DNA of 56,556 bases. Source: Parvibaculum sp. (GTDB lineage: Bacteria; Pseudomonadota; Alphaproteobacteria; Parvibaculales; Parvibaculaceae). Shown here in pieces: positions 1 through 56,556 of the stretch; positions within the stretch are counted from its first letter, which is position 1, and each line of letters begins with the position of its first letter. The notes beneath the pieces are model-generated. The model worked only from the letters and a program-made list of their open reading frames with translations. It was not told the DNA's origin and ran no database searches. A program made the position numbers and the translations under genes. Where the stretch lies: positions 1 through 56,556 of the forward strand of contig NZ_NYVD01000107.1 in assembly GCF_002684405.1 (NCBI RefSeq), written 5' to 3'.

Positions 1-181
1 CCACCGGCGCCCGCCGCGAGGAAATGATCTTCGCAATCAGCCAGCGCAAAGGGTTCGGCAGCCGAATGATCGCCGGATCGTTGAACAGGTTGAACAGAAA
101 AGGCTGCACGGCGTCCGGACCGTCCGGCCCGCCCAGATTGAACAGGACGATCGCTACCTTGCGCCGCGCATTGTCAGACAT
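1..181 (-). CDS. hemH: Ferrochelatase, N-terminal part (cut by window edge)
   Basis: Only the first 60 residues lie in the window; the rest runs off the left edge. Ferrochelatase inserts Fe2+ into protoporphyrin IX in the last step of haem synthesis. The visible stretch has the family's opening, a short strand followed by [11 protein letters not shown] and then [15 protein letters not shown], ending near SSRRAP. The ATG at 181-179 has GGAAGG eight bases upstream, inside the end of hemE. The gap to the hemE stop is only 3 bases, so the two haem genes are surely co-transcribed leftwards, away from the predicted origin. Confidence 0.9.
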
Positions 182-184
182 GCC

Positions 185-1237
185 TCAAGCCTTCCAGTTC
201 TTCACAAGCTCCACGAGCTCGGCCACATGATCGGGCGGGGTTTGCGGCACGATGCCATGGCCCAGATTGAACACGAACGGGCCGCCCCCGAGTTCTTCGA
301 GGATATAGGTCGCCTGCCGCCTCATTTCCTCCCCGCCTGCGACCAGAAGCAGCGGATCGAGATTGCCCTGAACGCAACCCTGGCTTTGGAGCCGCTCGCG
401 CGCCCAGCGAAGCTGCATGCCGGTATCGAGGCTCAGCGCGTCGACGCCGGTCTCGCGGAAATAGGTCTCCGCCATCGGTCCCGCGCCGCGCGGGAAGGCG
501 ATCACCGGAACATCGGGATATTTCGCTTTCAGCTTGGCCGTGATGGCTTTCATCGGCTCCAGCGCGAAACGCCGGAAGGAAAGATCCGGCAGCGAGCCCG
601 CCCATGTATCGAAAATCTGGAGAGCCTCGGCCCCCTGCTCCACCTGCGCGGAGAGATGCACGACCGTCGCCTCGACCAGCAGATCGATCAATTGCTGGAA
701 CTCGTCCGGCGCCCGGTAGGCCCAGGCCTTGGCCGCGCCCTGATCCGGCGAACCACGCCCGCCCACCATATAGGTCGCCACCGTCCAGGGCGCGCCGGCA
801 AAACCGATCAGCGTCACATCCTCCGGCAGGCTTTTGGAAAGCCTCGACACCGTCTCATAGACGGGAGCAAGCCGATCCTTCACCGCACCGAGATCGAGGT
901 CGCCAAGCTGGCCGAGGTTGGTAATGGGCTCCAGCACCGGCCCTTCGCCTTCCTTGAAAGCCACTTCCTGACCCAGCGCATCGGGCACCACGAGAATGTC
1001 GGAAAAGAGGATCGCCGCATCGAAGCCGAACCGGCGGATCGGCTGAAGCGTCACTTCCTCGGCAAGTTCGGGGTTGTAGCAAAGATTGAGAAAACTGCCG
1101 GCGACACCGCGAACCTGCTTGTACTCCGGGAGATACCGCCCAGCCTGGCGCATAAACCAGACCGGGGGCCTTTCCTGTGTCTCGCCTGCCAGTGCCTTGA
1201 GAAGCCGTTTCTTCGGTGCTGCCGTCCCGTTTTTCAC
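185..1237 (-). CDS. hemE: Uroporphyrinogen decarboxylase
   Basis: HemE removes four carboxyl groups from uroporphyrinogen III to give coproporphyrinogen III in the cytosol. The protein is 350 residues, normal for the family. It has the N-terminal signature RPPVWFMRQAGRYLPEY near residues 22-38, the substrate-binding aspartate in AILFSDILV, the second signature GFAGAPWTVATYMVGG and the C-terminal GHGIVPQTPP. I chose the GTG at 1237-1235 because AAGGAG sits nine bases upstream; an in-frame ATG further upstream would add 80 residues with no family similarity and would run through the DnaA boxes. hemH follows three bases downstream. Confidence 0.95.
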   Translation of the reverse strand: MKNGTAAPKKRLLKALAGETQERPPVWFMRQAGRYLPEYKQVRGVAGSFLNLCYNPELAEEVTLQPIRRFGFDAAILFSDILVVPDALGQEVAFKEGEGPVLEPITNLGQLGDLDLGAVKDRLAPVYETVSRLSKSLPEDVTLIGFAGAPWTVATYMVGGRGSPDQGAAKAWAYRAPDEFQQLIDLLVEATVVHLSAQVEQGAEALQIFDTWAGSLPDLSFRRFALEPMKAITAKLKAKYPDVPVIAFPRGAGPMAETYFRETGVDALSLDTGMQLRWARERLQSQGCVQGNLDPLLLVAGGEEMRRQATYILEELGGGPFVFNLGHGIVPQTPPDHVAELVELVKNWKA

Positions 1238-1771
1238 AGGCTCTTTCTCCTTACTAATAAAGATTCTTGAAATAGTAGGGGATAGTGGATGGCTGTGGAT
1301 GATGGGGATTAAAACGCCACCCGTTTTCATCCACAGGCGGGACGGTACATGGCGGCACCCTTCCCGGCCCCTTCCTAACGCAAGATGCCTGTGTGCAGAA
1401 GAGGACATAATGTCGAAAGCATCGCAGCTTCGGCAGCTTGATCTGTGGGCGGCTTTTCCACACAGCCTGTGAAGCATGGGGATAATTTGTGGGTCATACC
1501 GGGACAGTCATGTTTTCCCCGATTCCCCTAAGCGTATCCGCGGGCTTTTCCCTGGACTCATGAAACAGGGGAGGAAAAACGCAAAGCGGGTATGGCTAAG
1601 TCATACCGCTTCCGAAAAGCCGAGTTACGCCCGTTCTCCACACTTATCCACAAGGGTGACAGCAATATACGTGAGGTTGTGCCGGGGCCTGTCCGGCTCG
1701 CGTGGCAAGCGAAAAATATTGGCAAGCCGGGGAGCAGACCGATAGTTTGGCGCAGCTGTCGGGAAAGGTTC
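1238..1771. other. oriC: Predicted chromosomal replication origin (oriC)
   Basis: This 534-bp gap between divergent hemE and ppsR has no credible gene. It holds a perfect DnaA box TTATCCACA at 1644-1652, preceded after one base by TTCTCCACA at 1634-1642. One-mismatch boxes are at 1294-1302 (TGTGGATGA, minus), 1327-1335 (TCATCCACA) and 1454-1462 (TTTTCCACA). An A+T-rich stretch at 1245-1315 lies beside hemE. GANTC sites are at 1262, 1521 and 1555. The nonamer GTCATACCG occurs at 1493-1501 and 1600-1608, the second copy being half of an imperfect dyad starting near 1586. The origin of Caulobacter crescentus lies between hemE and the homologue of ppsR, so gene context and motifs agree. I see no full CtrA site (TTAA-N7-TTAA) here, unlike Caulobacter. 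Confidence 0.85.
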
Positions 1772-2599
1772 ATGAACTCCAAGCGCATCTTCCATCTTCA
1801 TCTCGTGTCGGACGCGACCGGCGAAACGCTCAACGCTGTAGCGCGCGCCGCCTGCGCGCAATATGAGGACGCGCGTCCGGTGGAGCATGTCTATGCGCTG
1901 GTGCGCGGACCCAAACAGCTCGAGCGCGTATTGAGCGAGATCGAAACCTCGCCGGGTATCGTCATGTTCACCATGGTGAATGACGAGCTGAGAAAGCGTC
2001 TGGAAGCGCGTTGCTTTGAGATGCAGGTGCCCTGCATCTCCGTTCTCGATCCGGCGATGCAGGCGCTGGGCAGCTATCTCGGCAAGGAGATTTCCCACAA
2101 GCCGGGCTCCCAGCACGCCATGGACGCCGAATATTTCGGGCGGATCGACGCGCTGAACTACACCATGTCGCATGATGACGGTCAGTCGGCGGGCGATCTC
2201 GACGATGCCGACATCATTCTGCTGGGGGTCAGCCGCACTTCGAAAACGCCGACCTGTATTTATCTGGCCAATCGCGGCATCAAGGCGGCCAATGTTCCGA
2301 TCGTCCCCGGCGCACCCTTGCCGCCCGATCTGGAAACGGCATCCCATCCGCTGGTCGTGGGGCTGACCACCAGCCCGGACCGGCTGATCCAGATCCGCAA
2401 GAACCGGCTTCTTTCGCTCCATGAGAAGACGGACACCGATTATGTTTCGCCGGAAGCCGTATCCGATGAGGTGGCCTATGCTCGCCGCCTCTATGCCCGC
2501 AATGGCTGGCCGGTGATCGACGTGACGCGCCGTTCCATCGAGGAAACCGCCGCCGCCGTCCTCAATCTTTATTCCGATAGACAAAGAGCCGCGCAATGA
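1772..2599 (+). CDS. ppsR: PEP synthase / PPDK regulatory kinase-phosphorylase (DUF299)
   Basis: This family phosphorylates and dephosphorylates phosphoenolpyruvate synthase or pyruvate phosphate dikinase, controlling carbon flow between pyruvate and PEP. The protein has 275 residues, with [20 protein letters not shown] at the start and the P-loop-like [15 protein letters not shown] in the second half. The ATG at 1772 is preceded by GGAAAGG; the frame stays open for another 60 codons upstream but that stretch contains the origin DnaA boxes and has no family similarity. Its last four bases overlap the start of maf. As the homologue beside the Caulobacter origin, it supports the oriC call. Which of the two target enzymes it acts on cannot be told from this window. 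Confidence 0.92.
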
Positions 2600-3213
2600 C
2601 CCGTTCTCTCATCCTCGGATCCGGCAGCGCGGTCCGTGCCATGCTGCTGTCCCAGGCAGGCGTCGAATTCGAGGTCGTGACCTCCGAGGTGGATGAGGAT
2701 GCGATCAAGAAAGAATTCGCCGAAGGAGAACAACTGGGAGATACGGAGTTCGCGACCGACAAACTCGCGTTGAAACTGGCCGAGGCAAAGGCGCTCGCCG
2801 TCGCCGCAAACCGCCCTGATGCGCTGGTGATCGGCGCCGACCAGATTCTGAGCTGCGAGGGTCGCCGCTTCGACAAGCCCAGGGACATCGATGAGGCCCG
2901 GACCAATCTGAAATTCTTCCGCGGCAAGTCGCATATCCTGCACGGCGGCATCGCCATTGCGCAGGGCGATGCGATTATCTGGGGTCATTCCGACCGTGCG
3001 ACGCTCACCATGCGGGGCTTCACCGATGCTTTTCTGGACGATTATCTCGCCCGGCTGGGCGATGAGGTGCTGAAAAGCGTGGGCTGCTACCAGATGGAAG
3101 GCCCGGGCGTTCAGCTTTTCGAGCGGATCGAGGGCGACTATTTCACCATTCTCGGCCTGCCCCTTCTGGCCCTTCTCGCCGAGCTGCGCCGCCTCGCTGC
3201 GGTTCCCGCCTGA
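2596..3213 (+). CDS. maf: Maf-like nucleotide pyrophosphatase
   Basis: Maf proteins hydrolyse non-canonical or modified nucleoside triphosphates to monophosphates. The 205-residue protein shows [15 protein letters not shown] at the N terminus (the usual S-x-S-x-R loop), GADQILSC with the catalytic aspartate, KPRDIDEA, and the C-terminal [20 protein letters not shown]. The ATG overlaps the ppsR stop as ATGA, a sign of translational coupling. aroE follows after 11 bases. The 'YhdE or YceF' subtype is not decided by what I see, so the base specificity is open. Confidence 0.9.
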
Positions 3214-3224
3214 GGAGGTCCCCA

Positions 3225-4058
3225 ATGCGCAAGGCATGTGTCATCGGCTGGCCCGTCGCCCATTCCCGTTCGCCGCTCATCCATAATTTCTGGATCGAAA
3301 AATACGGTATCCCCGACGCTCTTTATGAGCGTCTGGCGGTGGAGCCGGAAAACCTGGCGGGTACCATCGCGCGTCTCAACGAGCTCGGCTATGTCGGCGC
3401 TAATGTCACCGTGCCGCATAAGGAAGCCGCCTTTGCGCTTCTCACCCGGCACGATCCGCTGGCAAAACGCCTGCGCGCGGTCAACACCATCGTGACCACC
3501 GATGAGGGGCTGGAAGGCCGCAATACCGACGGCTATGGCTTCATCGCCAATCTGAAATCGGGCGCGCCCGGCTGGAAGGCCGCCGCCGCGCCCGCCGTGA
3601 TGATCGGTGCTGGCGGCGCGGCCCGTGCCATTGCCGCCTCGCTGGAAGAGGAAGGCGCGCCGGAATTGCGCATCGTCAACCGCACGAAGGAACGCGCCGA
3701 GGCGCTTGCCCGCGAGATCGGCCTGGCCAACGCTCATATATATGAGTGGGACGAACTGCCGCGCGCGCTGGAGGGGGCCGGTCTTCTCGTCAACACGACG
3801 ACGCGCGGCATGAAGGGCGAGAACGATCTGACGCTCGACCTGTCGCCGCTCGCCGCTGAGGCCGTGGTCACCGACATCGTCTACACGCCGCTCGAAACGG
3901 GGCTCCTGCGCGACGCGAAAGCGGCGGGCCTTGCGACTGTGGACGGGCTCGGCATGCTCCTGCATCAGGCGGTGCCCGGTTTCGAAGCCTGGTTCGGGAC
4001 GCGGCCCGAGGTTACGGATGAATTGCGCGCGCATGTTCTGGGCGATATGGGTGCCTGA
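3225..4058 (+). CDS. aroE: Shikimate dehydrogenase (NADP+)
   Basis: AroE reduces 3-dehydroshikimate to shikimate in the aromatic amino acid pathway. The 277-residue protein has the substrate site [15 protein letters not shown], the catalytic lysine in [11 protein letters not shown], the conserved NTDGYGF, a dinucleotide-binding GAGGAARAI near residue 128 and the C-terminal glutamine in [16 protein letters not shown]. The ATG at 3225 has GAGGAGG at good spacing. It is the third gene of the ppsR-maf-aroE-coaE run that flanks the predicted origin. Confidence 0.95.
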
Positions 4059-4113
4059 AGAATAAATATGCGTAAGAAGACGGCGCAAGAAGAAGAATGA
4101 GAGGGAGAACGCA

Positions 4114-4740
4114 ATGCTGCTGATCGGTCTCACCGGGTCCATCGGCATGGGCAAATCGGAAACCGCGCGCATGTTCCGCGAGCTGGGCGTGCCCGTTTAT
4201 GACGCGGACGCCGCCGTGCATGAGCTTTACGGCAAGGGCGGCAAGGCGGTCGCCCCCATCGGCGAAGCATTTCCCGACGCGGTCGTCGACGGGGCGGTGG
4301 ATCGCAAGGCCCTGTCGCGCTGCGTCGTCGGCCTGCCGGATGAAATGAAGAAACTCGAAGCCATCGTTCATCCACTGGTCGGCCAGGTGCAAATCGACTT
4401 CCTGAAGCAGGCCGCGGCGGACGGACACGAGATGGTCGTGCTCGACATTCCGCTTCTCTACGAAACGGGCGGCGAATCCCGTGTCGATGTTGTGGTGGTG
4501 GTCTCCGCCCCCTACGATCTTCAGAAGCAACGCGTGTTGGCGCGGCCCGATATGGATGGAGCGAAATTCGCGGCGATCCATGCCAAGCAGACGCCCGACG
4601 AAGAAAAGCGCAAACGCGCGGATTTCATCGTGGAGAGCGACAAGGGCCTCGACCATGCCACCGCGCAGGTGAAAGAGATCGTCGCGGCGTTGAAAGGCCG
4701 GGAAGGCAAAGTGCTTCGGGAGAGACTGCCTCAGGCCTGA
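4114..4740 (+). CDS. coaE: Dephospho-CoA kinase
   Basis: CoaE phosphorylates the 3' hydroxyl of dephospho-CoA, the last step of CoA synthesis. The 208-residue protein begins with the P-loop [12 protein letters not shown], followed by [11 protein letters not shown] and [14 protein letters not shown], all typical of the family. GAGGGAG precedes the ATG. The 55-bp gap after aroE is A-rich and holds nothing I can name. The first enzyme of the same pathway, coaA, is also in this window at 21310-22284. Confidence 0.94.
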
Positions 4741-4767
4741 TCCCGAGCCGGATAGGGGAGACGACGA

Positions 4768-5199
4768 ATGGAACAGAGACTGAGCCTCGTCACACTCGGC
4801 GTTGCGGATCTTTCACGCGCGAAGGAGTTTTATGTCTCGCTTGGTCTGACGCCCGCCCAGGCCAGCAACGAACAGGTCGTCTTCTTCCAGTTGAACGGGA
4901 TCGCACTGGCTCTTTTCCCGCGCACCGATCTCGCCGCCGAGGCGGGCGTTGCGCCTTATGGCGAAGGCTTCAGCGGCATCACGCTGGCGCATAATGTACG
5001 CACGCGTGAGGATGTGGACCGGCTGCTCGCCAAGGCGGAAGCGGTGGGCGGCCGCATTCTGCGCGGCGCGCAGGAGGCAAGCTGGGGCGGATATACCGGT
5101 TATTTCGCCGATCCCGACGGGCATGTCTGGGAGGTTGCGTTCAATCCCTATGCCGTGATCGGCGAGGACGGCTCCTTCCGCATTTCCGAAGACGACTGA
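4768..5199 (+). CDS. VOC-family (glyoxalase/bleomycin-resistance fold) protein
   Basis: A 143-residue single-domain vicinal-oxygen-chelate protein. It starts with LVTLGVADLSRAKEFYVSLGL, the usual first beta-alpha-beta-beta-beta module, and ends with GYFADPDGHVWEVAFNP, carrying the conserved aspartate, histidine and glutamate of the second module. Members bind a metal and act on many substrates, so the reaction is unknown. It stands between coaE and dnaQ, which are often direct neighbours in related genomes, so it looks like a later addition to the cluster. RBS GGGGAGACG precedes the ATG. Confidence 0.8.
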   Translation: MEQRLSLVTLGVADLSRAKEFYVSLGLTPAQASNEQVVFFQLNGIALALFPRTDLAAEAGVAPYGEGFSGITLAHNVRTREDVDRLLAKAEAVGGRILRGAQEASWGGYTGYFADPDGHVWEVAFNPYAVIGEDGSFRISEDD

Positions 5200-5285
5200 A
5201 CGCGCTAGACTCAATCCTACAGAATTGATTTGCACCCTGCCCTGCGCGAAGGGACGCGCGCGCGGCGGGAGACGGGGCGAAACCT

Positions 5286-5978
5286 ATGCGCGAAATCGTG
5301 CTCGACACGGAAACGACCGGCCTGTCCTGGGCCGATGGCGACAGGCTGGTTGAAATCGGCTGTCTGGAACTGCTGAACCATGTCGCGACGGGAAATAATT
5401 TCCACGTCTATATCAATCCCGAACGCGATATGCCGCAGGAAGCATTCAACGTACACGGACTATCGGCGGAGTTCCTGTCCGACAAGCCGGTATTCGCCGA
5501 CATCGCAGACGAGTTTCTGGCATTTGTCGCGGACGACCCGCTGGTCATTCACAACGCCTCCTTCGATATGGGCTTCATCAACTGGGAACTGAAACTGCTC
5601 GGCCGGCCCGAAATCCCCACCTCGCGCGCAGTGGACACGCTGCAGATCGCGCGGCGCAAATTCCCCGGCGCGCAGAACAATCTCGATGCGCTTTGCCGCC
5701 GCTTCAATATCGACAATTCAGGCCGCACCTTTCACGGCGCGCTGCTCGACAGCGAGTTGCTGGCCGAAGTCTATCTGGAGATGCGCGGCGGCAGGCAGCC
5801 CGGCCTCGTGCTCGACGCCTCGCTCAATCTCGACGGTACCGAAGCGGCCGAGCAGGTCCAGCGCCGGCAGCGCCCGGAGCCCCTGCCCCCCAGGCTGACG
5901 CCGGAAGAGGTGGAGGCCCATGACGCCTTCATCGCCACGCTGGGCGAAGACGCTCTCTGGCTGTCGGTGAAGGGTTAG
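5286..5978 (+). CDS. dnaQ: DNA polymerase III epsilon subunit (3'-5' exonuclease)
   Basis: DnaQ proofreads within the replicative polymerase core. The 230-residue protein has ExoI DTETTG with the catalytic Asp7 and Glu9, ExoII HNASFD with Asp94, and ExoIII with His150 and Asp155 in RTFHGALLDSELLAEVY. The C-terminal tail after residue 175 is less conserved and would be the alpha-subunit contact region. The upstream gap (5200-5285) holds a short dyad TCAAT-N8-ATTGA at 5211-5228, function unknown. Its stop is only 9 bases from the stop of convergent secB. Confidence 0.94.
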   Translation: MREIVLDTETTGLSWADGDRLVEIGCLELLNHVATGNNFHVYINPERDMPQEAFNVHGLSAEFLSDKPVFADIADEFLAFVADDPLVIHNASFDMGFINWELKLLGRPEIPTSRAVDTLQIARRKFPGAQNNLDALCRRFNIDNSGRTFHGALLDSELLAEVYLEMRGGRQPGLVLDASLNLDGTEAAEQVQRRQRPEPLPPRLTPEEVEAHDAFIATLGEDALWLSVKG

Positions 5979-5987
5979 GCGGCGGCC

Positions 5988-6488
5988 TCAGTTCGGCTTG
6001 GTGCCCGCGACTTCCGCCTGCATCTGTTCGCGGCGCTGCTGATAGAGGCTCACGAAATCGATCGGGTCGAGCAGCAGCGGCGGATAGCCGCCATCGCGCG
6101 TGACATCGGCGATCATGCGGCGCGCAAAGGGAAAGATCTGGCGCGGGCATTCGATGACGAGCACCGGTTCGAGCTGATCTTCGGGAATGTTTTCCAGGCG
6201 GAAGAGACCGGCATAGTCGAGTTCGACGAGAAAGAGCGCCTTGCCGTCGACCTTGGCATCGACGCCGATTTTCAGCGCGACCTCGTAATCGGCATCCGCC
6301 ATGCGCTGCACACCGACATCGACGCGGACATCGATATTGGGCTGGCCCTGAAGCTGGCCGAGAAGGCTCGGCGCGTTCGGGTTCTCGAACGACATATCCT
6401 TCACATACTGCGTCATGACGCGAAGCTGCGGACCGGCCTCAGCCGCTGCGTCTGCGGAAGTCTGTCCGGTCTGGTTGTCGTCGGCCAT
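5988..6488 (-). CDS. secB: Protein-export chaperone SecB
   Basis: SecB is a tetrameric cytosolic chaperone that keeps preproteins unfolded and passes them to SecA. The 166-residue protein has the usual acidic, variable N terminus, then QYVKDMSFENPNAPSLL, the SecA-contact region ALFLVELDYAGLFRLENI, and CPRQIFPFARRMIADVTRDGGYPPLLLDPIDF, all diagnostic. The ATG is at 6488-6486. The leader just upstream can fold into a nested hairpin (separate entry), which may affect translation. Confidence 0.95.
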   Translation of the reverse strand: MADDNQTGQTSADAAAEAGPQLRVMTQYVKDMSFENPNAPSLLGQLQGQPNIDVRVDVGVQRMADADYEVALKIGVDAKVDGKALFLVELDYAGLFRLENIPEDQLEPVLVIECPRQIFPFARRMIADVTRDGGYPPLLLDPIDFVSLYQQRREQMQAEVAGTKPN

Positions 6489-6493
6489 CTCTC

Positions 6494-6574
6494 GTCATTC
6501 CCCTAAAAATACAGGCTGGCGCCGGCGGATCGAATGCCGCCGGGTCGCTGCTGGCTAGCACGTATGGGAATGAC
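6494..6574 (-). promoter_or_regulatory. Nested inverted repeat in the secB leader
   Basis: In the 119-bp gap between fxsA and secB, GTCATTCCC (6494-6502) is matched perfectly by GGGAATGAC (6566-6574). Between them CCGGCGG (6522-6528) pairs with CCGCCGG (6537-6543). On the minus strand the near arm of the outer stem covers bases -6 to -14 from the secB ATG, where a Shine-Dalgarno should be. The inner hairpin followed by TATTTTT could also serve as an fxsA terminator. Regulation is inferred from the layout only. Confidence 0.45.
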
Positions 6575-6607
6575 CGGCAAGGAGGCCCATAAGGCCGGGG
6601 CGCGCTC

Positions 6608-7192
6608 TTACTGCTTCCAGGGCGAATCCGGATCGGACGGGCCCTTGCCGTCGGGTTCGTCGTTGGAAATCTCGACAGCCTCGCCCTCGATGACGACGCC
6701 GTCCGGCTTCCGGCCCGGACCCGGTTGCGTGCCGCCCCTTTCGGGCCGTCCGTCTCCGTCAGGGCGTCGGCCCATGCCGCCTGCCATGCCGCCCGTCATG
6801 CCGCCATCGGCGCCGGGATAGACCTGCAGCCGCCCGGTCCTGATCGCCCAGCTCACCAGTCCTTTCGCGACCGCGTGACGCACCGGCGGAATGAGAAAGA
6901 GAAAGCCCATCGTGTCGGTGATGAGGCCGGGCGTGACCATCAGCAGCGCGGCAGCAAACAGGAACATGCCGTCCAGCACCTCCGCCACCGGCGCTTCGCC
7001 CCGCTGAAGCGCGGCCTGCGCCCGCTGCCAGGTCTGGAACCCCTGTAGCCGCAACAGCCAGGTGCCCGCCATCGCGGTCAGGATGACGACGGCAAGCGTC
7101 GGCCAGAGCCCGATCAGACCGCCTACCTTTACGAGGACGGCGATCTCGGCCAGCGGCATAATGATGAAAATCAGAAAAAGAATCGGGGCCAA
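6608..7192 (-). CDS. fxsA: FxsA-family membrane protein
   Basis: FxsA is a small inner-membrane protein; overproduction in E. coli eases phage T7 exclusion by the F plasmid, but its normal role is not settled. From the TTG at 7192 the 194-residue protein opens LAPILFLIFIIMPLAEIAVL, as homologues do, with GLWPTLAVVILTAMAGTWLL, a third segment (MFLFAAALLMVTPGLITDTMGF) and a fourth helix. The tail after residue 120 is unusual: runs of GGM units, then an acidic, proline-rich end. An alternative TTG at 7243 with AAAGG four bases upstream would add 17 residues; I cannot exclude it. Confidence 0.82.
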   Translation of the reverse strand: MAPILFLIFIIMPLAEIAVLVKVGGLIGLWPTLAVVILTAMAGTWLLRLQGFQTWQRAQAALQRGEAPVAEVLDGMFLFAAALLMVTPGLITDTMGFLFLIPPVRHAVAKGLVSWAIRTGRLQVYPGADGGMTGGMAGGMGRRPDGDGRPERGGTQPGPGRKPDGVVIEGEAVEISNDEPDGKGPSDPDSPWKQ

Positions 7193-7256
7193 TGGTTTTC
7201 CGCGTTCTGGCAATGCGACCCGCGATGACGGTGCCGGTGGCAAATTGCCTTTCGGT

Positions 7257-7275
7257 GTCTTACGTTAGATAAGAC
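7257..7275. promoter_or_regulatory. Dyad between fxsA and the Tim44-domain gene
   Basis: GTCTTA (7257-7262) and TAAGAC (7270-7275) form a 6-bp inverted repeat with a 7-base spacer in the divergent control region of fxsA and the gene at 7347. Its place fits an operator or overlapping promoter element for either gene. No regulator can be assigned. Confidence 0.3.
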
Positions 7276-7346
7276 GAAACAGTAACGGTGCAATGGCCCG
7301 CCGTCACGGGCCGGCGGGCCGAATTGAGCCCGGGTGGCGAAAGCGG

Positions 7347-8048
7347 ATGGAAAACAGCGTGACATTTCTCAATCTAATTCTGCTCGCGGTCGCAATAGGC
7401 GTGCTTTTCAAGCTCTACAGCGTATTGGGCAAACGGACCGGACATGAAAGGGAGCCTTACGATCCCTATTCCCGCCCGGATGCGCAGTCGGGAGATGACA
7501 AGGTCGTCACCCTGCCGCGCCGCAATGCGAACGGCCCGCAGTCCGGACAGCGGAACAGGGAGACGTCCTGGGAGGCCATAGCGCCGGAAGGGTCCGAGCT
7601 TGCCCATGCCCTGACCGAGCTTTCGCTCGCCGATCGCAGTTTCGATCCCAATGCCTTTGTCGAGGGCGCCCGCGGCGCCTATGAGATGATCGTGACCGCC
7701 TTCGCCCAGGGCGACCGCGAGACGTTGAAGCCGCTCCTCTCCGACGATGTTTTCGCCAATTTCGATGCGGCCATCGAGGATCGTGAGAAAAAGGGCCTTA
7801 CCCTCGACCAGAGTCTGATCGGCATCGACAAGGCGGAAATCCGCAAGGTGGAGCTGTCGGGCGCGGATGCGCGGATCACCATGCATTTCGAAAGCCAGAT
7901 GACCTCCTGCACCAAGAATGCCGACGGCGTGGTCGTCGAGGGCGATCCGGTGACCGAGCGTAAGGTCACGGATGTCTGGACCTTCGAGCGCAATGTGAAG
8001 AGCCGCGATCCCAACTGGCGCCTGGTCTCTACCAGCAGCACCGATTGA
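7347..8048 (+). CDS. Tim44/TimA-family membrane-anchored adaptor protein
   Basis: The 233-residue protein has one N-terminal membrane helix (about residues 5-21, VTFLNLILLAVAIGVLF), a basic and polar linker to about residue 95, and a Tim44-like (SnoaL/NTF2-fold) domain that begins SFDPNAFVEGARGAYEMIVTAF. Bacterial TimA proteins of this class are inner-membrane proteins related to mitochondrial Tim44; their partner is not well established. The ATG at 7347 gives the expected membrane start; an upstream in-frame codon at 7293 adds an Arg-rich stretch and is unlikely. mltA begins 10 bases after the stop, so the pair is probably an operon. Confidence 0.85.
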   Translation: MENSVTFLNLILLAVAIGVLFKLYSVLGKRTGHEREPYDPYSRPDAQSGDDKVVTLPRRNANGPQSGQRNRETSWEAIAPEGSELAHALTELSLADRSFDPNAFVEGARGAYEMIVTAFAQGDRETLKPLLSDDVFANFDAAIEDREKKGLTLDQSLIGIDKAEIRKVELSGADARITMHFESQMTSCTKNADGVVVEGDPVTERKVTDVWTFERNVKSRDPNWRLVSTSSTD

Positions 8049-8058
8049 GGGCCGGATC

Positions 8059-9246
8059 ATGGGGGGCGTAGCGGGCCCGAAACAGGGCGGGCGTCTTTCG
8101 GCGCTATCGGTTCTTTTTGCGGTGGCGCTGGCTCTGGGAGGCTGCGGCACCATGCAAGGCAGCGACAGCGGCGTGCGCCCGGCCCAACCCGCACAGGCGG
8201 GCCCGAGCGGCCTTCATGCGATTTCCTTCAGCGATCTGCCCGGTTGGGCTGCGGACAATCAAGGCGCCGCGCTCCTGTCCTTTAAACGGTCCTGCGCGCG
8301 CATCCTGAAGCTTGGCGCGGCCGATCCGCTCGACCGGAAAACCGGCAGCGGTGGTATCTACGGGGAAGCGGGCGACTGGCAACCGGCCTGTCGTTCTGCG
8401 CTCGATACGGACCCCGCCGCCGCCCGGGCCTTTTTCGAGCGTTGGTTCACGCCCGTCCGCTTTCCGTCCGAAACCCGGGCCGATGCGCTTTTCACCGGCT
8501 ATTACGAGCCGGTCATGCGCGGCTCGCTGACACGCCATGGCGCGTACCAGACGCCCATCCTTCGCCCGCCGCGGGGTTTTGCCGAGGCCCGCAGGGCGGG
8601 CGTCGTCTTCCCCACCCGCGCGCAAATCGAGGCGGGCGATTACGATGCGGATCGCCAGTCTATCGTCTGGCTGGACAACCCAGTTGACGCTTTCTTCCTG
8701 CATGTCCAGGGCTCCGGCCGCGTGACGCTGGAAAACGGCGAAACTGTTCGCCTCGCCTTTGCCGGCAAGACCGGACGACCCTACACCTCCATCGGCAAGG
8801 TGCTGATCGACCGTGGCGCTATCGCCCGCGAGGACGTCTCCATGCAGACCATCCGCGCCTGGCTGGAGGCCCATCCCGACCAGGCGAAAGGGGTCATGGA
8901 CATGAATGAGTCCTACATCTTCTTCCGCCGGCTGGACGGGGTGAGCGCGGATCTCGGACCGGTCGGCGCGGGCCGCGTGCATCTGACGCCGGGCCGCTCC
9001 ATCGCGGTGGACCGCAGCTACCACCCGCTGGGCTCTCTCTTCTATCTCGCGACGAGCTATCCCACGCCCGGCGGGGACAAACCGCTTGACCATCTGATGG
9101 TGGCGCAGGATACCGGCTCGGCTATTCTGGGGCTTCAGCGTGCCGATATCTTCTTCGGATCGGGAGACAGGGCGGGCTGGGTCGCGGGACATATGAAATC
9201 GCATGGCGAGCTTTTCGCCCTGGTGCCCAAAGATCTCGCGCCCTGA
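8059..9246 (+). CDS. mltA: Membrane-bound lytic murein transglycosylase A
   Basis: MltA cleaves the glycan strands of murein to 1,6-anhydromuropeptides from the outer-membrane inner face. The 395-residue protein starts with a lipoprotein signal ending in the lipobox ALGGC near residue 29. The MltA domain includes FTGYYEPVMRGS, WLDNPVDAFFLHVQGSGRV, and the 3D (double-psi barrel) end HLMVAQDTGSAILG and ADIFFGSGDRAG, which carry the catalytic aspartate. Length fits the alphaproteobacterial form. It follows the Tim44-domain gene closely. Confidence 0.92.
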   Translation: MGGVAGPKQGGRLSALSVLFAVALALGGCGTMQGSDSGVRPAQPAQAGPSGLHAISFSDLPGWAADNQGAALLSFKRSCARILKLGAADPLDRKTGSGGIYGEAGDWQPACRSALDTDPAAARAFFERWFTPVRFPSETRADALFTGYYEPVMRGSLTRHGAYQTPILRPPRGFAEARRAGVVFPTRAQIEAGDYDADRQSIVWLDNPVDAFFLHVQGSGRVTLENGETVRLAFAGKTGRPYTSIGKVLIDRGAIAREDVSMQTIRAWLEAHPDQAKGVMDMNESYIFFRRLDGVSADLGPVGAGRVHLTPGRSIAVDRSYHPLGSLFYLATSYPTPGGDKPLDHLMVAQDTGSAILGLQRADIFFGSGDRAGWVAGHMKSHGELFALVPKDLAP

Positions 9247-9325
9247 CGGGCGCATCGGGGTCCGTGCCCGGTGACGTGGGTGACGGACGGGCGTATGGCG
9301 GTAAGCGGAAACCTGGTTGACGGCA

Positions 9326-9970
9326 ATGGCTGACGGCGACAACAAGACCAGGCGCGGCAAACACGCCCGCAGGCTGAGCGCCGGCGAGAAGGAGCTTTGG
9401 CAGCGCGTGACACAGGAAGCCGTGCCGCTTCGCAAGCCGCGCCGGGATCCCACCAACGATACAACGACAACCGACATTCCAATGGCCGATCCAAAGCCGG
9501 AAGCCGGCGCCGCCTCCCGCACGCGCCGTGCCGCGAAACCGGCACCGCTCCCGCCGCCGCAGCAACAGCCGGTTCCCGCCGCCCCGCCCCTGACCGGCCT
9601 CGACAGGCGTATGACCCAGCGGCTCGGGCGCGGCCAGCTTGAGGTCGAAGCGACGCTGGACCTTCACGGCCACACCCAGGAACGGGCCTATACGGTGCTT
9701 GCCTCTTTCCTGACCCGCGCAAGGGCGCGCGGATTCCGGCTCGTTCTCGTCATCACCGGCAAGGGCGACAGCCCTTATGCCCGCCACACGCTGCATGGCA
9801 ACGACTTCTATAACGTGCCGGAAAGGCCGGGCATTCTGCGTGCCGCGCTGCCGAAATGGCTGGAAGAATCCCGGTTCCGCGCCATCGTGGCCGGGTTCCA
9901 GCCGGCCCATCCGCGCCATGGCGGCGGCGGCGCTTTTTATGTCCGCCTGCGCAAAAGACGCGACAAGTGA
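9326..9970 (+). CDS. Smr-domain protein
   Basis: A 214-residue protein with an unstructured N-terminal half (basic, then Pro/Gln-rich near residues 70-90) and a C-terminal Smr domain: TLDLHGHTQERAYTVL, GFRLVLVITGKG, and GGGGAFYVRLRK. Smr domains bind or nick DNA or RNA; the LDLHG and TGKG motifs seen here are those of the nuclease-type domain. The ATG at 9326 is preferred to TTG 9317. mltA followed by this gene and a small XRE regulator is a common order in Rhizobiales-type genomes. Substrate unknown. Confidence 0.85.
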   Translation: MADGDNKTRRGKHARRLSAGEKELWQRVTQEAVPLRKPRRDPTNDTTTTDIPMADPKPEAGAASRTRRAAKPAPLPPPQQQPVPAAPPLTGLDRRMTQRLGRGQLEVEATLDLHGHTQERAYTVLASFLTRARARGFRLVLVITGKGDSPYARHTLHGNDFYNVPERPGILRAALPKWLEESRFRAIVAGFQPAHPRHGGGGAFYVRLRKRRDK

Positions 9971-9980
9971 GCCGGGCCGC

Positions 9981-10352
9981 ATGACGCCCTTCGGCAAGAA
10001 ACTCAGGGAATTGCGGGCCGCGCGCGGGCTGACGCTCAAGGACATGGCCGCGGCGCTCCGCGTCACGCCTGCCTATCTTTCGGCGCTTGAGCATGGGCGG
10101 CGCGGCCGTCCGAGTTTCCGCTTCGTGCAGTCGGTGATCGGCTATTTCAACATCATCTGGGACGAGGCGGAGGAGCTGGAGCGGCTGGCACATCTCTCCC
10201 ACCCCAGGGTGACGATCGACACATCGGGGCTCGACCCTGCCGCGACCGAAATGGCCAACCGCCTTGCCGAAGAGATCGCCAGACTCTCCACGAGCGAAAT
10301 CGGGGAGATTTCGAAGATTCTCAAAAAGCGAAACAGGCGCGGCGGGAAGTAA
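9981..10352 (+). CDS. XRE-family helix-turn-helix regulator
   Basis: A 123-residue protein whose first 65 residues form a Cro/C1-type HTH: FGKKLRELRAARGLTLKDMAAALRVTPAYLSALEHGRRGRPS. The rest is helical and includes GYFNIIWDEAEELERLA and a Lys/Arg-rich C terminus; there is no visible effector domain. It starts 10 bases after the Smr gene and probably shares its transcript. Targets are unknown. A REP-like pair lies just after its stop. Confidence 0.85.
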   Translation: MTPFGKKLRELRAARGLTLKDMAAALRVTPAYLSALEHGRRGRPSFRFVQSVIGYFNIIWDEAEELERLAHLSHPRVTIDTSGLDPAATEMANRLAEEIARLSTSEIGEISKILKKRNRRGGK

Positions 10353-10355
10353 GGG

Positions 10356-10443
10356 TGGACCCCGGATCGAGTCCGGGGTGACGGCTGTTTTTGAGGCAAT
10401 GCCTCTCTTTCATCGTCATTCCGGGCTCGACCCGGAATCCATG
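10356..10443. repeat. REP-like palindrome pair, copy 1
   Basis: Two facing imperfect palindromes fill the 106-bp gap between convergent XRE and hslU. Arm 1 (10359-10379) is ACCCCGGA-TCGAG-TCCGGGGT; arm 2 (10418-10438) is ATTCCGGG-CTCGA-CCCGGAAT. Arm 2 reads as the reverse complement of the arm 1 design, so the whole unit is a larger inverted repeat. It may help end transcription from both sides. A second copy is at 24612-24700. The shared core GGAYYCCGGRTCRAG is widespread in alphaproteobacterial genomes (recollection). Confidence 0.8.
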
Positions 10444-10458
10444 GCGCCGCGCTGACCC

Positions 10459-11763
10459 TCAAAGAATGAACTTGGACAGATCCGCGTTCTTCGACAGGTC
10501 GCCGATATGCTTGTGCACATAGGCCGCGTCGACGGTGACCGTTTGGCCGTAAAGGTCGCTGGCGGCATAGCTGATTTCTTCCAGCACCCGCTCCATCACA
10601 GTGTGAAGCCGCCGCGCGCCGATATTCTCGACCGTTGAATTGACGGACACCGCGATATCGGCGAGCGCGTCGATCCCGTCCTCGGTGAAGTCGAGCGTCA
10701 CGTCTTCCGTCTGCATCAGCGCCACATATTGCTTGATGAGGCTGGCTTCCGGCTCGGTGAGGATGCGCTTGAAGTCTTCCCGGGTCAGCGCCTGCAGCTC
10801 CACCCGGATGGGCAGACGGCCCTGAAGCTCCGGCAGGAGGTCGGAGGGCTTGGAGATGTGGAAGGCGCCGGAGGCGATGAAGAGGATGTGGTCGGTCTTG
10901 ACCGCGCCATGCTTGGTGGAAACCGTGGTGCCTTCGATAAGCGGCAGCAGGTCGCGCTGCACCCCTTCCCGGCTCACATCGCCGGAACGCTCGGATTTCG
11001 CGCAGATCTTGTCCACCTCGTCCAGAAAGACGATGCCATGCTGTTCGACGAGCTCGATGGCGTCCTGCGTGAGCTGTTCCTGATCGAGCAGCTTGTCGGA
11101 TTCCTCGGCGATCAGCACGTCATGGCTTTCCTTGACGCTCATGCGGCGGGTCTTGGTCCGGCCGCCGAACGCCTTGCCCATAATGTCGGAGAGATTGATC
11201 ATGCTGACCTGGCTGCCGGGCATGCCCGGCATATCCATGAAGGGCATGCCGGAGGCGGAATCCGACACCTCGACCTCGATTTCCTTGTCGTCCATCTCGC
11301 CGCTGCGCAGCTTGGCGCGGAAATTTTCCCGTGTGCTTTCGCTCGCATTTTCGCCCACCAGCGCGGTGAGCACCCGCTCTTCGGCGGCGATATGGGCCTT
11401 GGCCTGCACGTCGCGGCGCTTCCTGTCGCGCACGATGCCGATGGCGATTTCCACAAGATCGCGGACGATCTGCTCCACATCCCGGCCCACATAGCCGACC
11501 TCGGTGAACTTGGTCGCCTCGATCTTGATGAAGGGCGCCTCGGCGAGCTTGGCGAGGCGGCGGGAAATCTCGGTCTTGCCCACGCCGGTCGGCCCGATCA
11601 TCAGGATGTTCTTGGGCAGCACCTCTTCGCGCATCGCTTCCGGCAATTGCTGGCGGCGCCAGCGATTGCGCAAGGCGATGGCCACGGCGCGCTTCGCGTC
11701 CTGCTGACCGATGATGTAACGGTCGAGTTCCGAAACGATTTCACGCGGCGAGAAACTGGTCAT
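10459..11763 (-). CDS. hslU: ATP-dependent protease ATPase subunit HslU
   Basis: HslU (ClpY) is the hexameric AAA+ unfoldase that feeds substrates to HslV. The 434-residue protein has the N-terminal [23 protein letters not shown], Walker [10 protein letters not shown] at residues 57-65, the inserted I domain around residues 110-230 (with [11 protein letters not shown]), Walker [12 protein letters not shown] and the C-terminal [14 protein letters not shown] that activates HslV. A weak GGAG lies 14 bases before the ATG. Four DnaA-box-like nonamers lie directly upstream. hslV is upstream on the same strand but 438 bp away, more than usual for this pair, so hslU may have its own promoter. Confidence 0.96.
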
Positions 11764-11767
11764 GGGG

Positions 11768-11811
11768 TGAGGATAACTCCGTGGATAACTGTGGATATCG
11801 TCCGTGGAAAA
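11768..11811 (-). promoter_or_regulatory. Tandem DnaA-box cluster before hslU
   Basis: Read on the minus strand, four nonamers in one orientation resemble TTATCCACA: TTTTCCACG (11811-11803, two mismatches), ATATCCACA (11798-11790, one), TTATCCACG (11788-11780, one) and TTATCCTCA (11776-11768, one). Start-to-start distances are 13, 10 and 12 bases, close to a helical turn. The last box ends four bases before the hslU ATG. The site is about 10 kb from the predicted origin. It could let DnaA control hslU or hold DnaA away from oriC. Confidence 0.6.
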
Positions 11812-12201
11812 CGGGGCTTAAGTGACAATCAGCCTGTCAAAAAGCATGACTTTCTTGCTCCGGATACCAATTTTTCCGGCCCCGGAACGATCCCGGTCAT
11901 CGGTATGCGGACAAGCTCTTGCGCCAGCGTGAAGGCGACCGGAAACCTTGTTTACTGTGTTGTTTTCATTAGCAAAATAGATCCGTCTGTATGGAGCGGG
12001 ATGGCACTTTCGCCGACCCTTCCCGTCGTTTCCGCGACCCGTCTTCCAACCCGCAAATCTGAATAATGGCATTCAGCGCCTGTTGGAGCGGAGAGCCGCC
12101 GACCCGGCATGTGAAAGACTGTGCCGCTTCGCGGCGCAGCGGTCCGCAAAACCGCTATCGGGGCCGGTCTGCCGGTGTCTGGGGAGCCGTGGGTCCATCG
12201 G
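11812..12201. other. Non-coding gap between hslV and hslU
   Basis: About 390 bp without a gene I can support on either strand. The middle (11820-12000) is A+T-richer than the flanks and is the likeliest place for an hslU promoter, but I find no convincing RpoH or sigma-70 pair. The right third (12060-12200) is G+C-rich. Short frames crossing it on both strands show no family similarity. Confidence 0.5.
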
Positions 12202-12762
12202 TCAGCCATCCAGTGCTTCGACAACGACATTGTCATTGGTGTAGACGCAGATTTCCGCGGCAATTCCCATCGCTTTTCGGGCGATTTCTTCCGCGCCGAG
12301 ATCGCTGTCCATCAGCGCCTTGCCGGCGGCAAGCGCATAATTGCCACCCGAGCCGATGCCGACCACGCCGCCATCGGGCTCCAGCACGTCGCCATTGCCG
12401 GTCAGCACCAGCGTGACTTCCTTGTCGGCCACGATCATCAGCGCTTCGAGGCGGCGCAGAAAGCGGTCGGTCCGCCAGTCCTTGGCAAGTTCCACCGCTG
12501 CCCGCAGCAGCTGGTTGGGATATTGCTCGAGCTTGGCCTCGAGCCTTTCGAACAGCGTCATCGCATCGGCCGTCGCGCCCGCGAAACCGGCGATCACATC
12601 GCCCTTGCCGAGCGGGCGCACCTTGCGCGCCGTGCCCTTCATCACCGTGTCGCCCATGGAAACCTGGCCGTCGCCGGCGAGAACGACTTTCCCGCCCTTG
12701 CGGATGGCCAGAATGGTGGTGCCATGCCAGTCGACGGGGAAGCGGCGGTTCGGGTCACTCAT
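12202..12762 (-). CDS. hslV: ATP-dependent protease peptidase subunit HslV
   Basis: HslV is the proteasome-like double hexamer degraded-substrate chamber that works with HslU. The 186-residue precursor begins [19 protein letters not shown]; by family precedent the first 14 residues are removed so that Thr15 becomes the N-terminal nucleophile. [21 protein letters not shown] and the C-terminal [13 protein letters not shown] are typical. The ATG at 12762 is chosen over an upstream codon that adds 22 unrelated residues. A possible heat-shock promoter lies about 100 bases upstream. Confidence 0.95.
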
Positions 12763-12858
12763 AAGACGGGGCTCCGGATAGAGGCGGTAGGATCGCCTCC
12801 ATGTGGCCTTTCCCGCGAGCGCGGTCAAGACAGCGGGCCGGAATGCCTCGCTTTGGCC

Positions 12859-12885
12859 TTATAGATGAGAATCGCTTGCAACAAG
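12859..12885 (-). promoter_or_regulatory. Possible RpoH promoter of hslV
   Basis: On the minus strand, CTTG (12885-12882) is followed after 16 bases by TCTATAA (12865-12859). The alphaproteobacterial RpoH consensus is CTTG-N17/18-CYTATNT, so the -35 fits but the spacer is one short and the -10 matches five of seven. Expected position for a heat-shock protease gene. Confidence 0.35.
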
Positions 12886-12938
12886 CAAGGGGCTGGGCCT
12901 AGGCTCGGGAAACGCAAAGCGGATGAAGGAAGCACATC

Positions 12939-13565
12939 ATGAGCGAGGCAAAGCGCGTTCTGGCCAGCGAACCGGACCTCCGGACCGTCTATCGCGAGCC
13001 GTCAGACGGCGCGGTCTTCAAGCAACTCGCCGTCATCGACCCGCATTCGCGCCGTTTCATCGAACTCTCGCCCTTTGTCTGCATCGGGTCCTCGCGGCCG
13101 GACGGGACGGCGGATGTCTCGCCGCGCGGTGGAGAGCCGGGCTTCGTCCATGTGCTGGATGAAAAGACGCTCGCCCTCCCGGACCGGCCGGGCAACAACC
13201 GGCTCGATACGCTGACCAATGTCGTCCACCAGCCCGCCGTGGGCCTGCTCTTCTTCATTCCCGGCTTCACCGAAATGCTGCGGGTGAACGGCAAGGCCGT
13301 GACCACCACTGACCCCGATCTGATGAAACGCTTTGAGCATCAAGGCAAACCGCCCCGCTCCGTCATGACGATCGCGGTGGAAGAGGTCTATCTGCACTGC
13401 ACCAAGGCGCTGAAGCGCTCAGGGCTCTGGGAAGTTGACAATCAGGTTCCCAGAGATGAGATGCCGAGCTTCGGCGAGATGATCCGCGACCAGATGAAGC
13501 TTGAGATGGACGCCAAGCCCATCGACGACGCGCTGGAGCAGGATGCCAAGGACAATCTCTACTAG
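12939..13565 (+). CDS. PPOX-class FMN-dependent flavoprotein (MSMEG_1061-like)
   Basis: A 208-residue protein of the pyridoxamine-phosphate-oxidase-like split-barrel fold. Visible landmarks are SPFVCIGSSRPDGTADVSPRGGEPGFVHVLDEKTLALPDRPGNNRLDTLTNV, followed by VGLLFFIPGFTEMLRVNGKA, the classic barrel of the 'pyridoxamine 5-phosphate oxidase family' proteins that often bind FMN or F420. The substrate is unknown. AAGGAAG precedes the ATG. It is divergent from hslV and convergent with another PPOX-fold gene 17 bases away. Confidence 0.82.
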   Translation: MSEAKRVLASEPDLRTVYREPSDGAVFKQLAVIDPHSRRFIELSPFVCIGSSRPDGTADVSPRGGEPGFVHVLDEKTLALPDRPGNNRLDTLTNVVHQPAVGLLFFIPGFTEMLRVNGKAVTTTDPDLMKRFEHQGKPPRSVMTIAVEEVYLHCTKALKRSGLWEVDNQVPRDEMPSFGEMIRDQMKLEMDAKPIDDALEQDAKDNLY

Positions 13566-13582
13566 GGCTCTATCGGGGCCCG

Positions 13583-14110
13583 CTAGCGCGGCATTTCGAA
13601 CTCGCCTGGATCGCCGCCCAGTTCCCGCACCTTTGCCTCAAGCTCGTGAATGCGGGTTTCCAGCCGGTCGAAGGCGGGGGTCAGCGTTTCGCTGTCCCAG
13701 CGCGGCTGGATATGGGCCTTGCAGTTGAGATCCCATTCCGTGATGTCGAAATGAATGCCCCGCTCCACCCGGGCCCGATAGCCCGGCACGGCCAGCGGTC
13801 TGATCTCTTCGGGGTCTGTAATCGGCCGCGCATGGCCCCTGATCTTGATACGGGTGCGGCTGGGATAGTCGATCAGGAAGATGAAGGCCTGGGGGTTTTC
13901 CTCCATATGGCGCAGCGAGACATATTGGGCATTGCCGGCAAAGTCGGCGAAGCCGAGGCGGTTTTCCCCGATCACCCGCAAAAAGCCCTTCGGGCCCCCG
14001 CGATGCTGGATATAAGGCGCGCCTTTCGCACTCGCCGTGCCGAAATAGAAATGGTCCTGCGTTCCGATGAAACGGGCGAGGTCGTCGGTCATGCGGCTTT
14101 GCCAGGCCAT
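13583..14110 (-). CDS. PPOX-fold flavin-binding protein with C-terminal coiled coil
   Basis: A 175-residue protein with the split-barrel landmarks FYFGTASAKGAPYIQHRGGPKGFLRVIGENRLGFADFAGN, IFLIDYPSRTRIKIRGHARPI and HFDITEWDLNCKAHIQPRW. The last 35 residues (RLETRIHELEAKVRELGGDP) predict a short coiled coil, common in this subfamily. It probably binds FMN; the reaction is unknown. It is not obviously a duplicate of its convergent neighbour, as the two share only the fold. Confidence 0.8.
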   Translation of the reverse strand: MAWQSRMTDDLARFIGTQDHFYFGTASAKGAPYIQHRGGPKGFLRVIGENRLGFADFAGNAQYVSLRHMEENPQAFIFLIDYPSRTRIKIRGHARPITDPEEIRPLAVPGYRARVERGIHFDITEWDLNCKAHIQPRWDSETLTPAFDRLETRIHELEAKVRELGGDPGEFEMPR

Positions 14111-14497
14111 GGTCGGGTTCCTTTTTCAGGCAATGCGGGCACCCTATATGGCAAGCGAGGCAACCGTGCGCTACCCTGCGCATCCCCGGCTGCGATCACA
14201 ACATCTTGCGTGGGCGTGATCGCAGGTTGCTACCGGCTATTTTGGCGGCCTAATTGAATCAATAACTTGCTAAATACTTCGAAGATTCCGGTAAAACCTC
14301 TTAATGTGTCACATGAGGATTCATTAAGCCGTTAGGTTAACGTCGAATAAGCATTTGTATTTCAAATTGAATCTATCTCCAGGCAGGTATCGCGACGGCG
14401 GTGAGGCTGGCGCTTCCCGCACCGCGCTGATAAAAGCCGCCCCACGAGTGCAAGAGACCGGACGGGACAGGTCCCCGCCGCCTTGAGGAAAAGGCAA
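14111..14497. promoter_or_regulatory. hisB upstream region with a GANTC cluster
   Basis: A 387-bp gap between a divergent PPOX gene and hisB. The stretch 14240-14380 is markedly A+T-rich. It holds four GANTC sites, the CcrM methylation target: 14256-14260, 14284-14288, 14318-14322 and 14369-14373. TTAA occurs at 14324-14327 and again in GTTAAC near 14336-14341, with a 9-base spacer, so it resembles but does not match a CtrA site. I could not place a clear -35/-10 pair. It is the likely promoter region of the his genes. Confidence 0.5.
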
Positions 14498-15109
14498 ATG
14501 GATATGGAACGCGCTGCGCGCACCGCGAAGGTGGAGCGCAAGACCAAGGAAACCAGCATTGCCGCCGAGGTGAATCTCGACGGCACGGGGCAGTACGATG
14601 TCTCGACCGGCATCGGCTTCCTCGATCACATGCTGGAACAGCTTTCCCGCCACTCGCTGATGGATCTGAAACTCCGCGCCGAGGGCGACCTCCATATCGA
14701 TTTCCACCACACCACCGAGGACACTGGCATCGTCATCGGCGAGGCGGTGAAAAAGGCGCTGGGCGACTTCAAGGGCATCCGCCGCTATGCGACGGCCATC
14801 ATCCCGATGGACGAGACCTGTACCCGCGTCTCGATCGACGTCTCGCAGCGCCCCTATCTCATCTGGAAGGTGGATTTCACCAGGCCGAAGCTGGGCGATA
14901 TGGATACCGAACTCTTCAAGGAGTGGTTCCAGGCCTTTGCGCAGAATGCGGGCATCACGCTGCATGTCGAGAACATGTATGGCGAGAACAACCACCACAT
15001 CGTGGAAAGCTGCTTCAAGGGACTTGCCCGGGCGCTGCGCGATGCGATGGAGATCGACCCGCGTACCGCCGATGTCATTCCCTCCACCAAGGGCGTCCTC
15101 GGCAGCTGA
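14498..15109 (+). CDS. hisB: Imidazoleglycerol-phosphate dehydratase
   Basis: HisB dehydrates imidazole-glycerol phosphate in histidine synthesis. The 203-residue protein is the single-domain form without the phosphatase fusion of E. coli. The manganese-binding His motifs are present: [28 protein letters not shown] and [15 protein letters not shown]. The ATG at 14498 follows GAGGAAAAGG; ATG 14504 is a close alternative. It heads the rightward his run. Confidence 0.95.
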
Positions 15110-15190
15110 GCGGTGGCCATGCCGCGCGATCTGCCTTAAACAGGAGCGGATGAAGGACGGGCGGTCCGCCCGCTTCCGGAAGACGGTTCC

Positions 15191-15775
15191 ATGCGCATCT
15201 ATACGGTCCACTTTCGCAAGGACGCGCCCGCCGATGGCGAGGGCTTCGTTTTCGTGCGCGAGGGCTTTACCTGGGGCGGGCTGATCTTCGGCTGGCTCTG
15301 GCTGCTCTACCGCCGCCTCTGGATCCCGCTCATTCTCTGGATCGCCGCGGCGGTGCTGCTTGGCGCCCTGGCCGAGGCCAGCCATGTCGACGAAGCGGTG
15401 CCTGTCATCGTCGCCTTCGCCATGCAGCTCTGGCTCGGCTTCGAGGGCAATGATCTGCGGCGCTGGGTGCTGGACCGCAAGGCCTATGTGGAGGTCGATG
15501 TCGTCGCCGCGTCCGACAGGGCCGATGCGGAACGTATTTTCTTTTCCCGCTGGAAAGGCCCGGTCGATCTTTCCGAAGCGACCGGAAACTGGGTATCGCC
15601 CTCGGGCGGCGTCTGGCCCAAGCGGCCAAAGCGTCCCGAGCGTCCTAAAGCCAAAGACGGCGCCGGCGGCGCGGAAAAGGAGAGTGGCCATCGCGAGGCG
15701 GGCGCCAAACAGGGCGTCTGGCCGCGCCGCGACGATGAGCGCGTCCTTGGCCTCTTCCCAAAGCCGCAAGCTTGA
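15191..15775 (+). CDS. DUF2628 membrane protein
   Basis: A 194-residue protein with a soluble start (MRIYTVHFRKD, EGFVFVREGFTWGGLIFG), two or three membrane helices between residues 35 and 85 and a hydrophilic Lys/Pro-rich tail after residue 130. This matches DUF2628, a family regularly found between hisB and hisH in alphaproteobacteria, though no role in histidine synthesis is known. The 80-bp gap before it holds a tight palindrome GGGCGG-T-CCGCCC at 15159-15171, just upstream of the RBS region. Confidence 0.82.
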   Translation: MRIYTVHFRKDAPADGEGFVFVREGFTWGGLIFGWLWLLYRRLWIPLILWIAAAVLLGALAEASHVDEAVPVIVAFAMQLWLGFEGNDLRRWVLDRKAYVEVDVVAASDRADAERIFFSRWKGPVDLSEATGNWVSPSGGVWPKRPKRPERPKAKDGAGGAEKESGHREAGAKQGVWPRRDDERVLGLFPKPQA

Positions 15776-15815
15776 GCCATACCACTCGCGCTGAAAACGC
15801 TTCAGAAAGCCTCCG

Positions 15816-16454
15816 ATGCTCGTCACCATCGTCGATTACGAATCCGGCAACCTCCATTCAGCGGCCAAAGCCTTTGAGCGCGCGGCCCGCGAACGCGGCT
15901 TGGCCGCCGATATCCTCGTCTCGGGCGATCCGGAGGCCCTGCGCCGGGCCGAGCGGATCGTGCTGCCCGGTGTCGGCGCCTTTGGCGATTGCCGCGCCGG
16001 GCTCGATGCCATCCCCGGCATGGTGGAGGCGCTGGACGAGGAAGTGCGCGGGAAAGGAAAACCCTTTCTCGGCATCTGCGTCGGCATGCAGCTCATGGCC
16101 GAGCGCGGCCTCGAATATGGCGTGCATAAGGGCCTCGGCTGGCTGAAGGGCGATGTTAAGCCCATCGACCCCGCCGACCGCTCGCTCAAGATCCCGCATA
16201 TGGGTTGGAACGAGCTCACCCTGAAACGCGCCCACCCGCTGTTGAAGGATCTGCCCGGCAATCATGCCTATTTCGTCCACTCCTATGCCTTCAAGGCTGA
16301 GGACGAGGAAGATGTGCTGGCCGAAACCGATTATGGCGGCCCGGTCGTCGCTGCGGTTGGCCGTGACAATATGGTGGGCACGCAGTTCCACCCCGAAAAG
16401 AGCCAGGCCCTTGGCCTCGCGCTCATCGGCAATTTTCTGACCTGGAAAGTCTGA
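15816..16454 (+). CDS. hisH: Imidazole glycerol phosphate synthase, glutaminase subunit
   Basis: HisH releases ammonia from glutamine and channels it to HisF. The 212-residue protein has the class I amidotransferase triad: Cys88 in GICVGMQLM, His192 and Glu194 in FHPEKSQ. It also shows [13 protein letters not shown] at the start and the oxyanion-loop PGVGAFGDC. It sits 5 bases before hisA. Confidence 0.95.
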
Positions 16455-16459
16455 CTCTC

Positions 16460-17191
16460 ATGATCCTGTTTCCGGCCATCGACCTGAAAGACGGCCAATG
16501 CGTGCGCCTGGTGCGAGGCCTGATGGAAGAGGCAACCGTCTTCAATGACGATCCGGCCGCCCAGGCCCGCGCCTTCGAGGCGGCGGGCTTTGAATATCTC
16601 CATCTGGTCGACCTGAACGGTGCCTTCGAAGGCCGCCCGGTCAATGCCGATGCGGTGGACGGAATTCTTGCCGCCATCTCCATTCCCGTTCAGCTGGGCG
16701 GGGGCATTCGCGATCTCAAGACCATCGAGACCTGGCTCGGCAAGGGGATCGCCCGCGTCATCATCGGCACGGCGGCGGTGAAGGATCCCGACCTCGTGAT
16801 CGAGGCCTGCCAGAAATTTCCGGGCCGCATCGCGGTCGGGCTGGACGCCAAGGGCGGCAGGGTCGCCACCGAAGGCTGGGCCGACGTCTCCGAACTCACC
16901 GTGCTCGATATGGCAAAGCGCTTCGAAAATGCGGGCGTCGCGGCCATCATCTATACCGATATCGACCGCGACGGCGTGCTGGGCGGGCTCAATATCGACG
17001 CGACCGTCGATCTCGCCAATGCGATTTCCATTCCGGTCATCGCGTCGGGTGGGCTTTCTTCCATCGAGGACATCAAGGCGCTGCAGGCCGCAAACTGCCC
17101 CGGCATCGAGGGCGCCATTTCCGGCCGCGCGCTTTACGATGGCCGCCTCGATCCGAAAGAAGTGCTGGCGCTGCTGAAAGGGCAAGCCTGA
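16460..17191 (+). CDS. hisA: Phosphoribosylformimino-5-aminoimidazole carboxamide ribotide isomerase
   Basis: HisA catalyses the Amadori rearrangement before the HisHF step. The 243-residue (beta-alpha)8 barrel has the catalytic Asp8 in [14 protein letters not shown], the phosphate site QLGGGIRD and the second catalytic aspartate in [13 protein letters not shown]. Its TGA shares its last base with the hisF ATG, so the two are translationally coupled. Confidence 0.95.
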
Positions 17192-17949
17192 TGCTCAAAT
17201 CCCGCGTCATTCCCTGCCTCGACGTGAAAGACGGTCGCGTCGTCAAAGGCGTGAACTTCGTCGACCTGCGCGATGCGGGCGATCCGGTGGAGGCCGCCCG
17301 GGCCTATGACGCGGCGGGCGCGGACGAGCTTTGCTTTCTCGACATCACGGCGAGCCATGAAGAGCGTGCCATCATTTTCGACGTGGTGCGCCGTACGGCG
17401 GAACATTGCTTCATGCCGCTGACGGTGGGGGGCGGCGTGCGCACGGTGGAGGATGTCCGCGCCCTCCTTCTTTCCGGCGCCGATAAGGTATCGATCAACA
17501 CTGCGGCCGTCACCAATCCGGACTTCGTGCGTCAGGCGTCCGAGAAATTCGGCAATCAGTGCATCGTGGTTGCCATTGACGCCAAACAGGTTTCGCCCGG
17601 CAAATGGGAAATCTTCACCCATGGCGGCCGCAAGCCCACCGGCATCGACGCCGTGGAATATGCCGCGCGGATGGCCGAACTGGGTGCCGGCGAAATCCTT
17701 CTGACCTCCATGGACCGCGACGGCGCGCGCAACGGCTTCGACATTGCGCTTACCCGCGCCGTGGCCGATGCGGTCGCGATACCGGTCATCGCGTCGGGCG
17801 GTGTGGGCACACTCGATCATCTGGTCGAAGGCGTCCGTGACGGTCATGCAAGCGCGGTGCTTGCCGCCTCGATTTTCCATTTTGGGGAACACACGATCGG
17901 CGAAGCCAAGCAGCACATGGCGAATGCGGGCGTTCCGGTTCGAATTTGA
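17191..17949 (+). CDS. hisF: Imidazole glycerol phosphate synthase, cyclase subunit
   Basis: HisF closes the imidazole ring using ammonia from HisH. The 252-residue barrel has the two catalytic aspartates at the canonical positions, Asp11 in [14 protein letters not shown] and Asp130 in VVAIDAKQ, with GGGVRTVED and IASGGVG as phosphate sites. Unlike the usual order, hisE does not follow directly: two unrelated genes (18056-20789) come between. Confidence 0.95.
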
Positions 17950-18055
17950 CGCTATTGTCGCACCGCCGCTGCGATGAATTGTAATTTTGGCCTACGCTAA
18001 TATACAAGTGCCCCTTGAGCGACAGAACGATGACCACACCGGCTGCGCCGCGACC

Positions 18056-19582
18056 ATGATCGACAGGGAAATCGAACTCAAACTGCAATGCACGCCCGAG
18101 GCGATGGAGCGCCTGCGCGGGGCGCCCTATCTGCGCGAAAACGGCATGGCGGTCGGCCGCAAACGGATGCGCTCCGTTTATTTCGACACGGACGATCTGC
18201 GGCTTGGCGCGAACGGCTTTGCGCTCCGCCTGCGTTTCACCGGCGACAAATGCATTCAGACCCTGAAAGCCGGCAATGACCAGACGGCGACGAGCGTCTT
18301 TCACGATACGCGGGAGTTCGAGTCTCTCCTTCCCTGCCGCGTCGATGAACCCGATCTGGAGCTGCTTCCTCCGCCCGTTCGCGAAAAGCTCCGTAAGCTG
18401 ATCGATGACGAGAAGCTGCTCCCCCGTATCGAGAGCGATATCGACCGGGAGACGGTCGATCTCCGCTCCGACAGCGGCGACCTCGTGGAACTCGCTTTTG
18501 ATGCCGGCTCTGTGAAAGCCAATGGCAGCAAGGCGGATATTTGCGAAGTCGAACTGGAGTTGAAGGAAGGCAGCCCGGAGGAGCTTTATCGTATTGCGCT
18601 CGGCTTTGCCGATATCGTACCCATGCGGATAGCGCGCATGAGCAAGGCCGAACGCGGTTTTGCCCTCCTCCAGGGAACGCCGCCCGCCGCGGTCAAGGCG
18701 GACCAGACGGATCTCGACAAGAGCCTCTCCGCGCAAGAGGCTTATGAACTCATCCTCCGCGATTGCCTTTTGCACCTGCTGGCCAATGAAGGTCCCGCCT
18801 TCGATGCGCGCCTGCCGGAAGGGCTGCACCAGCTTCGCGTGTCGCTGCGGCGTATGCGCTCTGCATTCACCGTCTTCCGCAAGGAGATCGGCGGCGAAAC
18901 GGCGGAAATGCTGTCCGCGGAAGCGAAATGGCTCGGCAATGCGGTGGGCCGCGCCCGCGATTTCGATGTCTTCGCCCATGACATCCTGGAACCGGTGACG
19001 CCTGCCGAGGGTGAGGAAGAAGCCTTTGCCGTCCTGAAACGCAAGGTGGAGGAAGAGCGGGCCCGCGCCTGGTCCGCTGCGGGCAAGGCAATCCATTCGC
19101 AGCGCTACAGCCGTTTCGTGCTGCAGCTGGCGCTGTTCCTGAGCGAACGGGGCTGGCGTGCGAAAAGTTCCGCCGGTGATCCCGTTACCGACTTTGCGGT
19201 GCGCGCTCTCGACAAGCGGCAGGCCAGCGTCGAAAGGCTGGGGAGCCGCATGAACGAGCTCGATGAGGAAGAGCGTCATGAATTGCGCAAGCGCCTGAAG
19301 AAACTGCGCTACACGCTTTCCTTCTTCCAGTCCCTCTTCGGACGAAAAAAGGCCAAGCCCTATCTGAAAGACCTCTCCCGTTTGCAGGATGCGTTCGGCG
19401 CATTGAACGATCTGGCGACGGCCCGTGCCATTCTGGGCGAGTTGGCAAAGGACGATGCCGCGCTCCAGCCCGCCGTGGCGCATGTGGCGGAGTTCCATCT
19501 GGCAAGGGCGGAACGGGAATGGGAGAGCGTGCGGTCCCTATGGACCGATTTCACCGCCCGGCCCGCCTTCTGGCGCGGCTGA
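18056..19582 (+). CDS. CYTH-CHAD domain protein (YgiF-like triphosphatase)
   Basis: A 508-residue two-domain protein. Residues 1-200 are a CYTH/triphosphate-tunnel domain with the signature EIELKL at the very start, then RSVYFDTDDLRL and LRLRFTGDKCIQTLKAG; these acidic and basic residues line the triphosphate tunnel. Residues 235-500 are a helical CHAD domain with LHQLRVSLRRMRSAFTVFR and ELRKRLKKLRYTLSFF, conserved His/Arg/Lys helices that bind polyphosphate. E. coli YgiF of the same layout is an inorganic triphosphatase. The ATG at 18056 gives the family start; 23 residues upstream show no similarity. It interrupts the his run. Confidence 0.9.
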   Translation: MIDREIELKLQCTPEAMERLRGAPYLRENGMAVGRKRMRSVYFDTDDLRLGANGFALRLRFTGDKCIQTLKAGNDQTATSVFHDTREFESLLPCRVDEPDLELLPPPVREKLRKLIDDEKLLPRIESDIDRETVDLRSDSGDLVELAFDAGSVKANGSKADICEVELELKEGSPEELYRIALGFADIVPMRIARMSKAERGFALLQGTPPAAVKADQTDLDKSLSAQEAYELILRDCLLHLLANEGPAFDARLPEGLHQLRVSLRRMRSAFTVFRKEIGGETAEMLSAEAKWLGNAVGRARDFDVFAHDILEPVTPAEGEEEAFAVLKRKVEEERARAWSAAGKAIHSQRYSRFVLQLALFLSERGWRAKSSAGDPVTDFAVRALDKRQASVERLGSRMNELDEEERHELRKRLKKLRYTLSFFQSLFGRKKAKPYLKDLSRLQDAFGALNDLATARAILGELAKDDAALQPAVAHVAEFHLARAEREWESVRSLWTDFTARPAFWRG

Positions 19583-19712
19583 CCTCACGCTTGCCGCCGT
19601 GATTGCGATCCAGCGAAATTTTCCGGAGGGGTTAATCATTTCGGAAATACTCACCGCTAAGGTTCGGTGAAACGCTTGCCGAATTTGCACAGAGTATCGG
19701 GATCGCGAAGAA

Positions 19713-20789
19713 ATGAGTTCGTCTCCGGCGCCCAGCCGCAAGGAAAACAAGCCCCGCGCGGTCGCCCCTCGAGAAGGCCAGGCGATTGTGGGTCGCCGCA
19801 TATCGCAGGACGCGCTTCGCCGGATTGCCGATTTCCATATTCGCTATCTGCGTGGCGTGCCCAATGGCTGGTGCGTGGTGATGAAGGAATGCGATCTCTC
19901 CGGTCTCGATTTCCGCGGCCTGAATTTCTCGCAGGGCCATTTCATCGGTTGCGATTTCTCCGGCGCCAATCTCGAAGACGCAGCCTTCAAGGGTACGAAT
20001 CTTTTCGGCGCCGGGTTCGACGACGCCAATCTGACCCGGACGAATTTCGCCCGCGCCGATCTGCGTGGCGCGCATTTCGAGAATGCGGAGCTTTCCGGGG
20101 CGGAACTTGCCGGCGCGGATCTGCGGCGCGGCTCGGTCATCAAGATTGGCACCGAAGCGCCGTCGGGCCGGGAGAACTCCTCTTTTCGCGGCGCCAAGCT
20201 TCTCGGCACGAATATGTCGGAATGCAAACTTCAAGGCGCGGATTTCGAAGGCGCGGATATTTCCGGGGCGAGCCTTCAGGGCGCTGACCTCCGCGGCGCG
20301 AGTTTCAACGGCGCGGAGTTGACCGGCGTCTCGCTTGCCGGGGCAAACCTTTCCGAGGCCGATTTCCGCCGTGCCGTCATGGATGAGGCAACCGCGAATA
20401 ATGGCGACATGATGCTGGCCGAAAAGCCGCGCCGCGCGCCGGGCCCGGACCGTCTCGCCAAAATGCTGTCGGCCCATATGCTCTGGATCCAGAGCGACGA
20501 GGCGAAAGGCCAGCGGGCCGACTTCTCCCGGATGGACATGTCGCGCACAGATTTCGCCGGCGCCATTCTGGCTGGCGCCGATTTCCATGAGGCGATCCTG
20601 GCCGACACGAATTTCGAACGTGCTTTCCTTGCCGCCGCCGACCTTCGCGAAACCGTGCTGAAGCGTGCCAATCTCCGCCATACGGATTTGCGCGGCGCAG
20701 ACCTTCGCGGCGCCGATCTCACCGAGGCCGACCAGGAAGGGGCGAAACTGGGAGACCTTGCCGGGACCGCTCTCTCCACCCGCCGCTGA
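19713..20789 (+). CDS. Pentapeptide-repeat protein with two capped beta-helices
   Basis: A 358-residue protein rich in A(D/N)LXX repeats, which form right-handed quadrilateral beta-helices. Repeats cover about residues 58-140, 155-235 and 266-345. A cap-like helix, RIADFHIRYLRG...KECDLSGLDF (about 35-68), is echoed by RLAKMLSAHMLWIQ...QRADFSRMDM (about 247-276), so the protein looks like an internal duplication of cap plus helix. The first 28 residues are Ser/Pro/Lys-rich. No membrane segment or signal is seen. Some relatives mimic DNA and protect gyrase, most have no known role. A 130-bp gap separates it from the CYTH gene. Confidence 0.85.
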   Translation: MSSSPAPSRKENKPRAVAPREGQAIVGRRISQDALRRIADFHIRYLRGVPNGWCVVMKECDLSGLDFRGLNFSQGHFIGCDFSGANLEDAAFKGTNLFGAGFDDANLTRTNFARADLRGAHFENAELSGAELAGADLRRGSVIKIGTEAPSGRENSSFRGAKLLGTNMSECKLQGADFEGADISGASLQGADLRGASFNGAELTGVSLAGANLSEADFRRAVMDEATANNGDMMLAEKPRRAPGPDRLAKMLSAHMLWIQSDEAKGQRADFSRMDMSRTDFAGAILAGADFHEAILADTNFERAFLAAADLRETVLKRANLRHTDLRGADLRGADLTEADQEGAKLGDLAGTALSTRR

Positions 20790-20851
20790 CGCAGAGGAAG
20801 GGGGCTGCCCTTCCCGTCCCGCCTTCGCTCTCCTTCCGATTACTGGCCTCT

Positions 20852-20860
20852 TGTGGATAA
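20852..20860 (-). promoter_or_regulatory. Perfect DnaA box before hisE
   Basis: TGTGGATAA on the plus strand is the exact complement of TTATCCACA. It lies alone in the 145-bp gap between the pentapeptide gene and hisE, 75 bases before the hisE ATG. A single box can be chance. Confidence 0.4.
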
Positions 20861-20934
20861 ATCTGCTAGGTGAGCGCCTTTGGAGCCGGCACGGACAAGG
20901 CGCCGGCGATTTCCTTTAGCCTGAGGACAGACCG

Positions 20935-21264
20935 ATGGGCGTCGACGCCTCCCAACTCGATGACCTCTTCCGCACGATCGTTTCGCGAAAGGGAGCTTCG
21001 CCCGACACGTCTTACACGGCGAAGCTGCTGGACCGCGGGACCGAGAAATGTGCGCAGAAACTCGGCGAGGAAGCTGTCGAAACGGTAATCGCGGCGGCCG
21101 CCGGAAAGCGTGACGAGGTCGTCACCGAAGCGGCCGACATGCTCTACCACTGGCTTGTGCTCATGGCTGCGCTCGACATCGACCCGGCGGAGGTCTATGG
21201 GGAGATTGCCCGGCGTGAAGGCCAGTCGGGTCTGGAGGAAAAGGCGAGCCGCAAACGGGGCTGA
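20935..21264 (+). CDS. hisE: Phosphoribosyl-ATP pyrophosphatase
   Basis: HisE hydrolyses phosphoribosyl-ATP in the second step of histidine synthesis. The 109-residue protein is the stand-alone form, with SYTAKLLDRGTEKCAQKLGEEAVETVIAA and DEVVTEAADMLYHWLVLM, the MazG-like acidic metal-binding helices. coaA begins 45 bases downstream, the usual neighbour in this class. Confidence 0.95.
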   Translation: MGVDASQLDDLFRTIVSRKGASPDTSYTAKLLDRGTEKCAQKLGEEAVETVIAAAAGKRDEVVTEAADMLYHWLVLMAALDIDPAEVYGEIARREGQSGLEEKASRKRG

Positions 21265-21309
21265 CCCGTCAAAGCGTCTCTCGAAGCAACATCGATCCGG
21301 AACCAGCCG

Positions 21310-22284
21310 ATGCCCGACAGTGCGAGCCCTGATGGATTTGAAAAGGCGTCCACTCTTTCACCCTATCGCCATTTCACCGCCCAACGCTGGGGCAAGCTGC
21401 GTGAGGATACCCCGCTGCCGCTTTCGGCGGAGGACCTGGAACGCCTGAAGGGTTTCGGCGAACGCATCTCGCTGGCCGAGGTCGAGGAAATCTATCTCCC
21501 GCTGTCGCGTCTGCTGAACCTCTATGTCGCGGAGATGCAGGAACTCTACCGCGTCACCTCCGACTTTCTGGGCACCAAGCAAGCGAAAGTTCCCTACATC
21601 ATTGGTGTGGCGGGTTCCGTCGCGGTGGGCAAGTCCACGACCTCGCGTATTCTTCAGGCACTGCTCGGGCGCTGGCCGAACCATCCCAAGGTGGATCTGA
21701 TCACCACGGACGGTTTTCTCTATCCCAACGCCGTGTTGCTTGAGCGCAATCTGATGGAGCGCAAGGGCTTTCCGGAAAGCTTCGACATCAAGAAGCTGCT
21801 GCGCTTCCTGTCCAATGTGAAATCGGGCAGCGCGGAAGCCGCCGCGCCCGTCTATTCGCATCACACCTACGACATCGTGCCCGGCGACGAGATCGTCATT
21901 CGCAATCCCGACATTCTCATCGTCGAAGGGCTCAACGTGCTGCAGCCCTGGAAACCCGATGAGGGCGAAGACCCGGTGCCCTTCGTCTCGGACTTTTTCG
22001 ACTTCTCCATCTATCTCGATGCGGATGAAGAGGCGATCCGGCGCTGGTATATCGAGCGTTTCATGAGCCTGCGGGAAACCTCCTTCAAGGATCCCAACGC
22101 CTATTTCCACCGCTATTCCCAGCTGTCGGACGAAGAAGCGATCGCCACGGCGGACCGCATCTGGACGTCGATCAACCTAGCGAATTTGCACAGGAACGTG
22201 CTCCCCACCCGCCAGCGCGCCGATCTCATCCTGCGCAAGGGCGACGACCACCGCATCCGCGACGTCTATCTGCGCAAGCTCTGA
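21310..22284 (+). CDS. coaA: Type I pantothenate kinase
   Basis: CoaA phosphorylates pantothenate, the first and regulated step of CoA synthesis. The 324-residue protein has the P-loop [12 protein letters not shown] at residues 99-110, [33 protein letters not shown] and [10 protein letters not shown], all typical of the bacterial type I enzyme that is feedback-inhibited by CoA. A two-way terminator follows. Confidence 0.95.
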
Positions 22285-22332
22285 ACGGCTCAACCGGCCA
22301 ACGCAATCGGACAACTCAATCGGCCAATGAAA

Positions 22333-22358
22333 AACCCCCGGCCTTTCGACCGGGGGTT
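22333..22358 (-). terminator. Terminator between coaA and the pfkB-type gene
   Basis: AACCCCCGG (22333-22341) pairs perfectly with CCGGGGGTT (22350-22358) around an 8-base loop. On the minus strand the stem ends in five T residues, so it best ends the pfkB transcript; the plus strand side is followed by TCGTCGTTTCGTT and may also stop coaA. Confidence 0.8.
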
Positions 22359-22382
22359 CGTCGTTTCGTTGTGCCGTCTGGC

Positions 22383-23381
22383 TTACGCCGCGAGGCCGCG
22401 TTCCTTCGCAAGCTCGGAAAGCTTCACCTCGGGCCGCGGGCCGACATGGGAGATCACCTCCGCCGCCGCCATATGGCCGAGGCGCGCGCATTCGACCGGG
22501 CTCTTGCCGCGCGACAGGCCGTAAAGGAAGCCGCCCGCATACTGGTCGCCCGCGCCCGTCGTATCGACGACCTTGGAGACCTTCTCGGCATCGGCGACAT
22601 GCACTTCGCCATTGGCGACAACCACGGAACCGGCTTCGGAGCGCGTGATTGCGGCGAACTTGCAGTCCTTCAGCACCTTCTGCAGCGCCTCGTCGAAGAC
22701 ATCCGTCTCGTAGAGGGAGAGGATTTCCGCTTCATTGGCAAAGAGAAGATCGACTTCTTCCTTGGCGAGATTGCGGAACTCGTCGCGATAGCGGTCGACG
22801 CAGAAACTGTCGGACAGCGTCAGCGAGACGAGACGGTCGGCGCCATGCGCGATCTTCGCCGCTTCCAGGAAGGCTTCCTTCGCCTTGGGCGGATCCCACA
22901 GATAGCCTTCCATATAGGTGATGGCGGAAGCCGTGATGACGTCCGGATCGATATCGGCAACGGAAAGGTTCTGCGCCGCGCCGAGATAGGTGTTCATGCT
23001 GCGCTGGGCGTCGGGCGTCACCAGAATGAGGCAGCGCGCCGTCGGGTCGCCGTCGGTCGCAGGCTCGGAGGTGAAGTGCACGCCGAGCGAACGGATGTCA
23101 TGGGTGAAGACATCGCCCAGCTGGTCCTTTCGCACCTTGCCGAAAAAGGCAGCCTTGCCGCCCAGCGATGCGAGACCCGCAATCGTGTTGGCGCAGGAGC
23201 CGCCGGACACTTCCGTGCCCTGTCCCATCTTCGAATAGAGCGTTTCCGCGCGCTCGGCGTCGATCAGCGTCATCGCGCCCTTTTCGATGCCGTTCGCGGT
23301 CAGGAAATCGTCATCCGCATGCGCGATCACATCCACGATCGCATTGCCGATGCCGGCCACGTCAAATTTCAGGTCGGTCAT
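22383..23381 (-). CDS. PfkB-family carbohydrate/adenosine kinase
   Basis: A 332-residue ribokinase-fold kinase. FDVAGIGNAIVDVIA opens the fold, GGSCANTIAGLASLGG is the first PfkB signature and DTTGAGDQYAGGFLYGL the second, with the catalytic aspartate in GAGD. Alphaproteobacterial proteins with this pattern are called adenosine kinase, but sugar specificity cannot be read from sequence. The ATG at 23381 has GAGGATC upstream; an in-frame start at 23450 adds 23 unrelated residues. Confidence 0.88.
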   Translation of the reverse strand: MTDLKFDVAGIGNAIVDVIAHADDDFLTANGIEKGAMTLIDAERAETLYSKMGQGTEVSGGSCANTIAGLASLGGKAAFFGKVRKDQLGDVFTHDIRSLGVHFTSEPATDGDPTARCLILVTPDAQRSMNTYLGAAQNLSVADIDPDVITASAITYMEGYLWDPPKAKEAFLEAAKIAHGADRLVSLTLSDSFCVDRYRDEFRNLAKEEVDLLFANEAEILSLYETDVFDEALQKVLKDCKFAAITRSEAGSVVVANGEVHVADAEKVSKVVDTTGAGDQYAGGFLYGLSRGKSPVECARLGHMAAAEVISHVGPRPEVKLSELAKERGLAA

Positions 23382-23544
23382 GATCCTCAGCTTGGTTGAT
23401 ACTTGGGTGGGTTCGCGCGGCAGTATAGGGATGTGGCGCGACATGTCCAAAAGCGCGGGTTTCTGCGGGTTTGCGCGGGAGACAGCGAGCCGTTAAGCTC
23501 GCCGCTTCCCGCCCCCGGGCCCTGGTGCAAAGGATGTTGAGCGA

Positions 23545-24210
23545 ATGATCTCCGATGCGGTGCGCGCCCTGAGAGAAACCTTCTCTCCTTCCTTCCGTCG
23601 CGTCATGTGGATTTCGCTGGGCCTGACCGTCCTGCTGCTCGCCGTCTTCGGCGCGGGCGCGCAATGGGGGCTCAATGCGATGCCGCTCACGGGCACCGAC
23701 TGGCTCGACACGATCATCGACATTCTGAGCCGCTTCATTGCGGTGGTGATCCTGATCCCGCTCGTCCTGCCGGTGACGACGCTGGTGGCCGGCCTTTTTC
23801 TGGAAAGCATCGCCGCGGAGGTGGAACAGAAGGACTACCCGTCCGACGTGCCGGGCAGGGATCAGCCCTTCTTCGCCTCCATCGTGACCGCGCTGCGCTT
23901 CACGCTGGTACTCATCGCTTTCAATCTCGTGGCGTTGCCCTTCTATTTCATCCCCATCGCCAATGTGATCGTCTTCTGGGGCATGAACGGCTATCTGGTG
24001 GGCCGCGAATATTTCGAGCTAGTGGCGCTGCGCCATCGCGACGCGAAGGACACGAAGGCGCTGCGCCGCAGGTACTTCATGAGCGTCTTCGTGGCAGGCA
24101 TCGCCATTGCCGCCTTCGCCACTGTGCCGGTCCTCAACCTTTTTGCGCCGGTCTTCGGCACCGTCTTCATGGTCCATACCTATAAAAGGATAAATGCCCG
24201 TGCGGCCTGA
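23545..24210 (+). CDS. EI24/CysZ-like membrane protein
   Basis: A 221-residue protein with four to six hydrophobic segments (about 21-42, 60-90, 113-140, 175-215). The layout and motifs such as LVLPVTTLVAGLFLESIAAEVEQKDYP and WGMNGYLVGREYFELVALRH fit the EI24 domain of CysZ-like proteins; E. coli CysZ takes up sulfate. Whether this one moves sulfate is not shown. It overlaps the next gene by 17 bases. Confidence 0.8.
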   Translation: MISDAVRALRETFSPSFRRVMWISLGLTVLLLAVFGAGAQWGLNAMPLTGTDWLDTIIDILSRFIAVVILIPLVLPVTTLVAGLFLESIAAEVEQKDYPSDVPGRDQPFFASIVTALRFTLVLIAFNLVALPFYFIPIANVIVFWGMNGYLVGREYFELVALRHRDAKDTKALRRRYFMSVFVAGIAIAAFATVPVLNLFAPVFGTVFMVHTYKRINARAA

Positions 24211-24592
24211 CTTGCGCCTCTGTCTCGTTCTGGGCGCGGCGCTCCTGCTCGCCGGCTGCCAGACGCCCCGTCAATATCCCGACGCGCGCGGTGGCGACGC
24301 AATGGCAAGCCTGCCCCCGCAACAGAAGCTGACGCCGGACCGTCTGGTCGGCGTCGAGCCGGACACCCTGGAACGGCGCCTCGGCAAGCCGGACTTCCGG
24401 CGCACCGAGCCGGGCTCGGAAATCTGGCAATATGGCGGAAGCGGCTGCTCGCTCTTTGTCTATTTCTATCCCGACGATCAGGGCCGGATGGGCTCGACCT
24501 ATATCGACGCCCGCCGCCGCGAGGGTGGGTCGGCCGACAAGCAAAACTGTATCGACGAAGTGGCCTCGAAACGCTCTGCGCCGATGTCTTAG
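24194..24592 (+). CDS. Small lipoprotein, possibly SmpA/OmlA-like
   Basis: A 132-residue protein with a lipoprotein signal ending in the lipobox LLAGC at residue 22. The mature part contains LVGVEPDTLERRLGKPDFRRTEPGSEIWQYGGSGCSLFVYFY, which resembles the two-strand fold of SmpA/OmlA (BamE-like) lipoproteins; it is not clearly BamE itself. AAAGGAT precedes the ATG, and the start lies inside the EI24 gene, so the two are coupled. A REP-like pair follows. Confidence 0.75.
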   Translation: MPVRPDLRLCLVLGAALLLAGCQTPRQYPDARGGDAMASLPPQQKLTPDRLVGVEPDTLERRLGKPDFRRTEPGSEIWQYGGSGCSLFVYFYPDDQGRMGSTYIDARRREGGSADKQNCIDEVASKRSAPMS

Positions 24593-24611
24593 CAAGATGA
24601 CGGCAGACCGG

Positions 24612-24700
24612 ATGGACCCCGGATCAAGTCCGGGGTGACGGGCATATCGGGAACCTTGCCTAAATCTCCGGCGTCCTTCCGGGCTTGACCCGGAATCCAT
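24612..24700. repeat. REP-like palindrome pair, copy 2
   Basis: Same design as 10356-10443. Arm 1 (24616-24636) is ACCCCGGA-TCAAG-TCCGGGGT, arm 2 (24677-24695) is TTCCGGG-CTTGA-CCCGGAA. Here the loops are TCAAG and CTTGA, again reverse complements of each other but different from copy 1 (TCGAG and CTCGA). It lies in the 132-bp gap between convergent genes, as copy 1 does. Confidence 0.8.
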
Positions 24701-24724
24701 GCAGCATTGCGGTCGCGCACCGTG

Positions 24725-25372
24725 TCACGCCGCGACCGTCTTTCCCTTGAACAGGCAAAGATCGCTCACCGGACAGGCCGGGCAGTCGGGCTTGCGCGCC
24801 TTGCACACATAGCGCCCGTGCAGGATGAGCCAGTGATGGGCATGAAGGCGGAAGGCCTCCGGCACGCGCTTTTCGAGCTTTTGTTCGACCTCCAGCACAT
24901 TCTTGCCCGGCGCGAGACCCGTCCGGTTGGAAACGCGGAAGATATGCGTGTCGACCGCAATGGTCGGTTCGCCGAAGGCGACGTTGAGCACCACATTGGC
25001 CGTCTTGCGCCCCACGCCCGGCAGCGCCTCCAGCGCCTCGCGCGAGCGCGGCACCTCGCCGCCATGCTGCGCGATAAGCTGTTCCGATAGCGCGATGACG
25101 TTCTTGGCCTTGTTGCGGTAAAGCCCGATGGTCTTGATGTGGTCGGTGAGCTTGCCGAGCCCCAGCTTTACCATCTTCTGTGGCGTGTCGACGATCTTGA
25201 AGAGCTTCTCGGTTGCCTTGTTGACGCCCTTGTCGGTCGCCTGTGCCGACAGCACCACGGCCACCAGCAGCGTATAGGGATTATGGTATTGAAGCTCCGT
25301 CTCCGGCTCCGGCAGCGCCTTTTGCAGACGGCGGAAAAACTCTTCAATAGCGGGCTTCTTCATCAGGGGCAT
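24725..25372 (-). CDS. nth: Endonuclease III (base-excision repair glycosylase/AP lyase)
   Basis: Nth removes oxidised pyrimidines and cuts at abasic sites. The 215-residue protein has LSAQATDKGVNKAT, the helix-hairpin-helix LPGVGRKTANVVL with the catalytic lysine, the catalytic aspartate in AVDTHIFRVSNR, and the [4Fe-4S] cluster ligands in the pattern C-x6-C-x2-C-x5-C near the C terminus (CKARKPDCPACPVSDLC). The ATG at 25372 is chosen by family length; ATG 25363 is possible. Confidence 0.95.
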   Translation of the reverse strand: MPLMKKPAIEEFFRRLQKALPEPETELQYHNPYTLLVAVVLSAQATDKGVNKATEKLFKIVDTPQKMVKLGLGKLTDHIKTIGLYRNKAKNVIALSEQLIAQHGGEVPRSREALEALPGVGRKTANVVLNVAFGEPTIAVDTHIFRVSNRTGLAPGKNVLEVEQKLEKRVPEAFRLHAHHWLILHGRYVCKARKPDCPACPVSDLCLFKGKTVAA

Positions 25373-25443
25373 GGGACAGGCTCTCCGGCTGCGGCGCTGC
25401 CGCGCATTGTCGGGCGGCGGATCGGACCCTATTCTATACAACC

Positions 25444-25989
25444 ATGACACCATTGCCGGAACATCGCGGCGCCCAGCCTTTGCCGGCGGACGGGAGGCTG
25501 CATTTCAACGCCCTCATCACGCCCCATCGTTCGCTGGGGCGGCAGGGCTTCCTCGTCGTCATGGGGATCGTGGTCGGGGTAAACTTTCTGGCCGGTCTTC
25601 TTTTCGCGCTGAAAGGCGCCTGGCTCGTTGCGCCCTTTTGCGGGCTCGACGTGGCGCTGGTCTGGTGGGCGTTTCGCGCCAACTACCGCGCCGCCCGCGC
25701 GCATGAGACCGTCCAGCTCAGTGACAGCGAACTGATCGTGCGCCATGTGGACCAGTACGGGCGGGCGAAGGGCTATAGCTTCGAGCCTTACTGGGTGCGG
25801 CTGGACCTGAAGGAAAATCCCGACGAGACGACCGAACTCCGCCTGCGCAGCCATGGCCGCGATCTGGAAGTCGCCTCGTTCCTCTCCGTGCCCGAGCGCC
25901 GGGACTTCGCCAACGCGCTGTCCCGGGCCCTGCATGAATGGCGGGGCGCGCCCGAACATATGTCAGAGCACGCGCCGCTGACTCAGTGA
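25444..25989 (+). CDS. DUF2244 membrane protein
   Basis: A 181-residue protein with two adjacent membrane helices (about 36-58 and 62-78) and a soluble C-terminal half containing SDSELIVRHVD, PYWVRLDLKENPDETTELRLRSHGRDLEVASFL. This fits DUF2244, a family common in alphaproteobacteria, often near nth; function unknown. It is divergent from nth and its stop is 4 bases from the stop of gpmA. Confidence 0.82.
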   Translation: MTPLPEHRGAQPLPADGRLHFNALITPHRSLGRQGFLVVMGIVVGVNFLAGLLFALKGAWLVAPFCGLDVALVWWAFRANYRAARAHETVQLSDSELIVRHVDQYGRAKGYSFEPYWVRLDLKENPDETTELRLRSHGRDLEVASFLSVPERRDFANALSRALHEWRGAPEHMSEHAPLTQ

Positions 25990-25993
25990 ACGC

Positions 25994-26626
25994 TCAGTGC
26001 GCCTCGCGCTCGATCAGCATCTTTTTCGAGAGCACTTTGCCGTTATCGTCCAGCTCATAGACGATCGGTGCGCCGGTCGCGATGTTGAGCTTGGTGATCT
26101 CGTCTTCCGAGAGCCCGTCGAGCTGCATGACCAGCGCGCGAAGCGAATTGCCATGCGCGGCAACCAGCACCTTCTCGCCCTTCAGCACACGCGGCAGAAT
26201 GTTCGCCTCGTAATAAGGCAGCACGCGCTCCGCCGTCATCTTCAGGCTTTCGCCGCCGGGCGGGGGCACGTCGAAGGAACGGCGCCAGATATGGACCTGT
26301 TCCTCGCCCCATTTCTCGCGGGCGTCGTCCTTGTTGAGGCCGGAAAGATCGCCATAGTCGCGCTCGTTCAGCGCCTGGTCCTTCACGATCTCGATGTCGG
26401 TCTGGCCGAGTTCTTCCAGCAGGATGCGGTTCGTCTCCTGCGCGCGCGTCAGCGCGGAAGTGTAGGCGACGTCGAAATGATAGCCGCCCTTTTTCAGCGC
26501 TTCGCCGGCTTCCCGGGCCTCTTCCTTGCCCTGCTCGGTCAGCTCCGGATCGCGCCAGCCCGTGAAAAGGTTTTTCTTATTCCAGTCACTCTGTCCGTGG
26601 CGGACGAGAACAAGCAGGTTGGCCAA
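25994..26626 (-). CDS. gpmA: 2,3-bisphosphoglycerate-dependent phosphoglycerate mutase
   Basis: GpmA interconverts 2- and 3-phosphoglycerate in glycolysis and gluconeogenesis. The 210-residue protein has the phosphohistidine motif [42 protein letters not shown] and [11 protein letters not shown] place the start at the TTG at 26626-26624, because AAAGGAGCG stands at the right distance and homologues begin there; the ATG far upstream would add 63 unrelated residues. Confidence 0.94.
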
Positions 26627-26717
26627 GGGTCGCTCCTTTGCTCTGTAGTCTGATGAAATTGGCGCGTTTAACGAAAACGTTGAAACGAGCCAGAGTTTTT
26701 GATTTTCGCGCTTCTTG

Positions 26718-26744
26718 TCCGAAAACCGGTTCCCGCTTTTCGGA
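26718..26744. repeat. Palindromic element between dapB and gpmA
   Basis: TCCGAAAA (26718-26725) and TTTTCGGA (26737-26744) flank CCGGTTCCCGC. From memory, this closely resembles a short dispersed element common in Rhizobiales genomes (core CCGAAAACCGGTTCCCAC). Only one copy is in this window. It lies 11 bases after the dapB stop, so it could also act as a terminator or attenuator before gpmA. Confidence 0.5.
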
Positions 26745-26754
26745 AAGCGCTTGG

Positions 26755-27570
26755 TTAGTCGATGCCGAGTACGTCGGCCATGTCGTAAAGGCCGGGCTTG
26801 CGGCCCTGTGCCCATTGCGCAGCCTTGACGGCGCCGCGCGCGAAGATACCGCGATCTTCCGCGATGTGTCCGAGCACGAGGCGTTCATGCGCGCCGGCAA
26901 AGATCGCCTGATGTTCGCCGACCACCGAGCCGCCCCGGAGCGCGGCAAAGCCGATCGCGCCTTCCTTGCGTTCGCCGGTGATGCCGTCGCGCCCGCTCTC
27001 GAAATTGTCCTTGAGCGCGATGTTGCGCCCGTCCGCCGCCGCCTCGCCCAGCATCAATGCCGTGCCGGACGGCGCATCCACCTTGTGGCGATGATGCATT
27101 TCGACGATCTCGATATCCCATGTGGGGTCGAGCGACCGTGCCGCCTGGCGCACCAGCGCGGCGAGCAGGTTGACGCCGAGGCTCATATTGCCGGCCTTCA
27201 CGATGATGGCGCCCTTGGCGGCCTCGGCGATTGTCGCCTCGTCCTCGTCGGTAAAGCCCGTGGTGGCGATCACATGTACCTTGCCCGTCTTCGCCGCTTC
27301 CTGCGCGAAGGCGACACTCGCCGCAGGGCGCGTGAAATCGATGATGGCGTCGCAATCGGCGATCGCGGCCGCGGCATCGCTGGTGGCAGTGAGGTCCAGC
27401 TTGTAGGCAAGACCGGCCAGCTCGCCGAGATCGGCGCCCAGATGCGGCGAGCCTTCCGCCTCGATACCGGCCCCGATGGCGACGCCCGGCATCTCATGCA
27501 CGACCTTAAGGATCGTGCGTCCCATGCGTCCGGCGGCGCCGGTCACGGCTATCTTCAGGTCCTGGGTCAT
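26755..27570 (-). CDS. dapB: 4-hydroxy-tetrahydrodipicolinate reductase
   Basis: DapB reduces the dihydrodipicolinate precursor in the lysine and meso-diaminopimelate pathway. The 271-residue protein has the nucleotide-binding [17 protein letters not shown], the substrate-site [10 protein letters not shown] and the signature [16 protein letters not shown]. It follows the DUF4386 gene by 66 bases and may be in the same leftward transcript, with gpmA next. Confidence 0.95.
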
Positions 27571-27636
27571 GCCTCATGCCTTTCAGTTGCCGGGGATATA
27601 GCAGGCGGAAGGGGCCGGGCCAAGTTGCGGGCAGCC

Positions 27637-28317
27637 TCAGGCGGCGCGTCTCGTTGGTAGCCCCTTGACGAGAAGCCACAGGCAAAAGCCGAGTTCCGCC
27701 GCAAGCGGCACTGCATAGGCCGGGGCGAACCCGCTCGACAGCGCCGGAGCGAGGATGCGCAGATAGCTGCCTGCGAGATAAACCCCGCCGGCGGCCATCA
27801 GCCCATAGCCGAAAACCCCGTGCAGCCAGCCTGAGCGCAGAAGCAGCCAGCCGGTGAGAAGGCAGTTCACGCCGAAAAAGACGAGGCCGAGATCGTAGCC
27901 GAAGCTGTGCAGCTCGAGCGAGCGGCGGGCCGTTTCGGTGCCGTTCCCGCCATCCCCGATGGCCAGAAGGGTCGCTTGCAGGTTGAGAAGATTGACCCCG
28001 AGGATCGCCGTCTGGATGAGGCGGAACGCCATGGCCATGAGCGCCACCGTGGCGTTCACCGGACGCAGCAGCAGAAAAAGGAGTACGGCCAGCGCCGCAT
28101 CGCAGAGCGCCATGACGCTGTCCGCCGCAATGCCGAGACGGAAAAGTCCTTCATGCGCAGCGATCCCGGCCGCCGTCGCTGCGGCATCGCCCGGCGCGAC
28201 GAGCGCGGCCCGGACGACCATCTCGCTCCAGATGCCGAGCATGATGATCGCGAGATAAAGCAGGCCTGCGAGGCGGGCGGCTTTCATCCGGTCGAAATCG
28301 CTGGCAAGGACGGTCAT
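27637..28317 (-). CDS. DUF4386 membrane protein
   Basis: A 226-residue protein with about six membrane helices. RMKAARLAGLLYLAIIMLGIWSEMVVRAALVAPGDAAATAAGIAAHEGLFRLGIAAD and the later LLRPVNATVALMAMAFRLIQTAILGVNLL match DUF4386, a family of unknown function. The ATG at 28317 is at the family start. It lies 19 bases after the VOC gene, probably co-transcribed with it. Confidence 0.85.
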   Translation of the reverse strand: MTVLASDFDRMKAARLAGLLYLAIIMLGIWSEMVVRAALVAPGDAAATAAGIAAHEGLFRLGIAADSVMALCDAALAVLLFLLLRPVNATVALMAMAFRLIQTAILGVNLLNLQATLLAIGDGGNGTETARRSLELHSFGYDLGLVFFGVNCLLTGWLLLRSGWLHGVFGYGLMAAGGVYLAGSYLRILAPALSSGFAPAYAVPLAAELGFCLWLLVKGLPTRRAA

Positions 28318-28336
28318 GGCTGGCTCCGGTGCAATG

Positions 28337-28762
28337 TCATCGGGGTCTTTTGCCGAGATTATCGAAAAATCGCAGCAAGTAGCCGTCCGGGTCTGCGACG
28401 ACGAATTGAAGATTTCCGGCCTCCTGCTCTCCCTGCCTGTACCAGCGCTCTTCCAGCGGGATGGGGATAGAGAGGTCGGACGCCTGAGCATTGGCATACA
28501 GCGCTCGAACGTCCGGCACCTCGATCTGGAGGTTCATGCCCCGCCCGAAGGGGAACTCCATTGCAGCGCTGTGGAAGTTGCGCCCCGGTCCGGTCAGCTC
28601 TTCAAGCATGAGATGGGCCTTGCCAAGGGCGAGATAGGCGAAGCGTTCTTCGGGGCGAGAGTAGAGGACCTTGAAGGTGAACACTTCAGTGTAGACCTTC
28701 AGCGAGGCCTCCAGATCGGTCACATCAAGTTCGGGTACAATCGCAGGCGTTTCGACGGACAT
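28337..28762 (-). CDS. VOC-family protein (bleomycin-resistance-like)
   Basis: A 141-residue single-domain VOC protein: PELDVTDLEASLKVYTEVFTFKVLYSRPEERFAYLALGKAHLMLEE, then MNLQIEVPDVRALYANA and FVVADPDGYLLRFFDNLG. Proteins of this type with the MLEE and DPDGYLLRF motifs are annotated as bleomycin-resistance-like; actual ligand unknown. It is 60 bp downstream of the dnaJ terminator, so it should have its own promoter or depend on read-through. Confidence 0.8.
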   Translation of the reverse strand: MSVETPAIVPELDVTDLEASLKVYTEVFTFKVLYSRPEERFAYLALGKAHLMLEELTGPGRNFHSAAMEFPFGRGMNLQIEVPDVRALYANAQASDLSIPIPLEERWYRQGEQEAGNLQFVVADPDGYLLRFFDNLGKRPR

Positions 28763-28791
28763 GTTCTCACCCGGCAGGCGGCATAACAAAA

Positions 28792-28815
28792 AAGGCCCCG
28801 CCGAAGCGGGGCCTT
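28792..28815 (-). terminator. Strong terminator of dnaKJ
   Basis: AAGGCCCCGC (28792-28801) and GCGGGGCCTT (28806-28815) form a perfect 10-bp stem; on the minus strand the loop reads TTCG and the stem runs into TTTTTT. It lies 20 bases after the dnaJ stop. Confidence 0.9.
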
Positions 28816-28834
28816 CCATCCTGAACCGGATCGG

Positions 28835-29998
28835 TCAGTTCTGGAAGCTGTCCCAGAAATCCTTCACCTTGGCGAAGAAGCCGGTGCTTTCGGGATTGTT
28901 GGCGTCGCTGGACGCTTCCTCGAACTCCTTCAGAAGCTCTTTCTGCTTCTTGGTGAGTTTCACCGGCGTTTCGACGGTGGCCTGGATATAGAGGTCGCCG
29001 AAATCGCGCGTATTGACGATGGGCATGCCCTTGCCGCGCAGGCGGAACTGGCGGCCGGTCTGGGCGCCTTCGGGCACCTTGACCTTGACCTTCTTGCCGC
29101 CGAGCGTCGGCACTTCGATCTCGCCGCCCAGCGCCGCCGTGGCGATGGAAATGGGCACCCGGCAGAACAGATCCGCCCCGTCGCGCTGGAACAGCGTGTG
29201 CGGGCGCACCGACAGGAAGATGTAGAGATCGCCGGGCGGGCCGCCGCGCAGCCCGGCCTCGCCCTCGCCCGACAGGCGGATGCGCGTGCCGTCTTCGACG
29301 CCCTGCGGAATATTCACCGAAAGCGTGCGTTCCTTCTCGATCCGGCCTGCGCCGTTGCACGCCTTGCAGGGCTTGTCGATGGTCTGGCCGCGGCCGTGGC
29401 AGGTCGGGCAGGTGCGTTCCACCGTAAAGAAGCCCTGGCTGGCGCGCACGCGCCCGTCGCCCTGGCAGGTCGGACAGGTGACGGGGCTCGACCCCGGCTC
29501 CGCGCCGCTGCCATGGCATTCTTCGCAGGTGACGGAGCCCGGCACGCGGATCTGCGCCTTTTTGCCGTCGAAGGCTTCTTCCAGCGTGATGTCGAGATTG
29601 TAGCGCAGGTCGTGACCGCGCATCCGGCCGCCATCGCCGCCGCGCCCGCGTCCGCCGCCGCCACGCCGTCCGCCCATGAATTCGCCGAACAGATCGTCGA
29701 AAATGTCGGACATGGAGGCGCCGAAATCGCCGTGGAAGCCCTGCTGGCCGCCTCGGGGACCGCCCATGCCGCCATCGAACGCGGCATGCCCGAACTGGTC
29801 GTAGGCCGCGCGGGACTGCTCGTCCTTCAAGACGTCATAGGCCTCGTTCAATTCCTTGAACTTGTTCTCGGCCTCGGCATCGCCGGCATTCTGGTCGGGG
29901 TGATATTTCTTGGCGAGAGACCGGTAGGCCTTTTTCAGCTCGTCGGCTGAGGCGTTCCGGTTCACGCCGAGGATTTCGTAATAGTCGCGCTTGGACAT
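28835..29998 (-). CDS. dnaJ: Molecular chaperone DnaJ
   Basis: DnaJ delivers clients to DnaK and stimulates its ATPase. The 387-residue protein has the J domain (1-70) with HPD in KKYHPDQN, a Gly/Arg-rich linker (75-130), four CxxCxGxG zinc motifs between about residues 150 and 215 ([32 protein letters not shown]) and a type I C-terminal substrate domain. It follows dnaK after 94 bp on the same strand. Confidence 0.97.
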
Positions 29999-30092
29999 GA
30001 AGGATTACCCGGTGGGCGCTGAGCTTGGGCCCTGAAGCGGTTGAAGTCGGACGGGACGCGCAGACCGCATCCCGTCCACTTGTTGGAACTCC

Positions 30093-32021
30093 TTAGGAGT
30101 TCTTACCCTCATCCTTCTTGTCGTCATCCTCGACTTCCTCGAAGTCGGCATCGACAACATCGTCCTGCGAGCTGCCGGCCTCGTCGCCACCGGCGGCATT
30201 CGCCTCGGCATCAGCCTGCTGCTGCTTGTAGAGCGCTTCGCCAAGTTTCATCGAAACCTGGGTCAGGGCTTCCGTCTTCGCCTTGACGTCGTCGGCGGAT
30301 CCGTCCTTGAGGGCCGTCTTCAGCTCCTCTGCGGCGGCTTCCACTTCCGACTTCACCTCGGCGTCGATCTTGTCCTTGTTCTCCTCCAGCGTCTTCTCGG
30401 TGGAGTGGACAAGCGCTTCGGCGTGGTTGCGGGTTTCGACTTCCTCACGCCGCTTCTTGTCTTCCTCGGCGTGGGATTCCGCGTCCTTCACCATCTGCTC
30501 GATGTCGGTTTCCGACAGACCGCCCGACGCTTCGATGCGGATGGTCTGCTCCTTGCCGGTCGCCTTGTCCTTGGCCGACACGTTCACGATGCCGTTGGCG
30601 TCGATGTCGAAGGCGACCTCGATCTGCGGCACGCCGCGTGGCGCGGAGGGAATGCCGACAAGGTCAAACTGGCCGAGCAGCTTGTTGTCTGCCGCCATCT
30701 CGCGTTCGCCCTGGAAGACGCGGATCGTCACCGCCGACTGATTGTCTTCAGCCGTGGAGAAGGTCTGTGCCTTCTTGGTGGGGATCGTCGTATTGCGGTC
30801 GATAAGGCGGGTGAACACGCCGCCCAGCGTTTCGATGCCGAGCGAAAGCGGCGTCACGTCGAGCAGCAGCACGTCCTTGACGTCGCCCTGCAGCACACCG
30901 GCCTGAATGGCGGCGCCCATCGCCACCACTTCGTCCGGGTTCACCGACATGTTCGGTTCCTTGCCGAAGAAGGCTTTCACCTTTTCGCGGATCTTCGGCA
31001 TGCGGGTCTGACCGCCGACAAGCACCACTTCGTCGATCTGTCCGGCGTTCACGCCCGCATCTTTGAGCGCGGCCTTGCAGGGCTCGATCGTGCGCTCGAT
31101 GAGCTTGTCCACCAGCGCTTCCAGCTTGGAGCGCGTGATCTTGAGGTTGAGATGCTTCGGGCCGGAGGCGTCCGCCGTGATGAAGGGCAGGTTCACTTCC
31201 GTCTGCGAGGACGAGGACAACTCGATCTTCGCTTTTTCAGCCGCCTCTTTCAGGCGCTGCAGCGCGAGTTTGTCTTCGCGCAGGTTGATCCCGTTTTCCT
31301 TCTTGAACTCATCGGCCAGATAGCCGACCAGCAGCATGTCGAAATCTTCGCCGCCGAGGAAGGTGTCGCCATTGGTGGCCTTCACCTCGAACACGCCGTC
31401 GCCGATTTCGAGGATCGAAATATCGAAGGTGCCGCCGCCAAGGTCGTAGACGGCGATGGTTTCGCCGCTCTTCTTGTCCAGGCCGTAGGCAAGCGAGGCC
31501 GCGGTCGGCTCGTTGATGATGCGGAGAACTTCAAGCCCTGCGATCTTGCCGGCGTCCTTGGTCGCCTGGCGCTGGGCGTCGTTGAAATAGGCCGGAACGG
31601 TGATGACGGCCTGTTCGACCTTCTCGCCGAGATAGCCTTCCGCGGTTTCCTTCATCTTCTGCAGGATGAAGGCGGAAATCTGCGAGGCGGAATATTTCTC
31701 GCCATGCGCTTCCACCCAGGCGTCGCCATTATCGGCGCGGACGATGCTGTAGGGCACCATCTCCTTGTCTTTCTGGGTGGTCGGGTCGTCATAGGCGCGA
31801 CCGATAAGGCGCTTGATCGCAAAGAGCGTATTGGTGGGGTTGGTCACCGCCTGGCGTTTGGCGGACTGACCGACCAGCCTTTCGCCATCCTGCGTAAAGG
31901 CGACCATGGACGGTGTCGTCCGCGCGCCTTCGCTGTTTTCGATGACTTTGGCCTGATTGCCTTCCATGACCGCGACACACGAATTCGTCGTGCCAAGGTC
32001 AATGCCGATTACTTTTCCCAT
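30093..32021 (-). CDS. dnaK: Molecular chaperone DnaK (Hsp70)
   Basis: The 642-residue Hsp70 has [17 protein letters not shown] at the start, [17 protein letters not shown], the conserved linker [19 protein letters not shown] and an Asp/Glu/Lys-rich C terminus ([16 protein letters not shown]). A matching RpoH-type promoter lies about 170 bases upstream. Unlike many bacteria, grpE is not next to it: alkB, a PhoD-type gene and nnrU separate dnaKJ from grpE-hrcA. Confidence 0.98.
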
Positions 32022-32192
32022 CGTGCTTCTGGTCCTCTTGTCTGTGGCAGGCCGGGCAAGCCCCGAATGCTGTCCGTTTCTCCGAAGAGACGTTACCAGC
32101 GCGGGCGCTTTGCGAGGGGGGATGGCGAACCGCCAACCCGCCCCGGACCGGCCCCCAAAGGGTCCTTTAGGGGTTGGAACTGGTTGCGCTGT

Positions 32193-32221
32193 ATATAGGA
32201 TTGGGTTCTACGGGCCGCAAG
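32193..32221 (-). promoter_or_regulatory. RpoH (heat-shock) promoter of dnaK
   Basis: On the minus strand CTTG (32221-32218) and CCTATAT (32199-32193) are 18 bases apart, an exact fit to CTTG-N17/18-CYTATNT. This implies a leader of about 165 bases before the dnaK ATG. Confidence 0.75.
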
Positions 32222-32298
32222 CGGTGATGCGGCAATTTGGTCACACTGGTTTTTCGGCCTGTTCCGGGATCTGCCATGTCGCATGAGCGGGTAAACGC

Positions 32299-32967
32299 AT
32301 GATGACAGCCCCTGCATCGGCGGAAACGGCGCTGAAAGCAAGGCCCGGCGGCGTGGATACGGGCATGGCGGGGCTCGTGCTCTTTCCTCACGCGCTGGAC
32401 GATGCGGCTCAGCAACACCTGGCTGCCGAATTGCGCGAAGCCGTCCGCGCCGCGCCGCCTTATCGCCCGGTCATGCCGCGCACCGGCCAGCCCTGGTCCA
32501 TCACCCAGACAAATCTCGGGCCTCTGGGCTGGGTATCGGACGTCTCCGGCTATCGCTATGAGCCTCGCCACCCGGAAACGGGCCGCCCCTGGCCGGCCAT
32601 ACCCGAGAGCCTGTTGGCGCTCTGGGACGAGCTGACCGGCTACCCCGCCCCGCCGGAAGCCTGCCTCCTCAACATCTATCGCGGGCCGAAAGCCCGGATG
32701 GGCCTCCATCAGGACCGGGACGAAGAGGCGCTGGACGCCCCGGTCCTTTCCCTGTCGCTGGGCGACACATGCGTCTTCCGGGTGGGCGGATTCGCCCGCC
32801 GCGACAAATCGAAGAGTTTTAGATTGGCTTCCGGCGATGTGCTGCTGCTGGGCGGCGAAAGCCGCCTGCGCTTCCACGGCGTGGACCGGACGATCCCCGG
32901 CTCCTCCTCGCTGCTGGAAGGCGGCGGGCGCCTCAACATCACGCTGCGCCGCGTGACGAAACCCTGA
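32299..32967 (+). CDS. alkB: AlkB-type 2-oxoglutarate-dependent DNA dealkylase
   Basis: AlkB oxidatively removes methyl groups from 1-methyladenine and 3-methylcytosine. The 222-residue protein has LLNIYRGPKARMGLHQDRDE with the iron ligands of the H-x-D motif, a later His in LRFHGVDR, and the 2-oxoglutarate-binding arginines in RLNITLRRV. It is divergent from dnaK. No Ada-type neighbour is present. Confidence 0.92.
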   Translation: MMTAPASAETALKARPGGVDTGMAGLVLFPHALDDAAQQHLAAELREAVRAAPPYRPVMPRTGQPWSITQTNLGPLGWVSDVSGYRYEPRHPETGRPWPAIPESLLALWDELTGYPAPPEACLLNIYRGPKARMGLHQDRDEEALDAPVLSLSLGDTCVFRVGGFARRDKSKSFRLASGDVLLLGGESRLRFHGVDRTIPGSSSLLEGGGRLNITLRRVTKP

Positions 32968-33098
32968 GAATGCGCCTTTCCGGTCTTTCCGGGCAGGTTT
33001 TCATGCGCGTTCGCACCGGCAAAAAAACCGACATTATGGCTTGATAGGCTGACGATCATGTCGTGGCGATTGATCGGCAGTTCCTGGGGGTATCGAGC

Positions 33099-34961
33099 AT
33101 GAGTTGGGATCGCTTTACCAGACGACAGACGCTTTTGGGCCTGACCGCGGTCGGCGGGCTCGGTCTGGCCGGCTGCGACGAGAAAAAACAGGCGGCGGAG
33201 ACATTCGACGTCGCCTTCGGCCATGGCGTGGCCAGCGGCGACCCGAAAGGCGATGCCGTCATCATCTGGACGCGTGTGACCACGAGCGAAACCTCGCCCC
33301 TGCCCGTCCGGTGGATGGTGGCGGAAGACGCCGATTTCACAAAACCGGTCGCCGAGGGCGAAACGCAGGCAAGCGCGGCCCGCGATCATACGGTAAAGGT
33401 CGATGTGACGGGCCTGACGCCGGGCAGCGTCTATTATTATCGCTTCGCGGTGGGCGACACGCTTTCGCCTGTCGGGCTCACGAAAACGCTTCCCGCGGAA
33501 ACGGAGCGCGCCCGCTTCGCGGTGATCTCCTGCTCGCATTATTCCTTCGGCTATTACCATGTCTATCGGGAAATCGCGGCAACGGACAACCTGGATGCCA
33601 TCGTACACTTGGGCGATTACATCTACGAATATGGCGTCGACGGATATGGCGGGGATGTCGGCAAGGAACTCGGCCGCATGCACGAGCCCCCGCATGAGCT
33701 GCTGACGCTCGCCGACTACCGCACGCGATTTGCGCAATACCGATCCGACCCCGATCTGCAGGCCGCCCATGCCGCCGCCCCCTTCATCACCATCTGGGAC
33801 GATCACGAAACGGCGAATAACAGCTGGATCGGCGGCGCGGGCAATCATGATCCCGCCACCGAAGGCACATGGGAGACGCGCCGCGATGCTGCGTTGAAGG
33901 CCTATTTCGAATGGATGCCCATGCGCGACCCCGCGCCCGGCAAGGCCTTCCATGCGCTCAACCGCTCCTATGAATACGGCAAAATCGCCTCGATCCATGT
34001 CATCGAAACGCGGCTCACGGGCCGCGACGAAGAGCTGAGCTACAGCGAGGACATGGTCTATGAGGAAACCGCCTTCGACCTCTCCCATCCGGACAATCCG
34101 GTTGTCGTGACAGGCGAGGCGTCCATGGGCCCGGACATCCGACGCGTGAAAACGCCCTATGACGCGGCGGGCGCACCGGTCCTCGACTATGCGCGCATGA
34201 TGGAGTGGCAGGAAAGCGGACTGCCGGACGGTTACGCCTACAAGCCGGATGCCGAGCGCTTTCGCAAGGAGAAGCTGAACGATCCCGCCCGGCACATGAT
34301 GGGCGAGACCCAGCAGGCCTGGCTCGCGGACGAGTTGAAAAACGCCCGGGCCCGGGACATCCAGTGGCAGGTTCTTGCCAATCAGATTGTCATGGCGCGC
34401 ATGGATGCACCCGACTTCACCACAGCCTTTCCCGCCGACATCGTGGAAAAGGCGAGCGCCTCCAGTCCCTGGACGAAACGCTGGCTGGACAACACCAGGC
34501 TCGGCCTGCCCATCAATCTCGACGCCTGGGACGGCTATCCGGTGGCGCGCGAAAAGCTTTATGAAGGCGCGAAGGCGGCCGAAGCGAACCTGCTCGTGCT
34601 GGCCGGCGACAGCCATAATTTCTGGGCGAGCGACCTGCATGACGAGGCGGGCGATCTCGTCGCCGTCGAATTCGCCACGACCAGCGTCACGTCGCAATCG
34701 GGCTATCGCTATCTGGGCGACGATCCGCGCATCCCGGAGATCGCGGAAAAGGCCATGGTCTCGCATTGCCCGGAGGTGAAATACGCCAATGTCGAACATC
34801 ACGGCTTCGTGCTGCTCGAGCTGACGGCGGAAAAGGCCGATGCGACCTATATGGCCGTGACCACCGTGCGTGAGAAAGAGTACCAACCCCTCTCGCTCGC
34901 CCGCTTCACGGTGACGGCCGAGAAGCCGGGCAAGCTCTCAGGCCTCAGGCGCGAGAGCTGA
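33099..34961 (+). CDS. phoD: PhoD-family alkaline phosphatase/phosphodiesterase
   Basis: The 620-residue protein has a twin-arginine signal (TRRQTLLGLTAVGG) that ends in a possible lipobox LAGC near residue 26, so it may be a Tat-exported lipoprotein. A PhoD N-terminal domain (about 35-130) precedes the metallophosphatase domain, with VHLGDYIYEYG, ITIWDDHETANNSW and LVLAGDSHNFWASDL carrying the metal ligands. The ATG at 33099 gives the signal; an upstream codon at 33063 does not. I see no obvious Pho box in the 130-bp gap before it. The symbol is a family name, not a proven function. Confidence 0.88.
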   Translation: MSWDRFTRRQTLLGLTAVGGLGLAGCDEKKQAAETFDVAFGHGVASGDPKGDAVIIWTRVTTSETSPLPVRWMVAEDADFTKPVAEGETQASAARDHTVKVDVTGLTPGSVYYYRFAVGDTLSPVGLTKTLPAETERARFAVISCSHYSFGYYHVYREIAATDNLDAIVHLGDYIYEYGVDGYGGDVGKELGRMHEPPHELLTLADYRTRFAQYRSDPDLQAAHAAAPFITIWDDHETANNSWIGGAGNHDPATEGTWETRRDAALKAYFEWMPMRDPAPGKAFHALNRSYEYGKIASIHVIETRLTGRDEELSYSEDMVYEETAFDLSHPDNPVVVTGEASMGPDIRRVKTPYDAAGAPVLDYARMMEWQESGLPDGYAYKPDAERFRKEKLNDPARHMMGETQQAWLADELKNARARDIQWQVLANQIVMARMDAPDFTTAFPADIVEKASASSPWTKRWLDNTRLGLPINLDAWDGYPVAREKLYEGAKAAEANLLVLAGDSHNFWASDLHDEAGDLVAVEFATTSVTSQSGYRYLGDDPRIPEIAEKAMVSHCPEVKYANVEHHGFVLLELTAEKADATYMAVTTVREKEYQPLSLARFTVTAEKPGKLSGLRRES

Positions 34962-34967
34962 CACCCC

Positions 34968-35672
34968 TCAATAGGGATACCAGCCCGGCACCGGCGTGAC
35001 GTCGAAGAGCCACAGATGGGCATAGAACAGCGCGCCGAAAGCGACCAGGGCGGCGAGGATTCGCCACCAGCCAAGTTCGCCGATGGCCAGTTTGTTGCGC
35101 CCGGCGAAGATCGCCGCGAAAGGCAGGTTCGAGGTGGTCGCGACGAAGCTCTTCCAGCTCTCGCCGTAAAGCCGCTTGCGCTTGGCGTCGATCGAAAGCG
35201 TGCCCAGCGCCGCGAGCAACGTGAAGGTGCCGAAGAAGATGAGGGAAGCCTCATCGCCGTTCATCGCCATATGGGTGAGCCCCCAGATGATGACGGCCCA
35301 GAGAAAGGGGTGCCGCGTGATACGCAATATACCCTTCACCGTGCCGGGATTTTCCATCAACCCTTCCGCGCCGACCGAGGTCGGGTTGGGTGTGGTGAGG
35401 CCGATCACCCCGATCAGGAAGGCGAGCAGGATCAGAAGCGGCGCCGCATGCTTCAGCCCGTCCGGCGTCACCCAGTGAAGCTCGTTCGGTCCTTCCAGCG
35501 CCATATTGTAGGACCAGCACAGCCAAACGATGCCGGCCAGCGAGAGGAGCGAGAAGAACCCGCGATAGGGCCCCTCTCCCATGGCGCCGACCAGCCGGTC
35601 GCGCAGGGGCGTGCCCGAGATGATGAGATGAATACCCAGAAAAAACGCCGCAGCCGCCCAGAGCATGAGCAT
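34968..35672 (-). CDS. NnrU-family membrane protein
   Basis: A 234-residue protein with six or seven membrane helices. LFLGIH-like start (FFLGIHLIISGTPLRDRLVGAMGEGPYRGFFSLLSLAGIVWL) and GILRITRHPFLWAVIIWGLTHM are NnrU hallmarks. NnrU was linked to nitric-oxide metabolism in Rhodobacter, but most homologues stand outside denitrification clusters and here no such gene is near. It has a well-formed promoter and operator (35702-35750). Its stop is 6 bases from the phoD stop. Confidence 0.87.
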   Translation of the reverse strand: MLMLWAAAAFFLGIHLIISGTPLRDRLVGAMGEGPYRGFFSLLSLAGIVWLCWSYNMALEGPNELHWVTPDGLKHAAPLLILLAFLIGVIGLTTPNPTSVGAEGLMENPGTVKGILRITRHPFLWAVIIWGLTHMAMNGDEASLIFFGTFTLLAALGTLSIDAKRKRLYGESWKSFVATTSNLPFAAIFAGRNKLAIGELGWWRILAALVAFGALFYAHLWLFDVTPVPGWYPY

Positions 35673-35701
35673 GATCGCCTCCCCTAATCTTGGTCCCGCA
35701 T

Positions 35702-35750
35702 TCGGCCAATAACAGTGTTATAGATTAGGCCGAACGCTATGCACGTCAAG
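35702..35750 (-). promoter_or_regulatory. nnrU promoter with overlapping palindromic operator
   Basis: On the minus strand TTGACG (35750-35745), 16 bases, then TAATCT (35728-35723) form a sigma-70 type promoter. Directly downstream is the perfect 13-mer palindrome ATAACACTGTTAT (35722-35710). An outer repeat TTCGGCC/GGCCGAA (35702-35708, 35729-35735) brackets it. The inner palindrome at the start site fits a TetR-type operator; no TetR gene is in the window. Confidence 0.65.
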
Positions 35751-35788
35751 TAGTAGGGACCAAAAAACGGGTAGATGCCAGCCTGTGG

Positions 35789-36430
35789 TCAGGCGGAGGT
35801 GTCCACATTGGCGCCGGGGCCGCCCGATCCGCCGCCCTCTTCCGCCTTGGCGACGCCCACACGGGCCGCGCGCAGCAGCCGGTCGCCGATCATGTAACCG
35901 GCAGACATCACCTGCACCACCGTGCCCGCGGGCTGGCCGGTGCCGGGCACCTCGAACATGGCTTCGTGCAGGTTGGGATCGAATTTCTCGCCCTCGCCCG
36001 GCGTGATTTCCCGCACGCCATGGCGCTCGAAGGTGGTGAGGAGCTGACGGTCGGTCATTTCCACGCCCTCGATCATCGCCTTCACGCTGTCGGGCACCTG
36101 CGAGCGGTCGTCCTCGTTCAGCGCGGCAAGCGCCCGGCGCAGATTGTCGGACACCTCCAGCATGTCGCGGGCAAAGCTGGCGGCGGCGAATTTCACTGCA
36201 TCCTGCTTGTCGCGCTCGGTACGCTTTCGGGTGTTTTCCATTTCGGCCGCCGCGCGCAGCAAGCGGTCCTTGAGATCGGAGACCTGCGCTTCCAGTTCCC
36301 CGACGAGATCGGTTTCAGGTGCGGCCTGTTCCGCCCCTTCGCCCGCGGCGGCCTGTTCGGCCTTCGCATCGCCGGGCGCGGCGTTTTCGGGGGTGTCGGC
36401 GTCCTGTGTCTTTTTTTCTTCGTCGCTCAT
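35789..36430 (-). CDS. grpE: Nucleotide-exchange factor GrpE
   Basis: GrpE releases ADP from DnaK. The 213-residue protein has a long acidic, Ala-rich N terminus (1-55), a coiled-coil (about 45-100) and the beta domain with [58 protein letters not shown]. It ends in a Gly-rich tail. It lies 88 bp after hrcA on the same strand, the usual alphaproteobacterial pair. Confidence 0.96.
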
Positions 36431-36518
36431 GGTTTTCCGGTTCGAAAAAGGGATGGCGGCCTGATGGGCTCATGTGCGCGGCGCGGGCGGATATGTCAAC
36501 CCGCCACGCCTAAACGGG

Positions 36519-37577
36519 CTATTTGATGAGGCGACCGATGAGTTTGGCGGTGTAGTCCACCATCGGAATGACCCGCGCATAGTTCAGCCGTGTCGGGCCG
36601 ATCACGCCCAGCACGCCCACCACATGCTCATTGGCGTCCATATAGGGGCTCACGATCAGTGAGGAGCCCGACATGGAGAAAAGCTTGTTCTCCGAGCCGA
36701 TGAAGATGCGCACGCCATCGGCGGATTCGGCGAGATCCAGAAGCTGGATAAGGTCGCGCTTGTTTTCCAGCGCATCGAAGAGATGGCGAATGCGCTCCAG
36801 ATCATCCAGTGCGTGCAGATCTTCCAGCAGATGCGAGCGCCCGCGCACGATCAGCGATTTGGCCAGCGGGTCGTCATTGGAGGCCCGCCCGCCCGACCAG
36901 GTTGCCAGTCCGGCCTCGATCACCTTGGCGGTCAGCGAATTGAGTTCGGCCCGCTGCTTTTCAACCTCGCGGGCGAGAAAGCCCTTGGATTCCTCCAGCG
37001 TGCGTCCCCGCAAATGGGCGTTCAGATAATTCGTCGCCTCCGAAAGCGCCGAGGGCGTCAGCCCCTTGGGCATTTCGATCACGCGGTTTTCGACGCCCCC
37101 GCCTTCCGTGACGATCACGACCAGCGCGCGTTCCGCATCGATCGGCACAAACTCGATATGCTTCAGCGCATCGTCATGGGTCGGCGCGACGACGAAGCCC
37201 GCCGCATTGGAAAGCCCGGACAGAAGCCGCGTCGCCTCGTCCAGCACGTTTTCGACATCGCGGTCCGTGCCCGCGACCTGCGCCTCGATGGAACTGCGTT
37301 CCTCGTCGGAGAGGTCGCCGACCTCCAGAAGCCCGTCGACAAAGAGCCTGAGGCCCATATCGGTCGGCACGCGGCCGGCGCTGGTATGCGGCGAGAACAG
37401 GAGCCCCAGCGTCTCCAGATCCGACATCACATTGCGGATCGAAGCCGCCGACAGCGACATGGGCATGGTGCGCGAGAGGAAGCGCGAGCCGACCGGATCG
37501 CCGGTCTCCAGATACGCTTCGACGATATGGCGAAGGATCTCGCGCGAGCGTTCATTGAGATCCTTGACGGCGACCAT
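36519..37577 (-). CDS. hrcA: Heat-inducible transcription repressor HrcA
   Basis: HrcA binds CIRCE elements and represses groESL-type operons. The 352-residue protein has the N-terminal winged helix (LNERSREILRHIVEAYLETGDPVGSRFLSR...SAASIRNVMSDLETLGLL), a GAF-like core, and the C-terminal VVGVLGVIGPTRLNYARVIPMVDYTAKLIGRL. No CIRCE (TTAGCACTC-N9-GAGTGCTAA) occurs before hrcA, grpE or dnaK, so its targets, probably groESL, lie elsewhere. Confidence 0.95.
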   Translation of the reverse strand: MVAVKDLNERSREILRHIVEAYLETGDPVGSRFLSRTMPMSLSAASIRNVMSDLETLGLLFSPHTSAGRVPTDMGLRLFVDGLLEVGDLSDEERSSIEAQVAGTDRDVENVLDEATRLLSGLSNAAGFVVAPTHDDALKHIEFVPIDAERALVVIVTEGGGVENRVIEMPKGLTPSALSEATNYLNAHLRGRTLEESKGFLAREVEKQRAELNSLTAKVIEAGLATWSGGRASNDDPLAKSLIVRGRSHLLEDLHALDDLERIRHLFDALENKRDLIQLLDLAESADGVRIFIGSENKLFSMSGSSLIVSPYMDANEHVVGVLGVIGPTRLNYARVIPMVDYTAKLIGRLIK

Positions 37578-37648
37578 GAATGTGCAAACTCCGAGGGACG
37601 ATGTGAGAGACGGCGCGACGCGGTATAAGATATTGAAATTGCCGACTG

Positions 37649-37677
37649 AATCTAGGAACGGCTCGTCTGTCCGTCAA
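37649..37677 (-). promoter_or_regulatory. hrcA promoter with a GANTC site on its -10
   Basis: TTGACG (37677-37672) and TAGATT (37654-37649) are 17 bases apart on the minus strand, about 70 bases before the hrcA ATG. GAATC at 37648-37652 overlaps the -10, as in promoters controlled by CcrM methylation and GcrA. Confidence 0.5.
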
Positions 37678-37690
37678 TCCGCGACCGCTC

Positions 37691-37726
37691 CGCTTTACGC
37701 TGGCTTCGCCAGCCTGTAGGTAAGCG
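37691..37726. promoter_or_regulatory. Stem-loop between hrcA and rph
   Basis: GCTGGC-TTC-GCCAGC (37699-37713) sits inside an outer pairing of CGCTTTAC (37691-37698) with GTAAGCG (37720-37726, one bulge). It lies some 40 bases before rph and could be a leader structure or operator of either divergent gene. Confidence 0.4.
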
Positions 37727-37768
37727 ACACGAAAAATGCGGACAAGACAACAGAAACGGACCTGACCC

Positions 37769-38482
37769 ATGCGACCTTCCGGCCGATCGCCGAACGAAAT
37801 GCGCGCTGTGAGCTTCGAGCCCGGCATCGCCAAACACGCCGAGGGCTCCTGCCTGGTACGCTTCGGCGACACGCATGTGCTGTGCACCGCCTCGCTCGAA
37901 GAGCGCATTCCGCCCTGGCTGAAGGGCCGCGGCGAAGGCTGGGTGACGGCGGAATACGGCATGCTGCCCCGCTCCACCCATGAGCGCATGCGCCGCGAGG
38001 CAAATGCCGGCAAGCAGTCGGGCCGGACGCTGGAAATCCAGCGCCTGATCGGGCGCTCGCTGCGCGCCGTGGTGGATCTGCGCTCGCTGGGCGAACGCCA
38101 GATCACGGTCGATTGCGACGTGATCCAGGCCGATGGCGGCACGCGCACCGCCTCCATCACCGGCGGCTGGGTGGCCCTGCATCAGTGCATCCAGTGGATG
38201 AAGGCCCGCGACATGATTTCCGCGCCCGTGCTTAAGGATCACGTGGCGGCCATCTCCTGTGGCATCTATAACGGCAACTCAGTTGTCGATCTGGATTATG
38301 CCGAGGATTCCACTGCCGATACCGATGCGAATTTCGTGATGACGGGCAAGGGCGGTATCTGCGAAATCCAGGGCACGGCGGAAGGCGAGCCCTTCTCGGA
38401 TGAGGAATTCACCTCCCTCCTGACCCTCGCCCGCACCGCGATCGCCGATCTCGTCGAGGCGCAGAAAAAGGCGATCGCTTAA
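37769..38482 (+). CDS. rph: Ribonuclease PH
   Basis: RNase PH trims tRNA 3' ends by phosphorolysis. The 237-residue protein opens [14 protein letters not shown], has [48 protein letters not shown] and [17 protein letters not shown], both diagnostic. The TAA stop is followed at once by the rdgB ATG. It is divergent from hrcA, as in many alphaproteobacteria. Confidence 0.96.
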
Positions 38483-39091
38483 ATGACGCGGACATTCGAG
38501 CAAAACGGCAAGCTGGTTGTCGCCAGCCATAATCCGGGCAAGGTCCGCGAAATCGCCGATTTGCTCGCCCCCTTCGGCATCGAAACGATTTCGGCGGGCG
38601 AGCTGGACCTGCCCGAGCCGGAGGAAACCGGCACGACCTTCCGCGAAAACGCCGAGCTGAAGGCGCTGGCCGCCGCGAAAGCCGCGGACCTTCCCGCGCT
38701 GGCCGATGATTCCGGCCTTTGCGTGGGGGTGCTGAACGGCGCGCCAGGCATCTATTCCGCGCGCTGGGCAGGGCCGAAAAAGGATTTCGGCTTCGCCATG
38801 GAGAAGCTGCGTGTGTCGATCCTCGAAGCGGGCACGCATGATACCTCGGCCTGGTTCGTCTGCGGCCTGGCGCTCGCCTGGCCGGACGGGCATGTGGCGT
38901 ATTTCGAGGGCCGGGTGGACGGCGAGGTCGTCTGGCCGCCGCGTGGCGACAAGGGCTTCGGTTACGATCCCATGTTCGTGCCCAAGGGGCATGACATCAC
39001 TTTCGGCGAGATGGACCCGGCGAAAAAACACGCCATGTCCCATCGCGCCGACGCATTCCGGCAGCTCGTGGATGCCTGCTTCAAAAAGTGA
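38483..39091 (+). CDS. rdgB: Non-canonical purine NTP pyrophosphatase (XTP/dITP)
   Basis: RdgB/HAM1 removes dITP and XTP from the nucleotide pool. The 202-residue protein has [48 protein letters not shown] and [10 protein letters not shown]. It abuts rph and overlaps the hemW start by 20 bases, so rph-rdgB-hemW is one operon. Confidence 0.95.
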
Positions 39092-40271
39092 CAACAAAGT
39101 ATCTGACATAGCGCCGGACAATGAGCCCGGTTTCGGCATCTATGTGCATTGGCCTTTCTGCCAGGCCAAATGTCCCTATTGCGATTTCAATTCCCATGTC
39201 GTCGCGCATATCGACCAGCCCCGCTGGGCCCGCGCGCTGGCGGGCGAGCTTGCCCGCTACCGCGAGCTGACGGGTCCGCGCGAGGTGACCTCGATCTTTT
39301 TCGGCGGCGGCACGCCGTCCCTCATGACGCCGGAGACGGTGGGAACGGTGATGGAGACCATCGCCCGGCTCTGGCATGTGCCGCAGGGCGTGGAGGCGAC
39401 GCTGGAGGCCAATCCGACCAGCGTGGAGGCCGAAAATTTCCGTGGATACCGGGCGGCGGGCATCAACCGCCTGTCGCTGGGCGTGCAGTCCCTCGATGAT
39501 GAGCAGCTGAAATTCCTCGGGCGGCTTCACAGCGCGCAGGAGGCGATGGCCGCCATTGCGCTGGCCCGTGAGATTTTTCCACGTCTGTCATTCGACCTTA
39601 TTTATGCGCGCCCCGGCCAGACACCGCAGAGTTGGACAACCGAGTTGCGGGAGGCGCTGTCCCATGCGGCCGACCACCTCTCGCTCTACCAGCTCACCAT
39701 CGAGGAAGGGACGGCCTTCGAACGCCTGTATGAAAAGGGGGCCTTCCGCCTGCCGGACGAGGAAGCGGCGGCGGCGCTTTATGCGCTGACCGCGGATATC
39801 TGTGCAGAAAAGGGGATGGCGGCCTATGAGGTCTCGAACTACGCCGTGCCCGGCGCGGAATGCGCCCATAATCTCGTCTATTGGCGATATGGCGATTATG
39901 TCGGCGTCGGCCCCGGCGCGCATGGCCGGTTGAGCCTGAACGGCAAGCGGATCGCCACCACGGCGCGCCGCATGCCCGGCGACTGGATCGAGGCGGTGGA
40001 AGAGACGGGCGACGGCACGCAGGGCACCGAAGAGGTGAGCCCGTCGGGGCAGGGCGACGAGATGGTCCTGATGGGCCTCAGGCTGGAAGAGGGCGTCTCG
40101 CTCGCCCGCTACGAGGCGCTGACCGGCAGGGCGCTTCCCGAAGAAAGGCTTGCCCGGCTGGAAGCGCAGCATCTGATCGGTCGCGAGCAGCGCGGCAACG
40201 ACACCCGCCTCATCGCGACGCCGGAAGGCCGCATGGTGCTGGACGCGCTGCTGGGCGAATTGCTGGCCTAG
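39072..40271 (+). CDS. hemW: Radical SAM haem chaperone HemW
   Basis: HemW, long annotated as oxygen-independent coproporphyrinogen oxidase, binds and delivers haem. The 399-residue protein has the radical-SAM cysteines Cys30, Cys34, Cys37 in [18 protein letters not shown], the auxiliary motif SLGVQS and the haem-binding HNLVYW near residue 260, which marks HemW rather than HemN. The ATG at 39072 lies inside rdgB. Its TAG overlaps the TAG of convergent maiA in a shared CTAG. Confidence 0.93.
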
Positions 40272-40921
40272 CCTTCTTCGTAGTCGGGCTGGGCTTCGGG
40301 CGCGGCTTTCTGGAACGCGGGAAGCGTCTCGCAGCGTTCGACGATCTCCGCGAGCCGTGGATAGGGCGTCAGATCGACATTCATACGGCGGAGATTGCCA
40401 TATTGCGGCACCAGTGCGATGTCCGCGACCGTGGGATAGTCGGCATAGGCAAAGCGCGTATCGGGAGCGTCTTTCAGCATCTCCTCCAGCGCGTGGCACC
40501 CGCGAACGGCCCAGCGCTTGTACCAGTCGGCCTGTGCCTGTGGTGGCAGCGCCAGATCCGTGCCGAGAAATTTGAAGATGCTCAGATTGAGCAGCGCGTG
40601 CATTTCGCCTGCCACCGTATTGGCAAAGGCCCGGGCCTGCGCGCGGATTGCCGGATCGCTCGGCAGAATGGAAGGCGCTGGATAAAGCTCTTCCAGGTAT
40701 TCCAGGATTGCCATCGACTGGGTGAGGATCGTCCCGTCATGGTCGAGCGCCGGGATCAGACCCAGCGGATTGATCTTGAGATATTCCGGCGAAAGATGGG
40801 CTTCTTTCGGCGGCCGCGTGTCGATAGAGACGTAGTCGTACTCGATCCCCTTGAGATTGAGCACCGTGCGGACACGGTGGCCCGCCGAGTTTCGGAAGAA
40901 GGTGTAGAGCCGGAAACCCAT
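40268..40921 (-). CDS. maiA: Maleylacetoacetate isomerase-like zeta glutathione S-transferase
   Basis: The 217-residue protein has a GST N-terminal domain (RNSAGHRVRTVLNLKGIEYDYVSIDT, INPLGLIPALDHDGTILTQSMAILEYLEE) and a helical C-terminal domain with YPTVADIALVPQYGNLRRMNVDLTPYPRLAEI, the zeta-class pattern. MaiA isomerises maleylacetoacetate in tyrosine breakdown, but no other gene of that route is nearby, so the substrate could differ. It is 3 bases after the LpoA-like gene. Confidence 0.85.
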   Translation of the reverse strand: MGFRLYTFFRNSAGHRVRTVLNLKGIEYDYVSIDTRPPKEAHLSPEYLKINPLGLIPALDHDGTILTQSMAILEYLEELYPAPSILPSDPAIRAQARAFANTVAGEMHALLNLSIFKFLGTDLALPPQAQADWYKRWAVRGCHALEEMLKDAPDTRFAYADYPTVADIALVPQYGNLRRMNVDLTPYPRLAEIVERCETLPAFQKAAPEAQPDYEEG

Positions 40922-40924
40922 CGT

Positions 40925-42202
40925 TCAGAACGCCGGGGCAGGGGCAAAACCTGTCGGGGCCGGATCGACCTGCTTGAGGCCCGAGGCCGTGATCTGCATC
41001 ACGGCGAGCCCGCGTTCGATCCCGCCATCGGGCAGGAAGCGGAACACGCCATCGACGCCGGAAAAGCCTTCCGGATCCGTCAGCACATCTTCCGAATAGG
41101 GGTTGCCGCCGCCCCGCGCGGAAAGCGCGATGGCAAGCCCTGCCGCGTCATAGGCAAGGCTCGCGAGCCGGGGCGGGGTGGCGCCATAGGCCCGGCGATA
41201 CCGCTCTACGAACCGTTTATGCGCTTCCAGCGGCGGCGCGGCGAAAAGCCCCCCCTGCAGCGGTGGCTCGCGGGTGAGCGAGGGATCATCCCACTGGCCG
41301 GTGCCGATGAACTGGACCTGTCGCGGATCGACATCGTTATAGGGCAGAAGCGGCGCCAGCGATTTGATGACCGAGCCGCCCTCGGGCATGAAGACCGCGT
41401 CGAACCCGTTGCCGCCATCATAGGCCCGGGCGATCTGCTTGACCGGCGCATACATGCCTTGCGCATTTCGCGGATAGACGGCGCTGGCGACCACGGTGCC
41501 GGCCCGCGCGGCCACGGCCTGATTGAAGGCGGTCCGGACACGATCCCCGAAAGCGGATTGCGGATAGAGCGCGGCAAAGCGCGTCTTGCCCTGCAGGACC
41601 GTGTAATCGACGATCCGGTCGACCTCGAGCGAGGGCGGGAAAGAGAGCAGGTGCACGCCGTCGCCCGCCACATCGAGATCGGAGGAGAAGGCCAGCACCG
41701 GCACATGCGTATCGGCGGCAAGCGGTTTCACCGCCTGTACTTCGGCGGAAAAGAGCGGCCCCAGAATGATGTCCGCGCCTTCTTCGAGCGCCTGACGCGC
41801 GGCCCGTTCGGCGCTGCCGGCCGAGCCGTCGGTCGCCTTGGGCATCATCAGCACATTCGGCCGATCGAACTCGAAAAGCGCGAGCTGTGCGGCGTTATAG
41901 AGCGCATTCGCCAGATCCTGCGCGCGCGAATTGTTGAAGGGCAGGATGACCGCGATGCGCACCGGGTTCGCATTGGGCGGCAGGAAGGGCGGGCTGTAAT
42001 AGTTCGCCGGATTGCGTTCGACCAGATGCTCGGGCTGTTGCTGGACGGGCTGCTGTACCTGCGGTTGCGGCTGGACAGGGGCCTGCGCCACCGGCTTGGG
42101 GGTGCCGCTGCAGCCCGCCAGAGCGAGGGCGCCGAGAACGAACAGGGCCGGACGCAAGGCGTGTCGGGCGGAAGAAAGATAAGCGGAAATCTTGAAATGC
42201 AC
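40925..42202 (-). CDS. Penicillin-binding protein activator, LpoA/LppC-like lipoprotein
   Basis: The 425-residue protein starts with a lipoprotein signal (lipobox ALAGC about residue 31), then a Pro/Gln-rich linker (about 35-60) that could span the periplasm, and a periplasmic-binding-protein fold starting IAVILPFNNSRAQDLANALYNAAQLALFE. This matches the C-terminal half of E. coli LpoA, which activates PBP1A. The GTG at 42202 has AGGA nine bases upstream; an ATG at 42292 would hide the signal. Activation of a specific PBP here is inference. Confidence 0.85.
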   Translation of the reverse strand: MHFKISAYLSSARHALRPALFVLGALALAGCSGTPKPVAQAPVQPQPQVQQPVQQQPEHLVERNPANYYSPPFLPPNANPVRIAVILPFNNSRAQDLANALYNAAQLALFEFDRPNVLMMPKATDGSAGSAERAARQALEEGADIILGPLFSAEVQAVKPLAADTHVPVLAFSSDLDVAGDGVHLLSFPPSLEVDRIVDYTVLQGKTRFAALYPQSAFGDRVRTAFNQAVAARAGTVVASAVYPRNAQGMYAPVKQIARAYDGGNGFDAVFMPEGGSVIKSLAPLLPYNDVDPRQVQFIGTGQWDDPSLTREPPLQGGLFAAPPLEAHKRFVERYRRAYGATPPRLASLAYDAAGLAIALSARGGGNPYSEDVLTDPEGFSGVDGVFRFLPDGGIERGLAVMQITASGLKQVDPAPTGFAPAPAF

Positions 42203-42330
42203 GGGATATGTCCTGCCGGATTTGCAGTGCGGAAAGCCTAGGCTGCGCCGCCCCTCAAGTAAACAAACGCAGCGTGTTCTAACCGCAACCAATTGCCAAA
42301 CAAATATGGCGGGCGCATGGTCTGCGCATC

Positions 42331-43194
42331 ATGACCGGAAAAACGACCGTAACGGGCCGCCTGGAGCCCGGCCTCTACGTGACGGCGACGCCCATCGGCA
42401 ATGCCTCCGACATTACCCTGCGCGCGCTGGACGTTCTGTCCCGCGCCGATCTCGTGCTGTGCGAGGATACGCGGGTGACGTCGAAGCTTTTCGCCATTCA
42501 TAATATTCAGGCGAAAACCGCACCCTATCACGACCATAATGCCGAGGAAATGCGCCCGCGCGTCCTGAAACGGCTGGGCGCGGGGGAGGCGATCGCGCTG
42601 GTTTCCGACGCCGGGACGCCGATGGTCTCCGACCCCGGTTTCAAGCTGGTGCGCGAGGCGCTGGATGAAGGGTTCAACGTGACGGCGCTGCCCGGCGCCT
42701 CGTCGCTTCTGGCCGCGCTGGTGCTGGCAGGCCTGCCCACGGACCGATTCTTTTTCGGCGGCTTCCTGCCTGCAAAACAGGAGGCAAGGCGCAAGGACCT
42801 GACCGAGCTTTCCACGATTCCCTCGACCATGGTATTTCTGGAAAGCGCCAACCGGCTGGCCGCCGTGCTGGCCGATATGGCCGACTTGCTGGGCGAGCGC
42901 GAGGTGGCGGTCGCCCGGGAACTCACCAAGAAATTCGAGGAAGTGCGCAAGGGCACGCTGGCCGATATTGCGCAGCATTACGCGGAAGCCGGCGCGCCCA
43001 AAGGCGAGATCGTGATCGTGGTCGGACCGCCCGCGCCACGCGCCGCGCTCTGCGCCCATGAGGTCGATGCGATGATCGAGAACGCGCTGCGCCGGACGAG
43101 CCTCAAGGACGCTGTGGCAGAAGTCGTCTCGATTACCGGCTTGCCGAGGCGCGAGGTCTATCAGCGCGCCCTCGACCTTTCCAAAGAGCAATGA
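42331..43194 (+). CDS. rsmI: 16S rRNA (cytidine-1402-2'-O) methyltransferase
   Basis: RsmI methylates the ribose of C1402 in 16S rRNA. The 287-residue tetrapyrrole-methylase-fold protein has LYVTATPIGNASDITLRALDVLSRADLVLCEDTRVTSKL, VSDAGTPMVSDPGFKLV, LPGASSLLAALVLAGLPTDRFFFGGFLP and PKGEIVIVVG. It is divergent from the LpoA-like gene and one base from yraN, the standard order. Confidence 0.96.
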   Translation: MTGKTTVTGRLEPGLYVTATPIGNASDITLRALDVLSRADLVLCEDTRVTSKLFAIHNIQAKTAPYHDHNAEEMRPRVLKRLGAGEAIALVSDAGTPMVSDPGFKLVREALDEGFNVTALPGASSLLAALVLAGLPTDRFFFGGFLPAKQEARRKDLTELSTIPSTMVFLESANRLAAVLADMADLLGEREVAVARELTKKFEEVRKGTLADIAQHYAEAGAPKGEIVIVVGPPAPRAALCAHEVDAMIENALRRTSLKDAVAEVVSITGLPRREVYQRALDLSKEQ

Positions 43195-43195
43195 G

Positions 43196-43627
43196 GTGGA
43201 ACGCAAGCGCCGCGGCGGCATCCGGGCCCGAAAGACCCTCGAGCGACAGGTGAGGGGCAAGGCGTCCCATGCCAGAGGGCTGCGCGCCGAGGCGCTCGCC
43301 GCGCTTTTGCTGCGCCTCAAGGGCTACCGGATTCTGGAGCGCCGCCTCAAGACCCGCGCGGGCGAGATCGATATTCTCGCGCGACGCGGCAGAACGCTCG
43401 CCATCGTCGAAGTGAAGGCCAGGACGGGGGAGGGCGCGGCACGCGAAGCCCTGCGGCCGCACCAGCAGGCGCGGCTCTGGCGGGCGGGAGAACAACTATT
43501 CGCGCTCCGACCGGACCTTGCGGGCTGCGATATGCGCTTCGACCTCGTGCTGGTCACGCCCTCGCCCTTGCCCTTCGGTTTTCCGGGCGGCTGGCCGCGC
43601 CATCTGCCCGACGCCTGGCGCGATTGA
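43196..43627 (+). CDS. yraN: YraN (UPF0102) endonuclease-fold protein
   Basis: A 143-residue protein with the PD-(D/E)xK-type motif GEIDILARRGRTLAIVEVKAR preceded by GLRAEALAALLLRLKGYRILERR. UPF0102 proteins are of the Holliday-junction-resolvase-like fold, function not settled. GTG at 43196 follows the rsmI stop by one base; a clear RBS is not visible, so coupling is likely. The first 25 residues are Arg/Lys-rich. Confidence 0.9.
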   Translation: MERKRRGGIRARKTLERQVRGKASHARGLRAEALAALLLRLKGYRILERRLKTRAGEIDILARRGRTLAIVEVKARTGEGAAREALRPHQQARLWRAGEQLFALRPDLAGCDMRFDLVLVTPSPLPFGFPGGWPRHLPDAWRD

Positions 43628-43674
43628 CGCCATCCGGGCGAGCCGCGCCTTGCGCATCTCGTTCCCGCCGCGCC

Positions 43675-44559
43675 ATGATACCGGGCATGGGACGGCCTCT
43701 TCAGCAAACCGACGATGAAATCGAACGCCGACTGCGCGCGGTGGGCACGGCCGGGGAGGGCGATATCGATATTGCCGAAACCGCGCTGCTGCTGGCGGCC
43801 TGCGACCGGCCGGATCTGTCCCTGGGCAATTACCGGGACCATCTGGCGCTTCTTTGCGGCGCGGTCCGCGAGGCAATGGACCGTGCCTCCCAATGCGACG
43901 CGCATGAACTCGCCGAGCTTCTGGGCGGCGTCATTTCGGGCCTTCACGGCTATCGCGGCGATGCGGAGACATATGACGATCCGCGCAATGCAAACCTCAT
44001 GGAGGTGATCGACCGGCGCAAGGGCCTGCCCGTGGCGCTGGGCATCGTCTGGCTTCATGTGGCGGCGCGTCTGGGGCTCGACCTGGCCGGGCTCAACTTC
44101 CCCGGCCATTTCGTGCTGCGGCTGAGAACGGAAGGAAGCGGTCCGCGCGACGCGGCGATTGTCGACCCGTTCAATGGCGGCCAGCTTCTGACCAGCGCCG
44201 ATCTTCTCTCGATGATCCGGCAGGTGGAAGGCCCCGACGCCGCCCTCTCGCCGGATGCCTATGCGGAAGTCTCGCCGCGCGACATTCTGCTGAGGCTCCA
44301 GAACAACATTCTGATGCGTGCCGTGCGCAGCAATGATTTCGCCCGGGCGCGCGATGTGGTGACCCGCATGATCTGGATCGCGCCTGAGCGCGCGGGCCTC
44401 CTCTTTGAGCTGGGCCGCCTCGAAGTGCATGACGGACGCATGGGTGCCGCCATCGACGCTTTCGCCTCCTGCTACGAAAAGGCCGTCGATCTTGGCGAAG
44501 ACCGTATCGCGGAGATGGCGGAACAGGCCCTGCGCGAGTTGAAGCCCCGCCTCAACTGA
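43675..44559 (+). CDS. SirB1-family transglutaminase-like protein with TPR
   Basis: A protein of about 290 residues. The transglutaminase-like core shows NLMEVIDRRKGLPVALGIVWLHVAARLGLDLAGLNFPGHFVLRL and then VDPFNGGQLL, the SirB1 pattern. I see no cysteine in this core, so it is probably non-catalytic. A TPR-like helical end (VRSNDFARARDVVTRMIWIAPERAGLLFELGRLEVHDGRMGAAIDAFASCYE) follows. Start is uncertain among TTG 43624, ATG 43675 and ATG 43687. Role unknown. It follows yraN. Confidence 0.85.
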   Translation: MIPGMGRPLQQTDDEIERRLRAVGTAGEGDIDIAETALLLAACDRPDLSLGNYRDHLALLCGAVREAMDRASQCDAHELAELLGGVISGLHGYRGDAETYDDPRNANLMEVIDRRKGLPVALGIVWLHVAARLGLDLAGLNFPGHFVLRLRTEGSGPRDAAIVDPFNGGQLLTSADLLSMIRQVEGPDAALSPDAYAEVSPRDILLRLQNNILMRAVRSNDFARARDVVTRMIWIAPERAGLLFELGRLEVHDGRMGAAIDAFASCYEKAVDLGEDRIAEMAEQALRELKPRLN

Positions 44560-44570
44560 CCTTGCGACGC

Positions 44571-45263
44571 TTAGCCGGTCGGCGGCGGCAGGGGCAGGCT
44601 GCGGATCGTATCCATATATTTGATGAGCGCCTCATCGAGACCCGTCATCGCCATTTCGACGCCGATGGTCGCCACGATCAGTCCCATCAGCCGTGTGACG
44701 ACGGTGAGATTCGTCGTGCCCATGTAATGGACGATGCGCCGCGCCTGCTGGAAAGAGAAATATGTGATGGCGGCAATGACGGCGAAGGCGCTGATGGAAA
44801 TGATGCTCGACAGGAAGCCCGGATGAGCGGAGAAGCCGACCGCCGTGGCGATCGTGCCGGGGCCGGCGATCATCGGTACGGCGAGCGGCGACACGGCAAC
44901 GGAGAGCTGCGCTTCCATGACATCGGCGGGAACTTCTTCATCCTCCACCTCTTCCGGCACATGGGCGGAAGAGGAATGACCCTGCAGCATCTGAAAGCCG
45001 ATGATCGCCACCAGAATGCCGCCTGTAATGCGCAACGCGGCGATCGTGACGCCGAAAAGCTCGAAAATGAGCTTGCCCGCCACGCTGAAAAGCACGACCA
45101 CGGCCAGGGAAATGAGAACGCTTTGCCGGGCGATCTGCAGCTTCACCCGGCGGCTGTCGCCGGCCGTCAAGGCAATGAAGACCGGTGTGTTCGCGATCGG
45201 ATTGGCGATGGCGAAATAACCGGCAAGGCAGGTGGCGGCAAAGGCGATATTATCTTCAAGCAT
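44571..45263 (-). CDS. MarC-family integral membrane protein
   Basis: A 230-residue protein with six hydrophobic segments: FAIANPIANTPVFIALT near the start (NP motif), LRITGGILVAIIGFQMLQG, an acidic loop around 100-115, then SPLAVPMIAGPGTIATAV, the duplicated NP/GP motif. MarC proteins are of unknown function; the early link to multiple antibiotic resistance was withdrawn. It is convergent with the SirB1 gene (11-base gap). Confidence 0.87.
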   Translation of the reverse strand: MLEDNIAFAATCLAGYFAIANPIANTPVFIALTAGDSRRVKLQIARQSVLISLAVVVLFSVAGKLIFELFGVTIAALRITGGILVAIIGFQMLQGHSSSAHVPEEVEDEEVPADVMEAQLSVAVSPLAVPMIAGPGTIATAVGFSAHPGFLSSIISISAFAVIAAITYFSFQQARRIVHYMGTTNLTVVTRLMGLIVATIGVEMAMTGLDEALIKYMDTIRSLPLPPPTG

Positions 45264-45372
45264 GCGCCTATATTGCGCCCGCGGCCGGCGCTTGCAAGCC
45301 ACCTCTGGTCTTTTCCCGCCGGAAGCCCCATCTTCACGCGATTGATATGACGACCCGCTCCAAGGAATGCCG

Positions 45373-46326
45373 ATGACCGCCCGCAGACCCCTCTCCGTCG
45401 CGATCCAGATGGATCCGATCCACGCCATCAACATCAATGCCGATAGCACCTTCGCGCTGGGGCTGGAGGCGCAGGCGCGCGGCCACGAGCTTTTCTATTA
45501 CGAGCCGCATGAGCTTTCCATGCGCGACGGGCGCGTCTTTGCCCATATGCGGCCCATGACGCTGCGGCGCGAGGTCGGTAATCATTCGACGCTGGGAAGC
45601 GGCGAGAAACGCTTTCTCGACGACATCGATGTGGTGCTGATGCGCCAGGATCCGCCCTTCGATATGAGCTACATCACCCTTACTCATATGCTGGAGACGG
45701 TGCATCCGAAGACGCTCGTGGTGAACGACCCGGCTGAAGTGCGCAACGCCCCGGAAAAACTCTTCGCGGTCCGCTTCAAGGGCCTCCTGCCGCCGACGCT
45801 CATTACCCGCGATCCCGGCGAAATCCGTGCCTTCCGAGAGGAATTCAAGGACATCATCGTGAAGCCGCTTTTCGGCAATGGCGGCGCGGGCGTTTTCCGC
45901 CTGACCGAAGAGGACCAGAACCTGAACTCGCTGCTGGAAATGTTCGGCCAGATGAACCGCGAACCGGTGATCGTGCAGAAATATCTCCCGGAAGTGCGGC
46001 AGGGCGACAAGCGCATCATTCTCGTGGAAGGCGAACCCGTGGGGGCCATCAACCGCATCCCGGCAGAGGGCGAAGCGCGGTCGAACATGCATGTGGGCGG
46101 CGTTGCCGAGAAATGGTCGCTTACGCCGCGCGAGCGCGAAATCTGCGACGCCATCGGCCCGGAACTGAAAAAACGCGGCCTCATCTTTGTCGGCATCGAC
46201 GTGATCGGCGAGTACCTCACCGAGATCAACGTGACCTCGCCCACCGGCATCCAGGAAATCGACCGCTTCGACAACGCCAATCTCTCCGCGCTGGTCTGGG
46301 ACGCGATCGAGGCGCGCAAGAGCTGA
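45373..46326 (+). CDS. gshB: Glutathione synthetase
   Basis: GshB joins gamma-glutamylcysteine and glycine. The 317-residue ATP-grasp protein has [48 protein letters not shown] and [19 protein letters not shown] 45373 is chosen because AAGGA lies six bases upstream; ATG 45367 is adjacent and also in frame. In related genomes comM follows gshB closely; here about 7 kb of accessory genes separate them. Confidence 0.95.
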
Positions 46327-46390
46327 CATTTCCCATTTGGCTCTCACACTCTAGACTGACCTGCTTGCAGCAAGGCGGGAAAGGCATGTC

Positions 46391-47671
46391 ATGTGTGGGA
46401 AGGCGATAAGCGGTTTCGTTTTGGGAGCGGTTGTCCTGCTGGGCGCGGCGATGCCCGTGCGTGCGGATGACGACGCGGCTCTGCGTGACAGGGCGCAGGC
46501 GATCCATGATCGCGTTATCGCCATCGATACCCATGTCGACATTCCGACGAGTTTTGCCTCCCCCGCCTACGATCCCGGCAAGGACAATGCGCCGCCTGTG
46601 CTGGTCGATATTCCCAAGATGGAGAAGGGTGGCCTCGACGGCGTTTTCTTCATCGTCTATGTGCCGCAGACGAAGCGCGATCCGGCAGGCGAGTCCGCCG
46701 CCATTTCCAAGGCCTTTGCGAAGTTCGCCGCCATCCACCGCATGACGGACGATCAGGATACGGATCGTATCGGGCTGGCCACCAGCGCCGCCGATGTGCG
46801 CCGTCTCAACGATGAGGGCAGGAAGATCGCGCTGATCGGCATCGAGAACGGCTTTGTGGTGGATCACCATCCGGAGCTTCTCGATGTCTATTACGAACTC
46901 GGTGCGCGCTATTTCGGCCTCGTTCACAATGGCCATAACGATCTTGCCGACAGCGCGCAGCCGAAGGAAAGCCTCGGCGACAAGCCGAATGACGAAGGCG
47001 GCGAGCATCACGGGCTGAGCCCGATGGGCGAGGCCGTGGTTCGTCGCTGCAACGATCTCGGCATCATGGTGGATGTCAGCCATGCGGCGAAATCGACCAC
47101 GCTCGCCGCAATCGCACTGTCGCGTGCACCCGTCATCGCGTCGCATTCTTCCGTCTATGCGCTGCGCGCACATCCGCGCAACATGGACGATGAGACCATG
47201 AAGGCGCTGGCCGCGAAGGGCGGCGTCATCCAGATCGTCGCATTCGACGACTATCTGCACGAAGTGCCAAAGGCAAAACACAAGGCACGGGGAGAGGCGG
47301 CGAAACGCCTGGGCCTGACGAGCCTTGAAGCCTTCTTCAATGCGAGCGATGAAACGAAAGCCGAGTTCCAGAAAATCTCCGACGGGCTCGACGCGAAATA
47401 TCCCCGCGCCACCGTCTCCGATCTGGTCGACCATATCGATTATGCGGTGAAGCTTGTCGGCATCGACCATGTCGGCATTGCGTCGGACTTTCAGGGCGGC
47501 GGCGGCATTCAGGGCTGGCGCGATGCGGGCGAGACCTTCAACGTCACACTGGAACTCGTGCGGCACGGTTATTCGGAAGCCGAGATTGCAAAGCTCTGGG
47601 GCGGCAATATCCTGCGCGTGATGGACGAGGTCGAAACGGCACGGAAGCAGACCTCCATGCAGGCGGAGTGA
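46391..47671 (+). CDS. Secreted M19 (renal-type) dipeptidase
   Basis: A 426-residue zinc dipeptidase with a signal peptide (about 1-25, cut near VRA-DD). Metal and substrate residues are in AIDTHVDIP, LIGIENGF, MVDVSHAAK and IASHSSVYALRAHPRN; GIDHVGIASDFQGGG replaces the usual GSDFDG, so the aspartate after SDF is a glutamine here. It probably cuts dipeptides or D-amino-acid-containing peptides in the periplasm. The next gene begins 2 bases after its stop. Confidence 0.9.
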   Translation: MCGKAISGFVLGAVVLLGAAMPVRADDDAALRDRAQAIHDRVIAIDTHVDIPTSFASPAYDPGKDNAPPVLVDIPKMEKGGLDGVFFIVYVPQTKRDPAGESAAISKAFAKFAAIHRMTDDQDTDRIGLATSAADVRRLNDEGRKIALIGIENGFVVDHHPELLDVYYELGARYFGLVHNGHNDLADSAQPKESLGDKPNDEGGEHHGLSPMGEAVVRRCNDLGIMVDVSHAAKSTTLAAIALSRAPVIASHSSVYALRAHPRNMDDETMKALAAKGGVIQIVAFDDYLHEVPKAKHKARGEAAKRLGLTSLEAFFNASDETKAEFQKISDGLDAKYPRATVSDLVDHIDYAVKLVGIDHVGIASDFQGGGGIQGWRDAGETFNVTLELVRHGYSEAEIAKLWGGNILRVMDEVETARKQTSMQAE

Positions 47672-47673
47672 AG

Positions 47674-48798
47674 ATGGACGCCAAAAACACCGAGCGTTAC
47701 CTAGAAAACCTGCAAGGAGAGATCGACGGTGCGAGCCTTTATCGCGCCCTGGCGGAGGTCGAGTCCGACCCGAAGCTTGCCGAGGTCTATCGCCGTCTCG
47801 CGGCCGTGGAAGAGAGCCATGCCGAATACTGGAAGAAGCAGCTCGGGCGTCTGGGCGCGCGCATCCCATCGTTGAAACCGGGCTTCCGCACCCGGGCGCT
47901 GGCGTTTCTGGCGCGGCGCTTCGGTCCGGCTTTCGTGCTGCCCGTCATCAACACGCTCGAACAGGCCGATAGCGGCGTTTACGACAAGCAGCCCGAAGCC
48001 GTGGCCGGCGGTCTGCCGGACGCCGAACGCAGCCATGCGCGCATCCTCTCCGCGATTGCGAACCCGCGATCGGGGATGGAAGGCGGCACGATTGCGCGCC
48101 TCGAAGGCCGTCACCGCGCGATGGGCGGCAATGCGCTGCGTGCCGCCGTGCTGGGCGCGAATGACGGGCTCGTCTCCAACCTCTCCCTGGTGATGGGCGT
48201 GGCGGGTGCGGCAGTGGGTAATGCGACCATCCTGCTGACGGGTCTTGCCGGTCTCGTCGCAGGCGCCTGCTCCATGGCGATGGGCGAATGGCTGTCGGTC
48301 AATTCCTCGCGCGAGCTTTACCAGAAGCAGATCCGCACCGAAGCGATGGAACTGGAAGAAGTGCCGGAGGAAGAGAAAGAGGAACTCGTCCTTATCTATC
48401 AGGCCAAGGGACTGTCGGAGGCCGAAGCGCGCGCGCTGGCCGACAAGCTCTTGTCGGACAAGGACACCGCGCTCGACACGCTCGTACGCGAGGAACTCGG
48501 CATCGACCCGAACGAACTGGGCGGATCCGCCTGGGGTGCCGCGGGCACCTCCTTCCTGCTTTTCTCCATCGGCGCGATCTTTCCCGTCGCTCCCTACTTC
48601 TTTTTCTCCGGCTGGTCGGCGTTGTTGGCCAGCTTGGCCTCGGCGGGTGTGGCGTTGGCGGTGATCGGCGCCGGCACCTCGCTTTTCACCGGGCGCGGCG
48701 CGCTCTTCTCCGCCTTCCGCCAGCTTGCCATCGGCTTCGCGGCGGCGGGCGTCACCTATGGTATCGGTAGTCTCGTCGGCGTAAGTCTCGCCGGGTAG
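47674..48798 (+). CDS. Rubrerythrin-like/VIT1 fusion (Fe2+/Mn2+ transporter family)
   Basis: A 374-residue protein. Residues 1-130 resemble a ferritin-like domain: RYLENLQGEIDGASLYRALAEVESDPKLAEVYRRLAAVEESHAEYW with the E and ExxH residues that bind iron. From about 148 it is a VIT1/CCC1 transporter: ALRAAVLGANDGLVSNLSLVMGVAGA, a cytoplasmic helical metal-binding loop (about 215-275) and paired helices to the end. It resembles the long form common in Actinobacteria more than rhizobial MbfA (about 325 residues). It probably exports iron or manganese under control of the ferritin-like domain; inference from family. Confidence 0.87.
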   Translation: MDAKNTERYLENLQGEIDGASLYRALAEVESDPKLAEVYRRLAAVEESHAEYWKKQLGRLGARIPSLKPGFRTRALAFLARRFGPAFVLPVINTLEQADSGVYDKQPEAVAGGLPDAERSHARILSAIANPRSGMEGGTIARLEGRHRAMGGNALRAAVLGANDGLVSNLSLVMGVAGAAVGNATILLTGLAGLVAGACSMAMGEWLSVNSSRELYQKQIRTEAMELEEVPEEEKEELVLIYQAKGLSEAEARALADKLLSDKDTALDTLVREELGIDPNELGGSAWGAAGTSFLLFSIGAIFPVAPYFFFSGWSALLASLASAGVALAVIGAGTSLFTGRGALFSAFRQLAIGFAAAGVTYGIGSLVGVSLAG

Positions 48799-48829
48799 CG
48801 AACAGCGTAAAGGGAACGGAACAGGCGGC

Positions 48830-49354
48830 ATGAGCGAAGCGGCAAAGAAGAAAGAAGACATCCTTCAACCCACCGACGACGAGGCCCGCGCGCTTGCCCA
48901 TGCGCTGCTTGCACGGGCCGACTATGCGGCGATAGCCGTTCTCGACCCGGCAACCGGCCATCCGCTGGCAAGCCGTGTGGCGCTGGCGCTGGACGAAGAC
49001 GGCGTGCCCGCGATCCTGACCTCGAAACTGGCCGCGCATACGCCCGCCATCGAGGCGGACAAGCGCTGCTCGCTGCTGGTCGGCGAGCCCGGCATGATCA
49101 AGGAAGCAAAAGGCGATCCGTTGACCCATCCGCGCCTCACGGTGATCGCGGAAGCATTGCGCGTGGACCGCGACAGCGATGTCCATCGCAGGCTGCGCGA
49201 GCGCTGGCTCGCCCGGCATCCGAAGTCGAAGCTCTATATCGATTTTCCCGACTTTGCCTTTTTCCGCCTGACGCCTTTGCGCGGCAGCCTCAATGGCGGG
49301 TTCGGCAAGGCATATGAGCTGGCCGCCTCCGACCTTATGCTGGCGCGCAGCTGA
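48830..49354 (+). CDS. HugZ-type PPOX flavin/haem-binding protein (N-terminal domain only)
   Basis: A 174-residue split-barrel protein: HALLARADYAAIAVLDPATGHPLASRVALALDEDGVPAILTSKLAAHTPAIEADKRCSLLVGEPG and IDFPDFAFFRLTPLRGSLNGGFGKAYEL match the N-terminal domain of HugZ-like proteins. The C-terminal haem-contact domain of HugZ is missing, so haem oxygenase action is doubtful. Third PPOX-fold gene in the window. It follows the VIT1 fusion by 31 bases, an arrangement that suggests iron or haem handling. Confidence 0.8.
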   Translation: MSEAAKKKEDILQPTDDEARALAHALLARADYAAIAVLDPATGHPLASRVALALDEDGVPAILTSKLAAHTPAIEADKRCSLLVGEPGMIKEAKGDPLTHPRLTVIAEALRVDRDSDVHRRLRERWLARHPKSKLYIDFPDFAFFRLTPLRGSLNGGFGKAYELAASDLMLARS

Positions 49355-49373
49355 GACAGACGAGAGGGATGAC

Positions 49374-50372
49374 ATGAAATACGCGACGGGCATGGTGGCC
49401 ATTCTGGCGGCACTCTTTCTGACGGCCGGATCGGCGCACGCCGCGAGCTTCGATTGCGACAAGGCGTCCGGCCCGCGCGAAATGGCGATCTGCAAGACCG
49501 ACGATCTCTCGGCGGATGACGAGATCATGGCCGCGCTCTACGCAGGCGCCCGGGCGCGCATCTCCGCAGACGCCGTTAAAGAGCTGCGCGACAGCCAGGT
49601 TTCATGGCTGCGCTTTCTCGACAAGGCCTGCCCGCAGAAAGATGTGAAGAAGCAGGCGGCATGTCTGAAACCCTGGTACCGCGAGCGGCTGAAATTTCTC
49701 AGCCACACGGTGACGGAAAAAGCGGGCCGCACTTTCCTGACGCTGGATGAGTGGACATTCATCGCGCCCGAGAAAAAGGGCGAGGAGGAAATGCCCGGCG
49801 CCAACCAGATGCGGTATCGCGAGGATGTGAGCTTCGCCATCGACAAGCCGGCAAGCGACGGCGAACGAGCCTTCAACGCGCTTGTCGCCAAGCAGTCCGA
49901 CCTCTGGAACGGGTTCGATGGCGAGGTGCAGCGCTCCACCTGGTTCAAGCTCAACGAGGCGACGGAGAATTTCGCAAGCCTCGATATCTTCCGCTGGGAG
50001 TTTCATGTCGGTGCGGCCCATGGCTTCGGCGCGGCAAAGCATCTGAATTATCGCCTCGACGAGGCGCGTCCGCTGCAGGTGAAGGATATCTTCGCCGAAA
50101 AAGACGGTTGGCAGAAAACGCTCGCCCGGCGCGCGCTCGATGGCCTCCACAAGATTGTCGGTGAAGATAACGGCCTGTTCGACGGCGCGGAGGAGACGAT
50201 TGCGGAGATGGTCGGCGATCCGAAAAACTGGGTCGTGACGCGCGAGGGGCTGGGCGTCAATTTCCCCGTCTATTCGGTCGGCCCTTATGCCATGGGCGAC
50301 CACACGGTAACGACGCCCTGGAAGGATCTCGCGCCCTGGCTTGCGAAGGATGCGGTGATCGGGGCGCAGTGA
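49374..50372 (+). CDS. Secreted LprI-like/DUF3298 two-domain protein
   Basis: A 332-residue protein with a signal peptide (ends near AHA-AS, residue 24). Residues 25-110 have the LprI/DUF1311 pattern of spaced cysteines: FDCDKASGPREMAICKTDDLSADDEI, Q-x2-WL and KQAACLKPWYRERLKFL. The rest, with VGAAHGFGAAKHLNYRLDEARPLQVKDIF and a late VTREGLGVNFPVYSVGPYAMGDHTVTTPW, resembles DUF3298/DUF4163. LprI of Mycobacterium inhibits lysozyme; here that is a guess. Confidence 0.78.
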   Translation: MKYATGMVAILAALFLTAGSAHAASFDCDKASGPREMAICKTDDLSADDEIMAALYAGARARISADAVKELRDSQVSWLRFLDKACPQKDVKKQAACLKPWYRERLKFLSHTVTEKAGRTFLTLDEWTFIAPEKKGEEEMPGANQMRYREDVSFAIDKPASDGERAFNALVAKQSDLWNGFDGEVQRSTWFKLNEATENFASLDIFRWEFHVGAAHGFGAAKHLNYRLDEARPLQVKDIFAEKDGWQKTLARRALDGLHKIVGEDNGLFDGAEETIAEMVGDPKNWVVTREGLGVNFPVYSVGPYAMGDHTVTTPWKDLAPWLAKDAVIGAQ

Positions 50373-50385
50373 GCGGGAGGTACGA

Positions 50386-50826
50386 ATGACTGGCCGGCAT
50401 GTTCTCAACGGAAGCTGTCATTGCGGGCGGCTGTCGCTCCGTTTCGAAACCGCGATCGCGCCCGCCGACTATCATCCCCGCGCCTGCGACTGTTCCTTCT
50501 GCGTGAAGCATGACGCTGCCTATATCTCCGACCCGAAAGGCAGCCTCACCTTTCGCGTGAAGGGCGAGGACGCGCTCTCCCGCTACCGGCAGGGCTCCGG
50601 CGCCGTGGAATGTCTCATCTGCCGCGATTGCGGCGTCTATGTCGGCGCGATCTTCGAGGATGCAGGACAAACCATCGGCACGGTGAATGTCCGCTGCATC
50701 GACGGAGACGTCGCGTTCGGCGCACGTCGGACGGTCTCGCCGCAGCAGCTCGGCCGGGATGAAAAGGTGGGGCGGTGGCAGGAAATCTGGACGCCGGTCA
50801 CAGGGGGCGAAATCACCGGCGCGTGA
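50386..50826 (+). CDS. GFA-family (CENP-V/GFA) zinc protein
   Basis: A 146-residue protein with GSCHCGRLSLRFE, RACDCSFCVKHDA and CLICRDCGVYVGA, the cysteine sets of the glutathione-dependent formaldehyde-activating-enzyme fold. Members bind two zinc ions; substrates are mostly unknown and glutathione dependence is not shown for most. GGGAGG precedes the ATG. Convergent with the SH3 gene, 6-base gap. Confidence 0.88.
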   Translation: MTGRHVLNGSCHCGRLSLRFETAIAPADYHPRACDCSFCVKHDAAYISDPKGSLTFRVKGEDALSRYRQGSGAVECLICRDCGVYVGAIFEDAGQTIGTVNVRCIDGDVAFGARRTVSPQQLGRDEKVGRWQEIWTPVTGGEITGA

Positions 50827-50832
50827 GGCGGG

Positions 50833-51480
50833 TCACTGATCTTTCGGCGGAACGCGGCAGCAGCCGCGAACTATGCGGTAGGAGAGGCTCGTGCGGGAAT
50901 CGGGGGGTGTCTGGCGAAAAGTCAGGGAGACTTTCCATCCATAGCGCGCATCGCTCATCCCGTCGGAACAGCTTCTGGTGGCGTGTATGATGGCTTTCCC
51001 GGTTCCGTTGTCCAGGCTGATGCTTCCCTTCCAGGGGGCGCCGGACGCGCTATCGATGGCGAGCGTGTCGCCCGATATGGTTTCCACACCGGAGAGAATT
51101 ACCTCGCTCTCGGAAAACTTGGCCGACCAGAACGGCTCCGTGCCCCAGCACTGGAACCCCTCCGGAAGGTTGAGCGTCTTGTTCATCCGTGGCGCATAGG
51201 GAGCGAGATAGGCCATGGAGACCCAGCCAGTGCGACCGTTTGCCGAGACGCGGGCCCAGCCGTGATCCGTTTCGAAAACCTCGATCGGTTTGGCATGCGG
51301 ACCGAAACTGCCTATCTGGTCGGCCGCCGCCGAAGGCTTTGCACGCACCATGAGCATGTCGTCATCGGCTACATGCGCCACCCGGTAATAGCCCACATCG
51401 CCGATCTGCTCCGCCGATGCGGGGGAGATGACAAAGAATGACAACATAATTGCCATCAAAGTAGCGTGGCGGATCGGCAT
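50833..51480 (-). CDS. Secreted SH3-domain protein with COG3650-like C-terminal domain
   Basis: A 215-residue protein with a signal peptide (about 1-23, ASA-EQ). Residues 25-95 form a bacterial SH3 domain (MLMVRAKPSAAADQIGSFGPHAKPIEVFETDHGWARVSANGRTGWVSMAYLAP), which often binds murein. The rest has CWGTEPFWSAKF, the COG3650-type motif, and two later cysteines. ATG 51480 has GAAAGG upstream. The 98 bp before it hold its promoter and end where the comM repeat starts. Confidence 0.8.
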   Translation of the reverse strand: MPIRHATLMAIMLSFFVISPASAEQIGDVGYYRVAHVADDDMLMVRAKPSAAADQIGSFGPHAKPIEVFETDHGWARVSANGRTGWVSMAYLAPYAPRMNKTLNLPEGFQCWGTEPFWSAKFSESEVILSGVETISGDTLAIDSASGAPWKGSISLDNGTGKAIIHATRSCSDGMSDARYGWKVSLTFRQTPPDSRTSLSYRIVRGCCRVPPKDQ

Positions 51481-51578
51481 GAAGAAAAACCTTTCTCGAT
51501 CGGAGCATCCACAAATGACACCGTGGCGGGGTATCGACAAGCCTCAAATATTCGTCCTCCCGGATCGTCCGTAGGGAT

Positions 51579-51755
51579 CCTTTTCGTTCTTGACTGAAAC
51601 CTCTCTTTCACGCGAGCCTTTCTCCATAACAGGATATCGGGCGAGGGTAGAGGCAGGCGGGGACTTTCCACGGTTGCGCATGTCGGAACGATGGATTTTC
51701 AGGGGCGTCAAAGCGCGGCCCATCAAGGCGCAGATCCGCGCCGTAGGTTCTCAAA
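51579..51755 (+). pseudogene. Decayed copy of the comM promoter and 5' end
   Basis: This stretch aligns with 53482-53660, the promoter and first 25 codons of comM. The first 22 bases (51579-51600 = 53482-53503) are identical. TTTCTCCATAAC is shared at 51619-51630 and 53522-53533. The comM ATG (53586) is ACG here (51670-51672), followed by the shared GGTTGCGCAT and TTTTCAGGG. One extra G in GGGGCG shifts the frame. About 18 bases present in the intact copy are missing. Similarity fades after about 51755. Confidence 0.75.
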
Positions 51756-51856
51756 CCGCTCATTCAGTCATTTCAGGGGCGCGCGTAAAATCGCCGTCCT
51801 GTTGCCTCGTCCTGAGTTCTGAGGATTGCGACGGACCATCATTGTCAAGGTGTGTT

Positions 51857-53449
51857 ATGAGAATAATAGTTCTGCTTTCTGTTTTGTTTTCGTGTCTTTT
51901 TCTAAATAGCTCGATATCCAGAGCAGACACTTTCTATATTACTTTCAAGAACACCGGTAACGAGGACATTTCCTACACGATGGCAACACGCCGCCTGGCG
52001 ATGTTTGGCTGGCGCGACTGGGAAGCGAAAGGGTGGATCAAGCTCAAAGCCGGCGAGTTCCACCAGGCTTTTTACGGCGTCAACGAACAGGTCGTTTTCG
52101 CGTTCAAGAAGCGCGGCGGCTACGTGGTCTACAGCATGAAAGGGGGAGGCGGGAGCAAATGGCTGGATGGCTGGCACGTCGCCCCGAAAAAGAAGTTTCG
52201 ATATTCGTTTCGCAGGAAAAGCTCCAGAAGTTCGAAACTCACGGACTACATAAAATCATCTTTCGGCTATCGCTATGAGCCCATGGGGTTCGGCACCAAT
52301 CATATGGTGCGAGAGCACGTCAATATTCCGTCCTACAAATCCGACAAGGTAATCCCGTTCAAAAGCACGCAGGAAGCGGCAGTAGAAGCCAAGAAGGAGC
52401 CGGTATTTCCTCCGAATGCGCTCCAGCGACTGGACTCCCTGCTGCGGAAACATTTGTCGGGCTCGGTCTGTGACGGAGGCTTCTTCGTCATGAAACATCC
52501 GAGGGGCGCTGTCCGGGTTACGAAGAATGGGGAAATACAAGTCAAGGGTCGGCAGTATTATAGTAATAAAAAAAACAAGGTAACATCGACGGGTGACATG
52601 CATTCGGTTCGTCTGGAAGAAGCTGTTTCCTTGGATTTTGCCCGACAAAACGAATGTTACCGAATTGACATCAGATGTGAAAAGCGTAGTGATTGTGCGA
52701 AGTCTTTTAAAACAACGGAAAAACGATCCTATAAATTAAGGCTGAGTTCTTTTAATCTTTATTTCAACTCACCCGAAGCCGCAAATGAAGTGGGCGCAGA
52801 GCTGGCGTCCCTTCTTGGCAAAAAGGTGAAAGTATCCGAACCGTTTGCCATCAAGGAAAAGGCGGCTCCCGCCGAAGCCGAGAAACCCGAAAAACCGAGA
52901 AAGACATTGGCGAGGGATTATGGACCGTACTGGCTGATCCCTCTCGCCGGTTTCGCATTCATCGTTTTTGCCGGCGCGCAGTCGCTTCGGCAAGGTGGCG
53001 TTCGCAAGGGCGCGCGGACGGTCTCCTTCTTTGACGGGAGTTCCCGGACGAGTCATGCGGCGTTCCTTCTGGCGACAATTGTCGGGTACGCCGTCTATCT
53101 TCTTTCGGCAATTCTTCTGTCCCTCTTCTTCGATGTTGAAGGTGCCGACATTTTCAGCGCCCCGGCTTCGGAAATACTGGAGGCAGTGGCGGTCTTGTCG
53201 ATCGCTTTTGTCTTGCTTGTCGCTTCCGGATATTTCCTGATCGCGACGGATCTGAGGAACAAGTACACGACAAAGAAGAGGATATTCTTTGTTTCCCTTG
53301 TCGTTTATGCCGCCCTGGTTTTCATCATCGCAGGACTAATGCCCTATGACCGTTTTTGGGGGCTTGGCCTGTTCTTTGTTGCGGCGCTCACGATCCTTTC
53401 CGCCTTGCCCTTTGCGGTGACGTGGATAGGGAGGCGGCGCCACGGGTAG
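51857..53449 (+). CDS. Unrecognised exported membrane protein, foreign composition
   Basis: A 530-residue protein I cannot assign. A signal peptide (MRIIVLLSVLFSCLFLNSS, cut near SRA-DT) leads into a domain (24-140) with WRDWEAKGWIKLKAGEFHQAF, which faintly recalls DUF1036. A Lys-rich middle with four cysteines (CDGGFF, ECYRIDIRCEKRSDC) follows, then an Ala/Glu/Pro/Lys linker (330-350) and five predicted helices (about 358-377, 400-425, 440-465, 474-496, 500-524). Base composition is far from the neighbours: 52681-52740 has about 20 G+C of 60. It lies between the two comM 5' copies, so it looks inserted. ATG 51857 is preferred to the open stretch upstream, which is comM remnant. Confidence 0.8.
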   Translation: MRIIVLLSVLFSCLFLNSSISRADTFYITFKNTGNEDISYTMATRRLAMFGWRDWEAKGWIKLKAGEFHQAFYGVNEQVVFAFKKRGGYVVYSMKGGGGSKWLDGWHVAPKKKFRYSFRRKSSRSSKLTDYIKSSFGYRYEPMGFGTNHMVREHVNIPSYKSDKVIPFKSTQEAAVEAKKEPVFPPNALQRLDSLLRKHLSGSVCDGGFFVMKHPRGAVRVTKNGEIQVKGRQYYSNKKNKVTSTGDMHSVRLEEAVSLDFARQNECYRIDIRCEKRSDCAKSFKTTEKRSYKLRLSSFNLYFNSPEAANEVGAELASLLGKKVKVSEPFAIKEKAAPAEAEKPEKPRKTLARDYGPYWLIPLAGFAFIVFAGAQSLRQGGVRKGARTVSFFDGSSRTSHAAFLLATIVGYAVYLLSAILLSLFFDVEGADIFSAPASEILEAVAVLSIAFVLLVASGYFLIATDLRNKYTTKKRIFFVSLVVYAALVFIIAGLMPYDRFWGLGLFFVAALTILSALPFAVTWIGRRRHG

Positions 53450-53481
53450 TGAGGGGTGCGAGCTGTCCTGTTGACAGGTTC

Positions 53482-53660
53482 CCTTTTCGTTCTTGACTGA
53501 AACAGCTGATTCACGCGAAGCTTTCTCCATAACCGGACGTCGAGCGCCGAACCGGGCGATCGATCAGGGCGGGTGGGGGCTTTTCATGGTTGCGCATATC
53601 GAGACGGTGGCTTTTCAGGGCGTGGATGCGCGCCCCGTCGACGTGCAGGTGCAGATCGCG
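53482..53660 (+). repeat. Right copy of the direct repeat flanking the inserted gene
   Basis: Partner of 51579-51755, about 1.9 kb away in the same orientation. It holds the presumed comM promoter and intact first 25 codons. The identical 22-base block contains CTTGACTGAAAC; I find no clear -10 at the usual distance. Just upstream, CCTGT-TG-ACAGG (53467-53478) forms a small dyad close to the left edge of the repeat. Confidence 0.75.
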
Positions 53661-55133
53661 GGCGGCATGCCGGCCTTCACCATTGTGGGTCTTGCCGACA
53701 AGGCGGTGGGCGAAAGCCGCGAGCGCGTCCGCGCCGCGCTGTCGGCCATCGGCCTGGGGCTTCCGCCCAAGCGCATCACCGTCAATCTCGCACCCGCCGA
53801 CCTGCCCAAGGAAGGCTCGCATTACGACCTCCCCATTGCGCTGGGCCTGCTCGTCGCCATGGGCGTTCTGCCGGCGCAGGAAATGGAAAAATTCGTGGTC
53901 ATCGGCGAATTGTCGCTCGACGGCGCGGTGAACGCGGTCGCCGGCGCGCTGCCCGCCGCCATGGCGGCCAATGCGCGCGGGCGCGGTCTCATCTGTCCGG
54001 AAGCCTGCGGCCCGGAAGCGGCCTGGGCCGGCATGGATGGCGACAATCCCGGCGGCGTCCTCGCGCCGCGCTCCATCATCCAGCTCGTGAACCACGTCAA
54101 GGGAACGCAGATCCTGTCCGAACCGGCCCCGATGAAGGCCGCCGAAGAGCCCAATGCGCCGGACCTGCGCGACATCAAGGGCCAGGCCTCCGCCAAGCGC
54201 GCGCTGGAACTGGCCGCCGCCGGCGGCCATAACATGTTGATGGTCGGCCCGCCCGGCTCCGGCAAGTCCATGCTGGCCGCGCGCCTGCCCGGCATCCTGC
54301 CGCATCTCTCCCCGCGTGAAATGCTGGAAGTTTCCATGATCGCCTCCATTGCCGGCGAACTCATGACCCACGGCATGGGCAGGCGCAGGCCCTATCGCGC
54401 GCCGCATCATTCCGCCTCCATGCCCGCGCTGATCGGCGGCGGTCTGCGGGCAAAGCCCGGCGAGGTCTCGCTCGCTCATCGTGGCGTGCTCTTTCTGGAC
54501 GAACTGCCCGAATTTCCCCGTCAGGTGCTGGATTCGCTGCGCCAGCCCCTCGAAACCGGCGAGGCCGTCGTCTCCCGCGTCAATGCGCATGTCAGCTATC
54601 CCGCCCGCTTCCAGCTCGTCGCGGCGATGAACCCGTGCCGCTGCGGCCATGCGGGCGATGCCGCCCGCGCCTGCCCGCGGGTGCCGCGCTGCGTGGCGGA
54701 TTATCAGGCCAAGCTCTCCGGACCCCTGCTCGACCGCTTCGACATTCATGTGGAAGTGCCGCCGGTTTCGGCCGCCGACCTCTCTCTGCCGCCGCCCGCT
54801 GAAGGCTCGGCGGAGGTCGCGGCCCGCGTTGCCCGGGCGCGGGACGTGCAGGCCGACCGCTTCGCGTCGCTGGGCGCGAAACATCTGAGCCTCAACGCGC
54901 ATGCCGAAGGCGAATTGCTGGAGAAAATCGCCACGCCCGACGATGCAGGCCGGACCCTGCTGACGGAGGCCGCGGAGCGCATGGGGCTCACCGCGCGCGG
55001 TTATCACCGCGTCATTCGTGTCGCTCGGACGCTCGCCGATCTCGAGGGTGCCCGGGGCATCACGCGCCTTCATATCGCGGAGGCGCTCTCTTATCGCGAG
55101 CCTGTCGGGGCCCGCCTCGGCGCAGCCGCGTAA
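53586..55133 (+). CDS. comM: Mg chelatase-like AAA+ ATPase ComM/YifB
   Basis: ComM is a hexameric helicase that extends branch migration during natural transformation. The 515-residue protein has the N-terminal lon-like fold ([41 protein letters not shown]), Walker A [9 protein letters not shown] near residue 220, Walker B [10 protein letters not shown], and a four-cysteine zinc loop in [22 protein letters not shown]. The gene is intact despite the partial copy upstream. comM is a known island insertion site in Acinetobacter, which fits the inserted gene next to it. Confidence 0.95.
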   Translation: [515 protein letters not shown]

Positions 55134-55214
55134 ACCAGTCTCGGCGCCGCCGCGTGAGTGAGTTTGGCGGGCGTTCCTGGACCGGTTGAGCCAAATCGGC
55201 GCATTTTACGACCG

Positions 55215-55222
55215 TTAACCAT
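55215..55222 (+). promoter_or_regulatory. CtrA half-site before the histidine kinase
   Basis: TTAACCAT, the 8-base CtrA half-site, lies in the 170-bp gap between comM and the kinase, 82 bases before its ATG. The other half of a full site is poor (TTTT-N7-TTAA). One 8-mer can occur by chance. Confidence 0.35.
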
Positions 55223-55303
55223 CATTCCTAACCGGATTGAAAGCCTGTTCGGCGCAGGCTTCTGCGACATTTCGAGTGATGTTGCTTTTCAACCGGGTGC
55301 CCA

Positions 55304-56556
55304 ATGGTCTTCTCCTCTCCCGATAACATGCCGCTTTTGCTGCTCGGCCTGGCCGTCGTGCTGCTGCTGGGGGCCGAAGTCTGGCGTCGTGCCGCAGCGC
55401 GCGCACGCGCCCATGCCGACAAGGTGGACGACCTTGAGGCGCGGATCGAAAAGCTGCGCGACGAGAACTGGGAACTGGCCGAACGCGAGGCCCGCTACCG
55501 CGACCTCGTGCGCACCCAGGGTGACGTCATCATCCGCAAGGATCTCGAAGGGCGCGTCTCCTATGTGAACGACGTGTTCTGCGAAACCTTCGATCTCACA
55601 CGTGCCGAAACCATCGGCCGCCCCTTCATGCCCGAACTGCCCGAGGGCGAAAGCCCCCGCATGCTGGGCGCGCTGGCCGGGTTGGGCGCGACCGGGCAAC
55701 GCGTCCGCTACGACCAGAAAGTCATGACCGCTCACGGCCCGCGTTGGTTCGTCTGGGAGGAAACGACGATCCGCGACGAGGCCGGATCTCTCAGCGAAGT
55801 ACAGCTGGTCGGCCGTGACATCGAGGACCGCAAGGAAGTGGAACAGCGCCTTGCCGAGGCGCTCGACGAGGCCAAGGACGCAAGCCGCGCCAAGAGCCTG
55901 TTCCTTGCCACGATGAGCCATGAAATCCGGACGCCCATGAACGGCGTTATCGGCATGACGGATCTTCTGCTCTCCACCAAACTCGACCCCGCCCAGCGGT
56001 CCTACGCGGATGCGGTTCGCAGCTCCGGGGAGGCGCTGTTGGCGATCATCAACGATATTCTCGACTATTCGAAAATCGAGGCGGGCAAGGTCACGCTCCA
56101 TCCCGCGCCTTTCGACGCCTCCGCCGCGCTTGAAAGCGTGGCCGAGCTTCTGGCGCCGCGCGCCTATGAAAAGGGGCTCGAAATCGTCACCGAGATTTCG
56201 CCCGCCGTTTCGCGCACGCTGGAAGGCGACGAGCCGCGCATCCGGCAGATCCTGCTGAACCTTGCGGGCAATGCGATCAAGTTCACCGAAGAGGGCGGCG
56301 TGGCGCTGCGCCTCCATCGCGCGGATCATGAGGACGGTATCGTTCTGGAAATCGAGGATACCGGGATCGGCATGAGCCCGCTGGCGCTGGACCGCATCTT
56401 CGAGGAGTTTGCGCAAGGCGAGGAAGGGCATGCGCGGCGCTTCGAGGGGACGGGCCTCGGCCTCGCCATCACGCGCCGCCTCGTCACCGCGATGGGCGGC
56501 CGCATCGAAGTCGAAAGCGAGGAGGGCAGGGGCTCGATCTTCCGCGTCCGCCTGCC
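55304..56556 (+). CDS. PAS-containing sensor histidine kinase (cut by window edge)
   Basis: The first 417 codons are present. One N-terminal membrane helix (about 9-24, MPLLLLGLAVVLLLGAEVW) leads into a coiled coil (about 38-65), a PAS domain with PAC-like end (about 66-185), then HisKA with the phospho-acceptor His206 in ATMSHEIRTPMNGVIGM and HATPase_c with N box NLAGNAIKFT, G1 EDTGIGM, F box FEEFAQ and G2 GTGLGLAI. The H-box type is usual in hybrid kinases, so a receiver domain may lie past the edge. No response regulator is visible. Confidence 0.92.
   Translation, partial: MVFSSPDNMPLLLLGLAVVLLLGAEVWRRAAARARAHADKVDDLEARIEKLRDENWELAEREARYRDLVRTQGDVIIRKDLEGRVSYVNDVFCETFDLTRAETIGRPFMPELPEGESPRMLGALAGLGATGQRVRYDQKVMTAHGPRWFVWEETTIRDEAGSLSEVQLVGRDIEDRKEVEQRLAEALDEAKDASRAKSLFLATMSHEIRTPMNGVIGMTDLLLSTKLDPAQRSYADAVRSSGEALLAIINDILDYSKIEAGKVTLHPAPFDASAALESVAELLAPRAYEKGLEIVTEISPAVSRTLEGDEPRIRQILLNLAGNAIKFTEEGGVALRLHRADHEDGIVLEIEDTGIGMSPLALDRIFEEFAQGEEGHARRFEGTGLGLAITRRLVTAMGGRIEVESEEGRGSIFRVRL

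Follow-up and report, generated by a model that had tools for sequence, protein, structure and literature searches.

A predicted oriC-type DnaA-box array in the hslU leader of one Parvibaculum lineage

Why do four sequences resembling the binding site of the replication initiator DnaA stand in tandem directly before the start codon of a protease gene? The case is that of hslU in a Parvibaculum MAG (draft genome of 3.42 Mb in 184 contigs, 92% complete), in which the window, meaning the whole 56.5-kb stretch of DNA analysed, is contig C107; the nearest relative of the species is P. indicum DSM 25305, with an HslU that is 97% identical. The answer we favour, tentatively and at somewhat less than an even chance, is that the four sites form a young, lineage-specific, predicted oriC-type DnaA-binding array in the hslU leader, which would block hslU transcription and serve besides as a small origin-proximal sink.

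The array and its surroundings

The initial annotation described four DnaA-like boxes in one orientation, three with one mismatch and one with two, about one helical turn apart, ending four bases before the hslU ATG and 10 kb from a predicted origin; direct reading agrees with it throughout (Table 1). All four boxes point the same way on the minus strand, one behind the other; their successive starts are separated by 12, 10 and 12 bp, and bases 11767-11764 lie between the last of them and the ATG (11763-11761). The array overlaps the hslU leader and brackets a GGAG found at the same place upstream of hslU in most genus members, so that the boxes lie over a leader, as boxes of DnaA-regulated promoters lie over a promoter or leader. 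Boxes 1, 3 and 4 carry altered bases (G at position 9, T at position 7), changes which usually weaken binding. The protein that would read them has an intact box-reading domain IV, which aligns without gaps to E. coli 1j1v and keeps the SLPEIG and GGRDHTTV motifs. No DnaA boxes with at most one mismatch were found in 3.2 kb around the dnaA end, a stretch that covers the upstream edge of the gene in part. In P. indicum two additional short open frames, L140 (G019:C2:132234-132434) and L141 (G019:C11:34391-34585), encode the C-terminal, box-binding domain of DnaA, and one of the two has a perfect DnaA box ~310 bp away; the window genome shows dnaA only.

Table 1. Positions in the window of the hslU array, the genes beside it and predicted oriC
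Feature	Positions	Strand	Remarks
Predicted oriC, between hemE and PF03618 gene	1238..1768	.	DnaA boxes at 1285-1652
hslU, AAA+ unfoldase subunit of HslUV	10459..11763	-	
hslV-hslU intergenic region, 438 bp	11764..12201	-	
hslV, peptidase subunit	12202..12756	-	start approximate
48-bp block identical in window species and P. indicum	11766..11813	-	
150-bp conserved stretch before hslU, leader or promoter	11766..11915	-	89% identical in P. indicum; identity about 70% or less beyond it
DnaA-like box 1, TTTTCCACG	11802..11810	-	2 mismatches to TTATCCACA; direct reading; identical in P. indicum
DnaA-like box 2, ATATCCACA	11790..11798	-	1 mismatch to TTATCCACA; first half of 10-bp tandem pair
DnaA-like box 3, TTATCCACG	11780..11788	-	1 mismatch to TTATCCACA; second half of 10-bp tandem pair
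DnaA-like box 4, TTATCCTCA	11768..11776	-	1 mismatch to TTATCCACA; corresponds to genus-typical leader GGAGTTTTCCTTC
Putative Shine-Dalgarno GGAG, between boxes 3 and 4	11777..11780	-	first G is last base of box 3; presumed function

Pfam matches agree with the HslU, HslV, HemE and PF03618 assignments. Among the species measured, the 438-bp hslV-hslU spacer is common to the window species and P. indicum only, the same two species to which the array is confined; the two genes of relatives mostly stand 24-72 bp apart, or else are separated by about 540-590 bp. A search of the spacer for a remnant of the gene that sits between hslV and hslU in some relatives gave no significant match, a weak result because the query was probably out of frame. 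A 24-bp stretch of the spacer (~11922-11945) matches a TRAP-permease coding stretch exactly in P. indicum and near-exactly in several other Parvibaculum; as this was the sole match, and probably a coincidental one, we rejected the idea that the spacer is an insertion shared with elsewhere in the genome. The fold of the hslU leader RNA is ordinary (z = 0.21), which disposes of an RNA thermometer or structured leader.

Genome background, likeness to oriC and conservation

The window holds ten boxes with at most one mismatch (six in oriC, three in the hslU array and one at 20852), against 3.3-4.8 expected under Markov models. No triple of such boxes within 45 bp arose in 80 Mb of simulated sequence (20 Mb at each Markov order 1-4), and pairs arose at 0-0.5 per genome-equivalent, in a simulation that assumes independence and whose assumption local tandem duplication would break. 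The array is not a chance occurrence; it consists of several matches close together, beyond chance, and belongs to the already known class of extra-origin DnaA-box clusters. The lone box at 20852-20860 is a perfect TTATCCACA on the minus strand, intergenic and upstream of a hisE-like gene, ~9.1 kb beyond hslU; P. indicum has it too, flanking bases included, at the equivalent position (C9:183320).

Pattern searches in the window genome and P. indicum supplied the genome background. The pattern TATCCACN{0,30}TNTCCNC had 14 and 12 matches in the two genomes, fewer than its reversed control (21 each), and the hslU site was the only place with two overlapping pairs; TATCCNCN{0,6}TATCCNC matched five times in the window genome, two of these being the hslU array. 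Perfect DnaA boxes number 11-14 per genome. Both genomes have few strong clusters outside the origin, and of those that these searches found, only the hslU array is non-coding; the prospect raised in the initial annotation, that the genome might hold many equal clusters, did not materialise.

The closest likeness in the same genome is oriC itself. Predicted oriC is bordered by the hemE GTG at 1237 (minus) and the PF03618 (PPPase) gene at 1769 (plus), the interval that holds oriC in Caulobacter and many relatives. Among its boxes are two 10-bp tandem pairs, at 1285-1299 on the minus strand and at 1637-1651 on the plus strand, with the same step as the central hslU pair, and P. indicum retains most of this box layout. 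The central hslU pair (boxes 2 and 3) fits the motif TCCACANNNWTCCAC. The whole P. indicum genome contains exactly three matches to this motif, C9:202423 and C9:202776 in oriC and C9:192359 at hslU. The window genome has six matches, two in oriC, one at hslU and three (C23, C43, C114) at places over which long ORFs run; neither genome contains a match to the reversed control. Matches in three further genus members (G016, G009, G023) also fall within the hemE-side oriC array, and thus across the genus the signature of spacing plus core marks oriC, plus hslU in two species. Upstream of hemE, several genus members have a head-to-tail array with 9-10-bp steps at oriC. Like the hslU array, this array has head-to-tail TCCAC boxes with 10-bp steps close before a start codon; it differs in lying within oriC and in having TCCCC members, whereas at hslU the steps are 12-10-12 and TCCCC does not occur. 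The longest identical run of a 15-kb alignment between the window and P. indicum is the 118 bp at 1185-1302, over the hemE start and the DnaA array upstream of it.

In P. indicum all 48 bp of the block containing the boxes are unchanged, so the boxes did not prove to lack conservation even in a sister species, the other adverse outcome that had been foreseen. Identity falls to 83% in the adjoining 102 bp upstream and to about 53-73%, in 100-bp steps, in the far part of the spacer, and fourfold sites in 12 neighbouring genes are 74.5% identical between the two species; an identical run of 48 bp has a probability of ~1.6e-4 at 83% identity and ~7e-7 at 74.5%. The array is absent from the 21 other Parvibaculum and 7 other family hslU loci read, and the TATCCAC pair pattern was not found at hslU in the other 25 genus genomes. 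It is also absent from about 79 wider loci (Hyphomicrobiales; mainly Bradyrhizobium and Afipia), where the sole box near an hslU start is a single one in Rhodomicrobium (L094), and on this account the idea that Hyphomicrobiales in general keep DnaA boxes at hslU was rejected. The array is therefore lineage-specific and, being present in two species only, does not belong to any conserved hslU circuit; as read from these sequences its conservation is narrow but real. Bradyrhizobium hslU loci (e.g. L046) have a conserved CTTGTC...CCTAGCT, ~17-18 bp apart, directly upstream of hslU, which resembles a heat-shock sigma factor promoter and has no obvious counterpart in the window.

These three features, the oriC-like architecture, the near-uniqueness in the genome and the perfect conservation in the sister species, support the reading of the array as a DnaA site, and to judge by its sequence it probably is one. 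This part of the initial annotation stands; its comparisons with the E. coli sites datA and DARS fared less well (see below).

Competing explanations

A local tandem duplication of an hslU leader unit (about GGAGTTATCCAC) could have given the array an accidental DnaA-box look, with conservation owed to the ribosome-binding leader of the hslU mRNA. We think this unlikely, although part of it probably applies: CGGAGTTTTCC or a close variant stands directly before hslU in many other Parvibaculum and corresponds to the GGAGTTATCC that makes box 4, so the innermost box is probably a recycled, genus-typical 'GGAGTTTTCC' ribosome-site leader. Boxes 3 and 4 both contain AGTTATCC, including part of the spacer, and short tandem duplication may be partly responsible for boxes 2-4; together, recycling and duplication weaken the case for 'four' independent boxes, and selection on the hslU leader itself could account for some of the perfect conservation. 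Recycling and duplication do not account for the oriC-like pair or the full conservation. Several observations speak against this explanation: the similarity between repeats centres on the DnaA core TATCCAC and not on the spacer, the 10-bp pair matches oriC sites, strict conservation reaches ~35 bp upstream of the ribosome site, and the unremarkable leader fold offers such an RNA-based cause no help.

Alternatively, the array may bind DnaA mainly as an origin-proximal sink, like the DnaA-box clusters of B. subtilis, being doubled soon after initiation and so lowering free DnaA, with any effect on hslU incidental. Its nearness to oriC, its same-orientation architecture and its standing as the only strong non-coding cluster found outside oriC all suit this explanation; in B. 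subtilis, removing six oriC-proximal clusters leads to early initiation (PMC5295017), and in E. coli DnaA boxes are enriched near oriC (PMC12371093). However, four imperfect boxes are not many compared with oriC and the 11-14 perfect ones in each genome, and a pure sink needs neither overlap with the ribosome site nor letter-for-letter upkeep that includes the spacers, and we consider this explanation rather improbable.

Least convincing, and very unlikely, is the idea that a different DNA-binding protein uses the array, or that it belongs to an hslU sigma factor promoter, with the TATCCAC repeats there by chance: hslVU is commonly a heat-shock operon and the 150-bp conserved block suggests a promoter region, but no sigma-70 consensus promoter was found in the hslV-hslU gap, no convincing heat-shock promoter is visible by eye over the array, and the motif is otherwise concentrated in oriC.

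Known DnaA-box systems and a proposed role

Among known systems, the oriC-proximal DnaA-box clusters (DBCs) of B. subtilis are, like the hslU array, outside but close to oriC, and at 10.1 kb from oriC the array is near in the sense used for such clusters. Some of them lie in regulatory regions of DnaA-repressed genes, several B. subtilis operons being repressed by DnaA (PMC4447404); here, by contrast, there is one predicted array, in an alphaproteobacterium, at hslU. DnaA also represses at boxes adjoining oriC in the case of mioC (PMC5835720). E. coli mioC resembles hslU in having DnaA box(es) directly upstream of an origin-near gene, an arrangement allowing repression in step with the initiation cycle; it has one consensus box right beside oriC, whereas hslU has four weaker tandem boxes, 10 kb away and over the ribosome-binding region.

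The likeness to datA and DARS goes less far. E. coli datA is defined by essential boxes in one direction and an IHF-binding site between DnaA boxes (PMC5742627), and the hslU array shares with it same-orientation boxes outside the origin yet fairly near oriC. The datA boxes, however, are widely spaced around the IHF site, whereas those at hslU are 1-3 bp apart with no room between; the IHF consensus WATCAANNNNTTR (at most one mismatch) did not turn up in 700 bp of the window species or in 800 bp of P. indicum, in a search so insensitive that oriC gave none either. Membership of datA is unsupported. DARS1 and DARS2 are, like the array, non-coding DnaA-box clusters outside oriC, but in their core of three boxes, box I runs against the direction of boxes II and III (PMC5742627); all four hslU boxes lie on one strand, and this orientation rules out DARS.

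The position of the array makes control of hslU by DnaA plausible, and such control would be a feature of the two-species lineage only. In the reading we favour, DnaA would assemble head-to-tail on the boxes, spaced 10-12 bp, and since the array overlaps the 5' leader and the ribosome-binding region, the complex would block or roadblock hslU transcription. Repression would be strongest at the peak of active DnaA before initiation, and would ease when DnaA activity declines and the locus is itself copied, shortly after oriC. The array may at the same time add a small origin-proximal DnaA sink. The wider proposal, that a newly evolved oriC-type array represses hslU in step with initiation and so ties proteolysis by HslUV to the replication cycle of this one Parvibaculum lineage, is in our judgement possible though doubtful. 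For Caulobacter HslUV no substrates were known as of 2017 (PMC5760092).

Should DnaA bind here, the locus would show clearly how, within one genus, an oriC-style array has appeared at an origin-near gene, with ~20 sister genomes that lack the array as natural controls. It would then also link the replication initiator to the HslUV protease, and would offer a tractable example of the birth of extra-origin DnaA sites.

Follow-up and report, generated by a model that had tools for sequence, protein, structure and literature searches.

A predicted exported membrane protein encoded behind a decayed duplicate of the 5' end of comM in Parvibaculum

In a Parvibaculum sp. contig of 56,556 nucleotides, the whole of which was analysed and is called the window here, a single gene of atypical composition stands directly upstream of comM. 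This raises two questions: how the gene came to this place, and what its protein may do there. The gene (51857-53449), its parts, the decayed comM copy to its left, the LexA-like operator and comM itself all lie on the forward strand.

The gene and its protein

The gene starts with the ATG at 51857, which is directly preceded by a ribosome-binding-like AAGGTG within the leader (51734..51856), stops at 53449 and encodes 530 amino acids, in agreement with the initial annotation. An alternative ORF of 619 amino acids with a TTG start at 51590 was rejected, its additional part being comM-derived leader only. The foreign composition that had been ascribed to the gene is borne out by its GC content of 0.514 and GC3 of 0.605 (mean GC3 of the other chosen ORFs of the window 0.772, sd 0.043), and it ranks lowest in GC3 as well as in codon likelihood, which makes its codon use the most atypical, among 55 window ORFs picked by a simple GC-by-position rule and not by annotation. 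Promoter and terminator scans and an Rfam search yielded nothing useful.

Translation and hydropathy delimit a signal peptide (residues 1-23; 51857..51925), in which a hydrophobic N-terminus leads to the signal-peptide-like site SRA-DTF. The exported part, about 330 residues long (from residue 24 to about 355), consists of two modules. Module 1 (residues 24-165; 51926..52351) is beta-rich, faintly DUF1036-like and devoid of cysteines, and its residues 39-150 are strongly diverged between the two species in which the gene was found (see below). Module 2 (residues 166-350; 52352..52906), which may resemble PH-like domains, is 95% identical between them and Lys-rich (23 of the 186 residues 165-350), and it holds all four cysteines found outside the signal peptide (205, 267, 274 and 280). 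The membrane part (residues 351-530; 52907..53446) has five predicted helices: hydropathy and a low-confidence model agree in placing five hydrophobic stretches beyond residue 357, within the last 175 residues. The signal peptide, the Lys/Cys-rich middle and the C-terminal helices, about five in number, of the initial description were thus all recovered. Since the loop charges fit a periplasmic N-terminal part and a cytoplasmic C-terminus, we infer that the protein resides in the inner membrane with both exported modules in the periplasm. Structure prediction, which had been suggested as a check, was of no help: the mean pLDDT of the AlphaFold models was 35.8 for the whole protein and 30.5 for module 1, making them unusable.

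The layout had been described as unfamiliar, and it stayed outside known families. Searches of Pfam, NCBIfam, PADLOC, PHROGs and PDB sequences gave no match above the curated cut-off or clearly significant, and no strong full-length match to a known family appeared in the profile libraries searched. Several weak candidates were considered and rejected. DUF805 (PF05656), proposed for the membrane part, scored 16.3, which was equalled or exceeded by 13 of 200 shuffles (alignment of 9 of the 11 loci fetched); DUF2776 (PF10951) reached 16.2 bits for the whole protein and 19.2 bits for the membrane part against a cut-off of 26.1; the Mu transposase C-terminal domain, ABC2, CtsR, PHROG 950 and NF045937 were weak matches, under the cut-off or without support.

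The faint DUF1036 look claimed for the N-terminal domain stands as a weak resemblance and fails as a family assignment. Comparison of module 1 by hhalign with 16 Parvibaculaceae DUF1036 domains (from 30 loci fetched) matched 25 columns around a GW motif with a probability of 18%; the score of 24.8 exceeded the maximum of 200 column shuffles (19.9; 0/200 reached it) and that of the reversed control (11.8). No row for PF06282 itself (cut-off 23 bits) came up, whether for the whole protein (E up to 1) or for module 1 (E up to 10), and module 1 lacks the four cysteines that never vary among the aligned DUF1036 domains (positions 8, 40, 73 and 87 of the first sequence). The search for PF06282 members in the window's genome found only two copies, both on another contig (C92). 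A distant fold relation rather than membership is therefore possible. PMC10687234 lists a DUF1036 member among interaction hubs, as one that was reported to be essential in Liberibacter crescens.

The comM relic and the cassette

To the left of the gene and its leader lies a second, decayed version of comM's promoter and 5' region (51579..51733, the right end being approximate), identified by direct repeats, alignments and a DNA search of the genus. It matches 53482-53620 in two blocks, the direct repeats D1 (85%) and D2 (81%), and contains a -35-like TTGACT and about the first 25 comM codons, damaged by the change of the comM ATG to ACG and by one extra G that shifts the frame. The resident comM (Mg-chelatase-like ATPase; 53586..55133) is intact, with 515 amino acids and matches to PF01078, PF13541 and PF13335 obtained on a longer comM ORF. 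The relic was found in the same arrangement in Parvibaculum indicum (DSM 25305): each species has an intact comM directly after the gene and the decayed comM 5' copy to the gene's left, and in the genus-wide DNA search the relic leader occurred only in these two genomes, besides matches at comM 5' ends. With the relic preceding it, the gene forms a one-gene cassette between relic and intact comM. The initial annotation had called it a single cargo gene at a known island site. A single cargo gene next to comM it is, the insertion being upstream and comM itself uninterrupted.

The left end of the relic falls inside a LexA-like operator. Upstream of the resident comM this operator, GTTC-N7-GTTC (53478..53492), is intact, and we take it to be the alphaproteobacterial LexA-type site. 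It was found upstream of comM in 28 of the 30 other genomes scanned (missed in G031 and G027), three loci (L028, L031 and L032) having been left out of the scan; in one genome (G003) an insertion puts about 2.7 kb between the motif and comM. Passages of PMC6473078 name a GTTC consensus group and place comM in the SOS core set of alphaproteobacteria (PMC6473078). The gene's presumed promoter lacks the full operator: the relic retains the right half GTTC and has GGAT in place of the left (GGAT-N7-GTTC), and the P. indicum relic has GGAC-N7-GTTC and an additional deletion of about 32 bases. At 61 sites the relic differs from the resident comM, and the genus majority sides with the resident at 42, as expected of a decaying relic, and with the relic at 15 (4 ties). 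Those 15 sites show that the relic either split off early or originated in another lineage.

The description of the place as an island site was likewise supported: comM or the gap upstream of it carries insertions in other Parvibaculum genomes. In four of them (G001, G026, G004 and G003; loci L104, L105, L106 and L108) comM is in pieces or truncated, and in three of the four the inserts between the comM pieces measure about 4 to >30 kb; comM and its upstream gap are thus insertion-prone in Parvibaculum. In G003 (L108:8130-10740) an element that has inverted repeats at its ends and carries a transposase-like ORF, presumably IS1595-like, lies between the LexA-like box and comM. In G018 (L110:5770-6291) a small exported protein, weakly similar to the VHL beta domain (18.2 bits against a cut-off of 21), is encoded upstream of comM on the opposite strand. 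Further to the left, between the GFA gene and the relic, the window holds an SH3-domain protein gene (50833-51540) and the equivalent P. indicum gap (L003:7716-9547) two other membrane-protein-like genes, which indicates that this gap is variable, too.

Distribution, mosaic divergence and selection

The P. indicum protein, 89% identical and encoded in the corresponding position just before comM, is the sole clear homologue found. Homologues were present in 2 of 27 genomes of the genus, 2 of 40 of the order and 2 of 61 relatives, one of each two being the window's own genome and the genome sets (relatives, order, genus, class, phylum) overlapping; a search of the genome_contigs collection found one homologous locus. 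Profile searches of the class (385 genomes) and the phylum (398 genomes) each added one short membrane-helix match, in G170 (16.9 bits) and G608 (18.4 bits). These matches, covering one or two helices, look like composition, and the G170 ORF was rejected as a transporter by eye. Outside G000, matches to module 1 or 2 (E 0.004-0.1) came from 8 of 190 genomes and from 16 of 385; they were short, frame-broken or in ORFs that look unrelated, and were dropped, as was a second weak module 1 match in G000, on contig C129. No homologue was found in the plasmids, phages and viral contigs searched, and a search of the open-licence literature under DUF1036, comM, LexA, Parvibaculum and superinfection exclusion found no paper on the gene. 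The gene is lineage-restricted, so far only in two Parvibaculum species.

Divergence between the two alleles is unevenly distributed. The rate of synonymous substitutions (dS) is 0.93 for residues 39-150, 0.09 for residues 166-350 and 0.11 for residues 351-530, and it takes intermediate values in the host genes gshB (0.46), dipeptidase-like (0.60), pyridoxamine-oxidase-like (0.74), LprI-like (0.45), GFA (0.59) and comM (0.34). At the nucleotide level, identity is about 90-95% in the relic leader, 84-96% in the signal region, 74-84% in module 1 and mostly 92-100% 3' of it, with a few 50-base blocks at 84-88%; as the relic leader on its left is that similar, module 1 stands out as strongly diverged between two better conserved stretches. 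The best single boundary is codon 146, with a chi-square of 61.3, which 0 of 500 permutations reached (permutation maximum 23.4). This dS contrast within the gene and relative to the host genes argues that recombination at about codon 146-152 separated module 1 from the rest. Either module 1 would have been joined to a core of other history, or all but module 1 would have been homogenised, two courses that are indistinguishable because only two alleles are known. Codons 1-50 of comM are nearly identical between the species (dS 0.055; window 53586-53735 against L003:11713-11862), and dS climbs along comM to 0.7-1.1 at its end, so the recombined tract seems to run on into comM.

The ratio of non-synonymous to synonymous rates (dN/dS) is 0.19 for residues 39-150, 0.26 for residues 166-350 and 0.34 for residues 351-530. 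Values this far below one indicate a functional protein under purifying selection. That the gene is left over from a mobile element since lost, or is an orphan in decay that no longer has a function, is unlikely because of this selection, the frame being open in both species and the ribosome-binding-like site retained, for all that the foreign composition, the adjoining comM relic and the lack of partner genes would fit such a remnant.

Possible roles and known systems

The locus, then, is a one-gene cassette for an accessory protein that is under selection and restricted to this lineage, its N-terminal part exported and its predicted inner-membrane anchor made of five helices. As to its role, we tentatively prefer that of an accessory factor for recognition or exclusion at the envelope. 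Module 1 would recognise a variable thing outside the cell, such as part of a phage, a toxin from a competitor or some other ligand that changes, and module 2 together with the membrane bundle would provide a constant activity, such as a block to entry or the neutralisation of an incoming agent at the membrane. Transcription would start from the comM-derived promoter, with SOS control weak or absent because the relic operator lacks its left half. We infer the recognition step from the topology and from the mosaic outward module, the latter being indirect support.

Several observations count against this role. Module 1 is under purifying and not positive selection; the mosaic is a single contrast drawn from two alleles, from which repeated swapping does not follow; and constitutive sensors, transporters and chaperones can be mosaic as well. 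Profiles of defence, toxin or immunity proteins gave no match, with 0 PADLOC-DB families matching at E up to 10 and hence none of the known anti-phage defence proteins, and no defence neighbour was found. The recurring defence or secretion neighbours that had been suggested as a pointer to function were not seen at the locus of the sole homologue.

Another reading, about as probable, is that of a niche gene for envelope maintenance or transport (of lipid, metal or peptidoglycan), its mosaic structure being due to ordinary homologous recombination in a variable gap. Purifying selection on every module, the conserved Lys- and Cys-rich module 2 and the filling of the gap upstream of comM by different unrelated genes in different species are consistent with it, but the profile searches linked the protein to none of the transporter or maintenance families and the distribution is very narrow. 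Less probable is an envelope sensor or signalling protein akin to 7TMR-DISM, in which an exported ligand-binding part on the helical bundle would act through a partner inside the cell. The P. indicum protein matches PF07695 weakly (E 0.003; 17.9 bits against a cut-off of 29), but the window protein has no match, and its cytoplasmic side offers just short loops and a short charged tail.

Extending the recognition or exclusion reading, which remains our preferred one, the two genes might represent a new protein family for exclusion or immunity at the envelope, modular in build, with an exchangeable outward domain on a constant Lys/Cys module and membrane bundle, that spreads among Parvibaculum as a one-gene cassette reusing the comM promoter and 5' piece as promoter and landing homology; we consider this improbable in its full form. 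If the outward module is truly exchanged among strains, the gene would point to a system of envelope recognition in Parvibaculum that has not been recorded before, and further alleles would be sought beside comM. At the minimum, the locus is a clean case of gene gain in which part of the promoter of a core gene was captured and now precedes the newcomer.

Three known systems can be compared with this locus. With 7TMR-DISM receptors the protein shares the order of an exported N-terminal part and then a bundle of membrane helices, whereas it has five predicted helices instead of seven, no output domain and a score under the cut-off. DUF1036 (PF06282) resembles module 1 weakly, over the 25 profile columns around the GW motif, but here the domain is present in a single copy and fused to the Lys/Cys module and the membrane bundle. 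AbaR islands occupy comM in Acinetobacter; like them, the cassette is accessory DNA with comM as a neighbour, but unlike in AbaR-type islands comM is intact here, the insert lies upstream of it and the comM 5' end is partly duplicated.
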